Assembly: GCA_012798065.1 (NCBI GenBank)
Contig: JAAZNW010000001.1
Location: 1-64,000, forward strand
Source: Chloroflexota bacterium
Lineage (GTDB): Bacteria; Chloroflexota; Anaerolineae; Anaerolineales; Anaerolineaceae
Direction: 5' to 3'
DNA: 64,000 nt
Shown: piece after piece, positions 1-64,000 of the stretch
Layout: each line of letters opens with the position of its first letter
Numbering within the stretch: position 1 is the first letter of the stretch
Notes under the pieces: generated by a model
What the model was told of the DNA's origin: nothing
What the model saw: the letters and a program-made list of their open reading frames with translations, nothing else
Databases searched by the model: none
Translations under genes and position numbers: made by a program

Positions 1-241
1 GGCTTATACAGCTGCCAACTTCAGACAAAACAGTTACTGTAAATATCTTTCAAACTTTGATCAAGGAGGCGGACCCGTCGGTAACATTATCATTTGAACC
101 AACGATGCACCTTCGGTAACATTTTCTTTTGGATTGACAGGAGACAATCACCGGAACGGTTATACACGGTATACTGAACTCAGTAAGCCAGCCGCTCAAT
201 CTATTGGGGTAGGTAGTACAATCATTACAGGAACTCTTTTT

Positions 242-961
242 ATGCTGAAAACGTCTTTTCATAAATGGCGTTTACTCCTGGTTTCTCTGCTGGCTTTGGC
301 AAACAGCTCTCCGATGTTTTATTCGTTATGGAGTTATAGCGGAGGAGAGATTCACCGATTAACGGGAACTGAGACGAAACTTAAAGTTACAAGCGGTGGG
401 ATGCAGGCAACCAGCACGAACAGCGGAGAGTTGTGTGTGCTTTTTCAAGAGGATCATGTGAAGGTTGACGGCTGTGATAAGGATAGCCCCATCACCCCCT
501 GGCAAAGCCCCCCGGAATGGGAGGTGAGAGAGGTGATCGTTTCTGACCTCAATTGGGATAACCAGGAGGAGATCGCAATGCTGGTGTGGCGTCCTTTCAA
601 GCCCTGGCCAGTTGACCGCTTTATGCCAAGCGCGGGACGCATTAACACCTTTCATGATAAGAACGATATGAGCTGTCACCTGATTCTCATTGGGCTGCGA
701 AACGGGAATATTAAAGAATTGTGGGCTGGGTCAGCGATGGCTGACCCGCTAAGGGAAATTCACGCAGCCGACCTGGATGGAGATGGACGGCAGGAACTCG
801 TTGCTCTTGAACATGCCTATAACGGAAACCCTCGTGCATCTTCTATCACGGTGTGGGCATGGCATGGGTTTGGTTTTTCTTTGCAAGCCAGGCAGAATGG
901 AAGGTTTTCATCTCTGCTTGTACTACCAGCCGAACAAGGGAAAGTGATATTGACTCAATAG
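242..961 (+). CDS. Secreted/membrane-anchored protein with FG-GAP/VCBS-like motif (DLDGDGRQELVALE)
   Basis: Part of ORF 134..961; ATG at 242 gives an N-terminal hydrophobic segment (MLKTSFHKWRLLLVSLLALANSS). Confidence 0.6.
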   Translation: MLKTSFHKWRLLLVSLLALANSSPMFYSLWSYSGGEIHRLTGTETKLKVTSGGMQATSTNSGELCVLFQEDHVKVDGCDKDSPITPWQSPPEWEVREVIVSDLNWDNQEEIAMLVWRPFKPWPVDRFMPSAGRINTFHDKNDMSCHLILIGLRNGNIKELWAGSAMADPLREIHAADLDGDGRQELVALEHAYNGNPRASSITVWAWHGFGFSLQARQNGRFSSLLVLPAEQGKVILTQ

Positions 962-980
962 GACCCTCAAGGAGGAAAAA

Positions 981-3218
981 ATGAACCGCTTGTTTAAAGT
1001 ACTCTCTGTGTTGCTCATCGTCGCATTTCTACTCAGTGCCTGCCAGCTGCCATTCAACCTGGTGGAAAGGATTAAAAATGCATTGATTGAGAAAGGGCAA
1101 TCGGGCGAGGTTACCGAACCCGCCGCCCAGGGCACTGAAACGACGACCACCCAGCCGCCGGTGGTATACCCAGCAGAAGGAATGGCTCCCGTGTTCGCAG
1201 CCTATCAACAGCGACCGTATACCATGCCTGAGGTTTACCAGGGGGGTTACACCCTTCCTTTAAAAGCCAGCGAGTTGGTCAACCTTGACTTGTTTGATCT
1301 GACTGACTCTCAGGTTGAGGCGCTGCTCAACAACGGTTTTGTCGTTCAGCCGCCGAACAATGACCCTAGCCGCATGTACAACGAGTTCTATCAGGCATAT
1401 GAGTCCATCCGTTATGAGGAAACTCCGGTTTTTGTCACCACGGATGCTATCTTTCACGTATATCATCTTATCTTTGATAAGATGCTGCGCGATTTGGAAC
1501 GCACTTTTTTCATTGACACCTTGAAAGAACTGACAACCGCCATGGTCACTGAATCTGTGGCTCAATACGAAAAACTGCAAGGTAGTCCTCTGGAAGAAGC
1601 CGCGATTCGTAATGTGGCTTTCTTCACGGTTCCCGCGATGATTCTTGACCTGCCGGTGAGCGTACCAGCTGAGGCTAAAAAATTGGCCGAAGAGGAGCTC
1701 GCGTTGATCAATGAAGGTGGTGGCATTTCAGCTTCACCGATTTGGAAGACAGAGGGACAGGCGACTGACAATGTCCTTTTAGAGGATTACTCTCAGTACA
1801 TCCCGCGTGGGCATTACACGCGCGACGAGGCGCTGAAAACCTACTTTAAAGCGATGATGTGGTTTGGGCGTATGACCTTTCGCCTGATGGACCCGATTGA
1901 AACGCAACGCGCACTGCTGGTGGTGCAGGCCATGCGTAACGCGTCTACAACTTCAGGCAAACCAGCGCTTGAGCTCTGGCAAAACATTTACGACCCCACT
2001 GTTTTTATCGTGGGAAAAGCGGATGACCTATCAATCTACGAGTATGGAAAGCTATCCGATGAGGTCTTTGGTGTTCACCCAGAGCTGACCTCTTTTGCAG
2101 ACCCCTTACTGGCAGAGAAGTTCACCCAGGCAGTGAAGCAGCTACCTCCTCCGCAGATTAATTCCATGTGGGTCTACATCTGGCAGGAACGCGACGCAGT
2201 CACCCAGGGATTCCGCTTTATGGGGCAGCGCTTTACGCTGGACCAATATGTGTTTGGAAAATTGATCTGGCGAAAGGTGGGCACGACGGAAAACCCGCGC
2301 GACCTGCCTAAAAGCCTGGATTTCCTCGCTGCGCAGGGTTCAGAAGAAGCCTACAATCTGCTTGCCGAAATGGGTGAAACGAAATTTGAGAACTACGATT
2401 CGCAGCTAGCCAAAGTGAAAGAAGAGGTGGCCGGGTTTGGTATCGATTCCTGGACGCAGAACCTTTACTGGTCATGGCTGTATGCGCTGCAGCCAATCTT
2501 TGCCCCCAAAGGCGAGCAATACCCGCCATTTATGCGCACCCAGGCCTGGCTGCGCAAGGATATGCAGACCGCGCTCAGTTCGTGGACTGAATTGAAGCAC
2601 GATACCATCCTCTATGCCAAACAGGTGATGGCTGAGATGGGCGGAGGGGCATTGGACAAGCCACCCAGGGGGTACGTGGAACCCAACCTCGAGGCTTACG
2701 CGCGCTTGCTGGCGTTAACCGAAATGACGCGCAGCGGCCTGGAAAACCGGGAGATTTTGGATGATGTGACCCGCGGGAATCTGGATAACCTGATCGAAGA
2801 ACTGGTCTTCTTGCTGGACGTTTCACAGGCCGAGCTGAATGGGGTGAAGCTGACAGAAGAGCAATATTGGCGCATCCAATATTTTGGCGGCTGGTTAGAA
2901 TCCATGACCATCGCTGCTTCAGACCCTGCTGATGTTGCGTTGGGGGGCGGCAACCTTTCGGACCAGAAGTCTGCCCTGGTAGCGGATGTGGCGACCGGGA
3001 TGGGTCGGGTGTTAGAGGAAGGAGTGGGATACCCAACCAAGATTTACGTAGTGCACCCCGAAGCACCATACGAAATTGCTGTTGGCGCAGTTTACACTTA
3101 TTATGAGTTCGATGTCCCGCTGGCTGAACGCCTTACAGACGAAGCCTGGCAGAAAATGCTTGAGACAGGCAAGGCTCCAGCGGCTCCGGAATGGACAGGT
3201 ATGTTCATCGTGAAATGA
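981..3218 (+). CDS. DUF3160-type lipoprotein
   Basis: 745-aa ORF; lipobox-like VAFLLSAC; sequence resembles DUF3160 proteins; SD aaggagg upstream. Confidence 0.75.
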   Translation: MNRLFKVLSVLLIVAFLLSACQLPFNLVERIKNALIEKGQSGEVTEPAAQGTETTTTQPPVVYPAEGMAPVFAAYQQRPYTMPEVYQGGYTLPLKASELVNLDLFDLTDSQVEALLNNGFVVQPPNNDPSRMYNEFYQAYESIRYEETPVFVTTDAIFHVYHLIFDKMLRDLERTFFIDTLKELTTAMVTESVAQYEKLQGSPLEEAAIRNVAFFTVPAMILDLPVSVPAEAKKLAEEELALINEGGGISASPIWKTEGQATDNVLLEDYSQYIPRGHYTRDEALKTYFKAMMWFGRMTFRLMDPIETQRALLVVQAMRNASTTSGKPALELWQNIYDPTVFIVGKADDLSIYEYGKLSDEVFGVHPELTSFADPLLAEKFTQAVKQLPPPQINSMWVYIWQERDAVTQGFRFMGQRFTLDQYVFGKLIWRKVGTTENPRDLPKSLDFLAAQGSEEAYNLLAEMGETKFENYDSQLAKVKEEVAGFGIDSWTQNLYWSWLYALQPIFAPKGEQYPPFMRTQAWLRKDMQTALSSWTELKHDTILYAKQVMAEMGGGALDKPPRGYVEPNLEAYARLLALTEMTRSGLENREILDDVTRGNLDNLIEELVFLLDVSQAELNGVKLTEEQYWRIQYFGGWLESMTIAASDPADVALGGGNLSDQKSALVADVATGMGRVLEEGVGYPTKIYVVHPEAPYEIAVGAVYTYYEFDVPLAERLTDEAWQKMLETGKAPAAPEWTGMFIVK

Positions 3219-4222
3219 TGAAATTGCGTTCGAGCGTACAAGGAGCGCTGATACTGGCGCTCCTTGTCTTAACAGGATGCCATCGCGCTAGCGACAGTTC
3301 TTCGCTGTTCTTGGGCGGAGATGTGTTGCTCTATAGGGCAGGGAAGCCTCTTTTTCCGGTAGAGGATGAAGCCATTTCTCCATGGGGGGATTTCATAAAG
3401 GTCAAACAGGAGGAACATGCAGACCTGTTTGCGGTCAACCTTGAATCTCCTTTTGGATTGAGGGTGGTTGAGCATGGTTTGGAAAATCCATCGATGAACC
3501 TTTGCGCGGATGATGACGCGCTGCAGCATTTGCAGCAGGCTGGGGTTAACCTCATCACAAATCACAACAATCATGTCAATGATTGCGGATTCTCCGGTCA
3601 ACAGTATACAGATGAATTACTGGACCGGGCTGGCATTCTTCACCAGAGAAATCATAGTTCAGTCCAGTTTGTCCCAGCGGGGGGCGCGGTTATCGCCGTG
3701 TTGAGCATAAATGACTACGAAAGAGATTACGAAATTGTCACGGTGGTTAACGAGTTGAAAAAAGCCCGCGGAGCAAGCGATTTGGTGCTCGTTTCGGTGC
3801 ACTGGGGACAGGAGTACCAGGCAGGACCATCGCAACACCAGCAGGAACTGGCACAGTTGCTGGTAGATGCCGGAGCGGATGTGATTTGGGGGCACCACCC
3901 GCATGTGCTGCAGCGTATGGAATGGCTGCGTTCTTCGGCAGACGGGCACACGGGATTGGTGATGTACAGCCTTGGCAACGCGTTAAGCGACGAGTGGATG
4001 CTGCCAGACGCACAGCGCACGGCTCTAATTCGATTGACATTTTCTCATCACCAGGTAAAAGACATCCTGGTTGTTCCACTGAAGATGGATATGTCCTCGC
4101 GAACACTTCTGCTGGAAAAAGACCCACAATTATTCAACTGGTATGTTGAACGCCTGTCGCTGGAGTCTTTGGAAAAGAAAGGAACGACCATCCGATTGTT
4201 TGAATTCGCGCAAACCCCGTAG
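3215..4222 (+). CDS. CapA family (poly-gamma-glutamate capsule-type) metallophosphatase-like lipoprotein
   Basis: Motifs FLGGDVLL, NLESPF, NHNNH, VSVHWGQEY, GHHPHVLQ; start overlaps stop of previous CDS (aaATGATG). Confidence 0.85.
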   Translation: MMKLRSSVQGALILALLVLTGCHRASDSSSLFLGGDVLLYRAGKPLFPVEDEAISPWGDFIKVKQEEHADLFAVNLESPFGLRVVEHGLENPSMNLCADDDALQHLQQAGVNLITNHNNHVNDCGFSGQQYTDELLDRAGILHQRNHSSVQFVPAGGAVIAVLSINDYERDYEIVTVVNELKKARGASDLVLVSVHWGQEYQAGPSQHQQELAQLLVDAGADVIWGHHPHVLQRMEWLRSSADGHTGLVMYSLGNALSDEWMLPDAQRTALIRLTFSHHQVKDILVVPLKMDMSSRTLLLEKDPQLFNWYVERLSLESLEKKGTTIRLFEFAQTP

Positions 4223-4225
4223 CCT

Positions 4226-4765
4226 TCAAAGAAGGTGTTTCTCCATGCGCCATGAAGGTTCTTCAACGGTGTGCCATTTGCCCAGATGGTCGATATAAGA
4301 CCAGATTCCCGGCTCTTCTCCCACGATTTGGAAATTCAGGCGGTGATACAAGCGGATCGCCTCCAGGTTATCACGCGCAACATTCAAAGTAAGGCGCGAA
4401 TAATGACGGGCAACCAGGTAAGCTTCAAGAGTCTTAACCATTCTGGTTCCCAATCCCAACCCGCGGTAAGGCGGTTTAATACGGAACGAATAAAGATAAG
4501 CCCTGTTCCAGCCGTTGGCAAGCTCAGGTCGGTCGCAATCCAGTTGCAAAAAAACCTGTCCCACGATGCCATCCACAGGTGATTCTGCCACCCAGGCTGC
4601 CGCGGTGCCAAGCCGGGTGCGCTGGTAAACCCCGCGGTACACATTACGGAAGTGTGTGTACTCGCCATCCCATTCCAACGCGGGCAGATCCTTCTTTTTC
4701 AGCTCACGAACCAGAATCTCATCCAGCGGCGCCCGGGAGGGGTGGTCAGTTGAGAGATCCGTCAT
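4226..4765 (-). CDS. GNAT family N-acetyltransferase
   Basis: PPYRGLGLGTRMVKTLE and ARDNLEAIRLYHRLNF motifs. Confidence 0.85.
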   Translation of the reverse strand: MTDLSTDHPSRAPLDEILVRELKKKDLPALEWDGEYTHFRNVYRGVYQRTRLGTAAAWVAESPVDGIVGQVFLQLDCDRPELANGWNRAYLYSFRIKPPYRGLGLGTRMVKTLEAYLVARHYSRLTLNVARDNLEAIRLYHRLNFQIVGEEPGIWSYIDHLGKWHTVEEPSWRMEKHLL

Positions 4766-7407
4766 TGTATCTCTTTGAGGAGCCTTTCCAGTAATAATGC
4801 TTCTTCCTTCTCGTTAGTTACCCGCCCATCCAGCCAGGCGTCACGAATGGCGGTAAGAATGCTGGTATATTTCGGTCCAGGCGGAATACCGCGCGCCAGC
4901 AAGGTGTTGCCATCAACCCCGGGGAAGATGAACCGCCATTTCGTGGCATACAGGTTGATGCTATCTTTTAGTGAAGAATGCTCACACACGATGTAAAGAG
5001 CGAAAACTCCATAAAGGGGTATTTTTTCCAGTTCAAGCGTTAGCTGGCTGGGTAACCCTGCAGCCAACTGGTCCAGCTGCTGCCGCGCGCTGATGATATG
5101 CGCCAGCGTATCCTGCAACTGGCGCGGCAGGCGCAACCTGTTTGCAACTTCAAGCCCTGTGTTTCCGTCGAGGCTTGCCAGCCAGGTGAGATAAATGAGC
5201 GCGTGGCGGGTGGTTGTGTTGCCGATGAGGTCAGGTAGATTCCAATCTGAAAATTGGGCGTAGTTGATTGCCTGAGCGAAAAAAGCGTCATTTTGCCCCT
5301 GCCAGCGCAAGCCAGGGTGGATGTGGCGCAGCAGGCCCAGTTCTTCAAGCCGACGCATAATGGATACCGGGTCGTGATCATTAAAAATCAGGTCTAATTC
5401 GTGATGAATACGTTCGCCGCTCAATTGATGCAGCAGTTCAAGCGCTTCAGTCATCAACTGTAGAGTTCGTTTTTCAATTTGAAAATGGAAACGCTGCTCA
5501 AATCGCACCGCCCGCAGCAGGCGGGTTGGATCATCTACGAACGAGAGGGAATGCAGCACCCTGACCTGTTTCTTTTCCAGGTCCTGGAGACCTCCCCAGT
5601 AATCATAAAGTTCACCGTAATGACGACCATCCAATCGAAGCGCCAGGGTATTTATTGTAAAGTCTCTGCGATGCAAATCCAGCTTGATGCTAGACCGCTC
5701 GACGGTAGGCAGGGCGGTGGGGTGGTCGTAGAACTCGGTGCGCGCGCTGATAAAATCCAAGGCTTCGGGGAGGTCGGTGGCGCGACCATTTTCTATACCC
5801 ATTCGTTTGAGGAGGTTTGCTCGAATTGGCTTAATAAACCACTTGGCGGTACTGAAGCGTTTATGCGGGATCACGCGACCGCCATATTGTTGGGAAAGCG
5901 CCTGCGCGATCTGCAGAGCATCGCCTTCCACGACGATGTCAAAATCAATCGAAGGGCGTTCTAAAAGCAGGTCGCGGACAAATCCGCCAACGATATAAAT
6001 GGCGTGTTGCCCCTTTTCTGAAGCGCCAGCCACAAGTTTCAGTAAAGCCAACCTGGATGCCGGCAGGGCTTTTTCCAGCATGGACGCGTGATTTCTCTGC
6101 CCGGGGATGATACCGTTATGCCCGGGGAGGGTTTTGAGCAGGTCGGTGCGGGTAACAATGCCGATGATTTTGCCGTTTTCGGCATCTACCACTGGCACCT
6201 GCCCCCAACCTGTAGCCGCCATTAATTGCTGTAGTTTATCGATCGTATCGGTGTTTTTTAGAAAATGCTCCCCGGCTTCCATCAGGCTTCCGGCGTTAAG
6301 ATTCAATTTATGGCTCAAAGCGCGGTCAACCGCTCTTCTGGTGAGCAACCCCACCACTTTGCCATTATCAACGACAGGATAACCTTCGTATCCATAACGC
6401 TGCATTAATAAATGGGCTTCATTCAATGAAGTTGAAGGACTGATGAGGTGCGGCTTTTTGGACATGATTTTATTGAGAGTCAGGGGTGGTTCAATGGAGC
6501 GTTCAAGTTCCTCGATAACCTCGTGGCAGAAAACATCCAAGGCGACCTCTTCGGCATCCTCTGCCGCCTGGATGAGCGCCGCTGCGGCTCTTTCATGCCC
6601 CCCACCGCTAAAGTGCTGGGCGATACGCGCTACATCTACCTGGTCAGAGGTGGAGCGCGCCACCAGCCTGATCCCTTCAACAGTCCGCACGAAAAGGAAG
6701 AGCGCATCAGGGTCTAACAGGTCGCGCAATTTGTGGGCAATACTGGCAATTTCCTCGTTAAAATCAACCGCGTTAGCGCACGAGAGGATGATGGTTTTGC
6801 CGTGGATATTGATCGTCTGGGCGTTTTCCAATAACCGGTCAGCCAGCTTCTTCTGACCCTCAGATAGCGCCGGGTTCAGAAATTCAGCAGCGATCTTCAG
6901 GCTGGCGCCTTTTTCCATCAGGTAGGCAGCCGCGTTGACATCACGCACAGTGGTGGAGGCGTAGGTTAACGACCCGGTATCTTCATAAATTCCCAGCAGC
7001 AGCAGCGTGGCTTCGATGATGGAGATGGGCCGGGCGTGTTCGCGCAACAGGTCGACGAGCATCGTGGTTGTGGCGCCGACCTTTTCAAACCGGGTATGCC
7101 ACTGCGCGGGCAGGTCAGTCCTGGGGTCGTGATGGTCCACAATATTGACCGCGGTTTTGGCGTTGATGCCTTTCAGGGTGACCAGGGATTGCGTATCAAC
7201 CAGGGTCACCTGCTGGATGCTATCTGCGCCTAAATCCCGCGCTTCAACAAAGGGAAATTTGTCACCATACAGGTTGAGGAAATGGCGCACGTTACGGTTC
7301 AGGCGGTTGGGGAGAACAGGAATGGCATGTTCATTTAAGAGGTGCGCGCACAGCAAAGCTGCCAGCGCGTCAAAATCCGCCTGTTCATGCGTGAGAACCA
7401 CATTCAT
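4762..7407 (-). CDS. DHH/DHHA1-CBS-CBS-polyA polymerase tRNA nucleotidyltransferase (A-/CCA-adding)
   Basis: N-terminal DHH (TLVDTQ, VDHHDPRTD), two CBS repeats, then IVGGFVRDLLLERPSIDFDIVVEGDA and RRDFTINTLAL of class II tRNA nucleotidyltransferases. Confidence 0.9.
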   Translation of the reverse strand: MNVVLTHEQADFDALAALLCAHLLNEHAIPVLPNRLNRNVRHFLNLYGDKFPFVEARDLGADSIQQVTLVDTQSLVTLKGINAKTAVNIVDHHDPRTDLPAQWHTRFEKVGATTTMLVDLLREHARPISIIEATLLLLGIYEDTGSLTYASTTVRDVNAAAYLMEKGASLKIAAEFLNPALSEGQKKLADRLLENAQTINIHGKTIILSCANAVDFNEEIASIAHKLRDLLDPDALFLFVRTVEGIRLVARSTSDQVDVARIAQHFSGGGHERAAAALIQAAEDAEEVALDVFCHEVIEELERSIEPPLTLNKIMSKKPHLISPSTSLNEAHLLMQRYGYEGYPVVDNGKVVGLLTRRAVDRALSHKLNLNAGSLMEAGEHFLKNTDTIDKLQQLMAATGWGQVPVVDAENGKIIGIVTRTDLLKTLPGHNGIIPGQRNHASMLEKALPASRLALLKLVAGASEKGQHAIYIVGGFVRDLLLERPSIDFDIVVEGDALQIAQALSQQYGGRVIPHKRFSTAKWFIKPIRANLLKRMGIENGRATDLPEALDFISARTEFYDHPTALPTVERSSIKLDLHRRDFTINTLALRLDGRHYGELYDYWGGLQDLEKKQVRVLHSLSFVDDPTRLLRAVRFEQRFHFQIEKRTLQLMTEALELLHQLSGERIHHELDLIFNDHDPVSIMRRLEELGLLRHIHPGLRWQGQNDAFFAQAINYAQFSDWNLPDLIGNTTTRHALIYLTWLASLDGNTGLEVANRLRLPRQLQDTLAHIISARQQLDQLAAGLPSQLTLELEKIPLYGVFALYIVCEHSSLKDSINLYATKWRFIFPGVDGNTLLARGIPPGPKYTSILTAIRDAWLDGRVTNEKEEALLLERLLKEIQ

Positions 7408-7468
7408 AATTTGATTGTAACATCAAGGCGCATATCTGTTACGATGAGCAGTTTCAGAAAATTATAGA

Positions 7469-8245
7469 ATGGAATTACAATTGTGCAGTATGGAACTGAG
7501 TGACCTGGAAAGACAGCGTTATAAAAAACACCTCCAGCTGGAGTCGATTGGGGTTGAAGGTCAGTTAAAGCTTAAACACGGACGGGTGCTGGTGATCGGC
7601 GCGGGCGGATTGGGCTCGCCGGTATTAATTTATCTGGCAGCCGCGGGGGTAGGCAACCTATCTATTCTGGATGATGACCTGGTCACGCTCTCGAACCTGC
7701 CGCGCCAAGTCATTCATATCACTAACAAGATTGGCACACCGAAGGTAAATTCTGCGTGGGAGCGCCTGGAGCAGATGAACCCAGAGATCAGCTTTCGACC
7801 AATCCAAGAGAGGCTGCAACCCGCAAACGCCGAATCAATCATCAGCGGTCATCAAGTGGTTGTGGATTGCACAGACAACCTGGATGCGCGATTGCTGATC
7901 AATGAAACCTGCGTCAAGGCCTCCATTCCCTTTGTTTATGGCGCGGTTTTTGAATATGAAGGACAGGTTTCCGTCTTTGATGCAAAACGAGGACCATGCC
8001 TGCGCTGTATGTTACCAGAGCAGCTTTCTGCGGGCACCATACCAAACCCGGAAAATCATGGATTGCTCTCTACGGTCCCCGGAGTGATTGGACTGTTACA
8101 GGCGGCGGAAGTGATTAAATTGCTGACAGGAATTGGCGATACGCTGGTTGGGGTATTGGCGCTTTATGATGCCCTGGCGGTAAACCTCACAAAAATCAGG
8201 ATAGCGAAACGCGAGAATTGCCCCGTTTGCGGCACGGCGGCGTAA
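7469..8245 (+). CDS. MoeB/ThiF family E1-like adenylyltransferase
   Basis: VLVIGAGGLGSP, DDDLVTLSNLPRQ, PCLRCMLP, CPVCG motifs. Confidence 0.88.
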   Translation: MELQLCSMELSDLERQRYKKHLQLESIGVEGQLKLKHGRVLVIGAGGLGSPVLIYLAAAGVGNLSILDDDLVTLSNLPRQVIHITNKIGTPKVNSAWERLEQMNPEISFRPIQERLQPANAESIISGHQVVVDCTDNLDARLLINETCVKASIPFVYGAVFEYEGQVSVFDAKRGPCLRCMLPEQLSAGTIPNPENHGLLSTVPGVIGLLQAAEVIKLLTGIGDTLVGVLALYDALAVNLTKIRIAKRENCPVCGTAA

Positions 8246-8253
8246 TCAAACCA

Positions 8254-9153
8254 ATGGAACAGGATAGAGCAAGAATGACAGAAAAGAAAGTGCTACTGGC
8301 TGTACTGGCTCACCCAGATGATGAGACGTTTGGCACCGGGGGATCACTGGCGCATTACGCCAGGGCAGGGGTGGAGGTTCACCTGGTTTGCGCCACACGC
8401 GGAGAAGTGGGAGAAGTGGACCCGCTGCTGATGGGTGAATTTAAAAGTATTGGAGAACTGCGCGAGAATGAACTGCGCTGCGCTGCGGGCTATTTAGGGC
8501 TGGCTGGGGTTCACTTTTTAAATTATCGTGATTCCGGGATGGCTGGATCGCCTGAGAATCATCATCCACAATCGTTGGTCGCGGCGGACCAGCAAAAAGT
8601 GATCGGTGAGATTGTGCATTACATCCGACTACTGAAACCCCAGGTGGTCATCACTTTTGACCCTATTGGTGGGTACATGCACCCTGACCATATCGCCATC
8701 CACCAGGCTGCAGACAAAGCCTTTTACGCGGCTGCAGACCCGGCGTTATTTCCATCTAACCTGCCGGCTTACCAGCCACAAAAATTGTATTACCATACTT
8801 TTCCACGCGGTTTTTTGCGCACCACGGTCTGGCTGATGAAAATTGCCGGAAAGGACCCCAGCCGGTTTGGCAAGAACAAAGATATTGACCTGTTGAAAAT
8901 TTCACAAGCAAGGTTTCCCATCCACGCGGTGGTGGATTACCGGGATGTGATTGACCAAAAACACCAGGCAGTTGCCTGCCACGCCAGCCAGGGGGGCATG
9001 CGCATCACCGGCGGCGTTTTGGATAAGTTGCGCAAGGTTTTTGGCGTGAGCGACCAGTATATGCGGGCTTATCCGCCGCCAACCCGCCGGCGTGAGCGGG
9101 ACCTGTTCGATGGCGTAATATTGACCGACGCCGCATCAGAAAACAGGCTGTAA
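8254..9153 (+). CDS. PIG-L family deacetylase
   Basis: AHPDDETFGTGGSLAHY and HPDHIAIH motifs. Confidence 0.88.
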   Translation: MEQDRARMTEKKVLLAVLAHPDDETFGTGGSLAHYARAGVEVHLVCATRGEVGEVDPLLMGEFKSIGELRENELRCAAGYLGLAGVHFLNYRDSGMAGSPENHHPQSLVAADQQKVIGEIVHYIRLLKPQVVITFDPIGGYMHPDHIAIHQAADKAFYAAADPALFPSNLPAYQPQKLYYHTFPRGFLRTTVWLMKIAGKDPSRFGKNKDIDLLKISQARFPIHAVVDYRDVIDQKHQAVACHASQGGMRITGGVLDKLRKVFGVSDQYMRAYPPPTRRRERDLFDGVILTDAASENRL

Positions 9154-9448
9154 ACAACGAGCTGAAGACAAGGTGCGGTGCGGATGTGCTCCTTTCGACG
9201 AGCCGGTTGCTCACTATTTTGCTTCAAACACAATGGCAGACGGTGAGATCTCTCCTGGCGGTTACGCGGCGGTCTCACCGCGGTTACCCGAACAATGGGA
9301 CGTTCTCTAACCCAGCGCATTCCACTCCGTTTGGTTGTTCAAACCGCCCAAACGGTGGCGGGTGATTTCTTACTCCGTTACCTCTAAATGATAGCAAACA
9401 TACCTCCGCAGCTACGGCGGGCTTCAGCGGAATGCGAAAGAAAGGAGG

Positions 9449-10498
9449 TTAGAGTTTGATTACATTGCCGCAGAAATCACACTTGATGCTATCCATGCCG
9501 CGCAGAACAGGTTTGGTAATCGAGCCGCCGCAAAACGGGCAGATAACCGGCGCGGCTTTGGCTTTCTCTACCGCCTGGCTGTCTATTTCAATGGCGCGGT
9601 CACTATCCAGCTCGCGTGATTTGACCTGCGTGATCAGTTTTTGCCATTCATCGCAGTTTTGACCGTCAAGGTGAATTTTCGCGCCGCGCGCAAACGCGCC
9701 TGATTCGAATTCGAGGGTGAGCCAATCCTCATTCTTCAACATACCCTGTTTGGTCGCCTGCACGGAAGTGATGGAAAACACGGGAACTTCGAACAACAGC
9801 TCCTGAACCTTCTTGCGCTCGGTGGTCACGAAAAGGACTTTCTTGGTGGCGATTTCTTCGCGTTGTTCAAAGAGCAAGCGTTGGTCAGTTAAAAACAGGA
9901 TTCCTTTTGGGTCGGTCTTGTCTTCTTGCTCATCACGAGTCCAAAGGGCTTTCACGGCTCGAACCACGCTTTCTGTGGGTAAAAAGCCAAAACAGGCTGA
10001 TTCCGCCAAATCGAGTGTCTTTTCAATCTGGCTCATCTGAGACTGAACTTTATTCACTTCGTTATTCAACTTGTCAAATAAGTCAGTGACGGCGCGTTTT
10101 GAAGCGCTAACACGGGCTTTAAAATTTGTTATATCTGATTGGAGCATCTTCACTGCCGCGCTATTGGCAATACCTGCAGCGCGACCTTCTAAAACGCGCA
10201 ACTGGCTTTGCAGCGCGTTAGATTCTGTCGTGATCTGGTTAAGTACATGGCTGCGCTTAAGCGCCCATTGTTTCTGGAACTCTTCTGCCTGGGTTTCAAG
10301 TATCTTATTGAAGGCGTATTTACGAGCGCGTACTTTCTGCACGCGCAGCGGGAGATTGGCGATGGCGCTGTCGAGGGTTGAATAGGTATTCCGGACTGAG
10401 GTGAGTTTTACCTCGTCAACAAGCCTGGTGATTTCGCTGCGTGTGGAGGCGATATCTCTATTTAATTGTTCGGCAGGTGTGAGCTGTGTTGAAGCCAT
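9449..10498 (-). CDS. Coiled-coil, PH/GRAM-like and C-terminal zinc-ribbon protein
   Basis: Long heptad-rich N-terminus, beta-rich middle (DQRLLFEQREEIATKKVLFV...), C-terminal CPFCGGS...KCDFCGN. Confidence 0.6.
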   Translation of the reverse strand: MASTQLTPAEQLNRDIASTRSEITRLVDEVKLTSVRNTYSTLDSAIANLPLRVQKVRARKYAFNKILETQAEEFQKQWALKRSHVLNQITTESNALQSQLRVLEGRAAGIANSAAVKMLQSDITNFKARVSASKRAVTDLFDKLNNEVNKVQSQMSQIEKTLDLAESACFGFLPTESVVRAVKALWTRDEQEDKTDPKGILFLTDQRLLFEQREEIATKKVLFVTTERKKVQELLFEVPVFSITSVQATKQGMLKNEDWLTLEFESGAFARGAKIHLDGQNCDEWQKLITQVKSRELDSDRAIEIDSQAVEKAKAAPVICPFCGGSITKPVLRGMDSIKCDFCGNVIKL

Positions 10499-10605
10499 GG
10501 GATTCCTCCTGTGGGATGAGATGCAAATGATTACCCACTATTGTACCTTATTCGATTACCAATCTTTTTGGACCGTCGTGACAGAGGTGTGAAAACAAGC
10601 CGGGG

Positions 10606-11862
10606 TTATCTTGGATTGTTGGCGCATTCGAAAAGAACTTTTTCCATACGCGCGGCGATATCGCGACGGTTGAAATGCTCCACCACGTAAGCGCGGCCAT
10701 TTAACCCCATTTTCTTTCCCTTGTCTGGTGCGGATGAGAGCCTTATGACTGCGTCCGCGAGCGCGGCAGGGTCTCCCGGAGGGACAAAAATACCTGCGTG
10801 GGCTTCTTCGATCACCTCGCGAATCACGCCATCAATGGCGCATAAAACCGGGCGACCAGCAGCGAGGTAATCAAAAACCTTGTTGGGATAGGTGGTTTTA
10901 TACAATTCGATTGGTTTAAGGATCGCCAGGCAGGCATCGGCAGCGGCAAGAACCTTTTTCATTTCCGTTTTCGCCACTGATGGGACGAAGATGACATTCT
11001 GTAAACCAAGGTCATGGGCGAGCTGTTGTAAGGCGGCTTTTTCTTTTCCGTCACCCACCAGCACGTAAACAATTCGGCTGTCTTGCGCAGTAAGCTGCGC
11101 TACCTTCAGCACTGTGCCCAGGTCGTTAGATAACCCATGCGCGCCGGAATAAAGGACAATGAAAGCGTGCTCCAGCTTCAGCTGCTGGCGAAACTCACTG
11201 CCGTTGTCTTCAGGGTCGAACATGGCTGGGTCAACGCCGTTGGGTATCAGAACAGGGTTGCTACCTCCTCGGCTTGTGATATGAGGGATAAACCCTGGTG
11301 AATTGACCACCAGTGTGTCCGCGTGATGGTAAAGGAAGCGCTCAAGCCAGTTAGACAGGCGAATGATCAGCGGGTTGCGAATGACCTTCATCGCCACCGC
11401 GAACGCTGGCCAGAGGTCACGCACTTCGAAAAGGAATTTTCTGCCTTTCAGCCGGGCCAACAGCCAGGCGGTCCATCCCTGAAAAATGGGAGGGGAGGTT
11501 CCCCAAACGACATCCACATTTTTTACGCCAAGACCAATACAAAAGGATGAAAACATGAAACTGACGAAGCTGATCAGGCGGTGGAAGAAACTGCGATGCA
11601 GCGCTGGATAGGTGTAAGCGCGCAAAATTTCGATGCCTGGTTCCGGGTTTTCCCGTGTAACCCAGCGCTGCCTGGCCTGACTGGCTTTGCCGGTGAGGTA
11701 GCTCACCGGACTGGTGATGATCGTGACGCGATGACCTTTTTCGGCGAAAAATTTGGCCATCTCGTAATGCCGGGTTCCACCTGGCTCATCCAAAGCGGCA
11801 AGAGCCTGGTGGATCAGGAGGATGTGCATCGAGCTTATCTTCTCCTGCTTATCGTTCTGCAT
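10606..11862 (-). CDS. Glycosyltransferase family 4 (WbuB-like)
   Basis: GGTRHYEMAKFFAEKGHRVTIITS, VIPNGVD, KVFDYLAAGRPVLC motifs. Confidence 0.88.
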   Translation of the reverse strand: MQNDKQEKISSMHILLIHQALAALDEPGGTRHYEMAKFFAEKGHRVTIITSPVSYLTGKASQARQRWVTRENPEPGIEILRAYTYPALHRSFFHRLISFVSFMFSSFCIGLGVKNVDVVWGTSPPIFQGWTAWLLARLKGRKFLFEVRDLWPAFAVAMKVIRNPLIIRLSNWLERFLYHHADTLVVNSPGFIPHITSRGGSNPVLIPNGVDPAMFDPEDNGSEFRQQLKLEHAFIVLYSGAHGLSNDLGTVLKVAQLTAQDSRIVYVLVGDGKEKAALQQLAHDLGLQNVIFVPSVAKTEMKKVLAAADACLAILKPIELYKTTYPNKVFDYLAAGRPVLCAIDGVIREVIEEAHAGIFVPPGDPAALADAVIRLSSAPDKGKKMGLNGRAYVVEHFNRRDIAARMEKVLFECANNPR

Positions 11863-13794
11863 CTGAGATTTCCCATCTTGTGATCAGTTCAATCGACCTG
11901 GTTGAATTGTAGACCAGCGAGAAAGAAAGCGCCGGGTGTTTTTCAGAATAAGTGTCCGATTCCCATCCCAAACGGATGTCCGCACGCGTGCCAACGAGCG
12001 TATGACCCGCGCGGACAAGCGAGACATCCTTTGGCTCGAGCGCTTCAATGGGCGCCATCTGTCGCGCGTTGATGATCAACCTGAGCGTGAACGGCTGCCC
12101 ATGTAAGACAAGCGTCTGGTCTTTTAATTGCCAGTTCCAATCCGGCAACAGCCAGTGCAGGCAGTACTCCACGAGTTGGACATTTTCGCCCTTTTTTAGC
12201 AGACGATCGGTCACGAGAAAGCCTGACCCGTGAATGGATTGCAGGGTTCTCTGATGGGTGATGCCAAACCGGCGGTAGCCATTATGGTTTGCAGTGATGT
12301 AGCCCTCCTGGTTGTGTTCCAACCATCTGGCTTGCGCCTGTTCCAACCATAAAAAACGGCTCATTCTTTGCATCTGGTCTTGGTGGTTGACCGTTATCGT
12401 GTTGTGCACGCTGGTGGTATCCAGCGCATTTTGCCACGGCGGCGGCAGGTTATAGGAATAGGTGCCGGCATCGCGCGCGATGTTGTGCCCATCCCACCAG
12501 AGGTCGACGTGCAACTGGTCGGCGTGGGCGGGACGGCTGCGGAAACGCACGCCGCGCAAAGTCCCCCAGCCTGTGCCTTTTCCGACCCGGCGCACTGCCG
12601 GCGAAGAGTGAAAATCCAGGGAAGGTTGGGCGGGTTTTACTGTTAGACCCAGCCAGTTGGCCAGCTCATCCCAGAGACCTGCTGGAAGGCAAGGCTCACC
12701 GAGAAATGCAATGGCAGCGGCCTGGGCAGTAGGGCGGTAATCCCGGAATTCATCGCAGCCGAAAGGCAACAGCAACGTACCGTCATTATGCCCCAGGTTG
12801 GGCAGCCGGCCGCTGAGCGGGTCAAGCTGGGCGAGCATCCAACGGCTGGCGGCAGCCAGTTTACGCATTACAGCCGGCGGCAGCTCTCTGTTTTGCTGAC
12901 GCATCCGCGCGTGGTAGAGCAACGACAGCTGCAGCATTAAACGGTGATAATTGGCGCTGTGTTGAGCATAGGTGCCATCCTCTTCCACCTGCCGCAGCAA
13001 GGCGTGATTAAAATAACTTTCGCCCTGGCGGCTCCATTCCCGCGCCCTGGGATGCAGATTGGCGAGGAAATCGCCCGCCAGCATCAAGCAAAGGGACTCG
13101 CTCAAGATATGATTGTTGTGCTGAGATCTGGCGTAGTTCAGGGTGGGCAGAATACGCTCCACATGATGAACTATCGCTGTGGTGAGTCTTTCCAACCGTT
13201 GCGAGGTTGAAAAAGACGAAGAGTGGAAGGCGGAGATTGCGATGATCCACATCATCGCCCGCATGCCAACCTCTTGGGCGGATACCCAGTTAGGACCGGC
13301 GTTCACCGTGTTGTTGAGGTTGAACTCGTCAAATTTTTGCCAGAAGAGCTCAGCCGCAGATTCCTGCGCTTTACCGCGGTAGACGCCCGCCAGGGTCAGG
13401 CTCCAAAAAAACGCGCCGGTTCCCACACCATCTTGATATCGTCAAAGCGCTCCTCGTTCACGTCGATCCAGTGGACACTGGATTGCGAAGGAGGTTCAAG
13501 GTGGAGAATTTGCGAGGTCGCGTAGAACGGGCGGTAATATCCGTCTTTGAGAAGGCGCGCTTCTTCAATCATCAACCTTGCGGAAAACTTACCGGAGAGA
13601 CGCTCCCAACAGGAGCGCCAGCAAAATTCAGGCGCTGCAGATACTAAAAATTGTTCGGGCGCGGGCAAACCGCCGAGAGGAGTGAGTTTGCGCGTGTACC
13701 CACTGCGCAACTGCGCCTGGTAGAGCGAATAACTGACCAGGTCAGCCACCCCGAGTTCTTTTATCAGCAGGAAAAGTTTACGCAGTTGATTCAA
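11849..13794 (-). pseudogene. Heparinase II/III family protein, split by a -1 frameshift at a 7-T run (ORFs 13396..13794 and 11849..13426)
   Basis: Upstream ORF ends ...DDIKMVWEPARFFGA*, downstream frame continues ...FFWSLTLAGVYRGK...GPNWVSAQEVGMRAMMW as in heparinase II/III proteins; minus-strand T run at 13405-13411. Could be authentic PRF or sequencing error rather than a pseudogene. Confidence 0.75.
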
Positions 13795-13819
13795 CTCGAT
13801 TCGTCCGCTTTAAGGCGGC

Positions 13820-15970
13820 TCAAACCTTCATTTCAGTGGCAGTGCGCAGCGCTTGAAGCGCTGCGAAGCTTGCCCGCGAGGTGTTGAGTAACTCATCATA
13901 AGGAATGGGAGGAGTACCACCCTTTTTAACCGCTGCCAGGAAAGCAGCCCAGGATTGCGCGTGACCTTTGTCCTGGCGCAGAACGGAGCGTGATGTCTTT
14001 CGTTCATTTTCTGAAACCAGCGCAAGCGAACGGAAATCTTCCAATACGCCAATCTTGCCGCTGGAAAACACCTCGATCCTCTCCTTGGGAAAGTTCTTGT
14101 TGCCGTTCGCCAGGTAAGCCACTGTGCCGATTGAGCCATCCGCGTAACGAAAGGTCAGCTGCACGTTGTCTTGCCGGTACTTCGCTTGATCTGCCAATGC
14201 CGCCGCGCTCACCGATACAGGTACAGCGCCAATTAGAAAGGTGAGCAGATCGATGAAATGGCAGGCTTCGCCGATGATACGCCCGCCGCCCTGCTCTGGG
14301 TCATGCAACCAATGATTCAATGGCAGAAAGCCCGCGTTTACCCGGTAATGGGCATATAAAGGCTCCGTCCGCTGAGCGATGAAGTTTTTAAGAGTGAGGG
14401 TCAACGGGGCAAAACGGCGGTTATAACCCACGCTGAGGAGTGGAGCGTCTGCCCTGGCGAGTTCTGCTTCGATCTCTGAAAGTTCTTCAGCGTTCAATGC
14501 CAGCGGTTTCTCGCAATACACAGCTTTGTGATGGCGTAACGCGCTCAACACCTGGCGGGCGTGATGTTGATGCCGTGTGAGCAACACTACCGTGTTGATA
14601 TCCGCGCTGTCCAGAATCTCCTCTTCTGAGGTTGTGGCAAATTCGAAACCGAACTTTCTGGCAGCCTGTTGGGCGCTCATACCCGAAGCAGTGGCAATGC
14701 CCACCAGTTGCGCTCCGGGGGTTTTTTTGATCACCGGCAGAAAAACCGCCTGGGCGTAATTTCCCGCGCCCAACACGCCGAGCTTGATGGCGGCAGGCAC
14801 GTTGGCGGCTGACGGCGTAACCAGCACTTTCTGCTGGTTGCTGAAGTCTTCTTTTACCGGGTATGTGAGGAGAACGCCCATGAAAGGCTCTGATCGTTTG
14901 CCAGAGATGAGGTCATAAGCGCTGACAGCGTCTTCGATAGGTATGCGGTGAGAAATAAGAGGGCGCACGTCCACCTTGCCAGTGTGCATCAGGTCAATGA
15001 ACGCCTGTAAATTTCGTCCTTCTGTCCAGCGCACATAGCCTGGCGGATAATCGATTCCTCCTTCTTCGTAGACAGGGTCATACCTGCCAGGCCCGTAAGA
15101 GCGGGATATCTTAAAAACCAGTTCTTTTTCATAGTAGCGTTTTCGCGGGATTTGCATCCCCACGGCGCCAACAGCCACCACTGTACCGCGGTCACGAGCG
15201 ATATCCCCTGCCAGTTCAACTGGGTCCTGCGAAGGCGTATCCGCGCAGATCAACACGTGGTCAAAACCGAGCCCGTTGGTCACGCCGGCGGCCAGGTTCG
15301 CGCATTGTTGTCGTTGGGCGGCGGAGAAACCCAGCGCTTGCGCCAGGCTGACCCGCTCCTCGCTGAGATCGATACCAAACACGAGGCAGCCTGCGGCTCG
15401 CGCAATTTGGGCGGAGAGCAAACCTAACAGACCTAAACCGATGACACAAACACTTTCTCCCAATTGGGGAGAAGCCAGGTGGAAGCCATGCAGCGCGATC
15501 GCGCCAAGAGTGGTGAAGGCGGCAGATTCGAAATCTACATTTTGCGGCAGGCGCGCTGCCAGGTTCACCGGGACGAGCGCATACTCCGCGTGCACGGCAT
15601 AACCACCACCTGCGCAGGCCACCCGATCGCCGGCTTTAAAATCCAGCGCATCTTCACCCGCCTTGACAACTATCCCTGACGAGGAGTATCCCAACGGCAT
15701 TGGCTGATCAAGTTTATTGAAAGCCGCTTCTACTGTGGGAAAGAGTCCTTCGCGCATGGCTTTTTGAACCACCTGCTTAACCAGGTCTGGTCGAGAGGTA
15801 GCTTTACCAACCAGGTTTTTTGAGGCAAAATCGACGACCATACGCTCTGTTCCCGCAGAAACGAGAGAACAGGCGGTTTGCACCAGCACCATGCCGCGCC
15901 TGACGGCGGGAACAGGCACTTCTTCGACAACCGTTTTTCCATTGTTTAAGTACTGAAGTATCTGTTTCAT
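13820..15970 (-). CDS. Bi-domain oxidoreductase: zinc-type alcohol dehydrogenase + Gfo/Idh/MocA
   Basis: MDR-type GLGLLGLLSAQIARAAG; C-terminal LGVLGAGNYAQAVFLPVI and YCEKPLALN. Confidence 0.88.
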   Translation of the reverse strand: MKQILQYLNNGKTVVEEVPVPAVRRGMVLVQTACSLVSAGTERMVVDFASKNLVGKATSRPDLVKQVVQKAMREGLFPTVEAAFNKLDQPMPLGYSSSGIVVKAGEDALDFKAGDRVACAGGGYAVHAEYALVPVNLAARLPQNVDFESAAFTTLGAIALHGFHLASPQLGESVCVIGLGLLGLLSAQIARAAGCLVFGIDLSEERVSLAQALGFSAAQRQQCANLAAGVTNGLGFDHVLICADTPSQDPVELAGDIARDRGTVVAVGAVGMQIPRKRYYEKELVFKISRSYGPGRYDPVYEEGGIDYPPGYVRWTEGRNLQAFIDLMHTGKVDVRPLISHRIPIEDAVSAYDLISGKRSEPFMGVLLTYPVKEDFSNQQKVLVTPSAANVPAAIKLGVLGAGNYAQAVFLPVIKKTPGAQLVGIATASGMSAQQAARKFGFEFATTSEEEILDSADINTVVLLTRHQHHARQVLSALRHHKAVYCEKPLALNAEELSEIEAELARADAPLLSVGYNRRFAPLTLTLKNFIAQRTEPLYAHYRVNAGFLPLNHWLHDPEQGGGRIIGEACHFIDLLTFLIGAVPVSVSAAALADQAKYRQDNVQLTFRYADGSIGTVAYLANGNKNFPKERIEVFSSGKIGVLEDFRSLALVSENERKTSRSVLRQDKGHAQSWAAFLAAVKKGGTPPIPYDELLNTSRASFAALQALRTATEMKV

Positions 15971-16105
15971 GGTTTCTCCTATATCAGATTATATTCGATT
16001 ATCTGCAGCGTTGACCTTCTCCCTCATTCGCCTTTTTGAAACATGCAGAATGGCATGGAAAGTGCATTAAAAACCCTTACAGCTCGTGCAAGGTCGGAGG
16101 AAGGT

Positions 16106-16771
16106 ATGTTGAAAAAGATACTGTGGATATTAATGCTGCTTATCATGACCGCCTGCACCATCCTGTTTAAAGATGGTGTGAATATTGTATTGGGTGAGCT
16201 CACACCTACCATGGTCGCTACATCAACCCCGGTGGATATTGGCGTGGAAATTACACCCACCGAGACGGTTGAACCAACAATGGAACCAACGGCTACTGAA
16301 GAACCAGTTAATCTGCCTTCACCGACAATAGTAACAACGGCTGAACCAGAACCCACCCCCACGCCTGAAGCAACGGCTACCCCTTTTGTCGCGGTTTACG
16401 AAGTGCAAAAGGGCTCTCCAGCCTACCTGGATAATTTCGCTCATCTCTCCGATGGGTGCGCTTGGCAGGGGATCGCGGGTCAGGTGTTCAACAGTAAAAA
16501 GGAGCCGGTTACAAACCTGGTTGTGAAGGTCAGCGGTGAATGGAATGGAAAGAAGATTGCCAGTGTTGGTGTTACAGGAATGGTCGCCGGCCTGCCTTAC
16601 GGTCCGGGCAGTTATGAGATTGTGCTGGGAGACAAGGCGGTCAATTCAAACGCCACCCTGTACGTGCAGCTTTTTGATGAAGGGCAAAAACCATTAACCG
16701 AACCGATTGCTGTTTCAACTCAGGCGGATTGCCAAAAAAACCTGGTGATCTTAAATTTTGTGAAGAAATAA
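16106..16771 (+). CDS. Hypothetical lipoprotein with Thr/Pro/Glu-rich linker
   Basis: ATG 16106 preceded by ggaggaaggt; lipobox ILMLLIMTAC; TPTE-rich linker. Confidence 0.65.
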   Translation: MLKKILWILMLLIMTACTILFKDGVNIVLGELTPTMVATSTPVDIGVEITPTETVEPTMEPTATEEPVNLPSPTIVTTAEPEPTPTPEATATPFVAVYEVQKGSPAYLDNFAHLSDGCAWQGIAGQVFNSKKEPVTNLVVKVSGEWNGKKIASVGVTGMVAGLPYGPGSYEIVLGDKAVNSNATLYVQLFDEGQKPLTEPIAVSTQADCQKNLVILNFVKK

Positions 16772-16843
16772 TACGAAAGCGCGCATTGAGCGCAGGCCCC
16801 AGGTGATGCCACGCGTGTTCTGTGGCAGTGTATAATTCAGCCA

Positions 16844-17659
16844 ATGGCAGAGCAAAATCAAGAGACCAGCAAAGACCTGCTGCTGAGTGATGTTTTCATA
16901 AGGGCAGCGCGTTATTGGTGGCTTGTGACCATCCTGATGATAGCCGGGGGGGTAGCAGGTCTGCTGATTGCGCTTTTACAGAAACCGCTCTATGAATCCA
17001 CTTCCCAGGTCACCACGGTGATCGATTTCGCATATGCCAACCGCCTGAAAGATTACGAAGAGGATTTTCTTCTCTCTGCCATTGGAGATATTATCACCTC
17101 AGACGAGGTGATCCAAGCAACTGCCACCGCTGCTGTTACACTTGGCCTGTTCACGAACCCGGACGAAGTAACCAGGGGAATGACGGCTTCAAGGCAGGGT
17201 TACCGTTGGCAATTAAGCACTCGCTTCAACGACGCGCATGCCTCCCAAAAAGTGAACCAGCTATGGCTGGATTCCTCGATGCGGGCGCTTGAAAATCTCC
17301 GCCAGCAGTCCATCAAAGCGCTGGCGCAGATAAACACAGAAGCGCAGGTGCAAGCCTGTTTTCAACAGTCTGTTGTCCTCGAGCCCGTTTCTTCTTATTG
17401 CACTGTTGATGAAATACGCGCGCTGCTCACCCAGTCAGAAAGTACAAACAATGCCACCTCGTCGCTTTCATTACTGAACAGGCTGCTAATCTCTCGTATT
17501 AGCTTTCAGGCAACGCGCGAGGCTGAGCTGCCTGACCAACCGGTTCACATTGGGTTGAACACCGCTACACTCGCTGGTGCGGCTATTGGGCTGCTTACCG
17601 CGATCATCCTGTTCGTTTTGGGTTACCCGCGAGTTCTTCGCGCAGGCTGCCAGAAATGA
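16844..17659 (+). CDS. Wzz/chain-length determinant-like polysaccharide biosynthesis protein
   Basis: Two terminal TM segments and PLYESTSQVT motif typical of Wzz N-termini. Confidence 0.75.
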   Translation: MAEQNQETSKDLLLSDVFIRAARYWWLVTILMIAGGVAGLLIALLQKPLYESTSQVTTVIDFAYANRLKDYEEDFLLSAIGDIITSDEVIQATATAAVTLGLFTNPDEVTRGMTASRQGYRWQLSTRFNDAHASQKVNQLWLDSSMRALENLRQQSIKALAQINTEAQVQACFQQSVVLEPVSSYCTVDEIRALLTQSESTNNATSSLSLLNRLLISRISFQATREAELPDQPVHIGLNTATLAGAAIGLLTAIILFVLGYPRVLRAGCQK

Positions 17660-19104
17660 GTTCCCGGTTCTGGTTAAAGAGTACCTGGTATTGTTGGGTG
17701 TTGCTGGTGATCACCCTGCCCATCACTACTTTTCCAGTGGTGATGAAATTGACTGGCTCCGCTTCAGTCGCACCGGCGGCGTTACTGCCATTAATTCCCC
17801 TGGTGCTGTTCTTTTTGCCTGTATATTTTTGGCAGAAAAAGGCTTTGCCTGTTCAGTCGAAAACGGTGCTGTTGTTCTTCCTGTTCGCGATGTTCACTAT
17901 CGCGCTGGCTTTTCTGCGGCCATTACCTCTCTATAAGGCGCAATCGCCGCTTGCAGCGGGGATGAAGGGCGTAGTGACCTTGTTGTTGGGATTTCTTTTT
18001 TACCTGGTTGCAGTCAGCGTTCCCAGTTCGCCTGAAAAAATTGACAAGACCCTGCGCCTGGTCAATTGGAGCGGGCTGGTGGTGGTGTTGTGGTCCATTC
18101 TTCAGATTGTTCTGGAACCCTTGTTCCCCGCTTCCAAAGTTGCCCTTAATCAGATTCAGTCTTTCATTTCACCTACCAGGCTGCTGGATGACCGCATGCA
18201 GGGTTTTGCTTCTGAGCCTTCTTGGCTGGCCCATATGCTCAACCTGGTTTTTCTGGCCTACTGGCTTGCTGCCAGTTACAATCGCACCAGCGTTCACCTG
18301 TTCAGGATCTGGAGGTTTTCTTTTGAAAACCTGCTGGCGCTGCTGGGCATTGTGGCGCTCGCGGGGACGCTCTCGCGTGGCGGAATTTTAGCTTTTCTCC
18401 TGGTGCTGGCAGTGATCTTTGTATTGTTGAATATCAGGATGGTCAAGTCGCTGATACGAAAGTGGGGTCAACCCAAAAACGGTTTCAGAATCGCTGGCAT
18501 CACACTGGGCCTGGTTCTGGTCTACCTGTCATTAATCGCTGCTGCCTTATGGGGATGGAGCCGGTTGGACGCCAGGATGGAGAAAGTTTTTCTCTTATCG
18601 ACCAAAGGCGAAAACCCACTCATCGAATACGCGGACAATCTACGTTTCGGGGAGCGGGTGATTTACTGGCAAACCGGCTGGAATATTTTTAACGACCATC
18701 CCCTCATCGGTGTTGGGGTTGGTTTTTCGGGGTTTTACTTCCCGGAATATCTACCGGATGCGGGGTGGGGGTTGAGTGAAACTCGCAAATTAATGTTCCG
18801 GTCTGAAGGCTTGTTGAACATAAAAAACCTGTGGTCGCGGCTGCTGGCTGAGACGGGAATCATTGGTTTCGCATTGTTCCTCACTTTTCTGGTGCTCTTT
18901 GCCTTCACCTCTCTGGAAATGGTCGTAAAGGGTGATGGGAGACGAAAAACATTGGGTTTTATGGGGTTTTTCATGCTGGCTGCCTTGGTAATTGAAGAAT
19001 TTAGCGTGGACAGTTTCGCGCTGCCCTATTTATGGTTCAGTATGGGGTTGGTCACCGCGGGTTGGCGTTGGTACACTTTTAAGAATGGTGGAGAACATGG
19101 ATAA
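17656..19104 (+). CDS. O-antigen ligase/Wzy-like membrane protein
   Basis: Multi-TM; SRGGILAFL and HPLIGVGVGF motifs. Confidence 0.8.
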   Translation: MSSRFWLKSTWYCWVLLVITLPITTFPVVMKLTGSASVAPAALLPLIPLVLFFLPVYFWQKKALPVQSKTVLLFFLFAMFTIALAFLRPLPLYKAQSPLAAGMKGVVTLLLGFLFYLVAVSVPSSPEKIDKTLRLVNWSGLVVVLWSILQIVLEPLFPASKVALNQIQSFISPTRLLDDRMQGFASEPSWLAHMLNLVFLAYWLAASYNRTSVHLFRIWRFSFENLLALLGIVALAGTLSRGGILAFLLVLAVIFVLLNIRMVKSLIRKWGQPKNGFRIAGITLGLVLVYLSLIAAALWGWSRLDARMEKVFLLSTKGENPLIEYADNLRFGERVIYWQTGWNIFNDHPLIGVGVGFSGFYFPEYLPDAGWGLSETRKLMFRSEGLLNIKNLWSRLLAETGIIGFALFLTFLVLFAFTSLEMVVKGDGRRKTLGFMGFFMLAALVIEEFSVDSFALPYLWFSMGLVTAGWRWYTFKNGGEHG

Positions 19105-21130
19105 ATCTGAAAAGTTGGTTTTACTGGTTTTTCTGGTCATATTAGTCTCGGCTTGCTGCCTGCTGGTGGCTTGCGGCGGGATGGCTCTTCTGTTATCAAG
19201 CGTATCGGGATTCCTTTCTCCGACAGCAGACACGGTTACATTCGCGGATGGTACGCCAACGCCGGGTAGCCCCAGCTCAGTAATACAACCTTCGCCAATG
19301 GCGACAAAATTATCTTCTGAGGATTTTGAGAGGATCTACCACACGCTCTCCACGCTGGAAAACACCTTCATCCCAAGCGCTGATTTAATTTACCTGGCTG
19401 AACGCTTTGAAGGCAAAAAAGGCATTCCCCGGCAGTTGACCACACCCCCGGTGGCTTACGAAGTGGGAGACCGGCTGGATTTTTACAAGATCAACACAGA
19501 TACCAACGTCTCCAGTGTTACCACTGCCGTGTTGCGCTATGCTTCAGACACATTATATTTCTGGGTTGAAGAGGGTGTAAAAATTGACCAGAAAGAATTG
19601 CAGAAAACGCTCGACGTCTTTGAAAGCAAGATCTACCCAACCAACCAGGAATTTTTTGGAACAGAATGGATCCCGGGGGTTGATAACGACCCGCGCCTTT
19701 ACATTTTATACGCCGGAGATTTAGGTTATTCCCTGGCAGGCTACAACGCATCTTCGGATGGCGTACTGCCACTGGCGTACAAGAATTCGAATGCGCATGA
19801 AATGTTTTATATCAATTCGGATGTTCAAACCCTTTCAGACCCCTACACCCTGAGCGTGATGGCGCATGAATTCCAACATCTGATTCATGGCTATCATGAC
19901 CCTAACGAGGAGTTGTGGATAAATGAAGGCTTCTCGGAACTGGCAACCCTGTTGAATGGGTACAGCGCAGGTGGGTTTGATTATCTCTTTTCCTACGACA
20001 CAGATGTGCAATTGAACGACTGGTCAACAGAATCTGGAAAAAACGATGTGCATTACGGCGCCAGTTTTCTTTATGTCACCTACCTGCTGGACCGATTTGG
20101 AGAAGAGATTACCAAGGAAGTTGTCGCTGACCAGCTTGATGGATTTACAAGTATTGATCATGTTCTGGCGAAAAATGGTTTGACCGACCCAGATACGGGG
20201 AAGATTATCAACGCTGATGACTTCTTTGTGGATTGGACAATCGCGAACCTGATGAATGATACCTGGTTCGACGATGGTCGGTACGCCTATCGTATTTACG
20301 CATCCGCCCCCACAGCCAGCATCACAGAAACGCTTACCTCCTGTGCTGGTAAACAGCTGGATCGGACGGTGAAACAATATGTAACAGATTATATTGAACT
20401 TGATTGCCCTGGCGAAGAGATCTCGCTGCAGTTCTCTGGTTCACCAACAGTCCCTGTGCTGCCAATCTCCAGCGGAGAAAACCACTTCATGTGGTCCAAC
20501 CGCGCGGATGGCTCGGTTACCAGGCTGGGCCGGGAGTTTGATCTAACCGGGGTCAGCGCACCTATAACCCTGCGCTATGAAACCTGGTACGACCTGGAGG
20601 TTGATTATGACTATGTGTACCTGTTGGCATCAATTGATGGAGAGAACTGGCAAATAATTTCTACACCGTCCTGCAGCCGGAAGAACGTTTCCGGTAATAA
20701 TTACGGCTGCGGTTACAACGGCTACTCAGGCGGCTGGATCGAGCAAGAAATAGACCTTTCTGCTTACGCGGGGAAAAAGGTTACTTTAAGTTTCGAGTAT
20801 GTGACAGATGAAGCGGTCACTGCGGAAGGATTTTTGCTCGACAATATTCAATTGGATGCGCTCAACTACCAGGCTGATTTTGAGTCAGACGATGGCGGCT
20901 GGCTGCCTGAAGGGTTTGTGAATATCGAAAACCTGATCCCGCAGAGCTTTTTGGTAACCATCCTGGATACATCTGGTAAGTCAAAGATCCAGAAGTACGC
21001 CCTTGACGCCGGGGATGAAATTTCAGTCACCCTACCTCCATTGTCTTCTGGTCAAACGTACGTGGTGATTGTCAGCGGGTCTGCCAGGTTCACCCGGCAA
21101 GAGGCATCCTATAGAATTGACTTACGGTGA
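19097..21130 (+). CDS. Membrane-anchored zinc metallopeptidase (M6/immune inhibitor A-like)
   Basis: MAHEFQHLIHGYHDPNEELWINEGFSEL (HExxH...E); start ATG 19097 with SD ggtggag overlapping the previous stop. Confidence 0.75.
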   Translation: MDKSEKLVLLVFLVILVSACCLLVACGGMALLLSSVSGFLSPTADTVTFADGTPTPGSPSSVIQPSPMATKLSSEDFERIYHTLSTLENTFIPSADLIYLAERFEGKKGIPRQLTTPPVAYEVGDRLDFYKINTDTNVSSVTTAVLRYASDTLYFWVEEGVKIDQKELQKTLDVFESKIYPTNQEFFGTEWIPGVDNDPRLYILYAGDLGYSLAGYNASSDGVLPLAYKNSNAHEMFYINSDVQTLSDPYTLSVMAHEFQHLIHGYHDPNEELWINEGFSELATLLNGYSAGGFDYLFSYDTDVQLNDWSTESGKNDVHYGASFLYVTYLLDRFGEEITKEVVADQLDGFTSIDHVLAKNGLTDPDTGKIINADDFFVDWTIANLMNDTWFDDGRYAYRIYASAPTASITETLTSCAGKQLDRTVKQYVTDYIELDCPGEEISLQFSGSPTVPVLPISSGENHFMWSNRADGSVTRLGREFDLTGVSAPITLRYETWYDLEVDYDYVYLLASIDGENWQIISTPSCSRKNVSGNNYGCGYNGYSGGWIEQEIDLSAYAGKKVTLSFEYVTDEAVTAEGFLLDNIQLDALNYQADFESDDGGWLPEGFVNIENLIPQSFLVTILDTSGKSKIQKYALDAGDEISVTLPPLSSGQTYVVIVSGSARFTRQEASYRIDLR

Positions 21131-21151
21131 AGTATTGCTTTTTTGTGTAAA

Positions 21152-21178
21152 ACCTGGTCGGAAAACAGGTCTGTTTTT
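21152..21178 (+). terminator. Rho-independent terminator
   Basis: ACCTG gtcggaaaa CAGGT followed by ctgttttt. Confidence 0.6.
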
Positions 21179-21449
21179 CTTAAGCCACTGCCCTCTGCCT
21201 GCATGAGGTTTTAACCGTCTCGCCAGGCTTGAGGGCGTGCTTTCTCACTACCCCAGCGGGATGCGGATAAACCTGTGGACAACCTCTGATGGCTTGATGG
21301 TCATAATGCGTAAGAGAAAAAAGGGCAAACTTGCTTTAAAACACCCAGCACTGCATAACGTTTTTTCCCGACAGAAAAAACCTGAGAAATAAGAGGGCGT
21401 GAAAAGTAAAGCAGTTGCTTAAGTTCAAGCAAATGCTTTTGGTTGAAGA

Positions 21450-21665
21450 TCACCCGGTTTTTTTCTGTAAGCGCGCCAGTTCCTGTTTTAATTCTTCACT
21501 GCGTTGGCGGGCGGCGTTTTGCACCTCGTCACGCACATGTAAACAGTTGTCTTTAATTCGCTGGCGCATTTTGTCCCCGGGTTCAGGAGTGAATAAAAGC
21601 ACTGCCAACGCACCCACGACACCGCCCAGGAAAAAACCAGTCAAGAACTTTTCGATGGATTTCAT
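21450..21665 (-). CDS. YtxH domain-containing small membrane protein
   Basis: FLTGFFLGGVVGALAVLLFTPEPGDKMRQRIKD. Confidence 0.8.
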   Translation of the reverse strand: MKSIEKFLTGFFLGGVVGALAVLLFTPEPGDKMRQRIKDNCLHVRDEVQNAARQRSEELKQELARLQKKTG

Positions 21666-21716
21666 AGTTCCTCCAATTTCTCAATTCACTTAATTATAGC
21701 CCTTTAAGGTGCGCAA

Positions 21717-22694
21717 TTAACGTTCGAGGTGAAACAGCCGGAAAAACCATGGCGCGAAGAAGGTGACCCACATCCCGATAAGCGTATACCTGATGAAACG
21801 AAATATTCCGCCAATCAGCAAGGGTTCTTCAGGAAAGACGAGTTTCAAACCAAAATAGAGGACAACAATGCCTATCAAACCAAATGCATAACGCGCCATT
21901 TTTTTAACAAGCGAGCATTTGATTTCATAAACACCGAATTTCTTACGCCACGAGGTAAACCCAGCGGTAAAACCAAAAGCCACCCCGGCGATGGTGATCA
22001 CCCCATCAAGATTAAGTGGGTCGGGGGCTTCCGCGCCGGCTGCCTCTGCCAAAGTGCTCCAGGCAGTGGGCAACACCCACCTGCCAGCTGATTGCTGCGC
22101 CAAAAATCCCAGCAAAATAAAGGTAATCGCAAATATGAATGAAATCAGTAGTTGGGTGCCGAAAGCTCGTTTTTTAAGCCAGCTGGATACTGGCGCTTCG
22201 AGCTTGATATAGAGCAGCACGACCAGTGCCCCGGCAAGCCAACCAGTTAATACATCATGCAGAAAGTGAACACCCAGGTAAATGCGCGAAAGACCAATGA
22301 AGAAGATCAGCAGCACCGCGAAGATGTAAGCCCATTTTTTACGGATAGTCGCTGCGATGATACCCCAGATGGCTGCCGAGTTTTGAGAGTGCCCAGAAGG
22401 CATCCCAAAGGAAGTTTCTGAGGAATAGGCGCGTACACCGCTGTCAACCCAGTATGGGCGTGGAGTAAGAAAGAGCATCTTGAGGATGGAGTTCAAACCT
22501 CCGCTAAGAATTAACATCATCCCGGCGCGAAAACCAATGACCGGGTCAATACTCCAGTAAAGCGCCGGCATCACCAGTAAAAAGAACAGTTCGCTGCCCA
22601 GAAAGGTGAACGCCTGCATGGGGTATTCCAACCAACCGTCCAGGTTTTGCCAAAACAGTGTGACAAGAATTTCAAAATCAATTAACGCTTCCAT
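21717..22694 (-). CDS. PAP2 superfamily phosphatase
   Basis: GMPSGHSQ and SRIYLGVHFLHDVLTGW motifs. Confidence 0.88.
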   Translation of the reverse strand: MEALIDFEILVTLFWQNLDGWLEYPMQAFTFLGSELFFLLVMPALYWSIDPVIGFRAGMMLILSGGLNSILKMLFLTPRPYWVDSGVRAYSSETSFGMPSGHSQNSAAIWGIIAATIRKKWAYIFAVLLIFFIGLSRIYLGVHFLHDVLTGWLAGALVVLLYIKLEAPVSSWLKKRAFGTQLLISFIFAITFILLGFLAQQSAGRWVLPTAWSTLAEAAGAEAPDPLNLDGVITIAGVAFGFTAGFTSWRKKFGVYEIKCSLVKKMARYAFGLIGIVVLYFGLKLVFPEEPLLIGGIFRFIRYTLIGMWVTFFAPWFFRLFHLER

Positions 22695-22730
22695 CGTTTC
22701 CTCCCAAATTATGAACCAATTAAGTCAAGT

Positions 22731-23747
22731 TTAAACATGTACAACCCGATTGCGGATGGTTTCCATACGGGCTTCAGCCAACCCGGGCAACGAAGCAGAT
22801 AGAGAAAACGGGCCGCTGGCTTCTCTTTTGAGTGAAGCGGTGGCGCTGCCGGTAATTGCCGCGCTGAGGGGGTCATAGGTGTGCTGGTAAGCTGTAAGGA
22901 ACGCGCCGCAGAAAACCTCGTTTTCGCCTCTTGGGTCGCTCGCCAGCACTGGATAATCTGGAACCAAATACTTTTGTGAAGAATAAGCATCATGGAGCAG
23001 GTATCCGCCCTGTTGTCTTTTGACCACTACCGCCCGACAGCCATAACTGCACAGAGCAGCGGTCATTTCCCACAGGTCATGAGCCCGGATGCGAAAGAGG
23101 TCGCGCAGTTCCGTTTCTTTCACAAAAATTGCGGTTGCGTCTTTGCATAATACAACGACATCGCCGATCCGTTCCGGCACCATGGTTGACCGGTGAGGTT
23201 GCAAGGTGATATTCCGAATCGAGCCTTTCTCCAACATGGCAGACAGTTTAATCTGACTGTCGCCATCAAGCGGGCATATATGCGCCGCGGCGGCTTCCAT
23301 ATACTCATCCGGTATCTTTTCCAGCAGAAGGCGGGAGTAATGGGAGAGACTATCGAGCGACCCATCTTCAGGAGTGTATTGGTAATCCAATAATTCCTGA
23401 GGAAAGGTCAGGCGGTGAGAAGCATAAATCGCCGCGGGGTTATCATAGAGACAGGTACGCTCATCCAGATAAGCCTGAAAAGCACGTAAATCCAGCGCTT
23501 CATCCGTGGTTTTTATTCCGCGCGCATCGAGCCCTTTCTTTATCAGCGCTTCGATCCATGTCGCTGGAACGCTATGATCGATAACCGCCAGCAATCCGGC
23601 CTTCTCTCCCCAATAATGAAGCGCGGCGGCAGCATAAAGGAGGGAGCCGCCTGGTTGGTTGGAGGTTGCTCTGCCATTCACATCGATGATAAATTCCCGC
23701 TGAATTTGACCGGCAATCAAAAACTTTACATCATTTCTTCTGTTCAT
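22731..23747 (-). CDS. PfkB family carbohydrate kinase-like protein
   Basis: N-terminal PGGSLLYAAAALHYWG; C-terminal DPRGENEVFCGAFLTAY aligns with the PfkB DTxGAGDxFxGAF motif. Confidence 0.75.
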   Translation of the reverse strand: MNRRNDVKFLIAGQIQREFIIDVNGRATSNQPGGSLLYAAAALHYWGEKAGLLAVIDHSVPATWIEALIKKGLDARGIKTTDEALDLRAFQAYLDERTCLYDNPAAIYASHRLTFPQELLDYQYTPEDGSLDSLSHYSRLLLEKIPDEYMEAAAAHICPLDGDSQIKLSAMLEKGSIRNITLQPHRSTMVPERIGDVVVLCKDATAIFVKETELRDLFRIRAHDLWEMTAALCSYGCRAVVVKRQQGGYLLHDAYSSQKYLVPDYPVLASDPRGENEVFCGAFLTAYQHTYDPLSAAITGSATASLKREASGPFSLSASLPGLAEARMETIRNRVVHV

Positions 23748-23797
23748 TAACTAAACGGAATCTATTTTGTTGGCTAGAAATCAAGTTAGTGCAAAAC

Positions 23798-24010
23798 TTA
23801 TCGGTGACCGGTTTCTGAAATCAGCTTGAGAAGTGTGACAATACCCATGCCGATCTTGGCGCCGTCTCCAGTGGTGAGCAAGCGGGTTTCACCGCTCTCC
23901 TCCTGTTTTTTTACAACCAAATAAGCAGCTGCCAGACCTGTCAATAAACCAATTGAACCGCCGATAAGGAAAGTCAGAGATTTCCAGTTCGGATTACGAG
24001 ACATAATCAC
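23798..24010 (-). CDS. Small membrane protein, hypothetical
   Basis: 70-aa ORF with one TM, overlapping start of upstream gene. Confidence 0.5.
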   Translation of the reverse strand: MIMSRNPNWKSLTFLIGGSIGLLTGLAAAYLVVKKQEESGETRLLTTGDGAKIGMGIVTLLKLISETGHR

Positions 24011-24459
24011 TCCTTTGGTGAAGATTTAATATGTAGCGCCAGGCGAAGCAAACGCGTGATCCCGGCATTCACTGATCTGACTTGGATGAACGGAGCGGTA
24101 ATTGCCTGTGTGAATTTCGCGTTGTGGATTTTTAGCACCCGACTATAACGCCCGGCAGTAACCAAATAGGGGGCTATAAAATGGCGTGTTTTTTTAAGTA
24201 ACCAGATACATAAGAAAAGAAAGGCTAAGGGGATCAGACCAAGGAACAACCAGGGAAGGATCAAGAAAATGGTCGAGATGATGGACCAATCAGCTGCATT
24301 GCTCTGAGGTGTGCCTGCTGACACGATGACCAAGATCAATCCAGCCAGCACGGCGAAAATCGTTCCCAGGATTGGTAAAAGGATTTGCCAGAAGACCTGC
24401 CTGCGGTGAATTTGCGCTGCAGGGCGAATGGCGGATGGGATAGGCTGATAGTTTTCCAT
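24007..24459 (-). CDS. Two-TM hypothetical membrane protein
   Basis: 150-aa ORF, two hydrophobic segments; start overlaps next gene. Confidence 0.5.
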   Translation of the reverse strand: MENYQPIPSAIRPAAQIHRRQVFWQILLPILGTIFAVLAGLILVIVSAGTPQSNAADWSIISTIFLILPWLFLGLIPLAFLFLCIWLLKKTRHFIAPYLVTAGRYSRVLKIHNAKFTQAITAPFIQVRSVNAGITRLLRLALHIKSSPKE

Positions 24460-24513
24460 GCATCCATTTTAGCATTAATCACCTGTCTAGTTTTTTAAAG
24501 AAGGAAGAAAATG

Positions 24514-24542
24514 TTGAGAAACTCAAAAATAATGTATAATAC
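24514..24542 (+). promoter_or_regulatory. Putative sigma70-type promoter
   Basis: TTGAGA (24514-24519) and TATAAT (24535-24540); 15-nt spacer is short, an offset -10 TAATAC gives 17. Confidence 0.4.
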
Positions 24543-24865
24543 TCCTCGTAAGATGTGATTGAGTGGCTTATTAATTGCGCGTAGCAAGCTGGCTTTTCGA
24601 TAAGAATACTGGGTCGAAAAATATTTTTACACTCCGGATGGAGTTGGATGTAGATTAAATAAATTGAGATTGGATAATGATTCTCGAATTCATGAACTCT
24701 ACAAGATTTCAAATAACACCACGGGGACAGGAATGTATTTTGGAAAATCATCATCGGGCTATCTGTTCCAGGGCGTCAGGGAAATCGATCCAATTGAAAC
24801 ATCCATGAAGTAAAAATACACAAACTGTGATTGATTGAGTCACAGAAAACCAGTTTATTTCGAAC

Positions 24866-24899
24866 AGCCAGAAGACCATTTTGGAATTTTGGCTTTTTT
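24866..24899 (+). terminator. Rho-independent terminator/attenuator-like hairpin immediately upstream of recX
   Basis: AGCCAGAA-GA-CCA ttt TGG-AA-TTTTGGCT followed by TTTTTT; ends 8 nt before recX ATG. Confidence 0.65.
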
Positions 24900-24907
24900 G
24901 TTTTACG

Positions 24908-25573
24908 ATGATGACTGAGAAGACGATAACCGCGATCAGAGTTCAAAAACGCAACCCCGAACGAGTCAATATTGACCTGGACGGCGACTTTGCTTTTGGC
25001 CTTTCACGGATTACTGCGGCGTGGTTAAAGATCGGAGACAGGCTAACCCAAGAGCGCATTGACGCATTACAGCGCGAAGACGCCATTGAGGTTGCCTACC
25101 AGCGCGCGCTGTTGTTGCTCGGGTATCGAGCCAGGAGCGAACAGGAGCTGCGCCGAAAACTGATAGAAAAAAACTTCAGCACTGAACAGGTGGATCAGGT
25201 GGTGCGGAAGTTGAAACAGGCGAACCTGATTCATGATGGTAGTTTTGCCCGCGCGTGGGTTGAGAACCGTAATAACTCGCACCCGCGCAGTCAGCGCCTG
25301 ATGCGTTATGAATTACAGCGAAAAGGGGTCGCTGAAGAGGATATTCAACGCGCTATCAAAACTTCAGCGCCTGATCAAGAACTGGCCCTACGCGCAGCTG
25401 AAAACTATTATCGAAGGCTGACCGGGTATGACTTCAAAGTCTTTCGCAATCGATTGAGCGGGTTCCTGGCGCGGCGAGGTTTTTCTTATGAAGTCATCGC
25501 ACCGGTGGTTGCCGCCCTGTGGGGGCAGCGAAGTGCTAACAATAATACTGACGAAGAAAATGAGGAAGAATAA
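24908..25573 (+). CDS. recX: Regulatory protein RecX
   Basis: LLGYRARSEQELRRKL and ARAWVENRNNSHPRSQRLMRYELQRKGV motifs. Confidence 0.85.
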   Translation: MMTEKTITAIRVQKRNPERVNIDLDGDFAFGLSRITAAWLKIGDRLTQERIDALQREDAIEVAYQRALLLLGYRARSEQELRRKLIEKNFSTEQVDQVVRKLKQANLIHDGSFARAWVENRNNSHPRSQRLMRYELQRKGVAEEDIQRAIKTSAPDQELALRAAENYYRRLTGYDFKVFRNRLSGFLARRGFSYEVIAPVVAALWGQRSANNNTDEENEEE

Positions 25574-25575
25574 AC

Positions 25576-27114
25576 ATGGGAAAAATTGAAACGGGACTGA
25601 TCTTACTGCTTGTTTTAGGAGCGTTGTTGCTCGCGGCGCTGCTAACGATTTTGCTGGTAAACATTTACAAATCAAAATTTAAAAAAGAACAAAGTGAAAA
25701 AGCAGACGCTGTGATACTTACAGCGGTTGAGAAGGCCAAAACGATTGAACTGGAAGCGCGAGATAAAGCGCTGAAGGTGCTGCAAGAATCTGAGCAGGAA
25801 GCGAACCGGCGGCGGCAGGATATTTTAAGAGAAGATGACCGGCAGCAGAAAAGGCGCGCAGAGCTGGACCATCGCCTTGAGAGGCTTGAGCTACGCGAGC
25901 AAAATTTGAACAAGCGCCAAAGCGCGCTGGATAAAAGAGCCAATGAAATCGAAAAGTTGTACGCTGACCAGTTGGAGGAATTGCAACGCATCGCTCAAAT
26001 GACGATGGATGATGCCAAGCAAGTCTTAATGACCGAAGCAGAAAAAGAAGCGCGTAATGATATGGCGCGCATTATTCGTTCCATCGAGGCTGAAGCCCGA
26101 ACCGAAGGAGACAAACGCGCCCGCGAGATCATCACCGATGCCATTCAACGGGTCGCTTCAGAACACGTGGTGAGCGTTTCTACTTCGCTGGTGACGCTGC
26201 CTAACGAGGAAATGAAAGGCCGCATTGTTGGGCGTAATGGGCGAAATATCCGGGCTTTTGAACAGGCGGCTGGGGTGGATGTCATCGTGGATGATACACC
26301 CGAAGCAGTGACCATCAGTTGTTTTGACCCTGTGAGGAGAGAAATCGCCAGGCGTTCACTGGGCCGCCTGATCAATGATGGCAGAATTCATCCCGCTCAT
26401 ATTGAAAAGATACTGGCTGAAGAGGAACGCGAAGTAGAGAAAGCCATCGTAGAGGCAGGCGAAGAAGCCGCCTTTGATGCCGGAGTAGCAGGGATGCACC
26501 CCGAAGTGTTGAAAATGCTCGGGAGGTTGAAGTTCCGCACATCTTACGGGCAGAACCAGCTGGCGCACGCGGTGGAGGTGGCCAGGCTTTCAGCGGTGCT
26601 GGCCGCGGAATTAGGTGCAGATGTTGAGGTAGCCCGTACAGGCGGTTTACTGCATGACCTGGGTAAAGCGATGGATCATAATACCGAAGGCACGCACGCT
26701 CAGTTAGGCGCGGATTTTGCCCGGCGTTACGGGGTGAACTCGAGGGTGGTGAACGCGATGGCCTCCCACCATCACGAGGTGGAACAGGAATCCATTGAGG
26801 CGGTCATTGTAGAAGCGGCTGACGCTATTTCAGGCGCGCGGCCGGGAGCCAGGCGTGAAGACCTGGAGCAATATATCAAACGCCTGCGCGCGCTGGAAGA
26901 AATCGCTAACTCCTTCAAGGGAGTACAACAAAGTTACGCCATTCAGGCTGGGCGCGAGGTGCGTATCATCGTTCAACCTGAAGAAATTGATGACCTCGCT
27001 TCAACCCGCCTGGCGCGAGATATCGCCAAGAAGGTGGAAGAAAGTATGCAATATCCAGGTCAGATAAAAGTGACTGTTATTCGCGAAACACGCGCTGTGG
27101 AATTTGCCAAGTAA
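25576..27114 (+). CDS. rny: Ribonuclease Y
   Basis: N-terminal TM, coiled coil, KH (KGRIVGRNGRNIRAFEQAAGVDVIVDDTPEAV) and HD (HDLGKAMD). Confidence 0.95.
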   Translation: MGKIETGLILLLVLGALLLAALLTILLVNIYKSKFKKEQSEKADAVILTAVEKAKTIELEARDKALKVLQESEQEANRRRQDILREDDRQQKRRAELDHRLERLELREQNLNKRQSALDKRANEIEKLYADQLEELQRIAQMTMDDAKQVLMTEAEKEARNDMARIIRSIEAEARTEGDKRAREIITDAIQRVASEHVVSVSTSLVTLPNEEMKGRIVGRNGRNIRAFEQAAGVDVIVDDTPEAVTISCFDPVRREIARRSLGRLINDGRIHPAHIEKILAEEEREVEKAIVEAGEEAAFDAGVAGMHPEVLKMLGRLKFRTSYGQNQLAHAVEVARLSAVLAAELGADVEVARTGGLLHDLGKAMDHNTEGTHAQLGADFARRYGVNSRVVNAMASHHHEVEQESIEAVIVEAADAISGARPGARREDLEQYIKRLRALEEIANSFKGVQQSYAIQAGREVRIIVQPEEIDDLASTRLARDIAKKVEESMQYPGQIKVTVIRETRAVEFAK

Positions 27115-27129
27115 AATCAAGCGACTGAT

Positions 27130-28068
27130 CTAAGGGCTCTCCGAAACCGGGGAGCCTTTTTTATCAGACCAGGGCATGATCTCCTCGAAGAAATCGAGGC
27201 CGTGCCAGCTTTTCACTTCCATGCGACTCAAGTAATAGAGGGTGGATCGACTATGTGTCGCTGTTGAGCCCAATCCAACCGCGGAGGTGTATCCCGCGCT
27301 GAAGGTATAGTTCATTACGCCAATGTCTGCCACGCCGTAGGGATAGGCGAAGGTGAGAATCTCAATCCCGAGAACTTTCTCAAGATATGCTTTGGAAGCG
27401 GTAATCTCCTCTTGCCATCCGTCGCTCTTGGTTAGGTCAACGTGGTTTAAGCCATGCGAACCGATCTCCCAACCCTGGTCAATCAATTCTTTCAACTGCT
27501 CCGCGCTGAGGTTGCCTTGCGCATTCACCGCATTGGCGACGATGTACGCGGTTCCCTGGAACCCATATTTGCGCAAAATCGGGTAAGCGTTTTCGTAAAG
27601 GTCGAGCCAGCCGTCATCGAAAGTGATGATGACTGGGCGCCCGGGGGCGGTTCCACCTTCGCGGATCAGATGAGCCAGTTCGGTGACAGTGATGGTTTGA
27701 TACCCATTTTGATAAAGCCAGTTCATCTGTTCATCCAAAGCGCTGGTGGTCACCGAGTACTGGGTTTGCAGGGTATCAGAAACATGGTGATACAGCAAAA
27801 TGGGAACGGTTACTTCGCCAGGCCCCAACTCTTGCGGGGCAAACTGGGGATGTTCTTCAGGCGTTTCGGTTTCTTCGGTTGGCAAAGGTGTAGGCGTAGG
27901 AGGGGGAGTGGTAGTAGGAGTGGCGGAAGCAGGAACCTGGGGCTGAAACGGGGTCATCGTTGCCGTCAATTCCGCTGATGAACTGACCGTCTGGTGTGAG
28001 CAACCAGTGATGATGACGGAGATGATCAAAATAAGAACAAAGCCTAAACCTCTAAAATATTTGCCCAT
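27130..28068 (-). CDS. Polysaccharide deacetylase family lipoprotein
   Basis: ILLYHHVSD, VIITFDDGWLDLYENAYPIL, EIGSHGLNHVDL motifs; lipobox IITGC. Confidence 0.9.
   Translation of the reverse strand: MGKYFRGLGFVLILIISVIITGCSHQTVSSSAELTATMTPFQPQVPASATPTTTPPPTPTPLPTEETETPEEHPQFAPQELGPGEVTVPILLYHHVSDTLQTQYSVTTSALDEQMNWLYQNGYQTITVTELAHLIREGGTAPGRPVIITFDDGWLDLYENAYPILRKYGFQGTAYIVANAVNAQGNLSAEQLKELIDQGWEIGSHGLNHVDLTKSDGWQEEITASKAYLEKVLGIEILTFAYPYGVADIGVMNYTFSAGYTSAVGLGSTATHSRSTLYYLSRMEVKSWHGLDFFEEIMPWSDKKGSPVSESP
27133..27162. terminator. Terminator between convergent genes
   Basis: GGCTCtCC gaaacc GGgGAGCC followed by TTTTTT; overlaps 3' end of the minus-strand gene. Confidence 0.7.
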
Positions 28069-28088
28069 AGTGCAGAAATTATAATCAA

Positions 28089-28727
28089 TTATTTTTGAAA
28101 ATAGGGATTGAGTTGCATTTCTGACTCCACGGTGGTGAAGGGACCATGCCCTGGTATCAATACCGTTTGCGGTGGCAGCGAGAAGATTTGGGTAATGATA
28201 CTGTTTTTCAACACTTCAAAGCTACCACCCGGCAGATCGGTGCGCCCCACGCCCTGATGGAAAATAAGGTCGCCTACTACCGCAGTATGGAGACTTTCCA
28301 TGTAAAAAACAACAGAACCAGGTGAGTGACCAGGCGTGTGCCTGATTTGAATTTTTCCATCACCCAAATGGATCGTTTGATTCGCTGTGAGGAAGATGTC
28401 AGGGTCTTCGGGGACGGCTATTGGTATGCGAAAATGAACCGCTCCTCCTCCGGCCCGCCACAAAGCCAGATCGCTCTCATGCAGACCGATCTTTGGTTTG
28501 GGGTGCAGCTTGGTGAGCAGGTAAGCGAGACCAGCGAAGTGATCAAAATGCCCATGGGTACAAAGTATCATTTCCACTGACAACGAGTTATTGTTGATAA
28601 ATGTGAGCACCTGCTCTGGCTCAAAAGAAGGATCCATGATGATAGCACGGCGGGTTTCATCATCATGCAGGATGACCACATTGTTACTCATCATACTGGA
28701 CGTAAAGGTATCAATTTTCAGGCTCAT
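28089..28727 (-). CDS. MBL-fold metallohydrolase (glyoxalase II-like)
   Basis: THGHFDHFAG, HTPGHSPGSV, LIPGHGPFT motifs. Confidence 0.9.
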   Translation of the reverse strand: MSLKIDTFTSSMMSNNVVILHDDETRRAIIMDPSFEPEQVLTFINNNSLSVEMILCTHGHFDHFAGLAYLLTKLHPKPKIGLHESDLALWRAGGGAVHFRIPIAVPEDPDIFLTANQTIHLGDGKIQIRHTPGHSPGSVVFYMESLHTAVVGDLIFHQGVGRTDLPGGSFEVLKNSIITQIFSLPPQTVLIPGHGPFTTVESEMQLNPYFQK

Positions 28728-29859
28728 GCAAGCGACCTCTTTTTTGTCTTACAAGGACGGTCAGGTTCAAGATAATCGTGATTGAGATAATAACCAGGGA
28801 AACAGAGAAAATCGACAATGGGTTATTCTTGTAAAGCACCCCGGCTATTACAGGCGCAATTATAACTGCGATGGCGTTCATGGTCTCTACCATACCGTAA
28901 GCCAGGCCGGTCTGGCGTGGGTTAACCAGGGTTCGGGAGATGGCGAGCACCATGGACCGGCACAGCCTGTAACCGCCGATGAAAAAATACCCGAAGCCGA
29001 ACCAGAAAGGCACGCGGGCGAAAAGAAATGTAAGTGAAAAGACCAGCACCCAGACCTGACCGATGATAAAGCCGATGACCGAGGGCAAACTTCCCAGGGC
29101 AAGGGTGGCAACGGCGTTCCCCAGGCTGCCGACAGCGCCAAGGATCCCGATCATGGAGCGCGAAAACGCCTGTTGATTTTGCAGGAAACTGGGGGTAAAG
29201 GGTTGCGGCAAATAGATGGCGAAGATACTCAGCAGAGTGATCACCAGGAAAGCAAAGAAACGCGGATTTTTCAATGTCCCCTTTGTGGTGGCGTCAACCT
29301 GGTCCGCGTGATGGGTTTCTGGCGCTTGAGAGGTGAAAAGGACGATAATGGTGGAGATTACAAAAATAATGGCGGCTACCATATAAACGGTCTTCAGCCC
29401 CAGGCGGTCGGCGATCAACCCCCCGCTGATGGGACCCAGCACCGCCCCAAGGTGGTAAAAACCTGAAGGGAAGGTAAGCGCCCGTCCCACGCTCCAATCG
29501 CCGCGCACTTTGGTGATATAGCTGTTCATAGGGGCGACCACAAAACTGGTCAGACCGTATAGAATCAGGCCGACCACGAACATGGGCAGGGTGTTGGCCA
29601 GCGCCATTGTCCAGGCAGCAGAGGTTCCTAAAAACCATGAAGCCCACATGATCGACCTGGAACCGAAACGGTCTGAAAGATACCCTGAGGGTATTTGGAA
29701 GACCGCCATCGCGACACCCATCACGCCAAGAATACTGCCAATCATTACCGGGTCCGCGCCAAATTCCTGCAGGTACAACGGTTGAAAGTAAATAAGCAGC
29801 CCTTCACCCATTCCCCAGGCGAACAGGGAGATTGTCACCAGCAGCAGGTTGCGATTCAT
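28711..29859 (-). CDS. MFS transporter
   Basis: Multi-TM with GYLSDRFGSR motif A. Confidence 0.85.
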   Translation of the reverse strand: MNRNLLLVTISLFAWGMGEGLLIYFQPLYLQEFGADPVMIGSILGVMGVAMAVFQIPSGYLSDRFGSRSIMWASWFLGTSAAWTMALANTLPMFVVGLILYGLTSFVVAPMNSYITKVRGDWSVGRALTFPSGFYHLGAVLGPISGGLIADRLGLKTVYMVAAIIFVISTIIVLFTSQAPETHHADQVDATTKGTLKNPRFFAFLVITLLSIFAIYLPQPFTPSFLQNQQAFSRSMIGILGAVGSLGNAVATLALGSLPSVIGFIIGQVWVLVFSLTFLFARVPFWFGFGYFFIGGYRLCRSMVLAISRTLVNPRQTGLAYGMVETMNAIAVIIAPVIAGVLYKNNPLSIFSVSLVIISITIILNLTVLVRQKRGRLHEPEN

Positions 29860-30620
29860 GCGTCTTTTAAGACCTGCTTCAAGAATGCTCCAACTTGAGA
29901 GAAGATCCTTTCTCTTTCTGGCTCACAAATGATCACATGTCCGCTGTCTTCAACCCAGAAGCTGGTTTTTTCGGCTGTTGGCAGAAGATTGTAGATCGTT
30001 TCAAGGCTTTCTGGCGGAATCCCCCGGTCTGCTCTTGATTGCACCAGCATAACAGGTACGCGGATGTTCTCAAGTTCACCCTGCATGAGCTTGATCAATC
30101 TGTCCAGCTCGATGATCGCCCGGCTTGGGTAATAGGGGTAATCCTTATGCTCCTGTGCTGCCGCGAGGTCGCGCCAGTCAGGTTTCCCTTTCTTGATGGG
30201 TAGATTCAACCTGCCGATAAGCGGTAACAACCAGGCACGCGGATCATGAGGGAGTGAGCAGGGAGCGGAAAAGGTAACCGCTGCGCGGCAATCAAAGCGA
30301 GCCGCGGCGATGAGGGCAAGCACACCGCCCATAGATAAGCCCATTACGACCTGCGTGTCTGTACACCCTTTTAACAGGTTCAAACCATCTTCAACGCTGG
30401 CGATCCAATCGTCAGCACGCGCACGGCTCATGTCCCGCGGATTTGTAGCATGACCAAACAGTCGCGGAGCAAGAACAGTATAACCTTCAAGAGCCAGCGC
30501 ATCTGCCAGCATGCGCATTTCTTTTGGCGTGCCGGTAAAACCATGAATGAGCAGGCATCCTGTTTTTCCTGCGGGGATGAAAAAGGGTTCGGCAGTCGCC
30601 ATGGTTACGGTTTTAGCCAT
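29856..30620 (-). CDS. Alpha/beta hydrolase (carboxylesterase-like)
   Basis: LLIHGFTGTPKEMR, GLSMGG, DSGHVI motifs. Confidence 0.88.
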   Translation of the reverse strand: MAKTVTMATAEPFFIPAGKTGCLLIHGFTGTPKEMRMLADALALEGYTVLAPRLFGHATNPRDMSRARADDWIASVEDGLNLLKGCTDTQVVMGLSMGGVLALIAAARFDCRAAVTFSAPCSLPHDPRAWLLPLIGRLNLPIKKGKPDWRDLAAAQEHKDYPYYPSRAIIELDRLIKLMQGELENIRVPVMLVQSRADRGIPPESLETIYNLLPTAEKTSFWVEDSGHVIICEPERERIFSQVGAFLKQVLKDA

Positions 30621-30640
30621 TTGGAGCTCCAGTTGTTCTC

Positions 30641-31744
30641 TTAGAGAATCATCAGTTCGCGTGAAAGGTCGCTGAATGTTTCGCAGCCGGTATGCGTAAT
30701 TACCAGGTTGTCTTCAATACGCACACCCCCTCGCCCGGGCAAGTAGATGCCTGGCTCAACCGTGTAGGTCATCCCCGGGCGTAACGCTAGTGAATTCCCG
30801 TTGAAGATGTAAGGCGGTTCATGGTCTTCCAACCCCAGCCCATGACCAGTACGGTGAGTGAAAAAGGCCCCGTATCCCGCGCCTTCAATCACTGCTCGGG
30901 CGGCCAAATCCACCTCTCCAGCAGTCGCTCCAGGTTTACTGGCAGCACGGCCGGCAGAGTTGGCCTGTTTCACCGCTTCGTAGATGGCTTTTAGCTCGGA
31001 ATCTATTTCGCCGATAGCGAAAGTGCGCGTCAGGTCTGCGCAATAACCGTTCGAGCGCGCGCCCCAATCGATGACCAGCAAATCTCCTGATTGGAGAGGG
31101 CGCCCTGTGGGTACCAGGTGCGGGTTGGCGCTGTTCGGCCCTCCCGCCACGATGGGCTGAAACGGCAGCTCAGGATCAGAACCATTCCGCAGCAGTTGAA
31201 TGGTCAGTTCAGCTGCGATCGTTTTTTCGTTCACACCTAGTTTGACCAGCGGGAGAATATCCAGCAGAGAACGTTGGGCGATTTGCACTGCTCTGCGCAT
31301 TTCGCTGATCTCATCCATCTCTTTCAATAGGCGCAACTCTGAAGTGACAGGGCTGGCCGAGGTGAATTCGGCAGATGGGACAGCCTGCTGGATATAATTC
31401 AATTCGAGGTAGCGCATCCTCATGGGCTCAACACCAATCGTTGCCTGGTCAAGGTGTAACGGCGCCAGGGCCTGCCTGTAGGCATCCACCCAGGTGGAGG
31501 GATCGTCCTTGTAAGCTGCTGAGCGCAACGAGATGCGAGAAGTAGCCAGTTTCCCCTGTTCCAGTTCGGGCAGAATCAGCAAGGGCGGCTCATCAAGGGT
31601 GTAAATCAGCATGGATGGTCGTTCCATCAGGTGAAAATCCAACCCGGTGAGGTAAGCAAGCGTGGGTCCCGGGTTCAAGATGATGGTTTTAAGCTGGTGT
31701 TGCTTCATTAATTCGTGTAAGTGGGCGAATCTTTTTTCTGTCAT
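30641..31744 (-). CDS. Xaa-Pro (M24) aminopeptidase family protein
   Basis: IDWGARSNGYCADLTRTF, HRTGHGLGLEDHE, VEPGIYLPG motifs; ATG at 31744. Confidence 0.9.
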   Translation of the reverse strand: MTEKRFAHLHELMKQHQLKTIILNPGPTLAYLTGLDFHLMERPSMLIYTLDEPPLLILPELEQGKLATSRISLRSAAYKDDPSTWVDAYRQALAPLHLDQATIGVEPMRMRYLELNYIQQAVPSAEFTSASPVTSELRLLKEMDEISEMRRAVQIAQRSLLDILPLVKLGVNEKTIAAELTIQLLRNGSDPELPFQPIVAGGPNSANPHLVPTGRPLQSGDLLVIDWGARSNGYCADLTRTFAIGEIDSELKAIYEAVKQANSAGRAASKPGATAGEVDLAARAVIEGAGYGAFFTHRTGHGLGLEDHEPPYIFNGNSLALRPGMTYTVEPGIYLPGRGGVRIEDNLVITHTGCETFSDLSRELMIL

Positions 31745-31830
31745 CGATGAACTCCTGAATAAGAGGATTATAGCCTGAAGCAGGATTGGAGAAAAGCATA
31801 CATCCAAAATTTCTTTAGCCAATTTCTTTC

Positions 31831-31859
31831 TTGACACTGCGCCATGTCTCGATTAAAAT
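31831..31859 (+). promoter_or_regulatory. Sigma70-type promoter for the tRNA-Ala/T-box/leuS unit
   Basis: TTGACA (31831-31836), 17-nt spacer, TAAAAT (31854-31859). Confidence 0.75.
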
Positions 31860-31877
31860 CTGGCTACCTTTGTGAAC

Positions 31878-31950
31878 GGGCCTGTAGCGCAGTTGGGAGC
31901 GCGCTTCAATCGCACTGAAGAGGCCGGGGGTTCGAATCCCCCCAGGTCCA
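31878..31950 (+). tRNA. tRNA-Ala(CGC)
   Basis: Cloverleaf: GGGCCTG/CAGGTCC acceptor, CTTCA-ATCGCAC-TGAAG anticodon arm, GGGGG-TTCGAAT-CCCCC T-arm; no encoded CCA. Confidence 0.95.
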
Positions 31951-31988
31951 CTAGCACGGCAGGCTCGAGCAACAAACGGGTAATATCC

Positions 31989-32061
31989 GGGCCCATAGCG
32001 CAGTTGGGAGCGCGTCTCAATGGCATTGAGAAGGCCGGGGGTTCGAATCCCCCTGGGTCCA
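31989..32061 (+). tRNA. tRNA-Ala(GGC)
   Basis: Cloverleaf: GGGCCCA/TGGGTCC acceptor, TCTCA-ATGGCAT-TGAGA anticodon arm, GGGGG-TTCGAAT-CCCCC T-arm; no encoded CCA. Confidence 0.95.
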
Positions 32062-32063
32062 CT

Positions 32064-32308
32064 AGAGCGAACGCAGGAGTAGTAGGTCATCCGACAGCGA
32101 GCCGGGAGAGCGAGGTGCGAGCCCGGCGTGTGTTGCGGAACACAAGGACCGAACTCGCCTGAAATCCGAGAGGATAGCTTTTCCGGTGAAGTGCAGTAAC
32201 CGGTAACGGGTAAGCCCGTTAGCGCTAATAAGCGGTCTGCGTCAACTGCAGGCAAGCAGGGTGGTACCGCGGAGGATTCCTTCGTCCCTGTAGGGAAGAA
32301 GGTTTTTT
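32064..32308 (+). promoter_or_regulatory. T-box leader (Leu specifier CTC) with terminator, upstream of leuS
   Basis: AGTAGG, GAGCCGGG...GGTGCGAGCCCGG, GAACTCGCC specifier region, T-box AGGGTGGTACCGCGG (32258-32272), terminator CCTTCGTCCC-TGTA-GGGAAGAAGG-TTTTTT (32279-32308). Confidence 0.92.
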
Positions 32309-32335
32309 ATTTTAATGCTTTGATTGGAGAGAAGA

Positions 32336-34786
32336 ATGGCCTGTCAAGTTCCAGAATATATCCCCGCAGAAATTGAGCCCAGGTGGCAGCGCCAATGGGA
32401 GGCAGCCGGTCTTTATCATGCGGATATTGATAAGAAGCGCCCCAAGTTTTACGCTCTTACCATGCTGCCTTATCCTTCAGGTGACCTTCACATTGGTCAT
32501 TGGTATGCTATTTCGCCCTCTGATGCGCGCGCGCGTTACAAACGCATGAACGGCTTTAATGTTATGTTCCCAATAGGTTTTGATGCGTTCGGCTTGCCGG
32601 CTGAGAACGCAGCCATCAAACACAACATACACCCCCGTAAGTGGACTTACGCCAACATCCAAAAAATGCGTGAACAATTCCGCAGTATGGGAACGATGAT
32701 CGATTGGCGCAGGGAGATCGTGTCTTCTGATGAAAAATACTACCGCTGGACGCAGTGGTTTTTCATCCAGCTGGTCAAACACAATCTCGCTTACCAGAAA
32801 CTGTCTCCGGTGGACTGGTGCCCCCACTGTAATACCACCCTGGCGCGGGAACAGGTGTGGGGAGATGACCGCCACTGCGAGCGTTGCGGCACACCGGTCA
32901 TTAAAAAAGACCTTAAACAATGGTTTTTCAAGACAACCCGTTACGCCGATGAACTGGTCAATTACGATGGGCTTGATTGGCCTGAGAGAGTGCGCACGCT
33001 GCAGACGAACTGGATTGGCAGGTCAGAAGGAGCGCTGGTGACCTTTAAAACCGAAGCAGGAGATGCGCTGGAGGTTTTTACCACCCGCCCGGATACCCTG
33101 TGGGGGGTCACGTTCATGGTATTGGCGCCTGAACATCCACTGGTGGAGAAGCTGACCACCATTGAACAACGGGCAGAAGTGGATCAATACGTTTTGGATG
33201 CTTCTCGCCAATCAGATATTCAACGCGAATCGACAGAAAAAGAAAAGAGCGGCATTTTTACCGGCGGATACGCCATCAATCCTGTTAATGGGGAAAAGAT
33301 CCCGGTTTGGATCTCTGACTATGTGCTGATGACCTATGGCACGGGCGCCATCATGGCGGTGCCTGCCCATGATGAGAGAGATTTCGATTTCGCCAGGAAG
33401 TTCTATCTGCCGCTGCGTATTGTCATTCAACCACCAGGGTTACCCGAACTAAAAAGTGAAGACGTGACCATGCCTTTACCTGCTTTTGGCACTATGGTCA
33501 ACTCAGGGGAACTGAGCGGAACCCCAGCGGAGCAATCCTTTCGCCGGGCTGTCGAATACGTGGAAAAGATCGGCGCCGGAAAAGCTGCCACCAACTACCG
33601 CCTGCGCGACTGGCTTATTTCACGGCAGCGTTACTGGGGCGCGCCTATCCCCGTTGTCCATTGCCCGAATTGCGGCGCCGTCACTGTGCCTGAAGACCAG
33701 CTCCCCGTCCGATTACCTGATGATGTGGAGTGGAAGCCAACCGGGGAAAGCCCCTTAAAACTGCACCCTACCTGGCGATTCACAACCTGCCCGCAATGCG
33801 GTAAACCCGCAGAACGCGAAACCGACACGATGGATACATTCGTGTGCTCATCCTGGTATCATCTGCGCTACCTCAGCCCGGATTACGATAAAGGTCCTTT
33901 CGATCCGCAGGAATACGATTACTGGATGCCAGTGGACATTTACACCGGCGGCATTGAGCATGCCAACATGCACCTTATCTACACCCGTTTTTTCCATAAA
34001 GCGTTGCGCGATATGGGCCTCACAAAAGGCAACGAGCCCATGCTGCAACTGCGCAACCAGGGGATGGTGTTGGGAGAAGATTCAGAAAAGATGTCAAAGA
34101 GCCGCGGAAACGTGGTCTCTCCGGATGACCTGGTTCACACCTATGGGGCGGATGCAACGCGCGCTTACCTGATGTTCTTCGCCCGCTGGGACATGGGAGG
34201 ACCGTGGAGCAGTGGGGGGATTGATGGCGTGATGCGCTGGCTGAGGCGCGCGTGGAGCCTTGTTCTGGAACCCGGGCAGACTGGCGCGGTCAACGAGGAG
34301 TCGGTAAAAACACTGCGCCGAAAAGTACACCAGACCCTGCGCTCGGTTTCCAGGGACTTTGAGCAGTTTGAATTCAATACCATCATCTCCAGCCTGATGG
34401 AACTTTTGAACGAGATGGCGCATCTTAAGGACAGCGTTTATGGTAGCGATGCATGGAAAGAAGCCATTGAGATCTATCTTCAGATGATGGCGCCGGTGGT
34501 GCCGCACATTGCAGAAGAACTGTGGCAGCGAATCCACAAGCCATATTCCGTTCATACCAGCCGCTGGCCAAGCGTGGATGAGAAGGCTGCCGCGGACGAA
34601 GAAATCACCCTGGTGGTGCAGTTGAACGGTAAGGTGCGGGACCGTATCACCGTACCGGTAGATATCAGCGAAGAGGAAGCTAAAACCCGCGCGCTTAAAA
34701 GCGACATTATTCAGAAGCAAATGGAGGGTAAAGAAGCCCGTCAGATCATTTATGTCAAAGGGCGGCTGATCAATATCGTGGTGTGA
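32336..34786 (+). CDS. leuS: Leucyl-tRNA synthetase
   Basis: MLPYPSGDLHIGHW, GADATRAYLMF, EKMSKSRGN motifs. Confidence 0.97.
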   Translation: MACQVPEYIPAEIEPRWQRQWEAAGLYHADIDKKRPKFYALTMLPYPSGDLHIGHWYAISPSDARARYKRMNGFNVMFPIGFDAFGLPAENAAIKHNIHPRKWTYANIQKMREQFRSMGTMIDWRREIVSSDEKYYRWTQWFFIQLVKHNLAYQKLSPVDWCPHCNTTLAREQVWGDDRHCERCGTPVIKKDLKQWFFKTTRYADELVNYDGLDWPERVRTLQTNWIGRSEGALVTFKTEAGDALEVFTTRPDTLWGVTFMVLAPEHPLVEKLTTIEQRAEVDQYVLDASRQSDIQRESTEKEKSGIFTGGYAINPVNGEKIPVWISDYVLMTYGTGAIMAVPAHDERDFDFARKFYLPLRIVIQPPGLPELKSEDVTMPLPAFGTMVNSGELSGTPAEQSFRRAVEYVEKIGAGKAATNYRLRDWLISRQRYWGAPIPVVHCPNCGAVTVPEDQLPVRLPDDVEWKPTGESPLKLHPTWRFTTCPQCGKPAERETDTMDTFVCSSWYHLRYLSPDYDKGPFDPQEYDYWMPVDIYTGGIEHANMHLIYTRFFHKALRDMGLTKGNEPMLQLRNQGMVLGEDSEKMSKSRGNVVSPDDLVHTYGADATRAYLMFFARWDMGGPWSSGGIDGVMRWLRRAWSLVLEPGQTGAVNEESVKTLRRKVHQTLRSVSRDFEQFEFNTIISSLMELLNEMAHLKDSVYGSDAWKEAIEIYLQMMAPVVPHIAEELWQRIHKPYSVHTSRWPSVDEKAAADEEITLVVQLNGKVRDRITVPVDISEEEAKTRALKSDIIQKQMEGKEARQIIYVKGRLINIVV

Positions 34787-34809
34787 GCCGCACGAAGAGA
34801 AGAAGTATG

Positions 34810-34845
34810 CTGGCTGCCGGCTTTTAGCGCAGCCAGTTTTTTTTT
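34810..34845 (+). terminator. Rho-independent terminator of leuS
   Basis: CTGGCTGC cggcttttagc GCAGCCAG then T9. Confidence 0.85.
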
Positions 34846-34901
34846 AACTTCCAGCGCGTGTTCCATTATAATGAACTTGACTATCAAGAAGAAAAAGCGA
34901 G

Positions 34902-35597
34902 GTGAATATGCTGCTTGGTGAAATGACCTGGATGGAAGTGGAGCAATACCTTAAGAGAGATGACCGGATCATGCTGGTGACCGGCGCGACCGAACAGCAT
35001 GGCTATATTTGCCTGGAAACTGACATCAAGATCCCGCTGACCCTGGCCAGCCATGCCTCAGAAAGAACAGGCGTGTTGGTGGCACCGCCGTTGAATTTTG
35101 GCTGTTCCTCGTATTTCGTCGACTTTCCCGGCACCATCAGCTTCAGAGTGCAGACACTGATCAACGCAGTGGAAGATATGGTCAGGTCTGTGCATCATCA
35201 GGGGTTCAAACGCATCCTGTTTGTGAACGGTCATGGCGGGAATGACCCGGCCAAACTGGCGCTGGGAGAGCTTGTGAATGAATTACCTGACCTGCAGGTG
35301 AGCTGGTACGATTGGTGGAAATCCTCCTCAGTGGCGGCCGTGGCAGAAGCACACGGATTGGGGATGTATCATGCGTCCTGGATGGAAGCTTTTCCATTTT
35401 TAAGGAGAAGCGGTATGCCGGATGGCATCAAAGAAGCCTTCAAACCACTTCAAATCCTGCCTTCAAAGAAAGTTCGCGCAGCCCTGGTCGACGGGGTTTA
35501 TGGGGGGGCATTCCAGGCAAGCGATGAAATCATGAATGAGGTTTTCAACGCTGCGCTGCAGGACGTGCTGGGGTTACTTGAGTTTAAGATGAGCTAA
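34902..35597 (+). CDS. Creatininase family protein
   Basis: GATEQHGYICLETDIKIP and FVNGHGGNDPA motifs. Confidence 0.88.
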   Translation: MNMLLGEMTWMEVEQYLKRDDRIMLVTGATEQHGYICLETDIKIPLTLASHASERTGVLVAPPLNFGCSSYFVDFPGTISFRVQTLINAVEDMVRSVHHQGFKRILFVNGHGGNDPAKLALGELVNELPDLQVSWYDWWKSSSVAAVAEAHGLGMYHASWMEAFPFLRRSGMPDGIKEAFKPLQILPSKKVRAALVDGVYGGAFQASDEIMNEVFNAALQDVLGLLEFKMS

Positions 35598-35606
35598 CGC
35601 ATCCAC

Positions 35607-37349
35607 ATGAGAATCCATCCCCGTCTTTTCAAGGAAGCGAGGAAAAACGGGCTGTTATTTCTCCTGACAGCCCTTGCTTCTTTCCTGGCGGGAGGGATCG
35701 CGGTAATCCAATCCTACCAGCTGAGCCGCGTCATTTCCGGCGTGCTTATCGATCAACGCACGCTTAAGGAAGTCAGTTCGATCCTGCTGTTCATTCTCTT
35801 GCTGATCTTCTCTCGTGTGGTCTTGACCATCATTTCAGAGGCGCTGGCCGGCAGGATGACGATCGCGATCAAGCAAAGATTACGGGCTGAACTCCTGGAT
35901 AAGGTCAATCGGCTGGGGCCTGAGTTTCTTAAAAATGAAAAAACAGGAGAACTGACCACCACCGCGCTTCAGGGGGTTGACGCGTTAGACGCCTATTTTT
36001 CGCAATATCTCCCGCAAGTATTAATCTCCGTGGCCTTGCCGCTGACCATCCTGGCGGTGGTGTTCCCAATGGATCTTTTAACGGGGATTATCTTCGTTTT
36101 CACCCTGCCTTTGATTCCAGTATTCATGGTCCTGATCGGCTGGGCATCAGAAGCGCTAACAAAGCGACAATGGAAAGCGCTCACATACCTGGGGAATTAT
36201 TTTCTGGATACATTGCAGGGGATCGCAACATTAAAAATGCTCGGACGCAGCAAGGAGCGGGGAAACGAAGTACGCGATGCCAGCGAACGTTATCGCCTGG
36301 CCACGCTGGCGGTGCTGCGGGTGACATTCATTTCGGCGCTGGCGCTGGAACTGATCGCCACGATCTCCACCGCCGTGGTGGCAGTGGAGATCGGGTTACG
36401 GCTGCTTTACGGGCGTATCGCATTCCAACAGGCTTTTTTTATTTTGTTGATCGCCCCTGAGTACTACCTTCCCCTGCGCAACCTCAGCGCCCGATACCAC
36501 GCTGGAATGACCGGGGTGACTGCGGCGCAAAAGATATTTGAAATTCTGGATGTTCCTGAGCCTGCTCGCCAGCCGGTTCTTTCAATAGAGAACCTTGAGC
36601 AAGTCTTTCGTACAGATTACAGGCTAAGGGTCAGTAACCTGTACTATTCTTACCCGGGAATGGGTTCTCACTCCATTCAGGATATTTCTTTCTGTATGCA
36701 AAAAGGGCTGCATTATGCCCTGGCGGGTCGAAGCGGTTCTGGGAAAAGCACTTTAGCGCGCATCCTGTTGGGATTTATTGAGCCTCAGGAAGGCCAAATT
36801 TGGGTAAATGGGTCACAAGTGCAGGCGTATTCACTGGAAGACTGGAGGAGGTTCGTTGGCTGGCTACCTCAAACCCCCTTCATCTTCAATGACACGCTGT
36901 TCAACAACGTGACTTTAAGAGACACCCGGTTTTCTACCAGTGATGTGGAGCGAGCCCTGCGATTGGCCGGCTTAGCTCAACTGCTTGCCACGCTGCCGCT
37001 GGGGTTGCATACTCCGTTGCTGGAAGGAGGGGCCCGCTTCAGCGGAGGTCAGCTTCAGCGCGTGGCATTGGCGCGCATCTTCTTACGCCAACCCTCATTG
37101 CTTGTGTTGGATGAGCCCACCTCGCACCTTGACCCTGGATTGGCGCGTGCACTGGATGATACGTTCAAGACTCTGCTGCAAGACCGAACGACATTGACCA
37201 TTGCGCACAGGCTTTCAACCATTGCGCAAGCAGATGAAGTGATCTTTCTTAAAGACGGGCAGATTGGAGCGATTGGAAAGCACGCCACCTTACTGGAAAC
37301 CTGCCCGGATTATGGCGCGTTTATTCACGGGTCGGGGGTACTGGCGTGA
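35607..37349 (+). CDS. cydD: Thiol reductant ABC exporter subunit CydD
   Basis: ABC TM + NBD (GRSGSGKSTL, FSGGQLQRVALARIF); order and similarity to CydDC. Confidence 0.85.
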   Translation: MRIHPRLFKEARKNGLLFLLTALASFLAGGIAVIQSYQLSRVISGVLIDQRTLKEVSSILLFILLLIFSRVVLTIISEALAGRMTIAIKQRLRAELLDKVNRLGPEFLKNEKTGELTTTALQGVDALDAYFSQYLPQVLISVALPLTILAVVFPMDLLTGIIFVFTLPLIPVFMVLIGWASEALTKRQWKALTYLGNYFLDTLQGIATLKMLGRSKERGNEVRDASERYRLATLAVLRVTFISALALELIATISTAVVAVEIGLRLLYGRIAFQQAFFILLIAPEYYLPLRNLSARYHAGMTGVTAAQKIFEILDVPEPARQPVLSIENLEQVFRTDYRLRVSNLYYSYPGMGSHSIQDISFCMQKGLHYALAGRSGSGKSTLARILLGFIEPQEGQIWVNGSQVQAYSLEDWRRFVGWLPQTPFIFNDTLFNNVTLRDTRFSTSDVERALRLAGLAQLLATLPLGLHTPLLEGGARFSGGQLQRVALARIFLRQPSLLVLDEPTSHLDPGLARALDDTFKTLLQDRTTLTIAHRLSTIAQADEVIFLKDGQIGAIGKHATLLETCPDYGAFIHGSGVLA

Positions 37350-39082
37350 AAGGGCTTTGGCGAGTTTGCATCATCCTTAAGGAATTCTCAGGGCAGGTCT
37401 TTCTCTCGCTGATACTTGGTGTTGCTGCCGTTGCCGCGGGGATCGGGTTGTTGGGTACCTCTGCTTTTCTCATTGCCAGCGCAGCCTTTCAACCTTCGAT
37501 CGCGGAATTACAGGTGGCAATCGTGGGAGTGCGCTTCTTCGGTATCAGCCGCGGCGTTTTTCGCTACCTGGAACGGTTGGTTTCGCATTCTGTCAACCTG
37601 CATGTGTTGACCAGGTTGCGCGAGGATTTCTACAAGCGTGTTGAACCCGGCGCGCCGGCAAATTTATTTTCTCAACAGGGCGGGGATATGCTGCAGCGGG
37701 TGATGGGAGACCTGGAAACGCTGGAGAATTTTTATATTCGCACTATCGCCCCTGTTGTGATCGCTCTGGTGATCCTCGCTGGTGTGAGCCTTTTCATCGG
37801 TGGTTATGCTTTACAGCTGGGTTTGATCATGGCTGCTGGGATGGGTATCAGCGGGTTTATTCACCCCGCGTTAGCGGTTTTTATTTCACGAAGCCCCATC
37901 ATCCAGCTGAGCAGGTCGAAAGCCGCGGCATCAGCCAGGTTGGTTGAAACGTTGCAAGGATTGGAAGACATCCAGGTTTATAACGCCCAGGCGCCATACC
38001 TTGAAGCGCTGCTGGGTGAATTTCGATGGTCTGCGGTGCTGCAAAAGCGCCTGGTGAATCTCAATGCTGTCAGCAGCGGGTTGGCGTTACTGTTCACCCA
38101 TCTGACTGTGTTGTTATTGTTATGGGTGGGTATTCCCCTGGGCAGCGCCGGGCAATTTTCTGGCATTTCGCTTGCAGTGATCACACTGGTAGCGTTAGCC
38201 AGCTTTGAAGCGGTATCCGCGATGCCCGCGGCTGCACTTCATCTCAATGCCAGCGCGGCAGCCGCCAACCGGCAATTGACAATTGGCGAAGAAATGAGCG
38301 TCTACCCGCGGCTCACTAAAACACCGCGAAACATACAGCGACCAGAACTGGCTTTTGAAGCAGTGCGTTTCACCTACCCGAATGCTCAACGACCTACCTT
38401 GGAGGACATTCATTTTAAGATAACGAGCGGCTGCAAGACAGCCCTGGTTGGCGCCAGTGGTGCAGGGAAAACCAGCCTGGTGAATTTATTGCTTAACTTT
38501 GAGCAGCCGCAAGAGGGGAGCATCCAACTGAATGGGGTCAAGCTTGCTGAAATGGATGCAGAAGAGAGCAGGTCCTGGTTCGCGGTGTTACCGCAATCAG
38601 TGTATCTATTTAATGATTCCCTGCGCGGCAACCTGGCGCTGGCAAAAGCGGACGCGAGCGATGAAGAGCTGATCAGCGCGCTGCGGGCGGCATGCCTTTC
38701 TGCATGGTACGAGTCGCTGCCGGAAGGGCTGGACACCTGGGTTGGAGAACATGGGGTGAAAATGAGCGGTGGAGAACGGCAGCGGCTGGCGATGGCTCGC
38801 GTGCTGCTGCAGGATCGAGCGTTCATCATCCTCGATGAACCCACCGCCAACCTCGACCCTGCTACTGCGCGGAAGATGATGGATCAGCTTTTTACCAGGT
38901 CGCCCAACAAAGGGCTGCTGCTGATCACTTATGATTTGGGATTGCTGCGCGAGATGGATGAAATACTGGTGCTTAGCGAGGGTACCATCACACAACGCGG
39001 CAGGATGGATTCATTACTGAAAGCAGGCGGGGAATTTAAACATATCTTTGAAATGGAAAACAACAAAATTCGCGATTCGTGA
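37346..39082 (+). CDS. cydC: Thiol reductant ABC exporter subunit CydC
   Basis: ABC TM + NBD (GASGAGKTSL, MSGGERQRLAMARVLL); RFFGISRGVFRYLERLVSH typical of CydC. Confidence 0.85.
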   Translation: MKGLWRVCIILKEFSGQVFLSLILGVAAVAAGIGLLGTSAFLIASAAFQPSIAELQVAIVGVRFFGISRGVFRYLERLVSHSVNLHVLTRLREDFYKRVEPGAPANLFSQQGGDMLQRVMGDLETLENFYIRTIAPVVIALVILAGVSLFIGGYALQLGLIMAAGMGISGFIHPALAVFISRSPIIQLSRSKAAASARLVETLQGLEDIQVYNAQAPYLEALLGEFRWSAVLQKRLVNLNAVSSGLALLFTHLTVLLLLWVGIPLGSAGQFSGISLAVITLVALASFEAVSAMPAAALHLNASAAAANRQLTIGEEMSVYPRLTKTPRNIQRPELAFEAVRFTYPNAQRPTLEDIHFKITSGCKTALVGASGAGKTSLVNLLLNFEQPQEGSIQLNGVKLAEMDAEESRSWFAVLPQSVYLFNDSLRGNLALAKADASDEELISALRAACLSAWYESLPEGLDTWVGEHGVKMSGGERQRLAMARVLLQDRAFIILDEPTANLDPATARKMMDQLFTRSPNKGLLLITYDLGLLREMDEILVLSEGTITQRGRMDSLLKAGGEFKHIFEMENNKIRDS

Positions 39083-39106
39083 GTGCCAACCGCAAACTGT
39101 GCAGGT

Positions 39107-39730
39107 TTATAATCGGGATATTACCGCGTCGATGGCTTCGTGTGAAATCGCGCCGGGGCGAAGGATTCTGACCTCATCCGTAGAGCAATCCACAACGGTG
39201 GAGGGAACGCCCCCGGGGCAGCGCCCCCCATCCAAAATGAGCGGGACCCGCCCGTTCAACTGGTTCATGACATCTCCGGCATTATGCGGGTTATTCTTCC
39301 CACTCAGGTTGGCTGAAGTGGTAGCGAGAGGGCCAAATTTATTCAGCAGCTCAAGCGCGATGTTGTGATTGGGCATCCGGATGCCGATCGAACTTCCCGC
39401 GGAGAGCAACTCTGGGAGGTCTTTCTTTTTTGGTACCACGATGGTTAGCCCTCCTGGCCAAAAGTGCTCAATTAATTTACGCGCGCTGGCAGAAAGGAAA
39501 TCTGTGAGTAAATCCAAATGCCCGTTATCGCCGATAAGCACAGCAATGGCTTTATTGGCGTCGCGCCCCTTGGCTTCAAACAACTTGATAATACCTGGAG
39601 AATAGAAGGCGTTGGCTCCCAGACCGTAAACAGTATCGGTAGGGAAAGCCACGATTTCTCCTTCTGTCAACAGGTCGAGAGCGGTTTCGATGGAAGCGGG
39701 GTTATCTGCGGGCAAGGTTATGGTCTGCAT
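39107..39730 (-). CDS. L-threonylcarbamoyladenylate synthase (Sua5/YrdC/YwlC)
   Basis: GEIVAFPTDTVYGLGANAF, FWPGGLTIVV, TSANLSGKNNP motifs. Confidence 0.93.
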   Translation of the reverse strand: MQTITLPADNPASIETALDLLTEGEIVAFPTDTVYGLGANAFYSPGIIKLFEAKGRDANKAIAVLIGDNGHLDLLTDFLSASARKLIEHFWPGGLTIVVPKKKDLPELLSAGSSIGIRMPNHNIALELLNKFGPLATTSANLSGKNNPHNAGDVMNQLNGRVPLILDGGRCPGGVPSTVVDCSTDEVRILRPGAISHEAIDAVISRL

Positions 39731-39743
39731 TGTATAACCTGTT

Positions 39744-40589
39744 TCACAGCTGGATTTTAAGAAAACGATTAATAGAAGCCAAGTCCTTGATGAAGGAAAT
39801 ACTGGCGTCAGGGAAGCGATGAGCGGCGATGCTGCTGACCAGGTTATCTTGATTATATTGTATTTCCAGAATTGCACATCCACCTGGCAACAGATGGTGT
39901 GGCATTGTATCGATCAGTCTGGTAATGAGTTCCGTTCCATCAGAACCGCCATCCAGGGCTTCCCGCGGCTCGTACTTAACCACGCTTAACGAATTGAGAT
40001 CAATGGATGGAATGTAGGGGAGGTTGGCCAGCACCAGGTGGAACTTTTGCTCAACCTGTTCAAACAGGTCTGATTCAACCAAACGGATTTGACTTGCTAC
40101 TTTATGGTAACGAGCGTTGGCGGTGGCAACCGCCAGTGCAGCAGCGGAAATATCCACCGCGGTGACTTGCAAACCAGCCAGTTTTTTTACCAGGGCGATG
40201 GCAATAGCGCCTGAGCCAGTGCCAATATCGATTACTTTTCTCTTCTCGGGATAAACCCTCAGCCAGGCAAGGGCGTGCTCCACGAGAATTTCCGTTTCTG
40301 GCCGGGGAATGAGCACCCGGTTGTCGACGATGAAATCCAGCCCAAAAAAGGACTTGTGCCCGGTGATGTAGGCAAGGGGTTCTCCCAACAGCAGTCGGCT
40401 GACCGCGTCTTCCATCAAGTGATATTGGGCGTCAGTGAGCGCCGTTTCAGGATGAGAAATAACCCACGCAGTAGGTTGTTGTAAGAAATGGGAAGCAATG
40501 GCGTTGATTTCGATGGATGGGAATTCCGTTTTTCCCTGCAACTGCGCTCGTTTTTGGGCGATCCAGCGGCCCAGATTAACTCTCGTCAT
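39744..40589 (-). CDS. prmC: Release factor glutamine methyltransferase PrmC
   Basis: VLIPRPETEILVE, IGTGSGAIAI, NLPYIP motifs; overlaps prfA. Confidence 0.93.
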   Translation of the reverse strand: MTRVNLGRWIAQKRAQLQGKTEFPSIEINAIASHFLQQPTAWVISHPETALTDAQYHLMEDAVSRLLLGEPLAYITGHKSFFGLDFIVDNRVLIPRPETEILVEHALAWLRVYPEKRKVIDIGTGSGAIAIALVKKLAGLQVTAVDISAAALAVATANARYHKVASQIRLVESDLFEQVEQKFHLVLANLPYIPSIDLNSLSVVKYEPREALDGGSDGTELITRLIDTMPHHLLPGGCAILEIQYNQDNLVSSIAAHRFPDASISFIKDLASINRFLKIQL

Positions 40590-41649
40590 AATCGCCGCTT
40601 GAAGAGAGGCGGTCTGTCTCATCGCGGAGAGCGAGTTCGTCAATGAAGAGGTCAATTTCGCCGGTCATCACTGCGGGTAAATTATAAGAAGAAAGGTTGA
40701 TGCGGTGATCGGTCACCCGGCTTTGCGGGTAATTGTAAGTTCGAATTTTCTCTGAACGGTCTCCGGTGCCTACCTGGGAGCGGCGGTTTTCATCGCGCTC
40801 CTGGCGGCGTTTTTCTTCTTCAATTTCAAACAGCCTGGCGCGGAGAATGCCCATCGCCCTGAGCTTGTTCTGCAACTGAGACCTTTCATCCTGGCAGGCG
40901 ACGACGATACCAGTAGGGATGTGCGTGATACGCACCGCGGTGGCGTTTTTTTGCACGTTTTGCCCCCCCGCGCCAGAGGACCGAAATACATCGATGGTGA
41001 TGTCGGATTCAGGGATCTGAACATCAACTTCTTCTACTTCTGCCATGACCGCGACCGTTACCGTTGAAGTGTGGATACGACCGCTGGATTCAGTGGCGGG
41101 AATGCGTTGAACGCGGTGCACGCCGGATTCAAATTTAAAACGCGAATAAGCCCCTTTGCCTTTGACCATGAAAATCACTTCTTTGAATCCGCCGATGCCC
41201 GTTTCGTTGGAAGAAATCATTTCCACGCTCCAGCCGCGGGCTTCGGCGTAATGCATGTACATGCGCATCAACTCTGCGGCAAATAACCCCGCTTCGTCAC
41301 CGCCGGCGCCCGCGCGGATTTCGATGAACACGTTGCGATCATCGCGCGGGTCGCGAGGAATGAGCAGGCGCTTCAGCTGTTTTTCCAGCTCTTCAATCTG
41401 AGGAGGAAGCGCTTCAATTTCGAGATTGGCGAGCGCGCGCATTTCATCATCGCCGCTTGATTCCAATTCTTTGGCCTGTTCCAATTGATTGAGCAGAGAG
41501 CGGTAGCGGGCTGAAAGCTGGATGACCGGCTCCAGTTCTGAACGTTCTTTGGCGAGTTCCACCACTTTTTGATAATCCTGGATATTCTCATCCATCAAGC
41601 GGGTCAGTTCGTTATAGCGGTTTTCGATAGCCGTGATTTTTTCGAGCAT
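40576..41649 (-). CDS. prfA: Peptide chain release factor 1
   Basis: GGQ motif (RSSGAGGQNVQKN), EIRAGAGGDEA, RIPATESSGRIHTSTVTVAVM. Confidence 0.96.
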   Translation of the reverse strand: MLEKITAIENRYNELTRLMDENIQDYQKVVELAKERSELEPVIQLSARYRSLLNQLEQAKELESSGDDEMRALANLEIEALPPQIEELEKQLKRLLIPRDPRDDRNVFIEIRAGAGGDEAGLFAAELMRMYMHYAEARGWSVEMISSNETGIGGFKEVIFMVKGKGAYSRFKFESGVHRVQRIPATESSGRIHTSTVTVAVMAEVEEVDVQIPESDITIDVFRSSGAGGQNVQKNATAVRITHIPTGIVVACQDERSQLQNKLRAMGILRARLFEIEEEKRRQERDENRRSQVGTGDRSEKIRTYNYPQSRVTDHRINLSSYNLPAVMTGEIDLFIDELALRDETDRLSSSGDYDES

Positions 41650-41873
41650 GGCATTCCTGAATAATTAGAATCGATCGCTCAGATTATACCAGCCTTCAAA
41701 AGCCACCCATCGAGCGCGAATTGACTCAAAAATAATCTTGCTATAGGAAACGACGGTGACTCAAAACGAATGTTACCCTAGGGCGACAACCGCGCAAAAC
41801 GCCTTTGAGATCTTGCATTTACCTTTTCTTACAGTTCGCTTAAAATGAGGAGGTAGAAAAATCACAGGAGGTA

Positions 41874-42287
41874 ATGATGGCATGTACTGATAAGAAGGTA
41901 TACCAGAGCAGCGAAGCGCCGGCGGCTATCGGCCCATATTCCGTTGCGGCCGGTGGCGGCCCATTTGTGTTCAGCGCAGGCCAAATCGGCATCGACCCTG
42001 AAACGGGCAATCTTGTCCCAGGCGGTATCGAAGAACAAACGCATCAGGTCTTTTCCAACCTATCCGCTGTGTTAAGGTCAGCGTCTTCTTGCCTGGAACA
42101 TGTTGTGAAGACCACTGTTTTCCTGCGCGACATGAAAGATTTTCCCGCTATGAACAAAGTGTACGGCGGTTATTTCCCTTCCAACCCGCCGGCGCGCACC
42201 ACGATAGCGGTCGCGGGTTTACCCAAAGATGCGCTTATCGAAATTGAGGTGGTGGCGCTGTTGTGTAAAGACGGCGATTGCGCATAA
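41874..42287 (+). CDS. RidA family protein
   Basis: AIGPYSVA...VFSAGQIGIDPETG, NPPARTTIAVAGLPKDALIEIE; SD aggaggt. Confidence 0.93.
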   Translation: MMACTDKKVYQSSEAPAAIGPYSVAAGGGPFVFSAGQIGIDPETGNLVPGGIEEQTHQVFSNLSAVLRSASSCLEHVVKTTVFLRDMKDFPAMNKVYGGYFPSNPPARTTIAVAGLPKDALIEIEVVALLCKDGDCA

Positions 42288-42317
42288 CAGGCTGAGAATA
42301 GGATTTTTGACCCACCG

Positions 42318-43334
42318 ATGGAACCGGTTAAAGTATCGGTCATCATCCCTTGCTATAACGAGGAAGCGACGATCGAGGAACTGCTCAGCGCGCTCCTCGC
42401 TCAAACTTACCCAATTGACCTTATGGAGGTCATCATCGCGGATGGAATGTCAACAGACCGCACCCGCGAGAAGATAACCGCCTTCAAAGCCGGGCATCCG
42501 CAACTGACCATAAGAGTGGTGGATAACCACCAGCACACCATCCCGGCGGCACTTAACCAGGCAATACAGGCTTCTACGGGGGCGGTGTTAAGCCGTATGG
42601 ACGCGCACGCCATACCAGCGCCGGATTACATCGAAAAATGCCTCAGGGCTTTAAACGCTGGCCTGGGGGAGAATGTGGGAGGGGTCATTAATATTCGCGC
42701 TGGAAGCGACACCTGGGTTGGGCGCGCCATCGCTGTGGCGACCGCGCACCCACTGGGGGTAGGTGATGCTCATTACCGCACGGCGACGAAAGCGGGTGTA
42801 ACCGACACGGTTGCATTTGGCACATACAGGCGAGACGTGGTGAAAAGCATTGGGGGCTACGATGAAGCCCTGCGTATCAATGAAGATTATGAATTTAACA
42901 CGCGCGTCAGGCGCTCGGGCGGGAAAATATGGGTTGATCCGGCGATTAGGGTAGACTACTATTCCAGGCCGGACCTGCGCTCGCTGGCCAGGCAATACTT
43001 CTCCTATGGTTACTGGAAGTATAAAATGTTGAGGCGTCATCCCGATTCGCTACGCTGGCGGCAGGCGCTGCCCCCGGTTTTTGTTTCAGGTATTTTGATG
43101 TTATCATTATTATCCACATTCTGGATACCCGCGCGGATTTTATTGGCAGGAGTGGCAAGCCTCTACCTGGCGATTCTTGTTGCTGGCACGATCCAGCCTG
43201 CCATCCAGCAAAAAAGATCCAGCCTGATTCCAGGGGTACCGCTTGCCATTATGACCATGCATTTTTCCTGGGGAAGCGGTTTTTTGTGGAGTATGTTGAA
43301 GTCATTGGTTAAAGGCTCTGAGCATGACCGTTGA
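42318..43334 (+). CDS. Glycosyltransferase family 2
   Basis: VSVIIPCYNEEATIEELL, DAHAIPAPDYIEKC, NEDYEFNTRVRRSG. Confidence 0.9.
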   Translation: MEPVKVSVIIPCYNEEATIEELLSALLAQTYPIDLMEVIIADGMSTDRTREKITAFKAGHPQLTIRVVDNHQHTIPAALNQAIQASTGAVLSRMDAHAIPAPDYIEKCLRALNAGLGENVGGVINIRAGSDTWVGRAIAVATAHPLGVGDAHYRTATKAGVTDTVAFGTYRRDVVKSIGGYDEALRINEDYEFNTRVRRSGGKIWVDPAIRVDYYSRPDLRSLARQYFSYGYWKYKMLRRHPDSLRWRQALPPVFVSGILMLSLLSTFWIPARILLAGVASLYLAILVAGTIQPAIQQKRSSLIPGVPLAIMTMHFSWGSGFLWSMLKSLVKGSEHDR

Positions 43335-44745
43335 AAAGCCTCAAATAAAAAAACGCTGGCGCATCCGCAATGGCGAGAGACAGGCGATCCTGTTTCTTGG
43401 CGATATGCTGATAGCTTACCTCGCGGTTTTTGTAGGGTTGTACTTCTGGGGGCAAAAAGATTGGCTCGACTTCTCATGGGCCTTCCTGGGGCAACGCGCT
43501 CCGTTCTGGTTCTACCTGCTGCCGTTTCTCTGGGTCATTTTCTTGATCGAAGTTTACGATATCCGCAAAGCCAACCACCGGAAGGATGTGATTCGAGGGG
43601 TAGCCACCGCAGCCGGGATCAGTTTTATCATTTACCTGGTCATCTTTTTCATTTCTGATCCAAACTCGCTACCCCGGCGGGGCGTCTTTATCTTTATTAT
43701 CGCCGCAACCATTCTCACTTTCGCCTGGCGTTCGCTTTACATTCGAATTTTCACTGCCCCGGTTTTCATGCGCCGCGCCTTGATGATTGGCGCTGGCAAG
43801 GCTGGTTCAACACTGGCTTCCATGCTGCGTGAAATCCACCCGGGGCCGTTCATCCTCGTTGGTTATATCGATGATGATCCTGAAAAACAGGGGGAAGAAA
43901 TCAGCGGTTACCCCGTGCTGGGGACAGCGGAAAGGATGACGGCTGTGATCGGTGAACAGGATATCACCGACCTGATATTTGCCATCTCGGGGGAGTTGAA
44001 ACCTGAATTGTTTCGCGCTATTTTGAACGCGGCTGAGAGCGATATTGAGGTTACTTCGCTGCCGAAGCTTTACGAGGAAGTTTTTGGCAGGGTGCCGATA
44101 TTTTTACTGCAAACCGATTGGATATTACGTTCTTTTATTGACCAAACGCACACCAGCGGCGTATATGAAAGCGTCAAGCGCCTGATCGACATCGCAGGCA
44201 GTATTGTTGGTTTGCTCCTGCTGGTTTTGCTGTACCCCCTGATTGCGCTTTCTATCATCATTGATTCCGGGTTTCCCATACTCTACTCCCAGATGCGCGT
44301 CGGGAAAAATGGGCATCCCTATAAGATATTTAAGTTTCGTACCATGTACCAGGACGCAGAAAAGGATGGCGTGGCGCGAACAGCTTCAGCCAATGATGCC
44401 CGTATTACCCGCTTTGGAAAGATCCTGCGCCGCAGCCACGTGGATGAGTTACCTCAATGCTGGAATATCCTCCGGGGTGAGAACAGTATTATTGGTCCGC
44501 GCGCAGAGCAGATCGAACTGGTCAACAAATTTCAACAGGAACTCCCCTTCTACCGCGCGCGCTTATTTGTCCGACCCGGGCTCACCGGCTGGGCGCAAAT
44601 CAACCAGCGTTATGCCACAACGGTCGAAGATACCGCGGTCAAACTGGAATACGATCTATACTATATCAAAAACCGAAACCTATTACTTGATTTGACCATC
44701 ATCCTCAGAACGGTTGGAATGGTTCTGGGATTCAAAGGACTTTAA
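43324..44745 (+). CDS. Polyprenyl glycosylphosphotransferase (sugar transferase)
   Basis: YKIFKFRTM, SHVDELPQCWNILRGENSIIGPRAE, RPGLTGWAQIN motifs. Confidence 0.92.
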   Translation: MTVEKPQIKKRWRIRNGERQAILFLGDMLIAYLAVFVGLYFWGQKDWLDFSWAFLGQRAPFWFYLLPFLWVIFLIEVYDIRKANHRKDVIRGVATAAGISFIIYLVIFFISDPNSLPRRGVFIFIIAATILTFAWRSLYIRIFTAPVFMRRALMIGAGKAGSTLASMLREIHPGPFILVGYIDDDPEKQGEEISGYPVLGTAERMTAVIGEQDITDLIFAISGELKPELFRAILNAAESDIEVTSLPKLYEEVFGRVPIFLLQTDWILRSFIDQTHTSGVYESVKRLIDIAGSIVGLLLLVLLYPLIALSIIIDSGFPILYSQMRVGKNGHPYKIFKFRTMYQDAEKDGVARTASANDARITRFGKILRRSHVDELPQCWNILRGENSIIGPRAEQIELVNKFQQELPFYRARLFVRPGLTGWAQINQRYATTVEDTAVKLEYDLYYIKNRNLLLDLTIILRTVGMVLGFKGL

Positions 44746-46637
44746 TGAGAATAAAATTCAACATGCGCAACAGATATATGGTCATGATCGATATGGCGCT
44801 TACCATTATCGCGGTGTTAGGCGCTTATGCGTTGCGGCTGGAACTTGGAGCGCTTTTCTTTTTCTACCTGCCTTCTGCTTACTGGATGATCGCGGTTTCT
44901 TTGTTGATTAAGATACCGATCTATTATTTGTTCAGCCTATACCGGCGTTTGTGGGGATACGCCAGCACCAGGGAATTACGCTTGATCTTTCTTGCTGTAA
45001 CCAGCGCCTCTGTGCTGGTTTCAGCAGTGATGATTTTGCTGTTGACCTTCAAAGTTTTTAACGGGTTTCCACGTTCGGTACTGATCATCGACTGGCTGCT
45101 TTCGATATTTCTTGTCGGCGGTACACGCTTTGCCATCCGTCTTATCGCGGATAACGTCAGCACGGCAGCCAATTCTATGAAAAAAAGGCCTGCCAAGCGG
45201 GCGTTGATCATTGGCGCGGGAGACGCCGGCGCGCTGGTGGTGCGTGAACTGCAGAAAAACCCTGATCTCAATCTCAACCCGGTAGGATTTTTAGATGACA
45301 ACCCCGCGAAACTAAAGCAGCAAATCCATGGCATACCGGTTGTTGGGTCACTCGCCGATATCGGGAAGATAATTGAACATCGTAAGATCGAGGAAGTCAT
45401 CATCGCCATTCCCAGCTCCAGCGGCAAGGTTGTGCGGATGATCGCGGATGTCTGCCGCTTGAGGGGCATTCCCTTTCGGACGATGCCCGGCATTTATGAA
45501 CTGATCGGAGGTAAGGTCAGCATCAGCCGGTTGCGCGAGGTAGATATCACTGACCTTCTGCGGCGGCAACCCGCTCACATGCAGGAAGATTTGATTGGTC
45601 AGACCCTGACCAATAAACGGGTGATAGTCACCGGGGCGGGAGGTTCCATTGGTCGCGAACTCTGCCGGCAGATCGCGCGCTACGAACCTTCACATCTCAT
45701 ACTGCTTGGACATGGCGAAAACAGCATTTTTGAATCTCTTTTAGAACTGCAAGAAAGCAGTCCTTCACTATCGCTCATTCCCGTTATCGCCGATGTGCGT
45801 GATTACCAGCGCATCCATCATATTTTTGAATTGCACAAACCAGATATCGTGTTTCACGCGGCCGCGCATAAACACGTGCCTATGATGGAAATGAACGTGG
45901 ACGAGGCGATTGATAACAATGTCCGCGGAACGCTCAATGTGGTGAGATGTTGTGAAGAAAACAACACTGAGCGGTTGGTGATGATTTCAACAGATAAAGC
46001 CATTCGCCCGGCAAACATCATGGGAGCGACCAAGCGCTTCTCAGAGATGATTGTGCTGGACGCGGCCGAGCGCACCGGTCACGCTTATTGCGTGGTCCGT
46101 TTTGGTAATGTGTTAGGCAGCCGCGGCAGTGTGGTACCCCTGTTCAAACATCAGATAGCTATCGGCGGACCGGTGACCATCACACATCCAGACATGAAAC
46201 GTTATTTCATGACCATTCCTGAAGCGGTGTACCTGGTGTTGCAGGCTGCGGCGATGGGGAATAACGGAGAAACCTTTGTGCTCAATATGGGACAGCAAGT
46301 GCGCATCCTGGATTTGGCGGAAGACCTGATTCGTCTATCAGGACTGGAGCCGGGAAAGGATATCGAGATTGTGTTCACTGGCATCCGCCCTGGGGAAAAA
46401 TTAAGTGAAGACCTCTGGGAGGAGGGCAACCCGTTTGAACCCACCCAGCATCCGGACATTTTTAAATTTGATGACCCTACCAATCTGCGCGGTGAGGAAC
46501 TAAAAAACAAGATTGCCCAGTTGCTTGACCTCGCTGATAAAGGGCAGGCAGAAGCGATCATTTCCCTGATTGATGCTACCATTCCTGGCGCTACGTTAGG
46601 GAGCACGCCGGCGCCTGAGCTGCTCTCGATCGAATAA
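44745..46637 (+). CDS. CapD/PglF-like membrane nucleotide-sugar dehydratase
   Basis: N-terminal TM + CoA-binding-like domain, then VTGAGGSIGRELCRQI and FHAAAHKHVPMME. Confidence 0.93.
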   Translation: MRIKFNMRNRYMVMIDMALTIIAVLGAYALRLELGALFFFYLPSAYWMIAVSLLIKIPIYYLFSLYRRLWGYASTRELRLIFLAVTSASVLVSAVMILLLTFKVFNGFPRSVLIIDWLLSIFLVGGTRFAIRLIADNVSTAANSMKKRPAKRALIIGAGDAGALVVRELQKNPDLNLNPVGFLDDNPAKLKQQIHGIPVVGSLADIGKIIEHRKIEEVIIAIPSSSGKVVRMIADVCRLRGIPFRTMPGIYELIGGKVSISRLREVDITDLLRRQPAHMQEDLIGQTLTNKRVIVTGAGGSIGRELCRQIARYEPSHLILLGHGENSIFESLLELQESSPSLSLIPVIADVRDYQRIHHIFELHKPDIVFHAAAHKHVPMMEMNVDEAIDNNVRGTLNVVRCCEENNTERLVMISTDKAIRPANIMGATKRFSEMIVLDAAERTGHAYCVVRFGNVLGSRGSVVPLFKHQIAIGGPVTITHPDMKRYFMTIPEAVYLVLQAAAMGNNGETFVLNMGQQVRILDLAEDLIRLSGLEPGKDIEIVFTGIRPGEKLSEDLWEEGNPFEPTQHPDIFKFDDPTNLRGEELKNKIAQLLDLADKGQAEAIISLIDATIPGATLGSTPAPELLSIE

Positions 46638-46639
46638 TC

Positions 46640-47632
46640 ATGACAGTGACTCTCGCCCAATGGAATGAATTCCTAAAGCAGCATCCCAACGCCCACTTCC
46701 TTCAAACAGGACCCTGGGGCGAATTAAAATCCCGATTTGGCTGGAAGGTCGTCCGGCTGATTGAGCAGGGGGATGGAGCGCAAATCCTGTTCCGAAAACT
46801 GCCTTTTGGCTTCACCATCGCCTACCTGCCCAAAGGGCCTGTGGGCTGGAATGAAAAACTTATTAAGAAGATCGATGCGGTTTGCCAGCGAAACCGCGCG
46901 ATCTTTATCAAAATTGAACCCAACCTGATGGAAGGGGAACGCGAAAGCGAACTCAGGTTTTTGGATGGATATATTCCTTCCAGCCCGATACAGCCACGAC
47001 GCACAGTGGTGGTGTCTCTTGAGGGAACTGAAGAGGAAATCCTCAAGCGCATGAAGCAAAAAACCCGCTACAACATTCATCTGGCGGAAAAGAAAAATGT
47101 GGTGGTAAAACGCTCTCATGATGTTGCTGAGTTTTACCGCATGGCGATATTAACCGCCGAGCGAGACCTGTTTAGCGTTCACACCCGGGCTTATTACCAG
47201 GGAGTGTATGACTTGCTGGGGGCACAAGAAAATTGCGAGCTATTGACGGCCTATTACGGCCGTCGCTCACTGGCTTCGCTATTGGTAGTGCGTGCTGGCG
47301 AAAACGCATATTACCTTTATGGCGCGTCTTACGATTTTGAACGGAACCGCATGCCCACATACCTGATTCAATGGGAAGCAATGAAATGGGCCAAAAGCCA
47401 GGGATGCTGCAACTATGACCTGTGGGGCATTCCGGACCTTGAAGAGGAAGAGTTGGAAAGGGGATTTGCGCAGAGGGACGCGCATGATGGATTATGGGGA
47501 GTGTACCGCTTTAAACGTGGGTTTGGCGGAGAGGTGAAGCGCAGCGTGGGAGCGTGGGACAAGGTTTTTAATGAACGCCTGTACCGCATCTATACGCGCT
47601 ATTTAAAATTACGCGGCGGGCAGGGCGATTAA
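46640..47632 (+). CDS. FemA/FemB-family (peptidoglycan bridge) aminoacyltransferase, copy 1
   Basis: FLQTGPWGELKSRFGWKVVRL, MKQKTRYNIHLAEKK, GCCNYDLWGIPD. Confidence 0.88.
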   Translation: MTVTLAQWNEFLKQHPNAHFLQTGPWGELKSRFGWKVVRLIEQGDGAQILFRKLPFGFTIAYLPKGPVGWNEKLIKKIDAVCQRNRAIFIKIEPNLMEGERESELRFLDGYIPSSPIQPRRTVVVSLEGTEEEILKRMKQKTRYNIHLAEKKNVVVKRSHDVAEFYRMAILTAERDLFSVHTRAYYQGVYDLLGAQENCELLTAYYGRRSLASLLVVRAGENAYYLYGASYDFERNRMPTYLIQWEAMKWAKSQGCCNYDLWGIPDLEEEELERGFAQRDAHDGLWGVYRFKRGFGGEVKRSVGAWDKVFNERLYRIYTRYLKLRGGQGD

Positions 47633-47634
47633 GA

Positions 47635-48132
47635 ATGGTGCATTTCTGTCAGCAATGTGGCTCGGTCACCGATAGGCGTGAAATCGGAGGGCGCGAGCGC
47701 GAGGTTTGCCAGCGATGCGGAACGGTTTACTATCCACAGTGGAAGGTCAGCGCAGGTGTGCGCGTAGTCGAGAACGGCAGCTTGTTGCTTGTACAGCGCG
47801 GCATCGACCCATGGCGGGGCAGTTGGCACATGCCCGCTGGATACGTAGAAGTGGATGAAGAGCCACGCGCGGCCGCAGAACGCGAAGCCCTGGAAGAAAC
47901 CGGACTGGTTGTTCGAGCAGGCAGGTTGGTAGACTGTTACGCTGATACCTCGGACCCTCGTGGAAAAGTGCTCATCCTTCTTTATGAAGCATCCATCCTC
48001 GATGGCGCGCTTTCTCCCAGCGCAGAAACCCCCTCAGTACGATTCTTCTCACGAGATGAAATCGCAGGGCTTCCTCTGGCGGGAATGAGCGCCCGTTTAG
48101 AGATAGAGGATTGGCTCAATACTGAGAAGTAA
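47635..48132 (+). CDS. Zinc-ribbon NUDIX hydrolase
   Basis: CQQCGS...CQRCGTVYYP; NUDIX box GYVEVDEEPRAAAEREALEETGL. Confidence 0.92.
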   Translation: MVHFCQQCGSVTDRREIGGREREVCQRCGTVYYPQWKVSAGVRVVENGSLLLVQRGIDPWRGSWHMPAGYVEVDEEPRAAAEREALEETGLVVRAGRLVDCYADTSDPRGKVLILLYEASILDGALSPSAETPSVRFFSRDEIAGLPLAGMSARLEIEDWLNTEK

Positions 48133-48137
48133 AAAAA

Positions 48138-49223
48138 ATGATGACGTGTCGCAATTCCTGGAATCAAGACATTGCACAACTGCCTGGCGCGAACTTCCTG
48201 CAAACAAGTGAGTGGGCAGCCGTGAAGGCTCAGGTGGGATGGGAGAAGGAAGAGCTAACCTGGAAGGATGAAGATGGAAAACTGATCGCAGCCGCGATGC
48301 TGCTCACCCGATCCACTCGGCTGCTGAAAGTTGGCCCACAGATGAGCATCGGCTACATTCCGCGGGGGCCGCTCACGGACTGGACAAATCAACCTCTCGT
48401 TGCGCGCGTAATCGCTGACCTGGAACAGACCGCCAGGGCAAGAGAGCTGGTTTTTCTCAAGATTGACCCAGAGGTACTGATAAGAACGGGTTCTGAAAGG
48501 ACCACAGACAACCCTCATGAGGTGCAAGAGCTGCTCATGGCCCGTGGTTGGAGGTGCTCCCCGGAGCAAATTCAATTCAAGAACACCATGCTGCTTCACC
48601 TGGATGGAGAAGAGTCAGATTGGTTAACGCGGATGAAACAGAAAACCCGTTACAACCTCAGGTTGGCGCAGAAAAATGGCATTGTGGTACGCAAGGCAAC
48701 AATGAAAGACCTGCCTTTGTTGTACCGCATGTTTGCTGAAACCGCGCGGCGCGACAACTTCATCATTCGGTCTGAAGCCTATTACCTGGATGTGTGGTCG
48801 CGCTTCATGCAGGCGGGTATGGCGGAGGGGTTGATCGCTGAATTCGCGGGGCAACCCATCGCTGGAATGGTGTTGATGTTTTTTGGCTCGCGCGCCTGGT
48901 TCGTCTATGGCATGTCAACCAGCCAGCACCGTGAAAAGATGCCCAACTATCTGCTGCAATGGGAAGCCATGCGCCTGGCGCACGAAAAAGGCTGCACAAC
49001 GTACGACCTGTGGGGCGCGCCTGACACACCAGATCCATCTGACCCGATGTTTGGAGTGTACCGTTTTAAAGAAGGGCTCGGCGCGGAACTGGTTTATACC
49101 ATTGGAGCCTGGGATTTCCCTCTTAAACCTGCGCTTTATCGCCTTTATCACCATGTCATTCCGCGCGTGCTTTCGATTACCAGATATGTCCGCCGGAAAA
49201 AATTGACTCAGGAGGTCATATGA
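48138..49223 (+). CDS. FemA/FemB-family aminoacyltransferase, copy 2
   Basis: FLQTSEWAAVKAQVGWEKEEL, MKQKTRYNLRLAQKNG, GCTTYDLWGAPD. Confidence 0.88.
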   Translation: MMTCRNSWNQDIAQLPGANFLQTSEWAAVKAQVGWEKEELTWKDEDGKLIAAAMLLTRSTRLLKVGPQMSIGYIPRGPLTDWTNQPLVARVIADLEQTARARELVFLKIDPEVLIRTGSERTTDNPHEVQELLMARGWRCSPEQIQFKNTMLLHLDGEESDWLTRMKQKTRYNLRLAQKNGIVVRKATMKDLPLLYRMFAETARRDNFIIRSEAYYLDVWSRFMQAGMAEGLIAEFAGQPIAGMVLMFFGSRAWFVYGMSTSQHREKMPNYLLQWEAMRLAHEKGCTTYDLWGAPDTPDPSDPMFGVYRFKEGLGAELVYTIGAWDFPLKPALYRLYHHVIPRVLSITRYVRRKKLTQEVI

Positions 49224-50182
49224 AAATCCCCAGAGTGCCGATCGCTCATCTACCCACCCGTATTGAATACCTGCCACGCCTGACCGATGCTTTAGGTGGC
49301 CCACAATTGTATTGTAAGCGCGATGACCAGACCGGGTTGGGTTTTGGTGGAAACAAGACGCGCAAACTGGAGTTTTTGTTGGCTGAAGCGCGCGCTCAAA
49401 ACGTGGATACCCTGGTTAGCGTGGGAGCCATCCAATCCAATCACTGCCGGCAGGTGGCGGCGCTGTCTGCCCGATTCGGTTATCAGTGCATCCTGGTGTT
49501 GTCTGGAGACGAACCTGCTCTCGCGAGTGGGAATCTTTTACTGGATCAGCTTTTTGGCGCGAAAATTGTGTGGTCGACGCGTGACAACCGTTTACAGATG
49601 CTGGAGGATATCGTCAAGACAGCGCAACATGAGGGTCGACGCCCTTATAAAATCCCTTATGGTGGCTCAAGCGCGGTGGGCTTGATGGGGTATGTTGAAG
49701 CCATGAAAGAACTCGAGCTCTTCCCAGAGAAGTTTGACTGGATTGTTATTCCCTCATCCAGCGGAGGAACCCAGGCGGGCATGCTGCTGGGAGCAAAAGG
49801 GGCAGGCTTTACCGGCAAGATTCTGGGAATCTGCATTGAAGGCAACAACCGGGAATTACACAGCACTGTCGCCAGCCTGATGCGCGAGGGTGCGGAATTG
49901 TGCGGTTTACCTCCAGTGAGTGAAGATACGATCCTGGTAAACGACCATTATGTTGGCGGGGGGTACGGGATAATGGGCACTCCGGAAATTGAAGCAATTA
50001 AGCTCCTGGCTTTGACTGAAGGATTGCTGTTGGACCCAGTTTACACCGGAAGGGCCGCGGCCGGCCTGATAGACCTGGTCAGGAAGGGCTTTTTTAATAA
50101 AACGGATAGGGTCCTTTTCTGGCATACTGGCGGCACACCTGCCTTATTTGCAGAACCATACCTGTCGCTGTTACAACACTAA
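49220..50182 (+). CDS. PLP-dependent D-cysteine desulfhydrase / ACC deaminase family
   Basis: KRDDQTGLGFGGNKTRKLEFLLAEA, IQSNHCRQVAA, SSSGGTQAG motifs. Confidence 0.88.
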   Translation: MKIPRVPIAHLPTRIEYLPRLTDALGGPQLYCKRDDQTGLGFGGNKTRKLEFLLAEARAQNVDTLVSVGAIQSNHCRQVAALSARFGYQCILVLSGDEPALASGNLLLDQLFGAKIVWSTRDNRLQMLEDIVKTAQHEGRRPYKIPYGGSSAVGLMGYVEAMKELELFPEKFDWIVIPSSSGGTQAGMLLGAKGAGFTGKILGICIEGNNRELHSTVASLMREGAELCGLPPVSEDTILVNDHYVGGGYGIMGTPEIEAIKLLALTEGLLLDPVYTGRAAAGLIDLVRKGFFNKTDRVLFWHTGGTPALFAEPYLSLLQH

Positions 50183-50212
50183 AACCACCTCTCTGCCCCG
50201 AGCTGGTTTTTT
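50181..50212 (+). terminator. Probable Rho-independent terminator
   Basis: AAAACCA ... TGGTTTT followed by TT. Confidence 0.45.
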
Positions 50213-50224
50213 GCGCATGCTATA

Positions 50225-51076
50225 ATGCTTTTTTGGAGAGAAGCATTGAATATTGATGTTGCCACAACGGTAAAAGTGATCCTGGTTTTGCTGGGGATTG
50301 CAGCCATCGTTAGCCTGACAATGGCAGTAAAATCCATCAAAGCAGGTTACAGGCTGCTTTTTTTCCAGAAGCGTCAATTACTGGTCGCTCACGGCTGGCG
50401 CCTGGTGCTGCTCGCGCTTGGGTTGCTGCTCACAGGGCTGGTATTAATCCGCTTTGGAGAACCGATGGTCTACCGCTATTTTCCTCCTTCTCCTACCATC
50501 ACCCAAACGCCTACCGTGACCATCACACCTACGATCACCAATACGCCTTCGATGACCTATACCCCGACCATCACCTTGACTTTATCTCAAACTTACACAC
50601 CTTCATTGCCTGAATTCATCCAGGCGACCATTCAAACCCCCGTCGGACCGGACGCGAACGCGATTTTCAGCCCATTGAGTTTTTCTGACACCATAAAAGA
50701 CGGTGTGGTGACGACTTCTTACAGTGAGTTTGAATTACCCGTGGGGACGTTATTTGGTGGTTTTTCTTATGACCGTATGGCTATTGGAGCGCAGTGGACG
50801 GCTTTATGGTTCTATGGAGATGAGTTGATCTGTTCAGAAACCAAGGCGTGGAATTATGCTCCCGGAGGTTATGGTTATACGGATTGTTCACGCCCTGTGG
50901 ACGCCTGGCGTCCGGGGATCTACGAGGTGCGAATTTTTGTCGGACAGACCTGGAAACAGTCAGGCACCTTCAAGATCCTCGGGGAAGAACCCTTGGTTGA
51001 AAAAATTCCAACGAGCATGGGAGCACAAGCACCTGTTGAAAGCGCAGTAACCGCAACCCCGCCGTCCACTCCTTGA
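50225..51076 (+). CDS. Membrane protein with Thr/Pro-rich linker and extracellular domain
   Basis: Two TM segments then TITQTPTVTITPTITNTPS linker; TATAAT at 50221. Confidence 0.6.
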   Translation: MLFWREALNIDVATTVKVILVLLGIAAIVSLTMAVKSIKAGYRLLFFQKRQLLVAHGWRLVLLALGLLLTGLVLIRFGEPMVYRYFPPSPTITQTPTVTITPTITNTPSMTYTPTITLTLSQTYTPSLPEFIQATIQTPVGPDANAIFSPLSFSDTIKDGVVTTSYSEFELPVGTLFGGFSYDRMAIGAQWTALWFYGDELICSETKAWNYAPGGYGYTDCSRPVDAWRPGIYEVRIFVGQTWKQSGTFKILGEEPLVEKIPTSMGAQAPVESAVTATPPSTP

Positions 51077-51078
51077 AG

Positions 51079-52011
51079 TTAAAAACTGATTTGACCTGGT
51101 TTTGCAAAGAATCCGGCGATTTGAGCTGCGAGCAGCGCATTATTCTTTAATAGCGCCAAGTTTGCCTGCAGGCTTTTCCCCGCTGTGATTTTGCCCAGTT
51201 CCTCCAACAGAAATGGAGAGAGTGCCGCGCCTGAGATCCCCTTGCGGTTGGCGGATTCAACGGCTTGGGCGATCGCGTCATCGATTTTCTGCTGGTCTAC
51301 CCCATATTCCGCCGGAATGGGGTTGCATACCAGAACCGCGCTGCGGCACCCGGCACGCCAATGAGCCGAAGCGATTTTAAAGGCTTCCAGCGCAGATTCA
51401 ATACGGTAGTCCACTTTAAAACCACTGCCTGGTGAATAGAACCCCGGGAATTCATTCGTCTGGAAACCCAGGACAGGCACCCCGCGGGTTTCCAGGTTTT
51501 CCAGCGTGGCAGGAATATCCAGAATGGCTTTGGCACCCGCGCAAACGACGACGAGCGGGTTGCTGGATAGTGCAGGTAAATCGGCTGAAATATCAAAAAC
51601 ATTTCCACGATGCACTCCGCCGATTCCGCCGGTAGCGAAGACCTTAATGCCAGCAGCGCGGGCAACCATCAAAGTTGCGGCGACGGTCGTACCGCCGCAC
51701 GCCCCGCTGTTCAAAGCGATCCCGATATTGCGCGGGTTAATTTTGATGGGGTTGTTTTCCTCTGCCAGGCGCCGGAGTTCAGATTCGCTGGCGCCAATGA
51801 CGATCTTGCCGTCAATGAACGCGATGGTGGCGGGGATGGCTCCCTGACCGCGGACAATCGCTTCCATTGAGAGGGCGAGTTCCAGGTTGGCAGGGCGGGG
51901 TAGCCCATGCGTGATGACTGCTGACTCCAGGGCAACGACTGGCTGCCCATTTGATAAGTCTTGGCGCACATCAGGGCGAACGAGATAAATATCTGGGAGG
52001 TCCAGTTTCAT
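51079..52011 (-). CDS. psuG: Pseudouridine-5'-phosphate glycosidase
   Basis: VALESAVITHGLPRP, TIAFIDGKIVIG, FATGGIGGVHRG, GFQTNEFPGFY motifs. Confidence 0.93.
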   Translation of the reverse strand: MKLDLPDIYLVRPDVRQDLSNGQPVVALESAVITHGLPRPANLELALSMEAIVRGQGAIPATIAFIDGKIVIGASESELRRLAEENNPIKINPRNIGIALNSGACGGTTVAATLMVARAAGIKVFATGGIGGVHRGNVFDISADLPALSSNPLVVVCAGAKAILDIPATLENLETRGVPVLGFQTNEFPGFYSPGSGFKVDYRIESALEAFKIASAHWRAGCRSAVLVCNPIPAEYGVDQQKIDDAIAQAVESANRKGISGAALSPFLLEELGKITAGKSLQANLALLKNNALLAAQIAGFFAKPGQISF

Positions 52012-52098
52012 GGTCAGTCTCCGGCTGTGATATAGTGCAGTATATATTAAAATGGTGAATAGGGCATCCTTATTCGGAAAAAAGGCAGGAGACTACAA

Positions 52099-53013
52099 TT
52101 GACCCCGGGGCAGCAAGTGACAAAGCGTAAGCGTATATTGCGGGATTTTAAGGTTTATTGGGTTCTTCCGCTGATTTTTACCAGCATGCTGGGCGTAAGC
52201 CTGGTGCATTACTTTGGCGGCAACCTGAATGGGATCAGTATTATCCTGGGTGGCATGGTTTGCCTGTCGTTGTTCGCGATGCGCATCTTCTTGAACGCCT
52301 ATTTTGACCATCCGGACTCTCCGATCTCGGCGCTGAGTCGCGAAGATGAACAATGGGAAAAATTGAAAGAGGTCAAACGCAACCTCTTGCTTCAGTACTC
52401 ATTATTGAGTTTAACCGCTGGCGCCACCTGCACTATTCTTCTTATCGCGCGTCAGGCGCTCTCCACAGCAGGATTGATTTTCTTAGGGCTGGTTTTGTTG
52501 GGCTTCCTTTTATGCGCAAGCCCACCTTTACGACTGGATAGAAACGGTTACGGGGACCTGGTTGAGGGGGTTGTCACGGTGAACCTGGTTCCGGCCTTCA
52601 TGGTCAGCTTGCACCAGGGGGAGGTTCCAGCCCTGCTCTTGCCGTTGACTCTGCCTTTGTTGCTTTTGTACATTGCCGCGAAAATCATGTTCGCCTTGAA
52701 AGATTATGGCTTTGACATCATGCACGGGCAGAAGAGTCTGGTTACCCTCACGGGCTGGAAAATCGCGGTTTTCCTTCACAACTTGCTGATTTTGGGATCT
52801 TTTGTGTTGATTGGCGTCTTTTTGCTGACCAGAGGACTGCCCTGGTCACTGGCCTGGCCAGCGTGGATGGTTCTCCCATTTGGGATTTTTCAGGTATGGC
52901 AGGTGCTGTGCGTGGCGGAAGGTGATAAACCAGCCTGGAAAATCATGCTCTGGTTGGCAATAGGGATGGTACTGATGATGATCTACTTAATCCAGGTGCC
53001 GCTATGGTTCTGA
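52099..53013 (+). CDS. UbiA prenyltransferase-like membrane protein (divergent)
   Basis: Multi-TM; NAYFDHPDSP and KDYGFDIMHGQKSLVTLTG occupy positions of the two UbiA Asp motifs. Confidence 0.6.
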   Translation: MTPGQQVTKRKRILRDFKVYWVLPLIFTSMLGVSLVHYFGGNLNGISIILGGMVCLSLFAMRIFLNAYFDHPDSPISALSREDEQWEKLKEVKRNLLLQYSLLSLTAGATCTILLIARQALSTAGLIFLGLVLLGFLLCASPPLRLDRNGYGDLVEGVVTVNLVPAFMVSLHQGEVPALLLPLTLPLLLLYIAAKIMFALKDYGFDIMHGQKSLVTLTGWKIAVFLHNLLILGSFVLIGVFLLTRGLPWSLAWPAWMVLPFGIFQVWQVLCVAEGDKPAWKIMLWLAIGMVLMMIYLIQVPLWF

Positions 53014-53062
53014 TGGTGGTTGAAGGGATTTGATATAATCAGACAGGAACAGGAGGAATACC

Positions 53063-53515
53063 ATGCTTAAAGAAAACACGCAGGCTCCAGATTTTTCACT
53101 GCCAGATGAAACTGGTGTTATCCACACACTCTCCCAATACGCTGGTCGGAATATTATCCTTTATTTCTACCCGAAGGACGACACCCCAGGATGCACCATT
53201 GAAGCCTGCAACTTCAGAGATGATTACAGCGCTTACGAAAACAGCCAGGTGGTTATCCTGGGGGTGAGCCCTGATTCTCCCAAATCACACGCCAGATTTA
53301 AAGCCAAATATCACTTACCGTTTTCACTGCTTTCTGATGAAGAGCATAAAGTGCTGGAAATGTATGGCGTCTGGGGAAAGAAAAAAATGTTCGGCAAGGA
53401 ATACCACGGTGTTTTACGCACCACCTACCTTATCGGCAAAGACGGGAAGATTATCAAAGTATTTAAAAATGTAAAACCCGCTGGCCACAGCGCCGAAATC
53501 CTGGCAAACCTGTAA
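53063..53515 (+). CDS. bcp: Thioredoxin-dependent peroxiredoxin (Bcp/PrxQ)
   Basis: NIILYFYPKDDTPGCTIEACNFRD; SD aggagg. Confidence 0.94.
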   Translation: MLKENTQAPDFSLPDETGVIHTLSQYAGRNIILYFYPKDDTPGCTIEACNFRDDYSAYENSQVVILGVSPDSPKSHARFKAKYHLPFSLLSDEEHKVLEMYGVWGKKKMFGKEYHGVLRTTYLIGKDGKIIKVFKNVKPAGHSAEILANL

Positions 53516-53550
53516 AAACCGCAAGGCTGAGGGGAGGGCTTACGCCTTTT

Positions 53551-53895
53551 TTACTGCAGCGTGAGGATCGTTTTGCCTTTATTCCACAGCTGTTCTAACC
53601 GGTAATAATTTCGCATTTCGGGCGAGAAGATATGCACCACGATATCTTCAAGGTCGGCCACCAGCCAGCCATCTCGTGATTCTCCCTCGATGTTGACAAT
53701 CAGCTCCAGGTCTTTCTTAATGTAATCACGCAGGGTTGTAGCCAGCGCTTGCAGCATTCGATCGCTGGTCCCGTTGCAAATGATGAAAAAATCTGTAAAA
53801 GTGGTCAGTTCACGGATGTCCAGCAAGATAATCTTTTCAGCTTTTTTTTCTTCCAGGAAATTGACGATTCGATGTGCTTTTTCGATTGGATCCAG
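53551..53895 (-). CDS. rsfS: Ribosome silencing factor RsfS, probable CTG start
   Basis: Reading frame open upstream of the track ORF: LDPIEKAHRIVNFLEEKKAEKIILLDIRELTTFTDFFIICNGTS...; SD-like gagaggtg precedes CTG at 53895. Confidence 0.85.
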   Translation of the reverse strand: MDPIEKAHRIVNFLEEKKAEKIILLDIRELTTFTDFFIICNGTSDRMLQALATTLRDYIKKDLELIVNIEGESRDGWLVADLEDIVVHIFSPEMRNYYRLEQLWNKGKTILTLQ

Positions 53896-53941
53896 GATTC
53901 ACCTCTCAATGATCGATTTTCTGAATTCTAACATAGTTGTT

Positions 53942-54532
53942 CTAACCTTTTAATCTATGCGCCGAAAGGATGGAATAAACTGGCCCTGAGGGTTGAAGGT
54001 CAGATTTGAACAGTATGATCTTATCTGCGACCATATCACCGAAAACGGGCGCGGGTTGGAGGTTCCTCAGGCGGGTAATGACCTCTTGATAACGTTGACC
54101 GGCAACTTGCTGGTTAACGCGGGCAAGCGTGAGATGAGGGGAAAAGGGTTTGCGCTCCGCAGGAAAGCCAAGCGCAGATATCGCTTTTTCGATTTGTTCG
54201 CTCATGCGCTGTATCGGTTCAACCGGCTGCACTCCCACCCAAATAACGCGGGGTTGTTTGAACCAACCAGGAAAAGCACCCAAGCCGCTGATGGTGATGG
54301 AGGTCTGCTTCAAGGTTACTGTCAAGCGATCCAAATGCTCACTGATGGCGGGAAGGCTGGCTGCTTTTACATCCCCCAGGAATTTTAGGGTCAGGTGGAT
54401 ATTTTCTGGCTTTACCGGGCGAAAACCGGCGTCGCGGTTCGCGAGCCCATAGCTTTGGATGAACAAGCCAAGTTGTTGATGAATCTCGCGGGTGAGCGGA
54501 ATGGCGATGAAGGCACGAATGTTAGTTTGCAT
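53942..54532 (-). CDS. thpR: RNA 2',3'-cyclic phosphodiesterase (2H family)
   Basis: HLTLKFLGDV and HLTLARVN (two HxT motifs), RAFIAIPL. Confidence 0.92.
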   Translation of the reverse strand: MQTNIRAFIAIPLTREIHQQLGLFIQSYGLANRDAGFRPVKPENIHLTLKFLGDVKAASLPAISEHLDRLTVTLKQTSITISGLGAFPGWFKQPRVIWVGVQPVEPIQRMSEQIEKAISALGFPAERKPFSPHLTLARVNQQVAGQRYQEVITRLRNLQPAPVFGDMVADKIILFKSDLQPSGPVYSILSAHRLKG

Positions 54533-54613
54533 CTCTGGTTCTCATTCTACCTGGTTTTTCTATGCGGAAAGAGACGTGATATGGCTTATCTACCCATTTT
54601 ACCTAAATCATGG

Positions 54614-54619
54614 TATAAG
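54614..54619 (+). promoter_or_regulatory. Extended -10 promoter of 6S RNA
   Basis: TGGTATAAG; predicted +1 near 54626, the start of the closing stem. Confidence 0.5.
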
Positions 54620-54625
54620 AACGAT

Positions 54626-54796
54626 ACCCTGCTGTGTTCGTGATGATGCGACACCGGTTTTGAGCCAACACTTCTAAAAGGGATCCTCCTCTCAACAGGG
54701 TAACGCGATAGGCTTCGGCCAAGGCGGATCTCTGTGGCAGGATCCACCTGCTTCGGCAGGTTCAAAACTACGCAGCACACGGCATGGTGGGGTCTT
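54626..54796 (+). ncRNA. ssrS: 6S RNA
   Basis: Closing stem ACCcTGCTGTGT/ACACGGCAtGGT; 11-bp stem GGTTTTGAGCC/GGTTCAAAACT; central bubble with 3'-strand hairpin CCTGCttcgGCAGG; apical GGATCCT/AGGATCC; GGGGTCTTTTTTT end. Confidence 0.85.
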
Positions 54797-55013
54797 TTTT
54801 TCTCAACAAACCCGGATCAATTTGCATAGAAAAACCACCGCTGGTGAAGCGCTGCCTTGGAAGGATGAGCGTGAGTATAAGCAGGCGGTGTGGTTCCATT
54901 GAGCAACCGAGGCTAAATGTAAACACCTGGGCTGTGTTTGAAATCAAACCGAGATCGTTTTCCGAGATGGAGGTCGATGAGCGCCCACGTTCAAATCAAA
55001 ATTATTAAAATCG

Positions 55014-55042
55014 TTGACATTCTCACATTCACTTGCTACACT
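55014..55042 (+). promoter_or_regulatory. Sigma70-type promoter of FHA gene
   Basis: TTGACA (55014-55019), 17-nt spacer, TACACT (55037-55042). Confidence 0.7.
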
Positions 55043-55065
55043 AATAAAATGATAAGGAGGAGCAT

Positions 55066-55800
55066 ATGGCAAATTTTCGTTTAATCCTTCAAAGTGGAAG
55101 TGCTGCCGGGACGGAATACCCGCTTGAAAAGACCGAGATCTACCTTGGCCGAGACTTGAGCAATGATGTGGTCATCAATGACCCTGAAGTTTCTCGCCGA
55201 CACGCCCGGTTGGTACTGACTGGGAACACGTATGTCATTGAGGACCTGGGATCTACCAACGGCACTTTTTTGCGCGGGCAAAGATTAAGCGCGCCCATGT
55301 TGCTCAATCCGGGTGAAACCATCACCATAGGAGAAAATGTTCTGCTCAAATTTGAAGGCGCGTCCATCGATCCTAACGCCACAGTGGCGGCTTTCAGGCG
55401 CTCTTCTGCCGAGCCAGTTACCTCCGCGGCACCTGCCCAACAACCTTTCGTACCTCAGCAGCCTGCAGCGCCGCGTTACACGCCCGCCCAGCCCGCTGCG
55501 CCCCAATACGGCGCACCTCAACCCGCCGCTCCGCAGTTCGTGCCGCAACAGCCTGTGACCCCTCCCTTCGCCACGCCACAACCGGCGCCTCCCGTCCACG
55601 CTGCTGTGGGAGGGGCTTCCCCCGCTCCGTACGCGCCGACGGCGAAAAAGAAATCTGGATGGCTGATCGCATTACTGGTTGTGGTGGGTGTTTTGCTTAT
55701 CTTTTGCATTGTCCCCTGGCTAATCATTGAGGTCACAGATAGTTACTGCGCGCTTTTTCCGGGGATCTTTAATTCAATCCAGCCGGGCGTCTGCCCGTAA
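55066..55800 (+). CDS. FHA domain protein with Pro/Gln/Ala-rich linker and C-terminal TM
   Basis: LGRDLSNDVVINDPEVSRRHARL...DLGSTNGTFLRG; SD aaggagg. Confidence 0.9.
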   Translation: MANFRLILQSGSAAGTEYPLEKTEIYLGRDLSNDVVINDPEVSRRHARLVLTGNTYVIEDLGSTNGTFLRGQRLSAPMLLNPGETITIGENVLLKFEGASIDPNATVAAFRRSSAEPVTSAAPAQQPFVPQQPAAPRYTPAQPAAPQYGAPQPAAPQFVPQQPVTPPFATPQPAPPVHAAVGGASPAPYAPTAKKKSGWLIALLVVVGVLLIFCIVPWLIIEVTDSYCALFPGIFNSIQPGVCP

Positions 55801-55818
55801 ACCTAATAAAAACCCAGA

Positions 55819-55852
55819 CGAAACTGGCTGCGTAAAGCCAGTTTCGTTTTTT
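55819..55852 (+). terminator. Rho-independent terminator
   Basis: CGAAACTGGCT gcgtaa AGCCAGTTTCG TTTTTT. Confidence 0.95.
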
Positions 55853-55875
55853 AACCACTATCCCTTATAATAATC

Positions 55876-57150
55876 ATGATGACACTTCAGGAAAACCCCT
55901 CTTCGCCAGGCTGGTCGACCAACACAAAACTTGTGGTGGGACTGGCGTTGTCTGGCATTACTATTCTCTTGCTCATCCGTTTTCACAATATCCTGGCGCC
56001 GTTGCTCACCTCCGTGTTGGTAGCGTATTTATTCCATCCAATCGCGACTTTTTTTAATAAGAAGCTGAAAATTCCCTGGCGCCTGATTACAACCATCCTT
56101 TTTCTGCTCTTGTTCGCCATCATTATCGGGCTGTTAACCTGGGGCGGTATTTCCATTGTTGAACAGGTACAAAACCTGATCAAACTAATCCAGGGAATGA
56201 TCACCGACCTGCCTGGATTTTTCGAGGAAATTTCCAGTAAACCTTTGGTCATTGGACCTTTTGAATTTGACCTTTCGAAGCTCGAATTGGAAACACTCTG
56301 GACTCAGGTTGCGGGGATCGTCCAACCGTTATTGGCACAACTGGGTAGCCTTATTGGTTCGCTGGCAACTGGTATTGGTTCAACGCTCACCTGGCTGGTC
56401 TTTATTCTTCTGATTGCGTATTTTATTCTGTCGGAGAGCAACAAGGCGAATTTGATCAGAATTGTCATCCCCAGGTACCAGGAAGATATACAGAAGATCG
56501 TCACCCAGCTAGGGCATATCTGGAACGCCTTCCTGCGTGGGCAGCTACTCATTTTTGTCATCACCGTTGCCTATTACGCCCTTCTGCTCAGCGTGCTGGG
56601 GGTCAAGAACTTATTCCTGCTCGCGTTTTTAGCGGGGCTCGCGCGCTTTGTCCCTTACGTCGGGCCGTTTGTAGCCTGGACGACATATGGCTTGGTGGCG
56701 CTATTTCAAACCGAGCACCTGGGAATGCAGCCACTCCCATACGCGCTGCTGGTGGTGGGCTGCGCCTGGTTTTCTGATTTTCTGCTGGACAATTTTGTAG
56801 TGCCAAGAGTAATGTCAGATGCGCTCGCCATTCATCCTGCCGCTGTACTCGTAATGGTGATCATTTCAGCCAGCCTGTTCGGGTTCCTGGGAATTCTGTT
56901 AGCGGCTCCTGTTTTGGCTTCAATTCAACTCATCGTGACCTACTTGATAAGTAAACTCGCAGACCAGGATCCCTGGCTGAACCTGAGGGTCATCCAACCC
57001 CCGGAAAAACTATCGGTAATCTTCATACGGCAGTGGCAGCGCACGAAAAATGCTTTCTTGAGGATCAATATCTTTAAAAGAGACACTGCTAAAAAACAGG
57101 CAAATAACCCACAACAATCAAGTAAGAAAAAAGGAGAAAAAAATGAGTGA
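55876..57150 (+). CDS. AI-2E family transporter
   Basis: Multi-TM with FVPYVGPFVA, FLGILLAAPVLA motifs. Confidence 0.88.
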   Translation: MMTLQENPSSPGWSTNTKLVVGLALSGITILLLIRFHNILAPLLTSVLVAYLFHPIATFFNKKLKIPWRLITTILFLLLFAIIIGLLTWGGISIVEQVQNLIKLIQGMITDLPGFFEEISSKPLVIGPFEFDLSKLELETLWTQVAGIVQPLLAQLGSLIGSLATGIGSTLTWLVFILLIAYFILSESNKANLIRIVIPRYQEDIQKIVTQLGHIWNAFLRGQLLIFVITVAYYALLLSVLGVKNLFLLAFLAGLARFVPYVGPFVAWTTYGLVALFQTEHLGMQPLPYALLVVGCAWFSDFLLDNFVVPRVMSDALAIHPAAVLVMVIISASLFGFLGILLAAPVLASIQLIVTYLISKLADQDPWLNLRVIQPPEKLSVIFIRQWQRTKNAFLRINIFKRDTAKKQANNPQQSSKKKGEKNE

Positions 57151-57322
57151 AAATTTTGATCCGAAAGTGACCACGATTGCAGAAACAGATAGTTACGCAG
57201 TTTGGTCTGCGGAAGAACCGGATGGCGAGACGACTTATAACCTGGAATTGAACAACGTTACGATTCACATGTTTGAAGAAGAGTACGCCGAGTTTCTGGA
57301 ATTGGTGAAAAAACTTAAATAA
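57143..57322 (+). CDS. 59-aa acidic small protein, hypothetical
   Basis: MSENFDPKVTTIAETDSYAVWSAEEPDGETTYNLELNNVTIHMFEEEYAEFLELVKKLK*; SD aaaggag; overlaps stop of AI-2E gene by 8 nt; absent from ORF track. Confidence 0.7.
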   Translation: MSENFDPKVTTIAETDSYAVWSAEEPDGETTYNLELNNVTIHMFEEEYAEFLELVKKLK

Positions 57323-57400
57323 GGAATAACAGAGCGACCATCTGCTCTGTTGTGATGATTGATTGGACGCTCCAATAAAAACGACAATCAAGGATTGTGC

Positions 57401-58456
57401 ATGGATTTAAACGAACATCAGCATTTTGCCCAAATTGATCGCGAGGATATGCTTGGGCATATTATGGGTTTGCCACTACAACTGGAGAAAGCCTGGCATC
57501 TCGGAAAAAAACAGCCATTAACCGGAATCCAACCAGTGGAACGCATCATTCTGGCCGGGATGGGCGGCTCAGCCATTGGCGGCGACCTGCTGGCTTCTTA
57601 CGCCGCTGATCAGTTAGAGGTGCCTTTAATCGTTCACCGCGATTATGACCTGCCGGCGTGCGCTTCAGGCGCGGGAACGCTGGTGGTGGCTTCTTCTCAT
57701 TCCGGTAATACGGAAGAGGTGCTGTCGGCTTTCGAGCGAGCCTTAAAAAACAAATGCCAGCTCATAGTGGTGTGCACTGGCGGAAAGCTGGAAGCGCTGG
57801 CGCGGGAGCACCATGTTCCGTTATGGAAATTCGAACATCATGGTCAACCCAGGGCCGCGGTGGGGTATTCATTCGGGCTGTTATTGGCGTTATTAACCAG
57901 GCTTGGTTTGCTGCCAGACCCTGAGCGGGAAGCGCAGGCGGCCATTAAAGGGATGAGAGCGCTTCAAGAGAAAATTGACGCGCCAATACCGGTGCTGAAA
58001 AATCCAGCAAAAAGGCTGGCGGGGCAATTGATTGGGCGTCACATTACTGTGTTTTCCAGCGGCTTTATGTCTCCTGTGGCGCGGCGCTGGAAAACGCAGC
58101 TCAACGAAGTGGCAAAGGCGTTCGCGTCTTTTGAGTATTTACCTGAGGCTGACCATAATACCCTGACCGGTATTTGGAATCCACCCGGCAGCGAGACGAG
58201 AGAATTTTGCCTGTTTCTGCTGGCAGGGGAGGATCATCCGCGCAACTTACTGCGTTTGGAGAAGACCAAACGCATCCTCATGCTGGAAGGGATTGGCACG
58301 GATCTCTTTACCGCCGTAGGAGAAACACGCCTCGAGCAGATGTGGAACGCGCTGCTCTTTGGAGATTACCTGGCGTTTTACCTGGCGATGATTTACGACA
58401 CGGACCCTACACCCATTCCTCCTATCGCCACACTCAAAGAAGAAATGAGCGCATAA
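57401..58456 (+). CDS. Bifunctional phosphoglucose/phosphomannose isomerase
   Basis: ILAGMGGSAIGGDL and VVASSHSGNTEEVLSAF motifs. Confidence 0.9.
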   Translation: MDLNEHQHFAQIDREDMLGHIMGLPLQLEKAWHLGKKQPLTGIQPVERIILAGMGGSAIGGDLLASYAADQLEVPLIVHRDYDLPACASGAGTLVVASSHSGNTEEVLSAFERALKNKCQLIVVCTGGKLEALAREHHVPLWKFEHHGQPRAAVGYSFGLLLALLTRLGLLPDPEREAQAAIKGMRALQEKIDAPIPVLKNPAKRLAGQLIGRHITVFSSGFMSPVARRWKTQLNEVAKAFASFEYLPEADHNTLTGIWNPPGSETREFCLFLLAGEDHPRNLLRLEKTKRILMLEGIGTDLFTAVGETRLEQMWNALLFGDYLAFYLAMIYDTDPTPIPPIATLKEEMSA

Positions 58457-58477
58457 ACCCATCATTAACACCAGCGG

Positions 58478-58508
58478 ACTGCAGGCGCGGTTGCCTGCAG
58501 TTTGTTTC
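58478..58508 (+). terminator. Rho-independent terminator
   Basis: ACTGCAGGC gcggtt GCCTGCAGT followed by ttgtttc. Confidence 0.75.
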
Positions 58509-58536
58509 TTGACAATTAGAACAGATTTGCTATACT
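58509..58536 (+). promoter_or_regulatory. dinB promoter
   Basis: TTGACA (58509-58514), 16-nt spacer, TATACT (58531-58536), 10 nt before ATG. Confidence 0.75.
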
Positions 58537-58545
58537 AAATTCAGC

Positions 58546-59745
58546 ATGAGTAAAAGCGCAACACGAAAAATCCTCCATGTTGACCTGGACGCGTTTTTTT
58601 GCGCGGTTGAAGAGCAAAGGGAACCTTCGCTTGCGGGTAAGGCTTTTGCGGTAGGAGGAAAGGCTGACCAGCGCGGGGTTATTTGCTCCTGTTCATACCC
58701 GGCTCGCAGAAAAGGGGTTCGTTCAGCCATGCCTACAGGGCAGGCGCTGCGCTTATGCCCTGAATTGATTTTGATCTCTACCCATTTCGGCGAATACTCC
58801 GCAAAATCTAGTCAGGTGATGGAAATCTTTCATCAGTTGAGCGGGCTGGTGGAACAGGTATCGGTGGATGAAGCGTTCATTGACGTAACTGATTTGCCAG
58901 AACCGGTAGAGCAGATCGCGCGCGCATTGCAGGCCCGAGTGAAATTGGACACCAGTCTACCGTGCTCAATTGGCGCCGCGAGTAATAAACTTGTGGCAAA
59001 GATTGCCACAGACACCGGCAAAAACCAAAGTAGAACAGATGGGTACCCGCAGGCGATCTTATGTGTACCTGCGGGTACAGAAAGGAGCTTTTTGTCTCCT
59101 TTACCGGTGAGAGCCATGTGGGGTGTTGGACCGAAGATGGAGTCCATCCTGCTAGGGATGGGGTTGCGCACGATTGGTGATATCGCCAACTGCTCTGTTG
59201 ACCGGTTGGAAAGGCGATTTGGAAAAAGCGGTGTTGATTTGCATCAGCACGCCCTGGGGATTGACAATCGACCAGTGACCGTATCTTATGAAGCCAAATC
59301 CATCAGCCAGGAGGTTACATTTGCCCGCGATACCACCGACTTGCTTTTCTTGCGGCGCACCCTGCACGAACTTGCAATCAAGGTGGGCTATCGTATGCGT
59401 TGTGAGGGTTTATGCGCGCGAGTGATTCGCCTCAAACTGCGTTTTGCTGATTTTACCACCCACACCCGGCAGGTGATGCTGCAGGCGCCCACTGACCAGG
59501 ATAGTGTGATCGCCACCGAAGCTGAAACGTTATTAATGAAATTATGGCAGCCTGACCGCCCGGTGCGTTTGATTGGTGTTGGAGGGGCGAACCTGGTGGA
59601 ACATGTTCACCAGCTTACCCTGTGGGAAAGCAAAACGCAGAAAGAAAGGAAATTGTTAATCGCGTTGGATGAACTACGCGAGAAATATGGAAAGGAGGCC
59701 GTTCAGCGCGCTGACCATATCCGCAAGCGGCACAAAGAGGAGTGA
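58546..59745 (+). CDS. dinB: DNA polymerase IV (Y family)
   Basis: HVDLDAFFCAVEE, CSYPARRKGVRSAMP, SVDEAFIDVTD motifs. Confidence 0.95.
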   Translation: MSKSATRKILHVDLDAFFCAVEEQREPSLAGKAFAVGGKADQRGVICSCSYPARRKGVRSAMPTGQALRLCPELILISTHFGEYSAKSSQVMEIFHQLSGLVEQVSVDEAFIDVTDLPEPVEQIARALQARVKLDTSLPCSIGAASNKLVAKIATDTGKNQSRTDGYPQAILCVPAGTERSFLSPLPVRAMWGVGPKMESILLGMGLRTIGDIANCSVDRLERRFGKSGVDLHQHALGIDNRPVTVSYEAKSISQEVTFARDTTDLLFLRRTLHELAIKVGYRMRCEGLCARVIRLKLRFADFTTHTRQVMLQAPTDQDSVIATEAETLLMKLWQPDRPVRLIGVGGANLVEHVHQLTLWESKTQKERKLLIALDELREKYGKEAVQRADHIRKRHKEE

Positions 59746-59803
59746 ACCGGGAACTATGTACCTCTCTGTTTTCTTCATTCTGTCTTTATTCTGCTCTGTT
59801 TGC

Positions 59804-59832
59804 TTGCCTCTGGGTGACGAGTGCATTATAAT
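59804..59832 (+). promoter_or_regulatory. tRNA-Thr promoter
   Basis: TTGCCT (59804-59809), 17-nt spacer, TATAAT (59827-59832). Confidence 0.7.
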
Positions 59833-59849
59833 TTCGAGGTTCGAAGCAA

Positions 59850-59922
59850 GCCACCGTAGCTCAGCTGGCAGAGCAGGCGTTTCGTAAACGTCAGGTCAAG
59901 GGTTCGAATCCCTTCGGTGGCT
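59850..59922 (+). tRNA. tRNA-Thr(CGT)
   Basis: GCCACCG/CGGTGGC acceptor, GGCGT-TTCGTAA-ACGTC anticodon arm, AAGGG-TTCGAAT-CCCTT T-arm; no encoded CCA. Confidence 0.95.
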
Positions 59923-59946
59923 CAATCATTTCCGGCAAAAAAAGCT

Positions 59947-60241
59947 CAGGTCAAGGGTTTACTGGCAGGAACATCCAGCACTCGCACAAGGCGCTCGCAA
60001 ATCCCTTCGGTGGTTCAACCAATTCCGGCAAAAAAGCTCAGGTCAAGGGTTTACTGGCAGGAACATCCAGCACTCGCACAAGGCGCTCGCAAATCCCTTC
60101 GGTGGCTCAACCAATTCCGGCAAAGAACCTCAGGTCAAGGGTTTACTGGCAGGAACATCCAGCACTCGCATAGGGCGCTTGCAAATCCTTTCGGTGGCTC
60201 AACCAATTCCGGCAAAGAAGCCCAGGTCAAGGGTTTACTGG
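59947..60241 (+). repeat. Three 92-bp tandem repeats plus partial fourth, derived from the tRNA-Thr 3' half and its flank
   Basis: Units start at 59947, 60039, 60131, 60223 (exact 92-nt spacing); each begins caggtcaagggtt and contains aaatccctt(cctttt-type variants)cggtggctcaaccaattccggcaaa. Confidence 0.95.
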
Positions 60242-60318
60242 ATGCGGTTGACATGACGCAATACACTCTCCAAGGCTGTTGTTTTTAAAAGGTCACTTTG
60301 ATAAGGTAAAATGAAGAA

Positions 60319-60924
60319 ATGGACATGGAGACAAATAAGAAAAAGTCAGGCTGTGGGTGCGGTCTGGCGATGCTCATTTTGCTTGTTGTGGTGGTACTGA
60401 CCTCCCCTTTGATACTACGGGGGATTGGCGCCCTGCTTATTTACGCTGATCCGCTCAAAGAGGCGGATAGCGTGGTAGCACTGAGCGGCGATACCGGCGA
60501 CCGGGTGGCAGAGGCAGCCCGGTTATATCAAAAACAATATGCCAGTTATCTCTTCATAACCTATACTGACGAACCAGCGCGGGATGCCCTGATACGGGCT
60601 GCGGTGATAGAAGGAATTCCGGCTGACCGCGTTATTGTGACGGAAATGCAGGTATCCAACACGGTAGATGAAGCACGCGCCATCAAAGCGCTGGCAAAGG
60701 AACGCGCGCAGGATTCACTGATCATCATCACTGATCCCTTTCATACGCTGCGAACGCGCATCATCTTCCGCAACGTATTTCGCGGAAGCGGGATAGATGT
60801 TCAGGTGCGGCCGGTTGGCGGGCATTGGTACCGTTCCACCACCTGGTGGCGCACTGCTGAGGGTCGGCGTTACACATTGGAAGAATACCTGAAAATTTTG
60901 CTGTACTTTTTTGGCAGGTATTAA
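60319..60924 (+). CDS. YdcF/ElyC family (DUF218) membrane protein
   Basis: ADSVVALSGDTGDRVAEAARLY, NTVDEARAI, ITDPFHTLRTRIIF motifs. Confidence 0.88.
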   Translation: MDMETNKKKSGCGCGLAMLILLVVVVLTSPLILRGIGALLIYADPLKEADSVVALSGDTGDRVAEAARLYQKQYASYLFITYTDEPARDALIRAAVIEGIPADRVIVTEMQVSNTVDEARAIKALAKERAQDSLIIITDPFHTLRTRIIFRNVFRGSGIDVQVRPVGGHWYRSTTWWRTAEGRRYTLEEYLKILLYFFGRY

Positions 60925-60963
60925 ATTAGGATGCTTTCCGATGGATTCTAATATAATTATTCC

Positions 60964-61605
60964 ATGACCAAACATAAAAAACCACTTGTTATCGGAATCG
61001 CCGGTGGATCGGGCTCAGGGAAAACCACTGCAGCGGACATCATCCTGAAGAAGGTTGGCTCTCACCGCATTGCGTATCTGCAGCACGATTCATACTACCG
61101 GGAACTGACCAACCTACCCATCAACCAGCGCCGGGAAGTGAACTTTGATCACCCGGATTCACTTGAGTCCGACTTAATGCGGGAGCATATCATGGCGCTC
61201 AAAGAATGGAAAGCCATTGAGGTGCCAGTATATGACTTTACCACCCACAGCCGAACCAGCCAGACACTGCACGTTGAGCCCAGGAGGGTGATCCTTGTAG
61301 AAGGAATCTTGATCTTTGCCGAGCCGGCTTTACGCTCGCTTTTTGATGTGAAGATCTTTGTAGATACTGACGCGGATATTCGCTTTATCCGCCGTTTGAA
61401 GCGTGACCTTGAAGAGCGCGGGCGCACCACCGAGATGGTAATTAAACAGTACCTCACTACGGTGCGACCGATGCACCTGGATTTTGTGGAGCCCTCAAAA
61501 CGCTATGCGGATGTGATCATCCCTGAGGGGGGACTGAACGAAGTGGCGATGGATATGGTCATTGCCCGAATTGAATCTATGCTGCGTGACGACAGCAACC
61601 CATGA
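60964..61605 (+). CDS. udk: Uridine kinase
   Basis: GIAGGSGSGKTTAADII, DSYYREL, FDHPDSLESDLM motifs. Confidence 0.94.
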   Translation: MTKHKKPLVIGIAGGSGSGKTTAADIILKKVGSHRIAYLQHDSYYRELTNLPINQRREVNFDHPDSLESDLMREHIMALKEWKAIEVPVYDFTTHSRTSQTLHVEPRRVILVEGILIFAEPALRSLFDVKIFVDTDADIRFIRRLKRDLEERGRTTEMVIKQYLTTVRPMHLDFVEPSKRYADVIIPEGGLNEVAMDMVIARIESMLRDDSNP

Positions 61606-62144
61606 GCAAATTAAGCGGCTGGAAACTTACTTTTGTCAGGGTGCTGGTGCTTCTGGCGGTTATTACATTAACCATATTTCTCATCCTCAATCGTGACAGA
61701 GTGCAGGAACTGGAAGCGTTGGGATACCCGGGGATATTTCTGATTTCCCTGTTTTCCAATGCCACGCTCATCCTTCCGGTGCCTGGCGTGCTGTTCACCT
61801 CGGCGATGGGCGCGGTTTTTAACCCGTACTGGGTGGCGCTGGCAGCCGGGTGCGGAGCGGCGCTCGGCGAACTGACGGGTTATGTGGCTGGGTTTAGTGG
61901 ACAAGGCATTATAGAGAACAAGCAATGGTACGCCAGGGTTACGGAATGGATGAAAAAATTCGGGGGACTGACTGTGTTGTTGCTGGCTTTTATACCCAAC
62001 CCGATTTTTGATATTGCCGGGATGGTGGCGGGCGCGCTGCGGATGCCGCTGTGGAAGTTTCTCCTCTTTAGCTGGGTTGGAAAGACCGGCAAAATGTTGG
62101 TTTTTGCGTTGGGTGGAGCGGGGTTGCTCGAACTGTTGACTTGA
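61602..62144 (+). CDS. VTT/DedA-like membrane protein
   Basis: Multi-TM; AAGCGAALGELTGYVAGFSG and FIPNPIFDIAGMVAGALRMP. Confidence 0.85.
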   Translation: MSKLSGWKLTFVRVLVLLAVITLTIFLILNRDRVQELEALGYPGIFLISLFSNATLILPVPGVLFTSAMGAVFNPYWVALAAGCGAALGELTGYVAGFSGQGIIENKQWYARVTEWMKKFGGLTVLLLAFIPNPIFDIAGMVAGALRMPLWKFLLFSWVGKTGKMLVFALGGAGLLELLT

Positions 62145-62260
62145 AAACTTCCCGTTGAAAATTCTTACTATCTCCTATTTGATTGTGAATATTAAAAAAT
62201 CCATATAGAATTATTTCAATCGCGAATAAAAAAACCACATGCTATCGCCAGGAGGAATTC

Positions 62261-64000
62261 ATGATCAAGAAGAGTATTATGGTAAATGGCATCCCGCGCA
62301 TCATCATTGCTGACCCTGAAGCCACACTTGCTGAGGTTCTGCGTGTTCAGCTGGGGTTAATCGGTACCAAGGTTGGGTGTAATGAAGGGCATTGCGGCTC
62401 TTGTTCGGTGATTATGGATGGCAAGCTGACACGTTCCTGTATCGTCAGGATGAACAAGGTTCCTGATTGGGCCTGCATTACCACGGTTGAAGGAATCGGC
62501 ACTCCTAAAGATATGCATCCAATCCAGAAAGCCTTGGTCTTTCATGGGGCGGCGCAGTGTGGGTTTTGCATGCCCGGTTTTGTGGTTTCGTCCAAGGCGC
62601 TGCTTGATGTTAACCCTTCGCCTACCCGTGATGATGTGCGCGCCTGGTTCCAAAAGAACCTGAACGCGTGCCGTTGTACAGGCTACAAGCCCATTGTGGA
62701 CGCGGTGATGGACGCCGCGGCTGTGATGCGCGGCGAACAACCGATGGCAAGCCTGGAGTTTAAAATGCCGGAAGATGGAAGGATCTGGGGGAAGTCCTAT
62801 CCGCGGCCTTCAGCTGTTGCCAAGGTGACCGGAACGGCCGATTACGGCGCCGACCTTGGCTTAAAATTACCGACATCCACCTTACACCTGGCGCTGGTTC
62901 AGGCGAAAGTGAGCCACGCGAATATTCTGGAGATAGATACTACTGAAGCGGAGAAAATGCCCGGTGTGTTCAAGGTAGTCACTTATAAAGATATCAAGGG
63001 GAAAAATCGTATCAACGGGTTGGTAACCTGGGAAACCAATCGGTGTGACGGCTGGGACCGCCCCATCCTGTGCGACCAGAAAGTATTTCAATATGGAGAC
63101 GCGATCGCTATCGTCTGCGCGGATACCAAAGCGCAGGCGCTCGCCGCGGCAGAAAAGGTCAGGGTTGAACTGGAAGAGCTGCCCGCGTATATGAACGCGC
63201 CTGAAGCCATGGCGGATGATGCGATCGAGATTCACCCCGGAACACCGAATGTTTATTTTACGCAAGGCGTGGTGAAAGGAGAAGACACCAAACCGCTTAT
63301 GGCATCCGCGGCTTACACAGCCGAAGGGTCTTTTTACACGCAGCGGCAACCTCATCTCACCATCGAACCGGATATGGGTTTTGCCTATTATGATGATGAA
63401 GGCAGGCTTACCATCCACTCTAAGAGCATTGCTTTGTACCTGCACGCTTTAATGATCGCGGATGGTTTGGGTGTAGATGCCTCGAATATTCGGATGGTTC
63501 AAAACACTGCCGGCGGCACTTTTGGTTACAAGTTTTGCCCCACCATCGAAGCGTTGGTTGGCGCGGCCTGCATCGCGACACAACGACCGGTTTACCTGGA
63601 ATATGATTATGAACAGTTCATTACCTATACTGGAAAGAGGTCGCCTTTCTTTACCTGGTTGAAACTGGGAGCGGATAAAGATGGAAGGCTTATTGCCATG
63701 GAAACTGATTGGATTGTGGACCATGGCGCTTATTCTGAATTTGGAGACCTGTTAACCCACAAGGGCGCTCAGTTTATCGGGGCGGGATACGACATTAAGA
63801 ACATCAGGGGAAGAGGGCGAACTGTGTGCACCAACCATGCCTGGGGCGCCCCGTTCAGGGGTTACGGCGCGCCTGAAAGTGAGTTCCCTTCTGAGTCTTT
63901 GATGGATGAACTCGCGGAAAAAATCGGCATGGATCCATTGGAATTTCGATATCTCAACGTGTATCGTCCTGGTGCAACAACTCCAACCGGGCAGGTGCCT
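62261..64000 (+). CDS. Molybdopterin aldehyde oxidoreductase / xanthine dehydrogenase family, [2Fe-2S] + Mo domains fused (3' truncated by window end)
   Basis: Open frame to window end; CNEGHCGSCSVIMDG...C and CGFCMPGF...CRCTGY ferredoxin/2Fe-2S motifs, then YPRPSAVAKVTGTADYGAD and GGTFGYK Mo-domain motifs; SD aggagg. Confidence 0.92.
   Translation, partial: MIKKSIMVNGIPRIIIADPEATLAEVLRVQLGLIGTKVGCNEGHCGSCSVIMDGKLTRSCIVRMNKVPDWACITTVEGIGTPKDMHPIQKALVFHGAAQCGFCMPGFVVSSKALLDVNPSPTRDDVRAWFQKNLNACRCTGYKPIVDAVMDAAAVMRGEQPMASLEFKMPEDGRIWGKSYPRPSAVAKVTGTADYGADLGLKLPTSTLHLALVQAKVSHANILEIDTTEAEKMPGVFKVVTYKDIKGKNRINGLVTWETNRCDGWDRPILCDQKVFQYGDAIAIVCADTKAQALAAAEKVRVELEELPAYMNAPEAMADDAIEIHPGTPNVYFTQGVVKGEDTKPLMASAAYTAEGSFYTQRQPHLTIEPDMGFAYYDDEGRLTIHSKSIALYLHALMIADGLGVDASNIRMVQNTAGGTFGYKFCPTIEALVGAACIATQRPVYLEYDYEQFITYTGKRSPFFTWLKLGADKDGRLIAMETDWIVDHGAYSEFGDLLTHKGAQFIGAGYDIKNIRGRGRTVCTNHAWGAPFRGYGAPESEFPSESLMDELAEKIGMDPLEFRYLNVYRPGATTPTGQVP

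Follow-up and report, generated by a model that had tools for sequence, protein, structure and literature searches.

The window analysed here is a 64,000-nucleotide stretch (contig JAAZNW010000001.1) from a Chloroflexota bacterium of the family Anaerolineaceae. A tRNA-Thr(CGT) gene was located on the forward strand at positions 59850-59923 by ARAGORN (Rfam RF00005, 65.8 bits at 59850-59922). The gene is preceded by a predicted promoter-like site (59804-59832, forward strand; TTGCCT and TATAAT separated by 17 nt, 10 of 12 consensus matches), which ends 18 bp upstream of it, and is directly followed by a tandem array (59907-60241), to which TRF assigned a period of 92 bp, 3.6 copies, 94% matches and a score of 584. 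Genes encoding PolIV, DUF218, uridine kinase and VTT/DedA proteins are found nearby, and a second predicted promoter-like site (60284-60312, forward strand, 9 of 12 matches), which lies between the array and the DUF218 gene, delimits the array region downstream. According to the list of open reading frames and to Pfam, no recognisable gene lies within the array, which also lacks an integrase or element. The window additionally contains a 6S RNA gene (54623-54797, forward strand; RF00013, 73.5 bits) and a degenerate 18/36-bp short tandem repeat (CCTACCATCACCAATACG; 50492-50575), possibly a coding low-complexity stretch.

An earlier note on this DNA, made from the sequence alone, had remarked that no clear terminator separates the tRNA from the array, and a terminator scan extending to 60360 indeed found none. 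This result and the promoter-like site back the view, expressed in the same note, that array and tRNA may be co-transcribed.

Anatomy of the repeat units

Direct-repeat analysis gave start-to-start distances of 92 and 92 bp among units, or 55, 92, 92 and 92 bp once the tRNA itself is counted. Each unit consists of the 3' portion of tRNA-Thr(CGT), from the variable loop to the discriminator, the trailer of the tRNA, and a 38-nt insert that separates T55 from C56 in the T-loop; the order is AGGTCAAGGGTT, insert (TACTGGCAGGAACATCCAGCACTCGCACAAGGCGCTCG, 38 nt), CAAATCCCTTCGGTGGCTCA and trailer. When the region is split at GGTCAAGGGTT, the tRNA copy measures 55 nt (59894-59948) and features the T-arm, the acceptor 3' strand and the trailer with the T-loop uninterrupted. 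It is followed on the same strand by three units of 92 nt: unit 1 (59949-60040, insert 59960-59997), in which the acceptor strand reads CGGTGGT, unit 2 (60041-60132, insert 60052-60089) and unit 3 (60133-60224, insert 60144-60181), in which the T-stem reads CCTTT. A truncated fourth unit (60225-60241) ends within the insert. TRF and direct repeats agree with this partition. The segment AATCCCTTCGGTGGCTCAA is identical in unit 2 and in tRNA-Thr(CGT); units 1 and 3 each depart from it at a single position.

ARAGORN, Rfam, TRF and direct-repeat analysis thus bear out the earlier description of a 92-bp array derived from tRNA-Thr and located directly downstream of it, down to the 55-nt tRNA copy, the variant acceptor and T-stem strands of copies 1 and 3 and the truncated copy 4. 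The T-loop, however, is not replaced, as had been thought, but interrupted: its 3' part resumes after the insert as CAAAT, which differs from CGAAT by one change. The net gain of 37 nt was figured correctly, and is now accounted for by 38 inserted nucleotides minus one A lost from a run in the trailer. The array is found once in this genome (hereafter G000), and chance is excluded as its source.

Arrays in related genomes and at other tRNA genes

A comparable array follows the same tRNA-Thr(CGT) gene in Anaerolineaceae bacterium bin45, a metagenome-assembled genome of the same genus (G004; contig JAJUGU010000002.1), where the units are 87 and 86 bp long (2.5 copies). An assembly artefact, a possibility raised in the earlier note, is therefore unlikely, as the tRNA of this independent genome is the source of a homologous array. 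A Thr array is also present in G009, the assembly of which breaks within the array, and a decayed one in G005, approximately 11 kb of inserted DNA away from its tRNA. No array is found after tRNA-Thr(CGT) in G006, G015, G020 and all other genera checked, and the Thr array is accordingly dispensable. A search of 147 family genomes yielded no further Thr array, and a pattern scan of GTDB returned G004 only.

The break point is identical in all Thr arrays. The tRNA-derived parts of the units follow the tRNA of their own genome: G004 units show no differences from the G004 tRNA and four from the G000 tRNA, and G000 units show two to three differences from their own tRNA and six to seven from the others. 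The trailer inside the units likewise matches the trailer of each species. Common descent of the Thr arrays, combined with concerted evolution by unequal recombination, would be the simplest account of this pattern. The insert is identical between G000 and G004 at 32 of 38 positions (84%), in contrast to 69.5% for the adjacent PolIV gene, while the trailer (48%) falls inside its shuffled null, i.e. at chance level. Because the insert is more conserved than its coding neighbour, this comparison suggests that the insert is under selection, although recent exchange between species could also produce it.

The earlier note knew of no family with this structure. The architecture is nonetheless that of the tRNA-linked repeats (TLRs) of Escherichia coli, a class named in strain K-12, where 22 copies occur at ten loci and are recognised by a stretch of 18-19 bp that exactly matches the 3' end of the RNA gene preceding them (PMC8144298). 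Such repeats have been known since 1978, with the 178-bp repeats of tyrT and rttR among them (Egan and Landy 1978 and Rudd 1999, cited in PMC8144298). The tRNA-linked ones have no known function, whereas there is evidence for CsrA and Hfq binding by the three rRNA-linked ones (PMC8144298), for which the paper describing them proposes a processing role of the 3' repeats. The window array lies directly downstream of a tRNA gene, shares with it AATCCCTTCGGTGGCTCAA, exact in unit 2, and contributes 3.6 copies at one of four loci (Thr, Pro, Gly and Glu), within the one to five copies per locus, at several loci, of the E. coli class. The likeness extends to the head-to-tail arrangement, to the (near-)identity of the unit 3' end with the tRNA from the T-loop on, to the splitting of the T-arm by a hairpin-bearing insert and to the position of some repeats behind a terminator. 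In E. coli MG1655, for instance, tyrT/tyrV units end in AATCCTTCCCCCACCACCA, the 3' end of tRNA-Tyr, and their T-arm is split by such an insert; the same scan found repeats of this kind at Arg-ACG, Lys and proK. At lysV, lysQ and proK, an apparent terminator of the tRNA operon precedes the TLRs, an arrangement also described for rRNA-linked TLRs. The two sets differ in that no similarity of insert sequence was seen: inserts here seem to have no relation to the E. coli core (AACGTTGC..GCAACGGCCCGAAGGGCGAG), vary between tRNA genes and include two recurrent pentaloop hairpins. In addition, the match to the tRNA usually starts again at C56, a few nucleotides ahead of where it does so in E. coli, and the phyla are different. 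Membership of the Rfam RtT RNA family was rejected, as RF00391 gave no match up to E=10 in 59750-60350, whereas the E. coli tyrT control gave four matches of 133-138 bits.

Other known systems share only part of this anatomy. The RrA, RrB and RrF small RNAs of E. coli rRNA operons also repeat the 3' end of the upstream gene behind a stable RNA gene, and are reported to be transcribed by terminator read-through and to bind CsrA and Hfq; they follow 5S genes, whereas the window array follows a tRNA. CsrA titration as for RrB was rejected, since CsrA (PF02599) has no match in G000 (91% complete); 14 of 16 congeneric genomes likewise give none. The constant-size tandem repeats of bacteria described by Subirana and Messeguer (PMC8161180) measure 20-21 or 52 nt, are described without mention of tRNA and are not the same.

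Further repeats of this type were surveyed in six genomes of one order and at chosen E. coli loci, by searching the 600 bp downstream of each tRNA gene, other tRNA genes being excluded, for copies of its last 20 nt with at most 4 mismatches. In the six genomes, TLR-type repeats lie behind 23 of 230 tRNA genes, about a tenth, including many isoacceptors, although the threshold of 4 mismatches in 20 lets in doubtful cases (G015 Ala(CGC), perhaps Ser(GCT)); shuffled queries gave 1 hit in 870. They follow 4 of 42 tRNA genes in G000 (Thr, Pro-CGG, Gly-GCC and Glu-TTC), 6/43 in G004, 8/43 in G015, 3/32 in G058 and 2/32 in G071, which belongs to a different family of the order; none of the 38 tRNA genes of G031 has such a repeat. 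Up to six matching copies were counted per array (tRNA-Cys, G058). Because the genomes are mostly fragmented metagenome assemblies and arrays break contigs, these copy counts are lower bounds, and some arrays have escaped the survey. Many arrays lie at contig ends (e.g. G015:C27/C35, G011:C146/C165 and G009:C26/C38), and TLR arrays probably break short-read assemblies and are hence under-counted. Two identical tRNA-Pro(CGG) genes are present in G000 (C15 and C121), one of which lies at a contig end and is followed by a 55-bp TLR array, while the other has none; they may represent either two genes or an assembly fork.

In nearly all arrays, the T-arm is split in or beside the T-loop by an insert that usually bears a hairpin. 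In unit 3 of the G015 tRNA-Cys array, which includes the anticodon arm, hairpin inserts occupy both the anticodon loop (ACCCCCTTACAGGGGGTTATA) and the T-loop. Terminator-like hairpins are found in the trailer of several units (Gly, Pro-GGG, Gln and Ser), and also, in this genome or its relatives, between tRNA and repeat at Gly-GCC, Pro-GGG, Gln, Ser and Glu, so that transcription of the repeats at those loci would need read-through.

Hairpins carried by the inserts

The commonest hairpin, a stem closed on the loop AUYGA, is shared by inserts of the Pro, Cys, Asn and Gln arrays. Across 16 genomes of the genus there are 82 matches to the corresponding pattern, CCCATYGAGGG, compared with approximately 21 to its reversed form. 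Inspection of the context of 20 sites revealed more arrays, at Arg-CCT, Pro-TGG, Lys-CTT, Gly-TCC and Met; others among the 20 lie in tRNA-Thr(GGT) itself or in unrelated or coding-looking sequence. In 15 distinct AUYGA hairpins, 88% of cells are paired, and two-sided changes are seen in three of five pairs. The covariation score of 0.404 was reached by none of 500 shuffles, and slid controls did not exceed 0.156; the set was partly gathered with a pattern that fixes the three inner pairs, and the two outer pairs, which are unselected, carry most of the two-sided changes. A second recurrent hairpin has the pentaloop UUACA and occurs at unrelated tRNAs; the two types are found in anticodon and T-loops. 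A 72-bp tandem pair with the hairpin CCCATCGAGGG is present in G013 (C10, approximately 54.75-54.86 kb), with no tRNA or Rfam match in the 1 kb examined.

The Thr insert of the window has no AUYGA loop, but its plan is related. In the Thr arrays of G004 and G005, the insert has hairpins of 7 bp, TCCTGGC-AAGAACA-GCCAGGA and TACTGGC-AAGAACA-GCCAGTA, respectively, which differ by one compensatory pair. By alignment, the hairpin of the window insert, CTGG-CAGGAACAT-CCAG (59962-59978 in unit 1, forward strand; also 60054-60070 and 60146-60162), is an eroded version of these hairpins with two mismatches. Shuffled sequences fold as well as the window unit (z about +1 to +1.4), and the fold of the whole tRNA plus array (z=+1.5) lends no support to an RNA structure. 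Among 110 T-stem pairs in units, 85 are Watson-Crick, 7 G-U, 3 A-C and 15 other, a count that leans weakly towards kept pairing, since both strands descend from a tRNA stem that is itself paired. The insert palindrome was also considered as a genome-wide operator and rejected: outside arrays, its matches are scattered and mostly carry one mismatch.

Origin and possible role of the arrays

The account that we favour, and regard as somewhat better than even, is that the window array is a TLR locus probably co-transcribed with its tRNA, homogenised by recombination and kept under structural selection in its inserts. Transcription would start at the tRNA promoter and run on through the array as an extended 3' trailer, in which the hairpin-bearing 38-nt insert at T55/C56 would stop each unit from forming a normal T-arm. 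Each tRNA-like 3' end might serve as a processing signal, releasing small hairpin RNAs. Unequal recombination among the units and with the tRNA gene would keep the tRNA-derived parts current and alter copy number, and selection on the insert would maintain its structure. Against this account count the window unit, which folds at the level of shuffled sequence and has two stem mismatches, the terminator-like hairpins at other loci and the dispensability of the array.

Some of these observations are as expected if a tRNA 3' end and its trailer had been duplicated by chance, interrupted by an insertion and multiplied through slippage or unequal crossing-over, with no function at all. Copy number varies (3.6, 2.5, broken contigs and decayed remains), several congeners have no array and the fold energy in the window is unremarkable. 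Such a neutral origin is nevertheless rather unlikely in our judgement, as the insert is better conserved than PolIV while the trailer stands at chance level, arrays with related hairpins recur at many tRNAs and the stem of the AUYGA hairpins covaries. Plain replication slippage, raised in the earlier note, similarly leaves unexplained an insert kept across species when the trailer is not. Protein coding, an idea put forward for tpr in the E. coli tyrT repeats, is very improbable: one frame is open across the window array (59917-60288, 123 codons), but the 92-bp unit shifts the frame at each copy, the G004 array has stops in all three forward frames, Pfam gives no match in the array and the open frame is not conserved.

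The T-loop is a classical crossover region of integrases, and the units, broken within it, could be att-like sites or remnants of crossovers, the insert being what an element left behind. One unit of the G015 tRNA-Cys array is also interrupted in the anticodon loop, and tRNA-Thr(CGT) does serve as an integration site in relatives. In G005 (C61, approximately 4-15 kb), an element of about 11 kb with a large serine recombinase and RecT sits at the 3' end of the gene, between the tRNA and the decayed array, and in G014 (C128) a tyrosine integrase gene lies directly downstream of it. The repeated core of the G005 element, however, is CCCTTCGGTGGCTCTTTGT, which comprises the tRNA 3' end and trailer rather than the T-loop. 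Att-site duplications also place 3' tRNA segments downstream of an intact tRNA, but they flank an element, whereas the window units follow one another head to tail every 92 bp, contain a conserved insert and bound neither an element nor a recombinase gene. The array has no match in phages and no credible one in plasmids (E=0.9 over 27 bp). Across the arrays, the two half-sites are separated by inserts of 18-38 nt, and the insert stems covary. Integration at this tRNA in relatives lends weak support to the repeatedly used attachment site envisaged in the earlier note; no array unit carries an integrase, and we consider a recombination by-product improbable. We attach similarly little probability to a small, REP-like mobile palindrome that jumps into loops of tRNA-derived DNA and is then amplified together with the tRNA end. 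The recurrence of AUYGA and UUACA hairpins at unrelated tRNAs, in both anticodon and T-loops, the excess of CCCATYGAGGG over its reversed control and the G013 array without a tRNA speak for it; several pattern matches lie inside tRNA-Thr(GGT) or coding-looking sequence, the window Thr insert has no such motif and no transposase was linked to the palindrome.

A broader proposal, advanced only tentatively, is that selection maintains, throughout the order, a class of small RNAs derived from tRNAs, or of hairpin elements parasitising tRNA 3' ends. Their conserved AUYGA and UUACA pentaloops would be set in the T-loop, and in a single case in the anticodon loop, of the partial tRNA copies that follow about one tRNA gene in ten. 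The E. coli TLRs might then be a branch of this class or a convergent case.

What is new here is the presence of TLRs in Anaerolineaceae (Chloroflexota), although earlier reports outside enterobacteria may have been missed. TLR arrays may explain some of the contig breaks in these genomes. The Anaerolineaceae TLRs argue against CsrA titration as a general role. The occurrence of the same architecture in a distant phylum opens up comparisons that were out of reach with E. coli alone, and distinguishes the constrained parts, namely the structure of the insert and the tRNA 3' end, from the unconstrained trailer.
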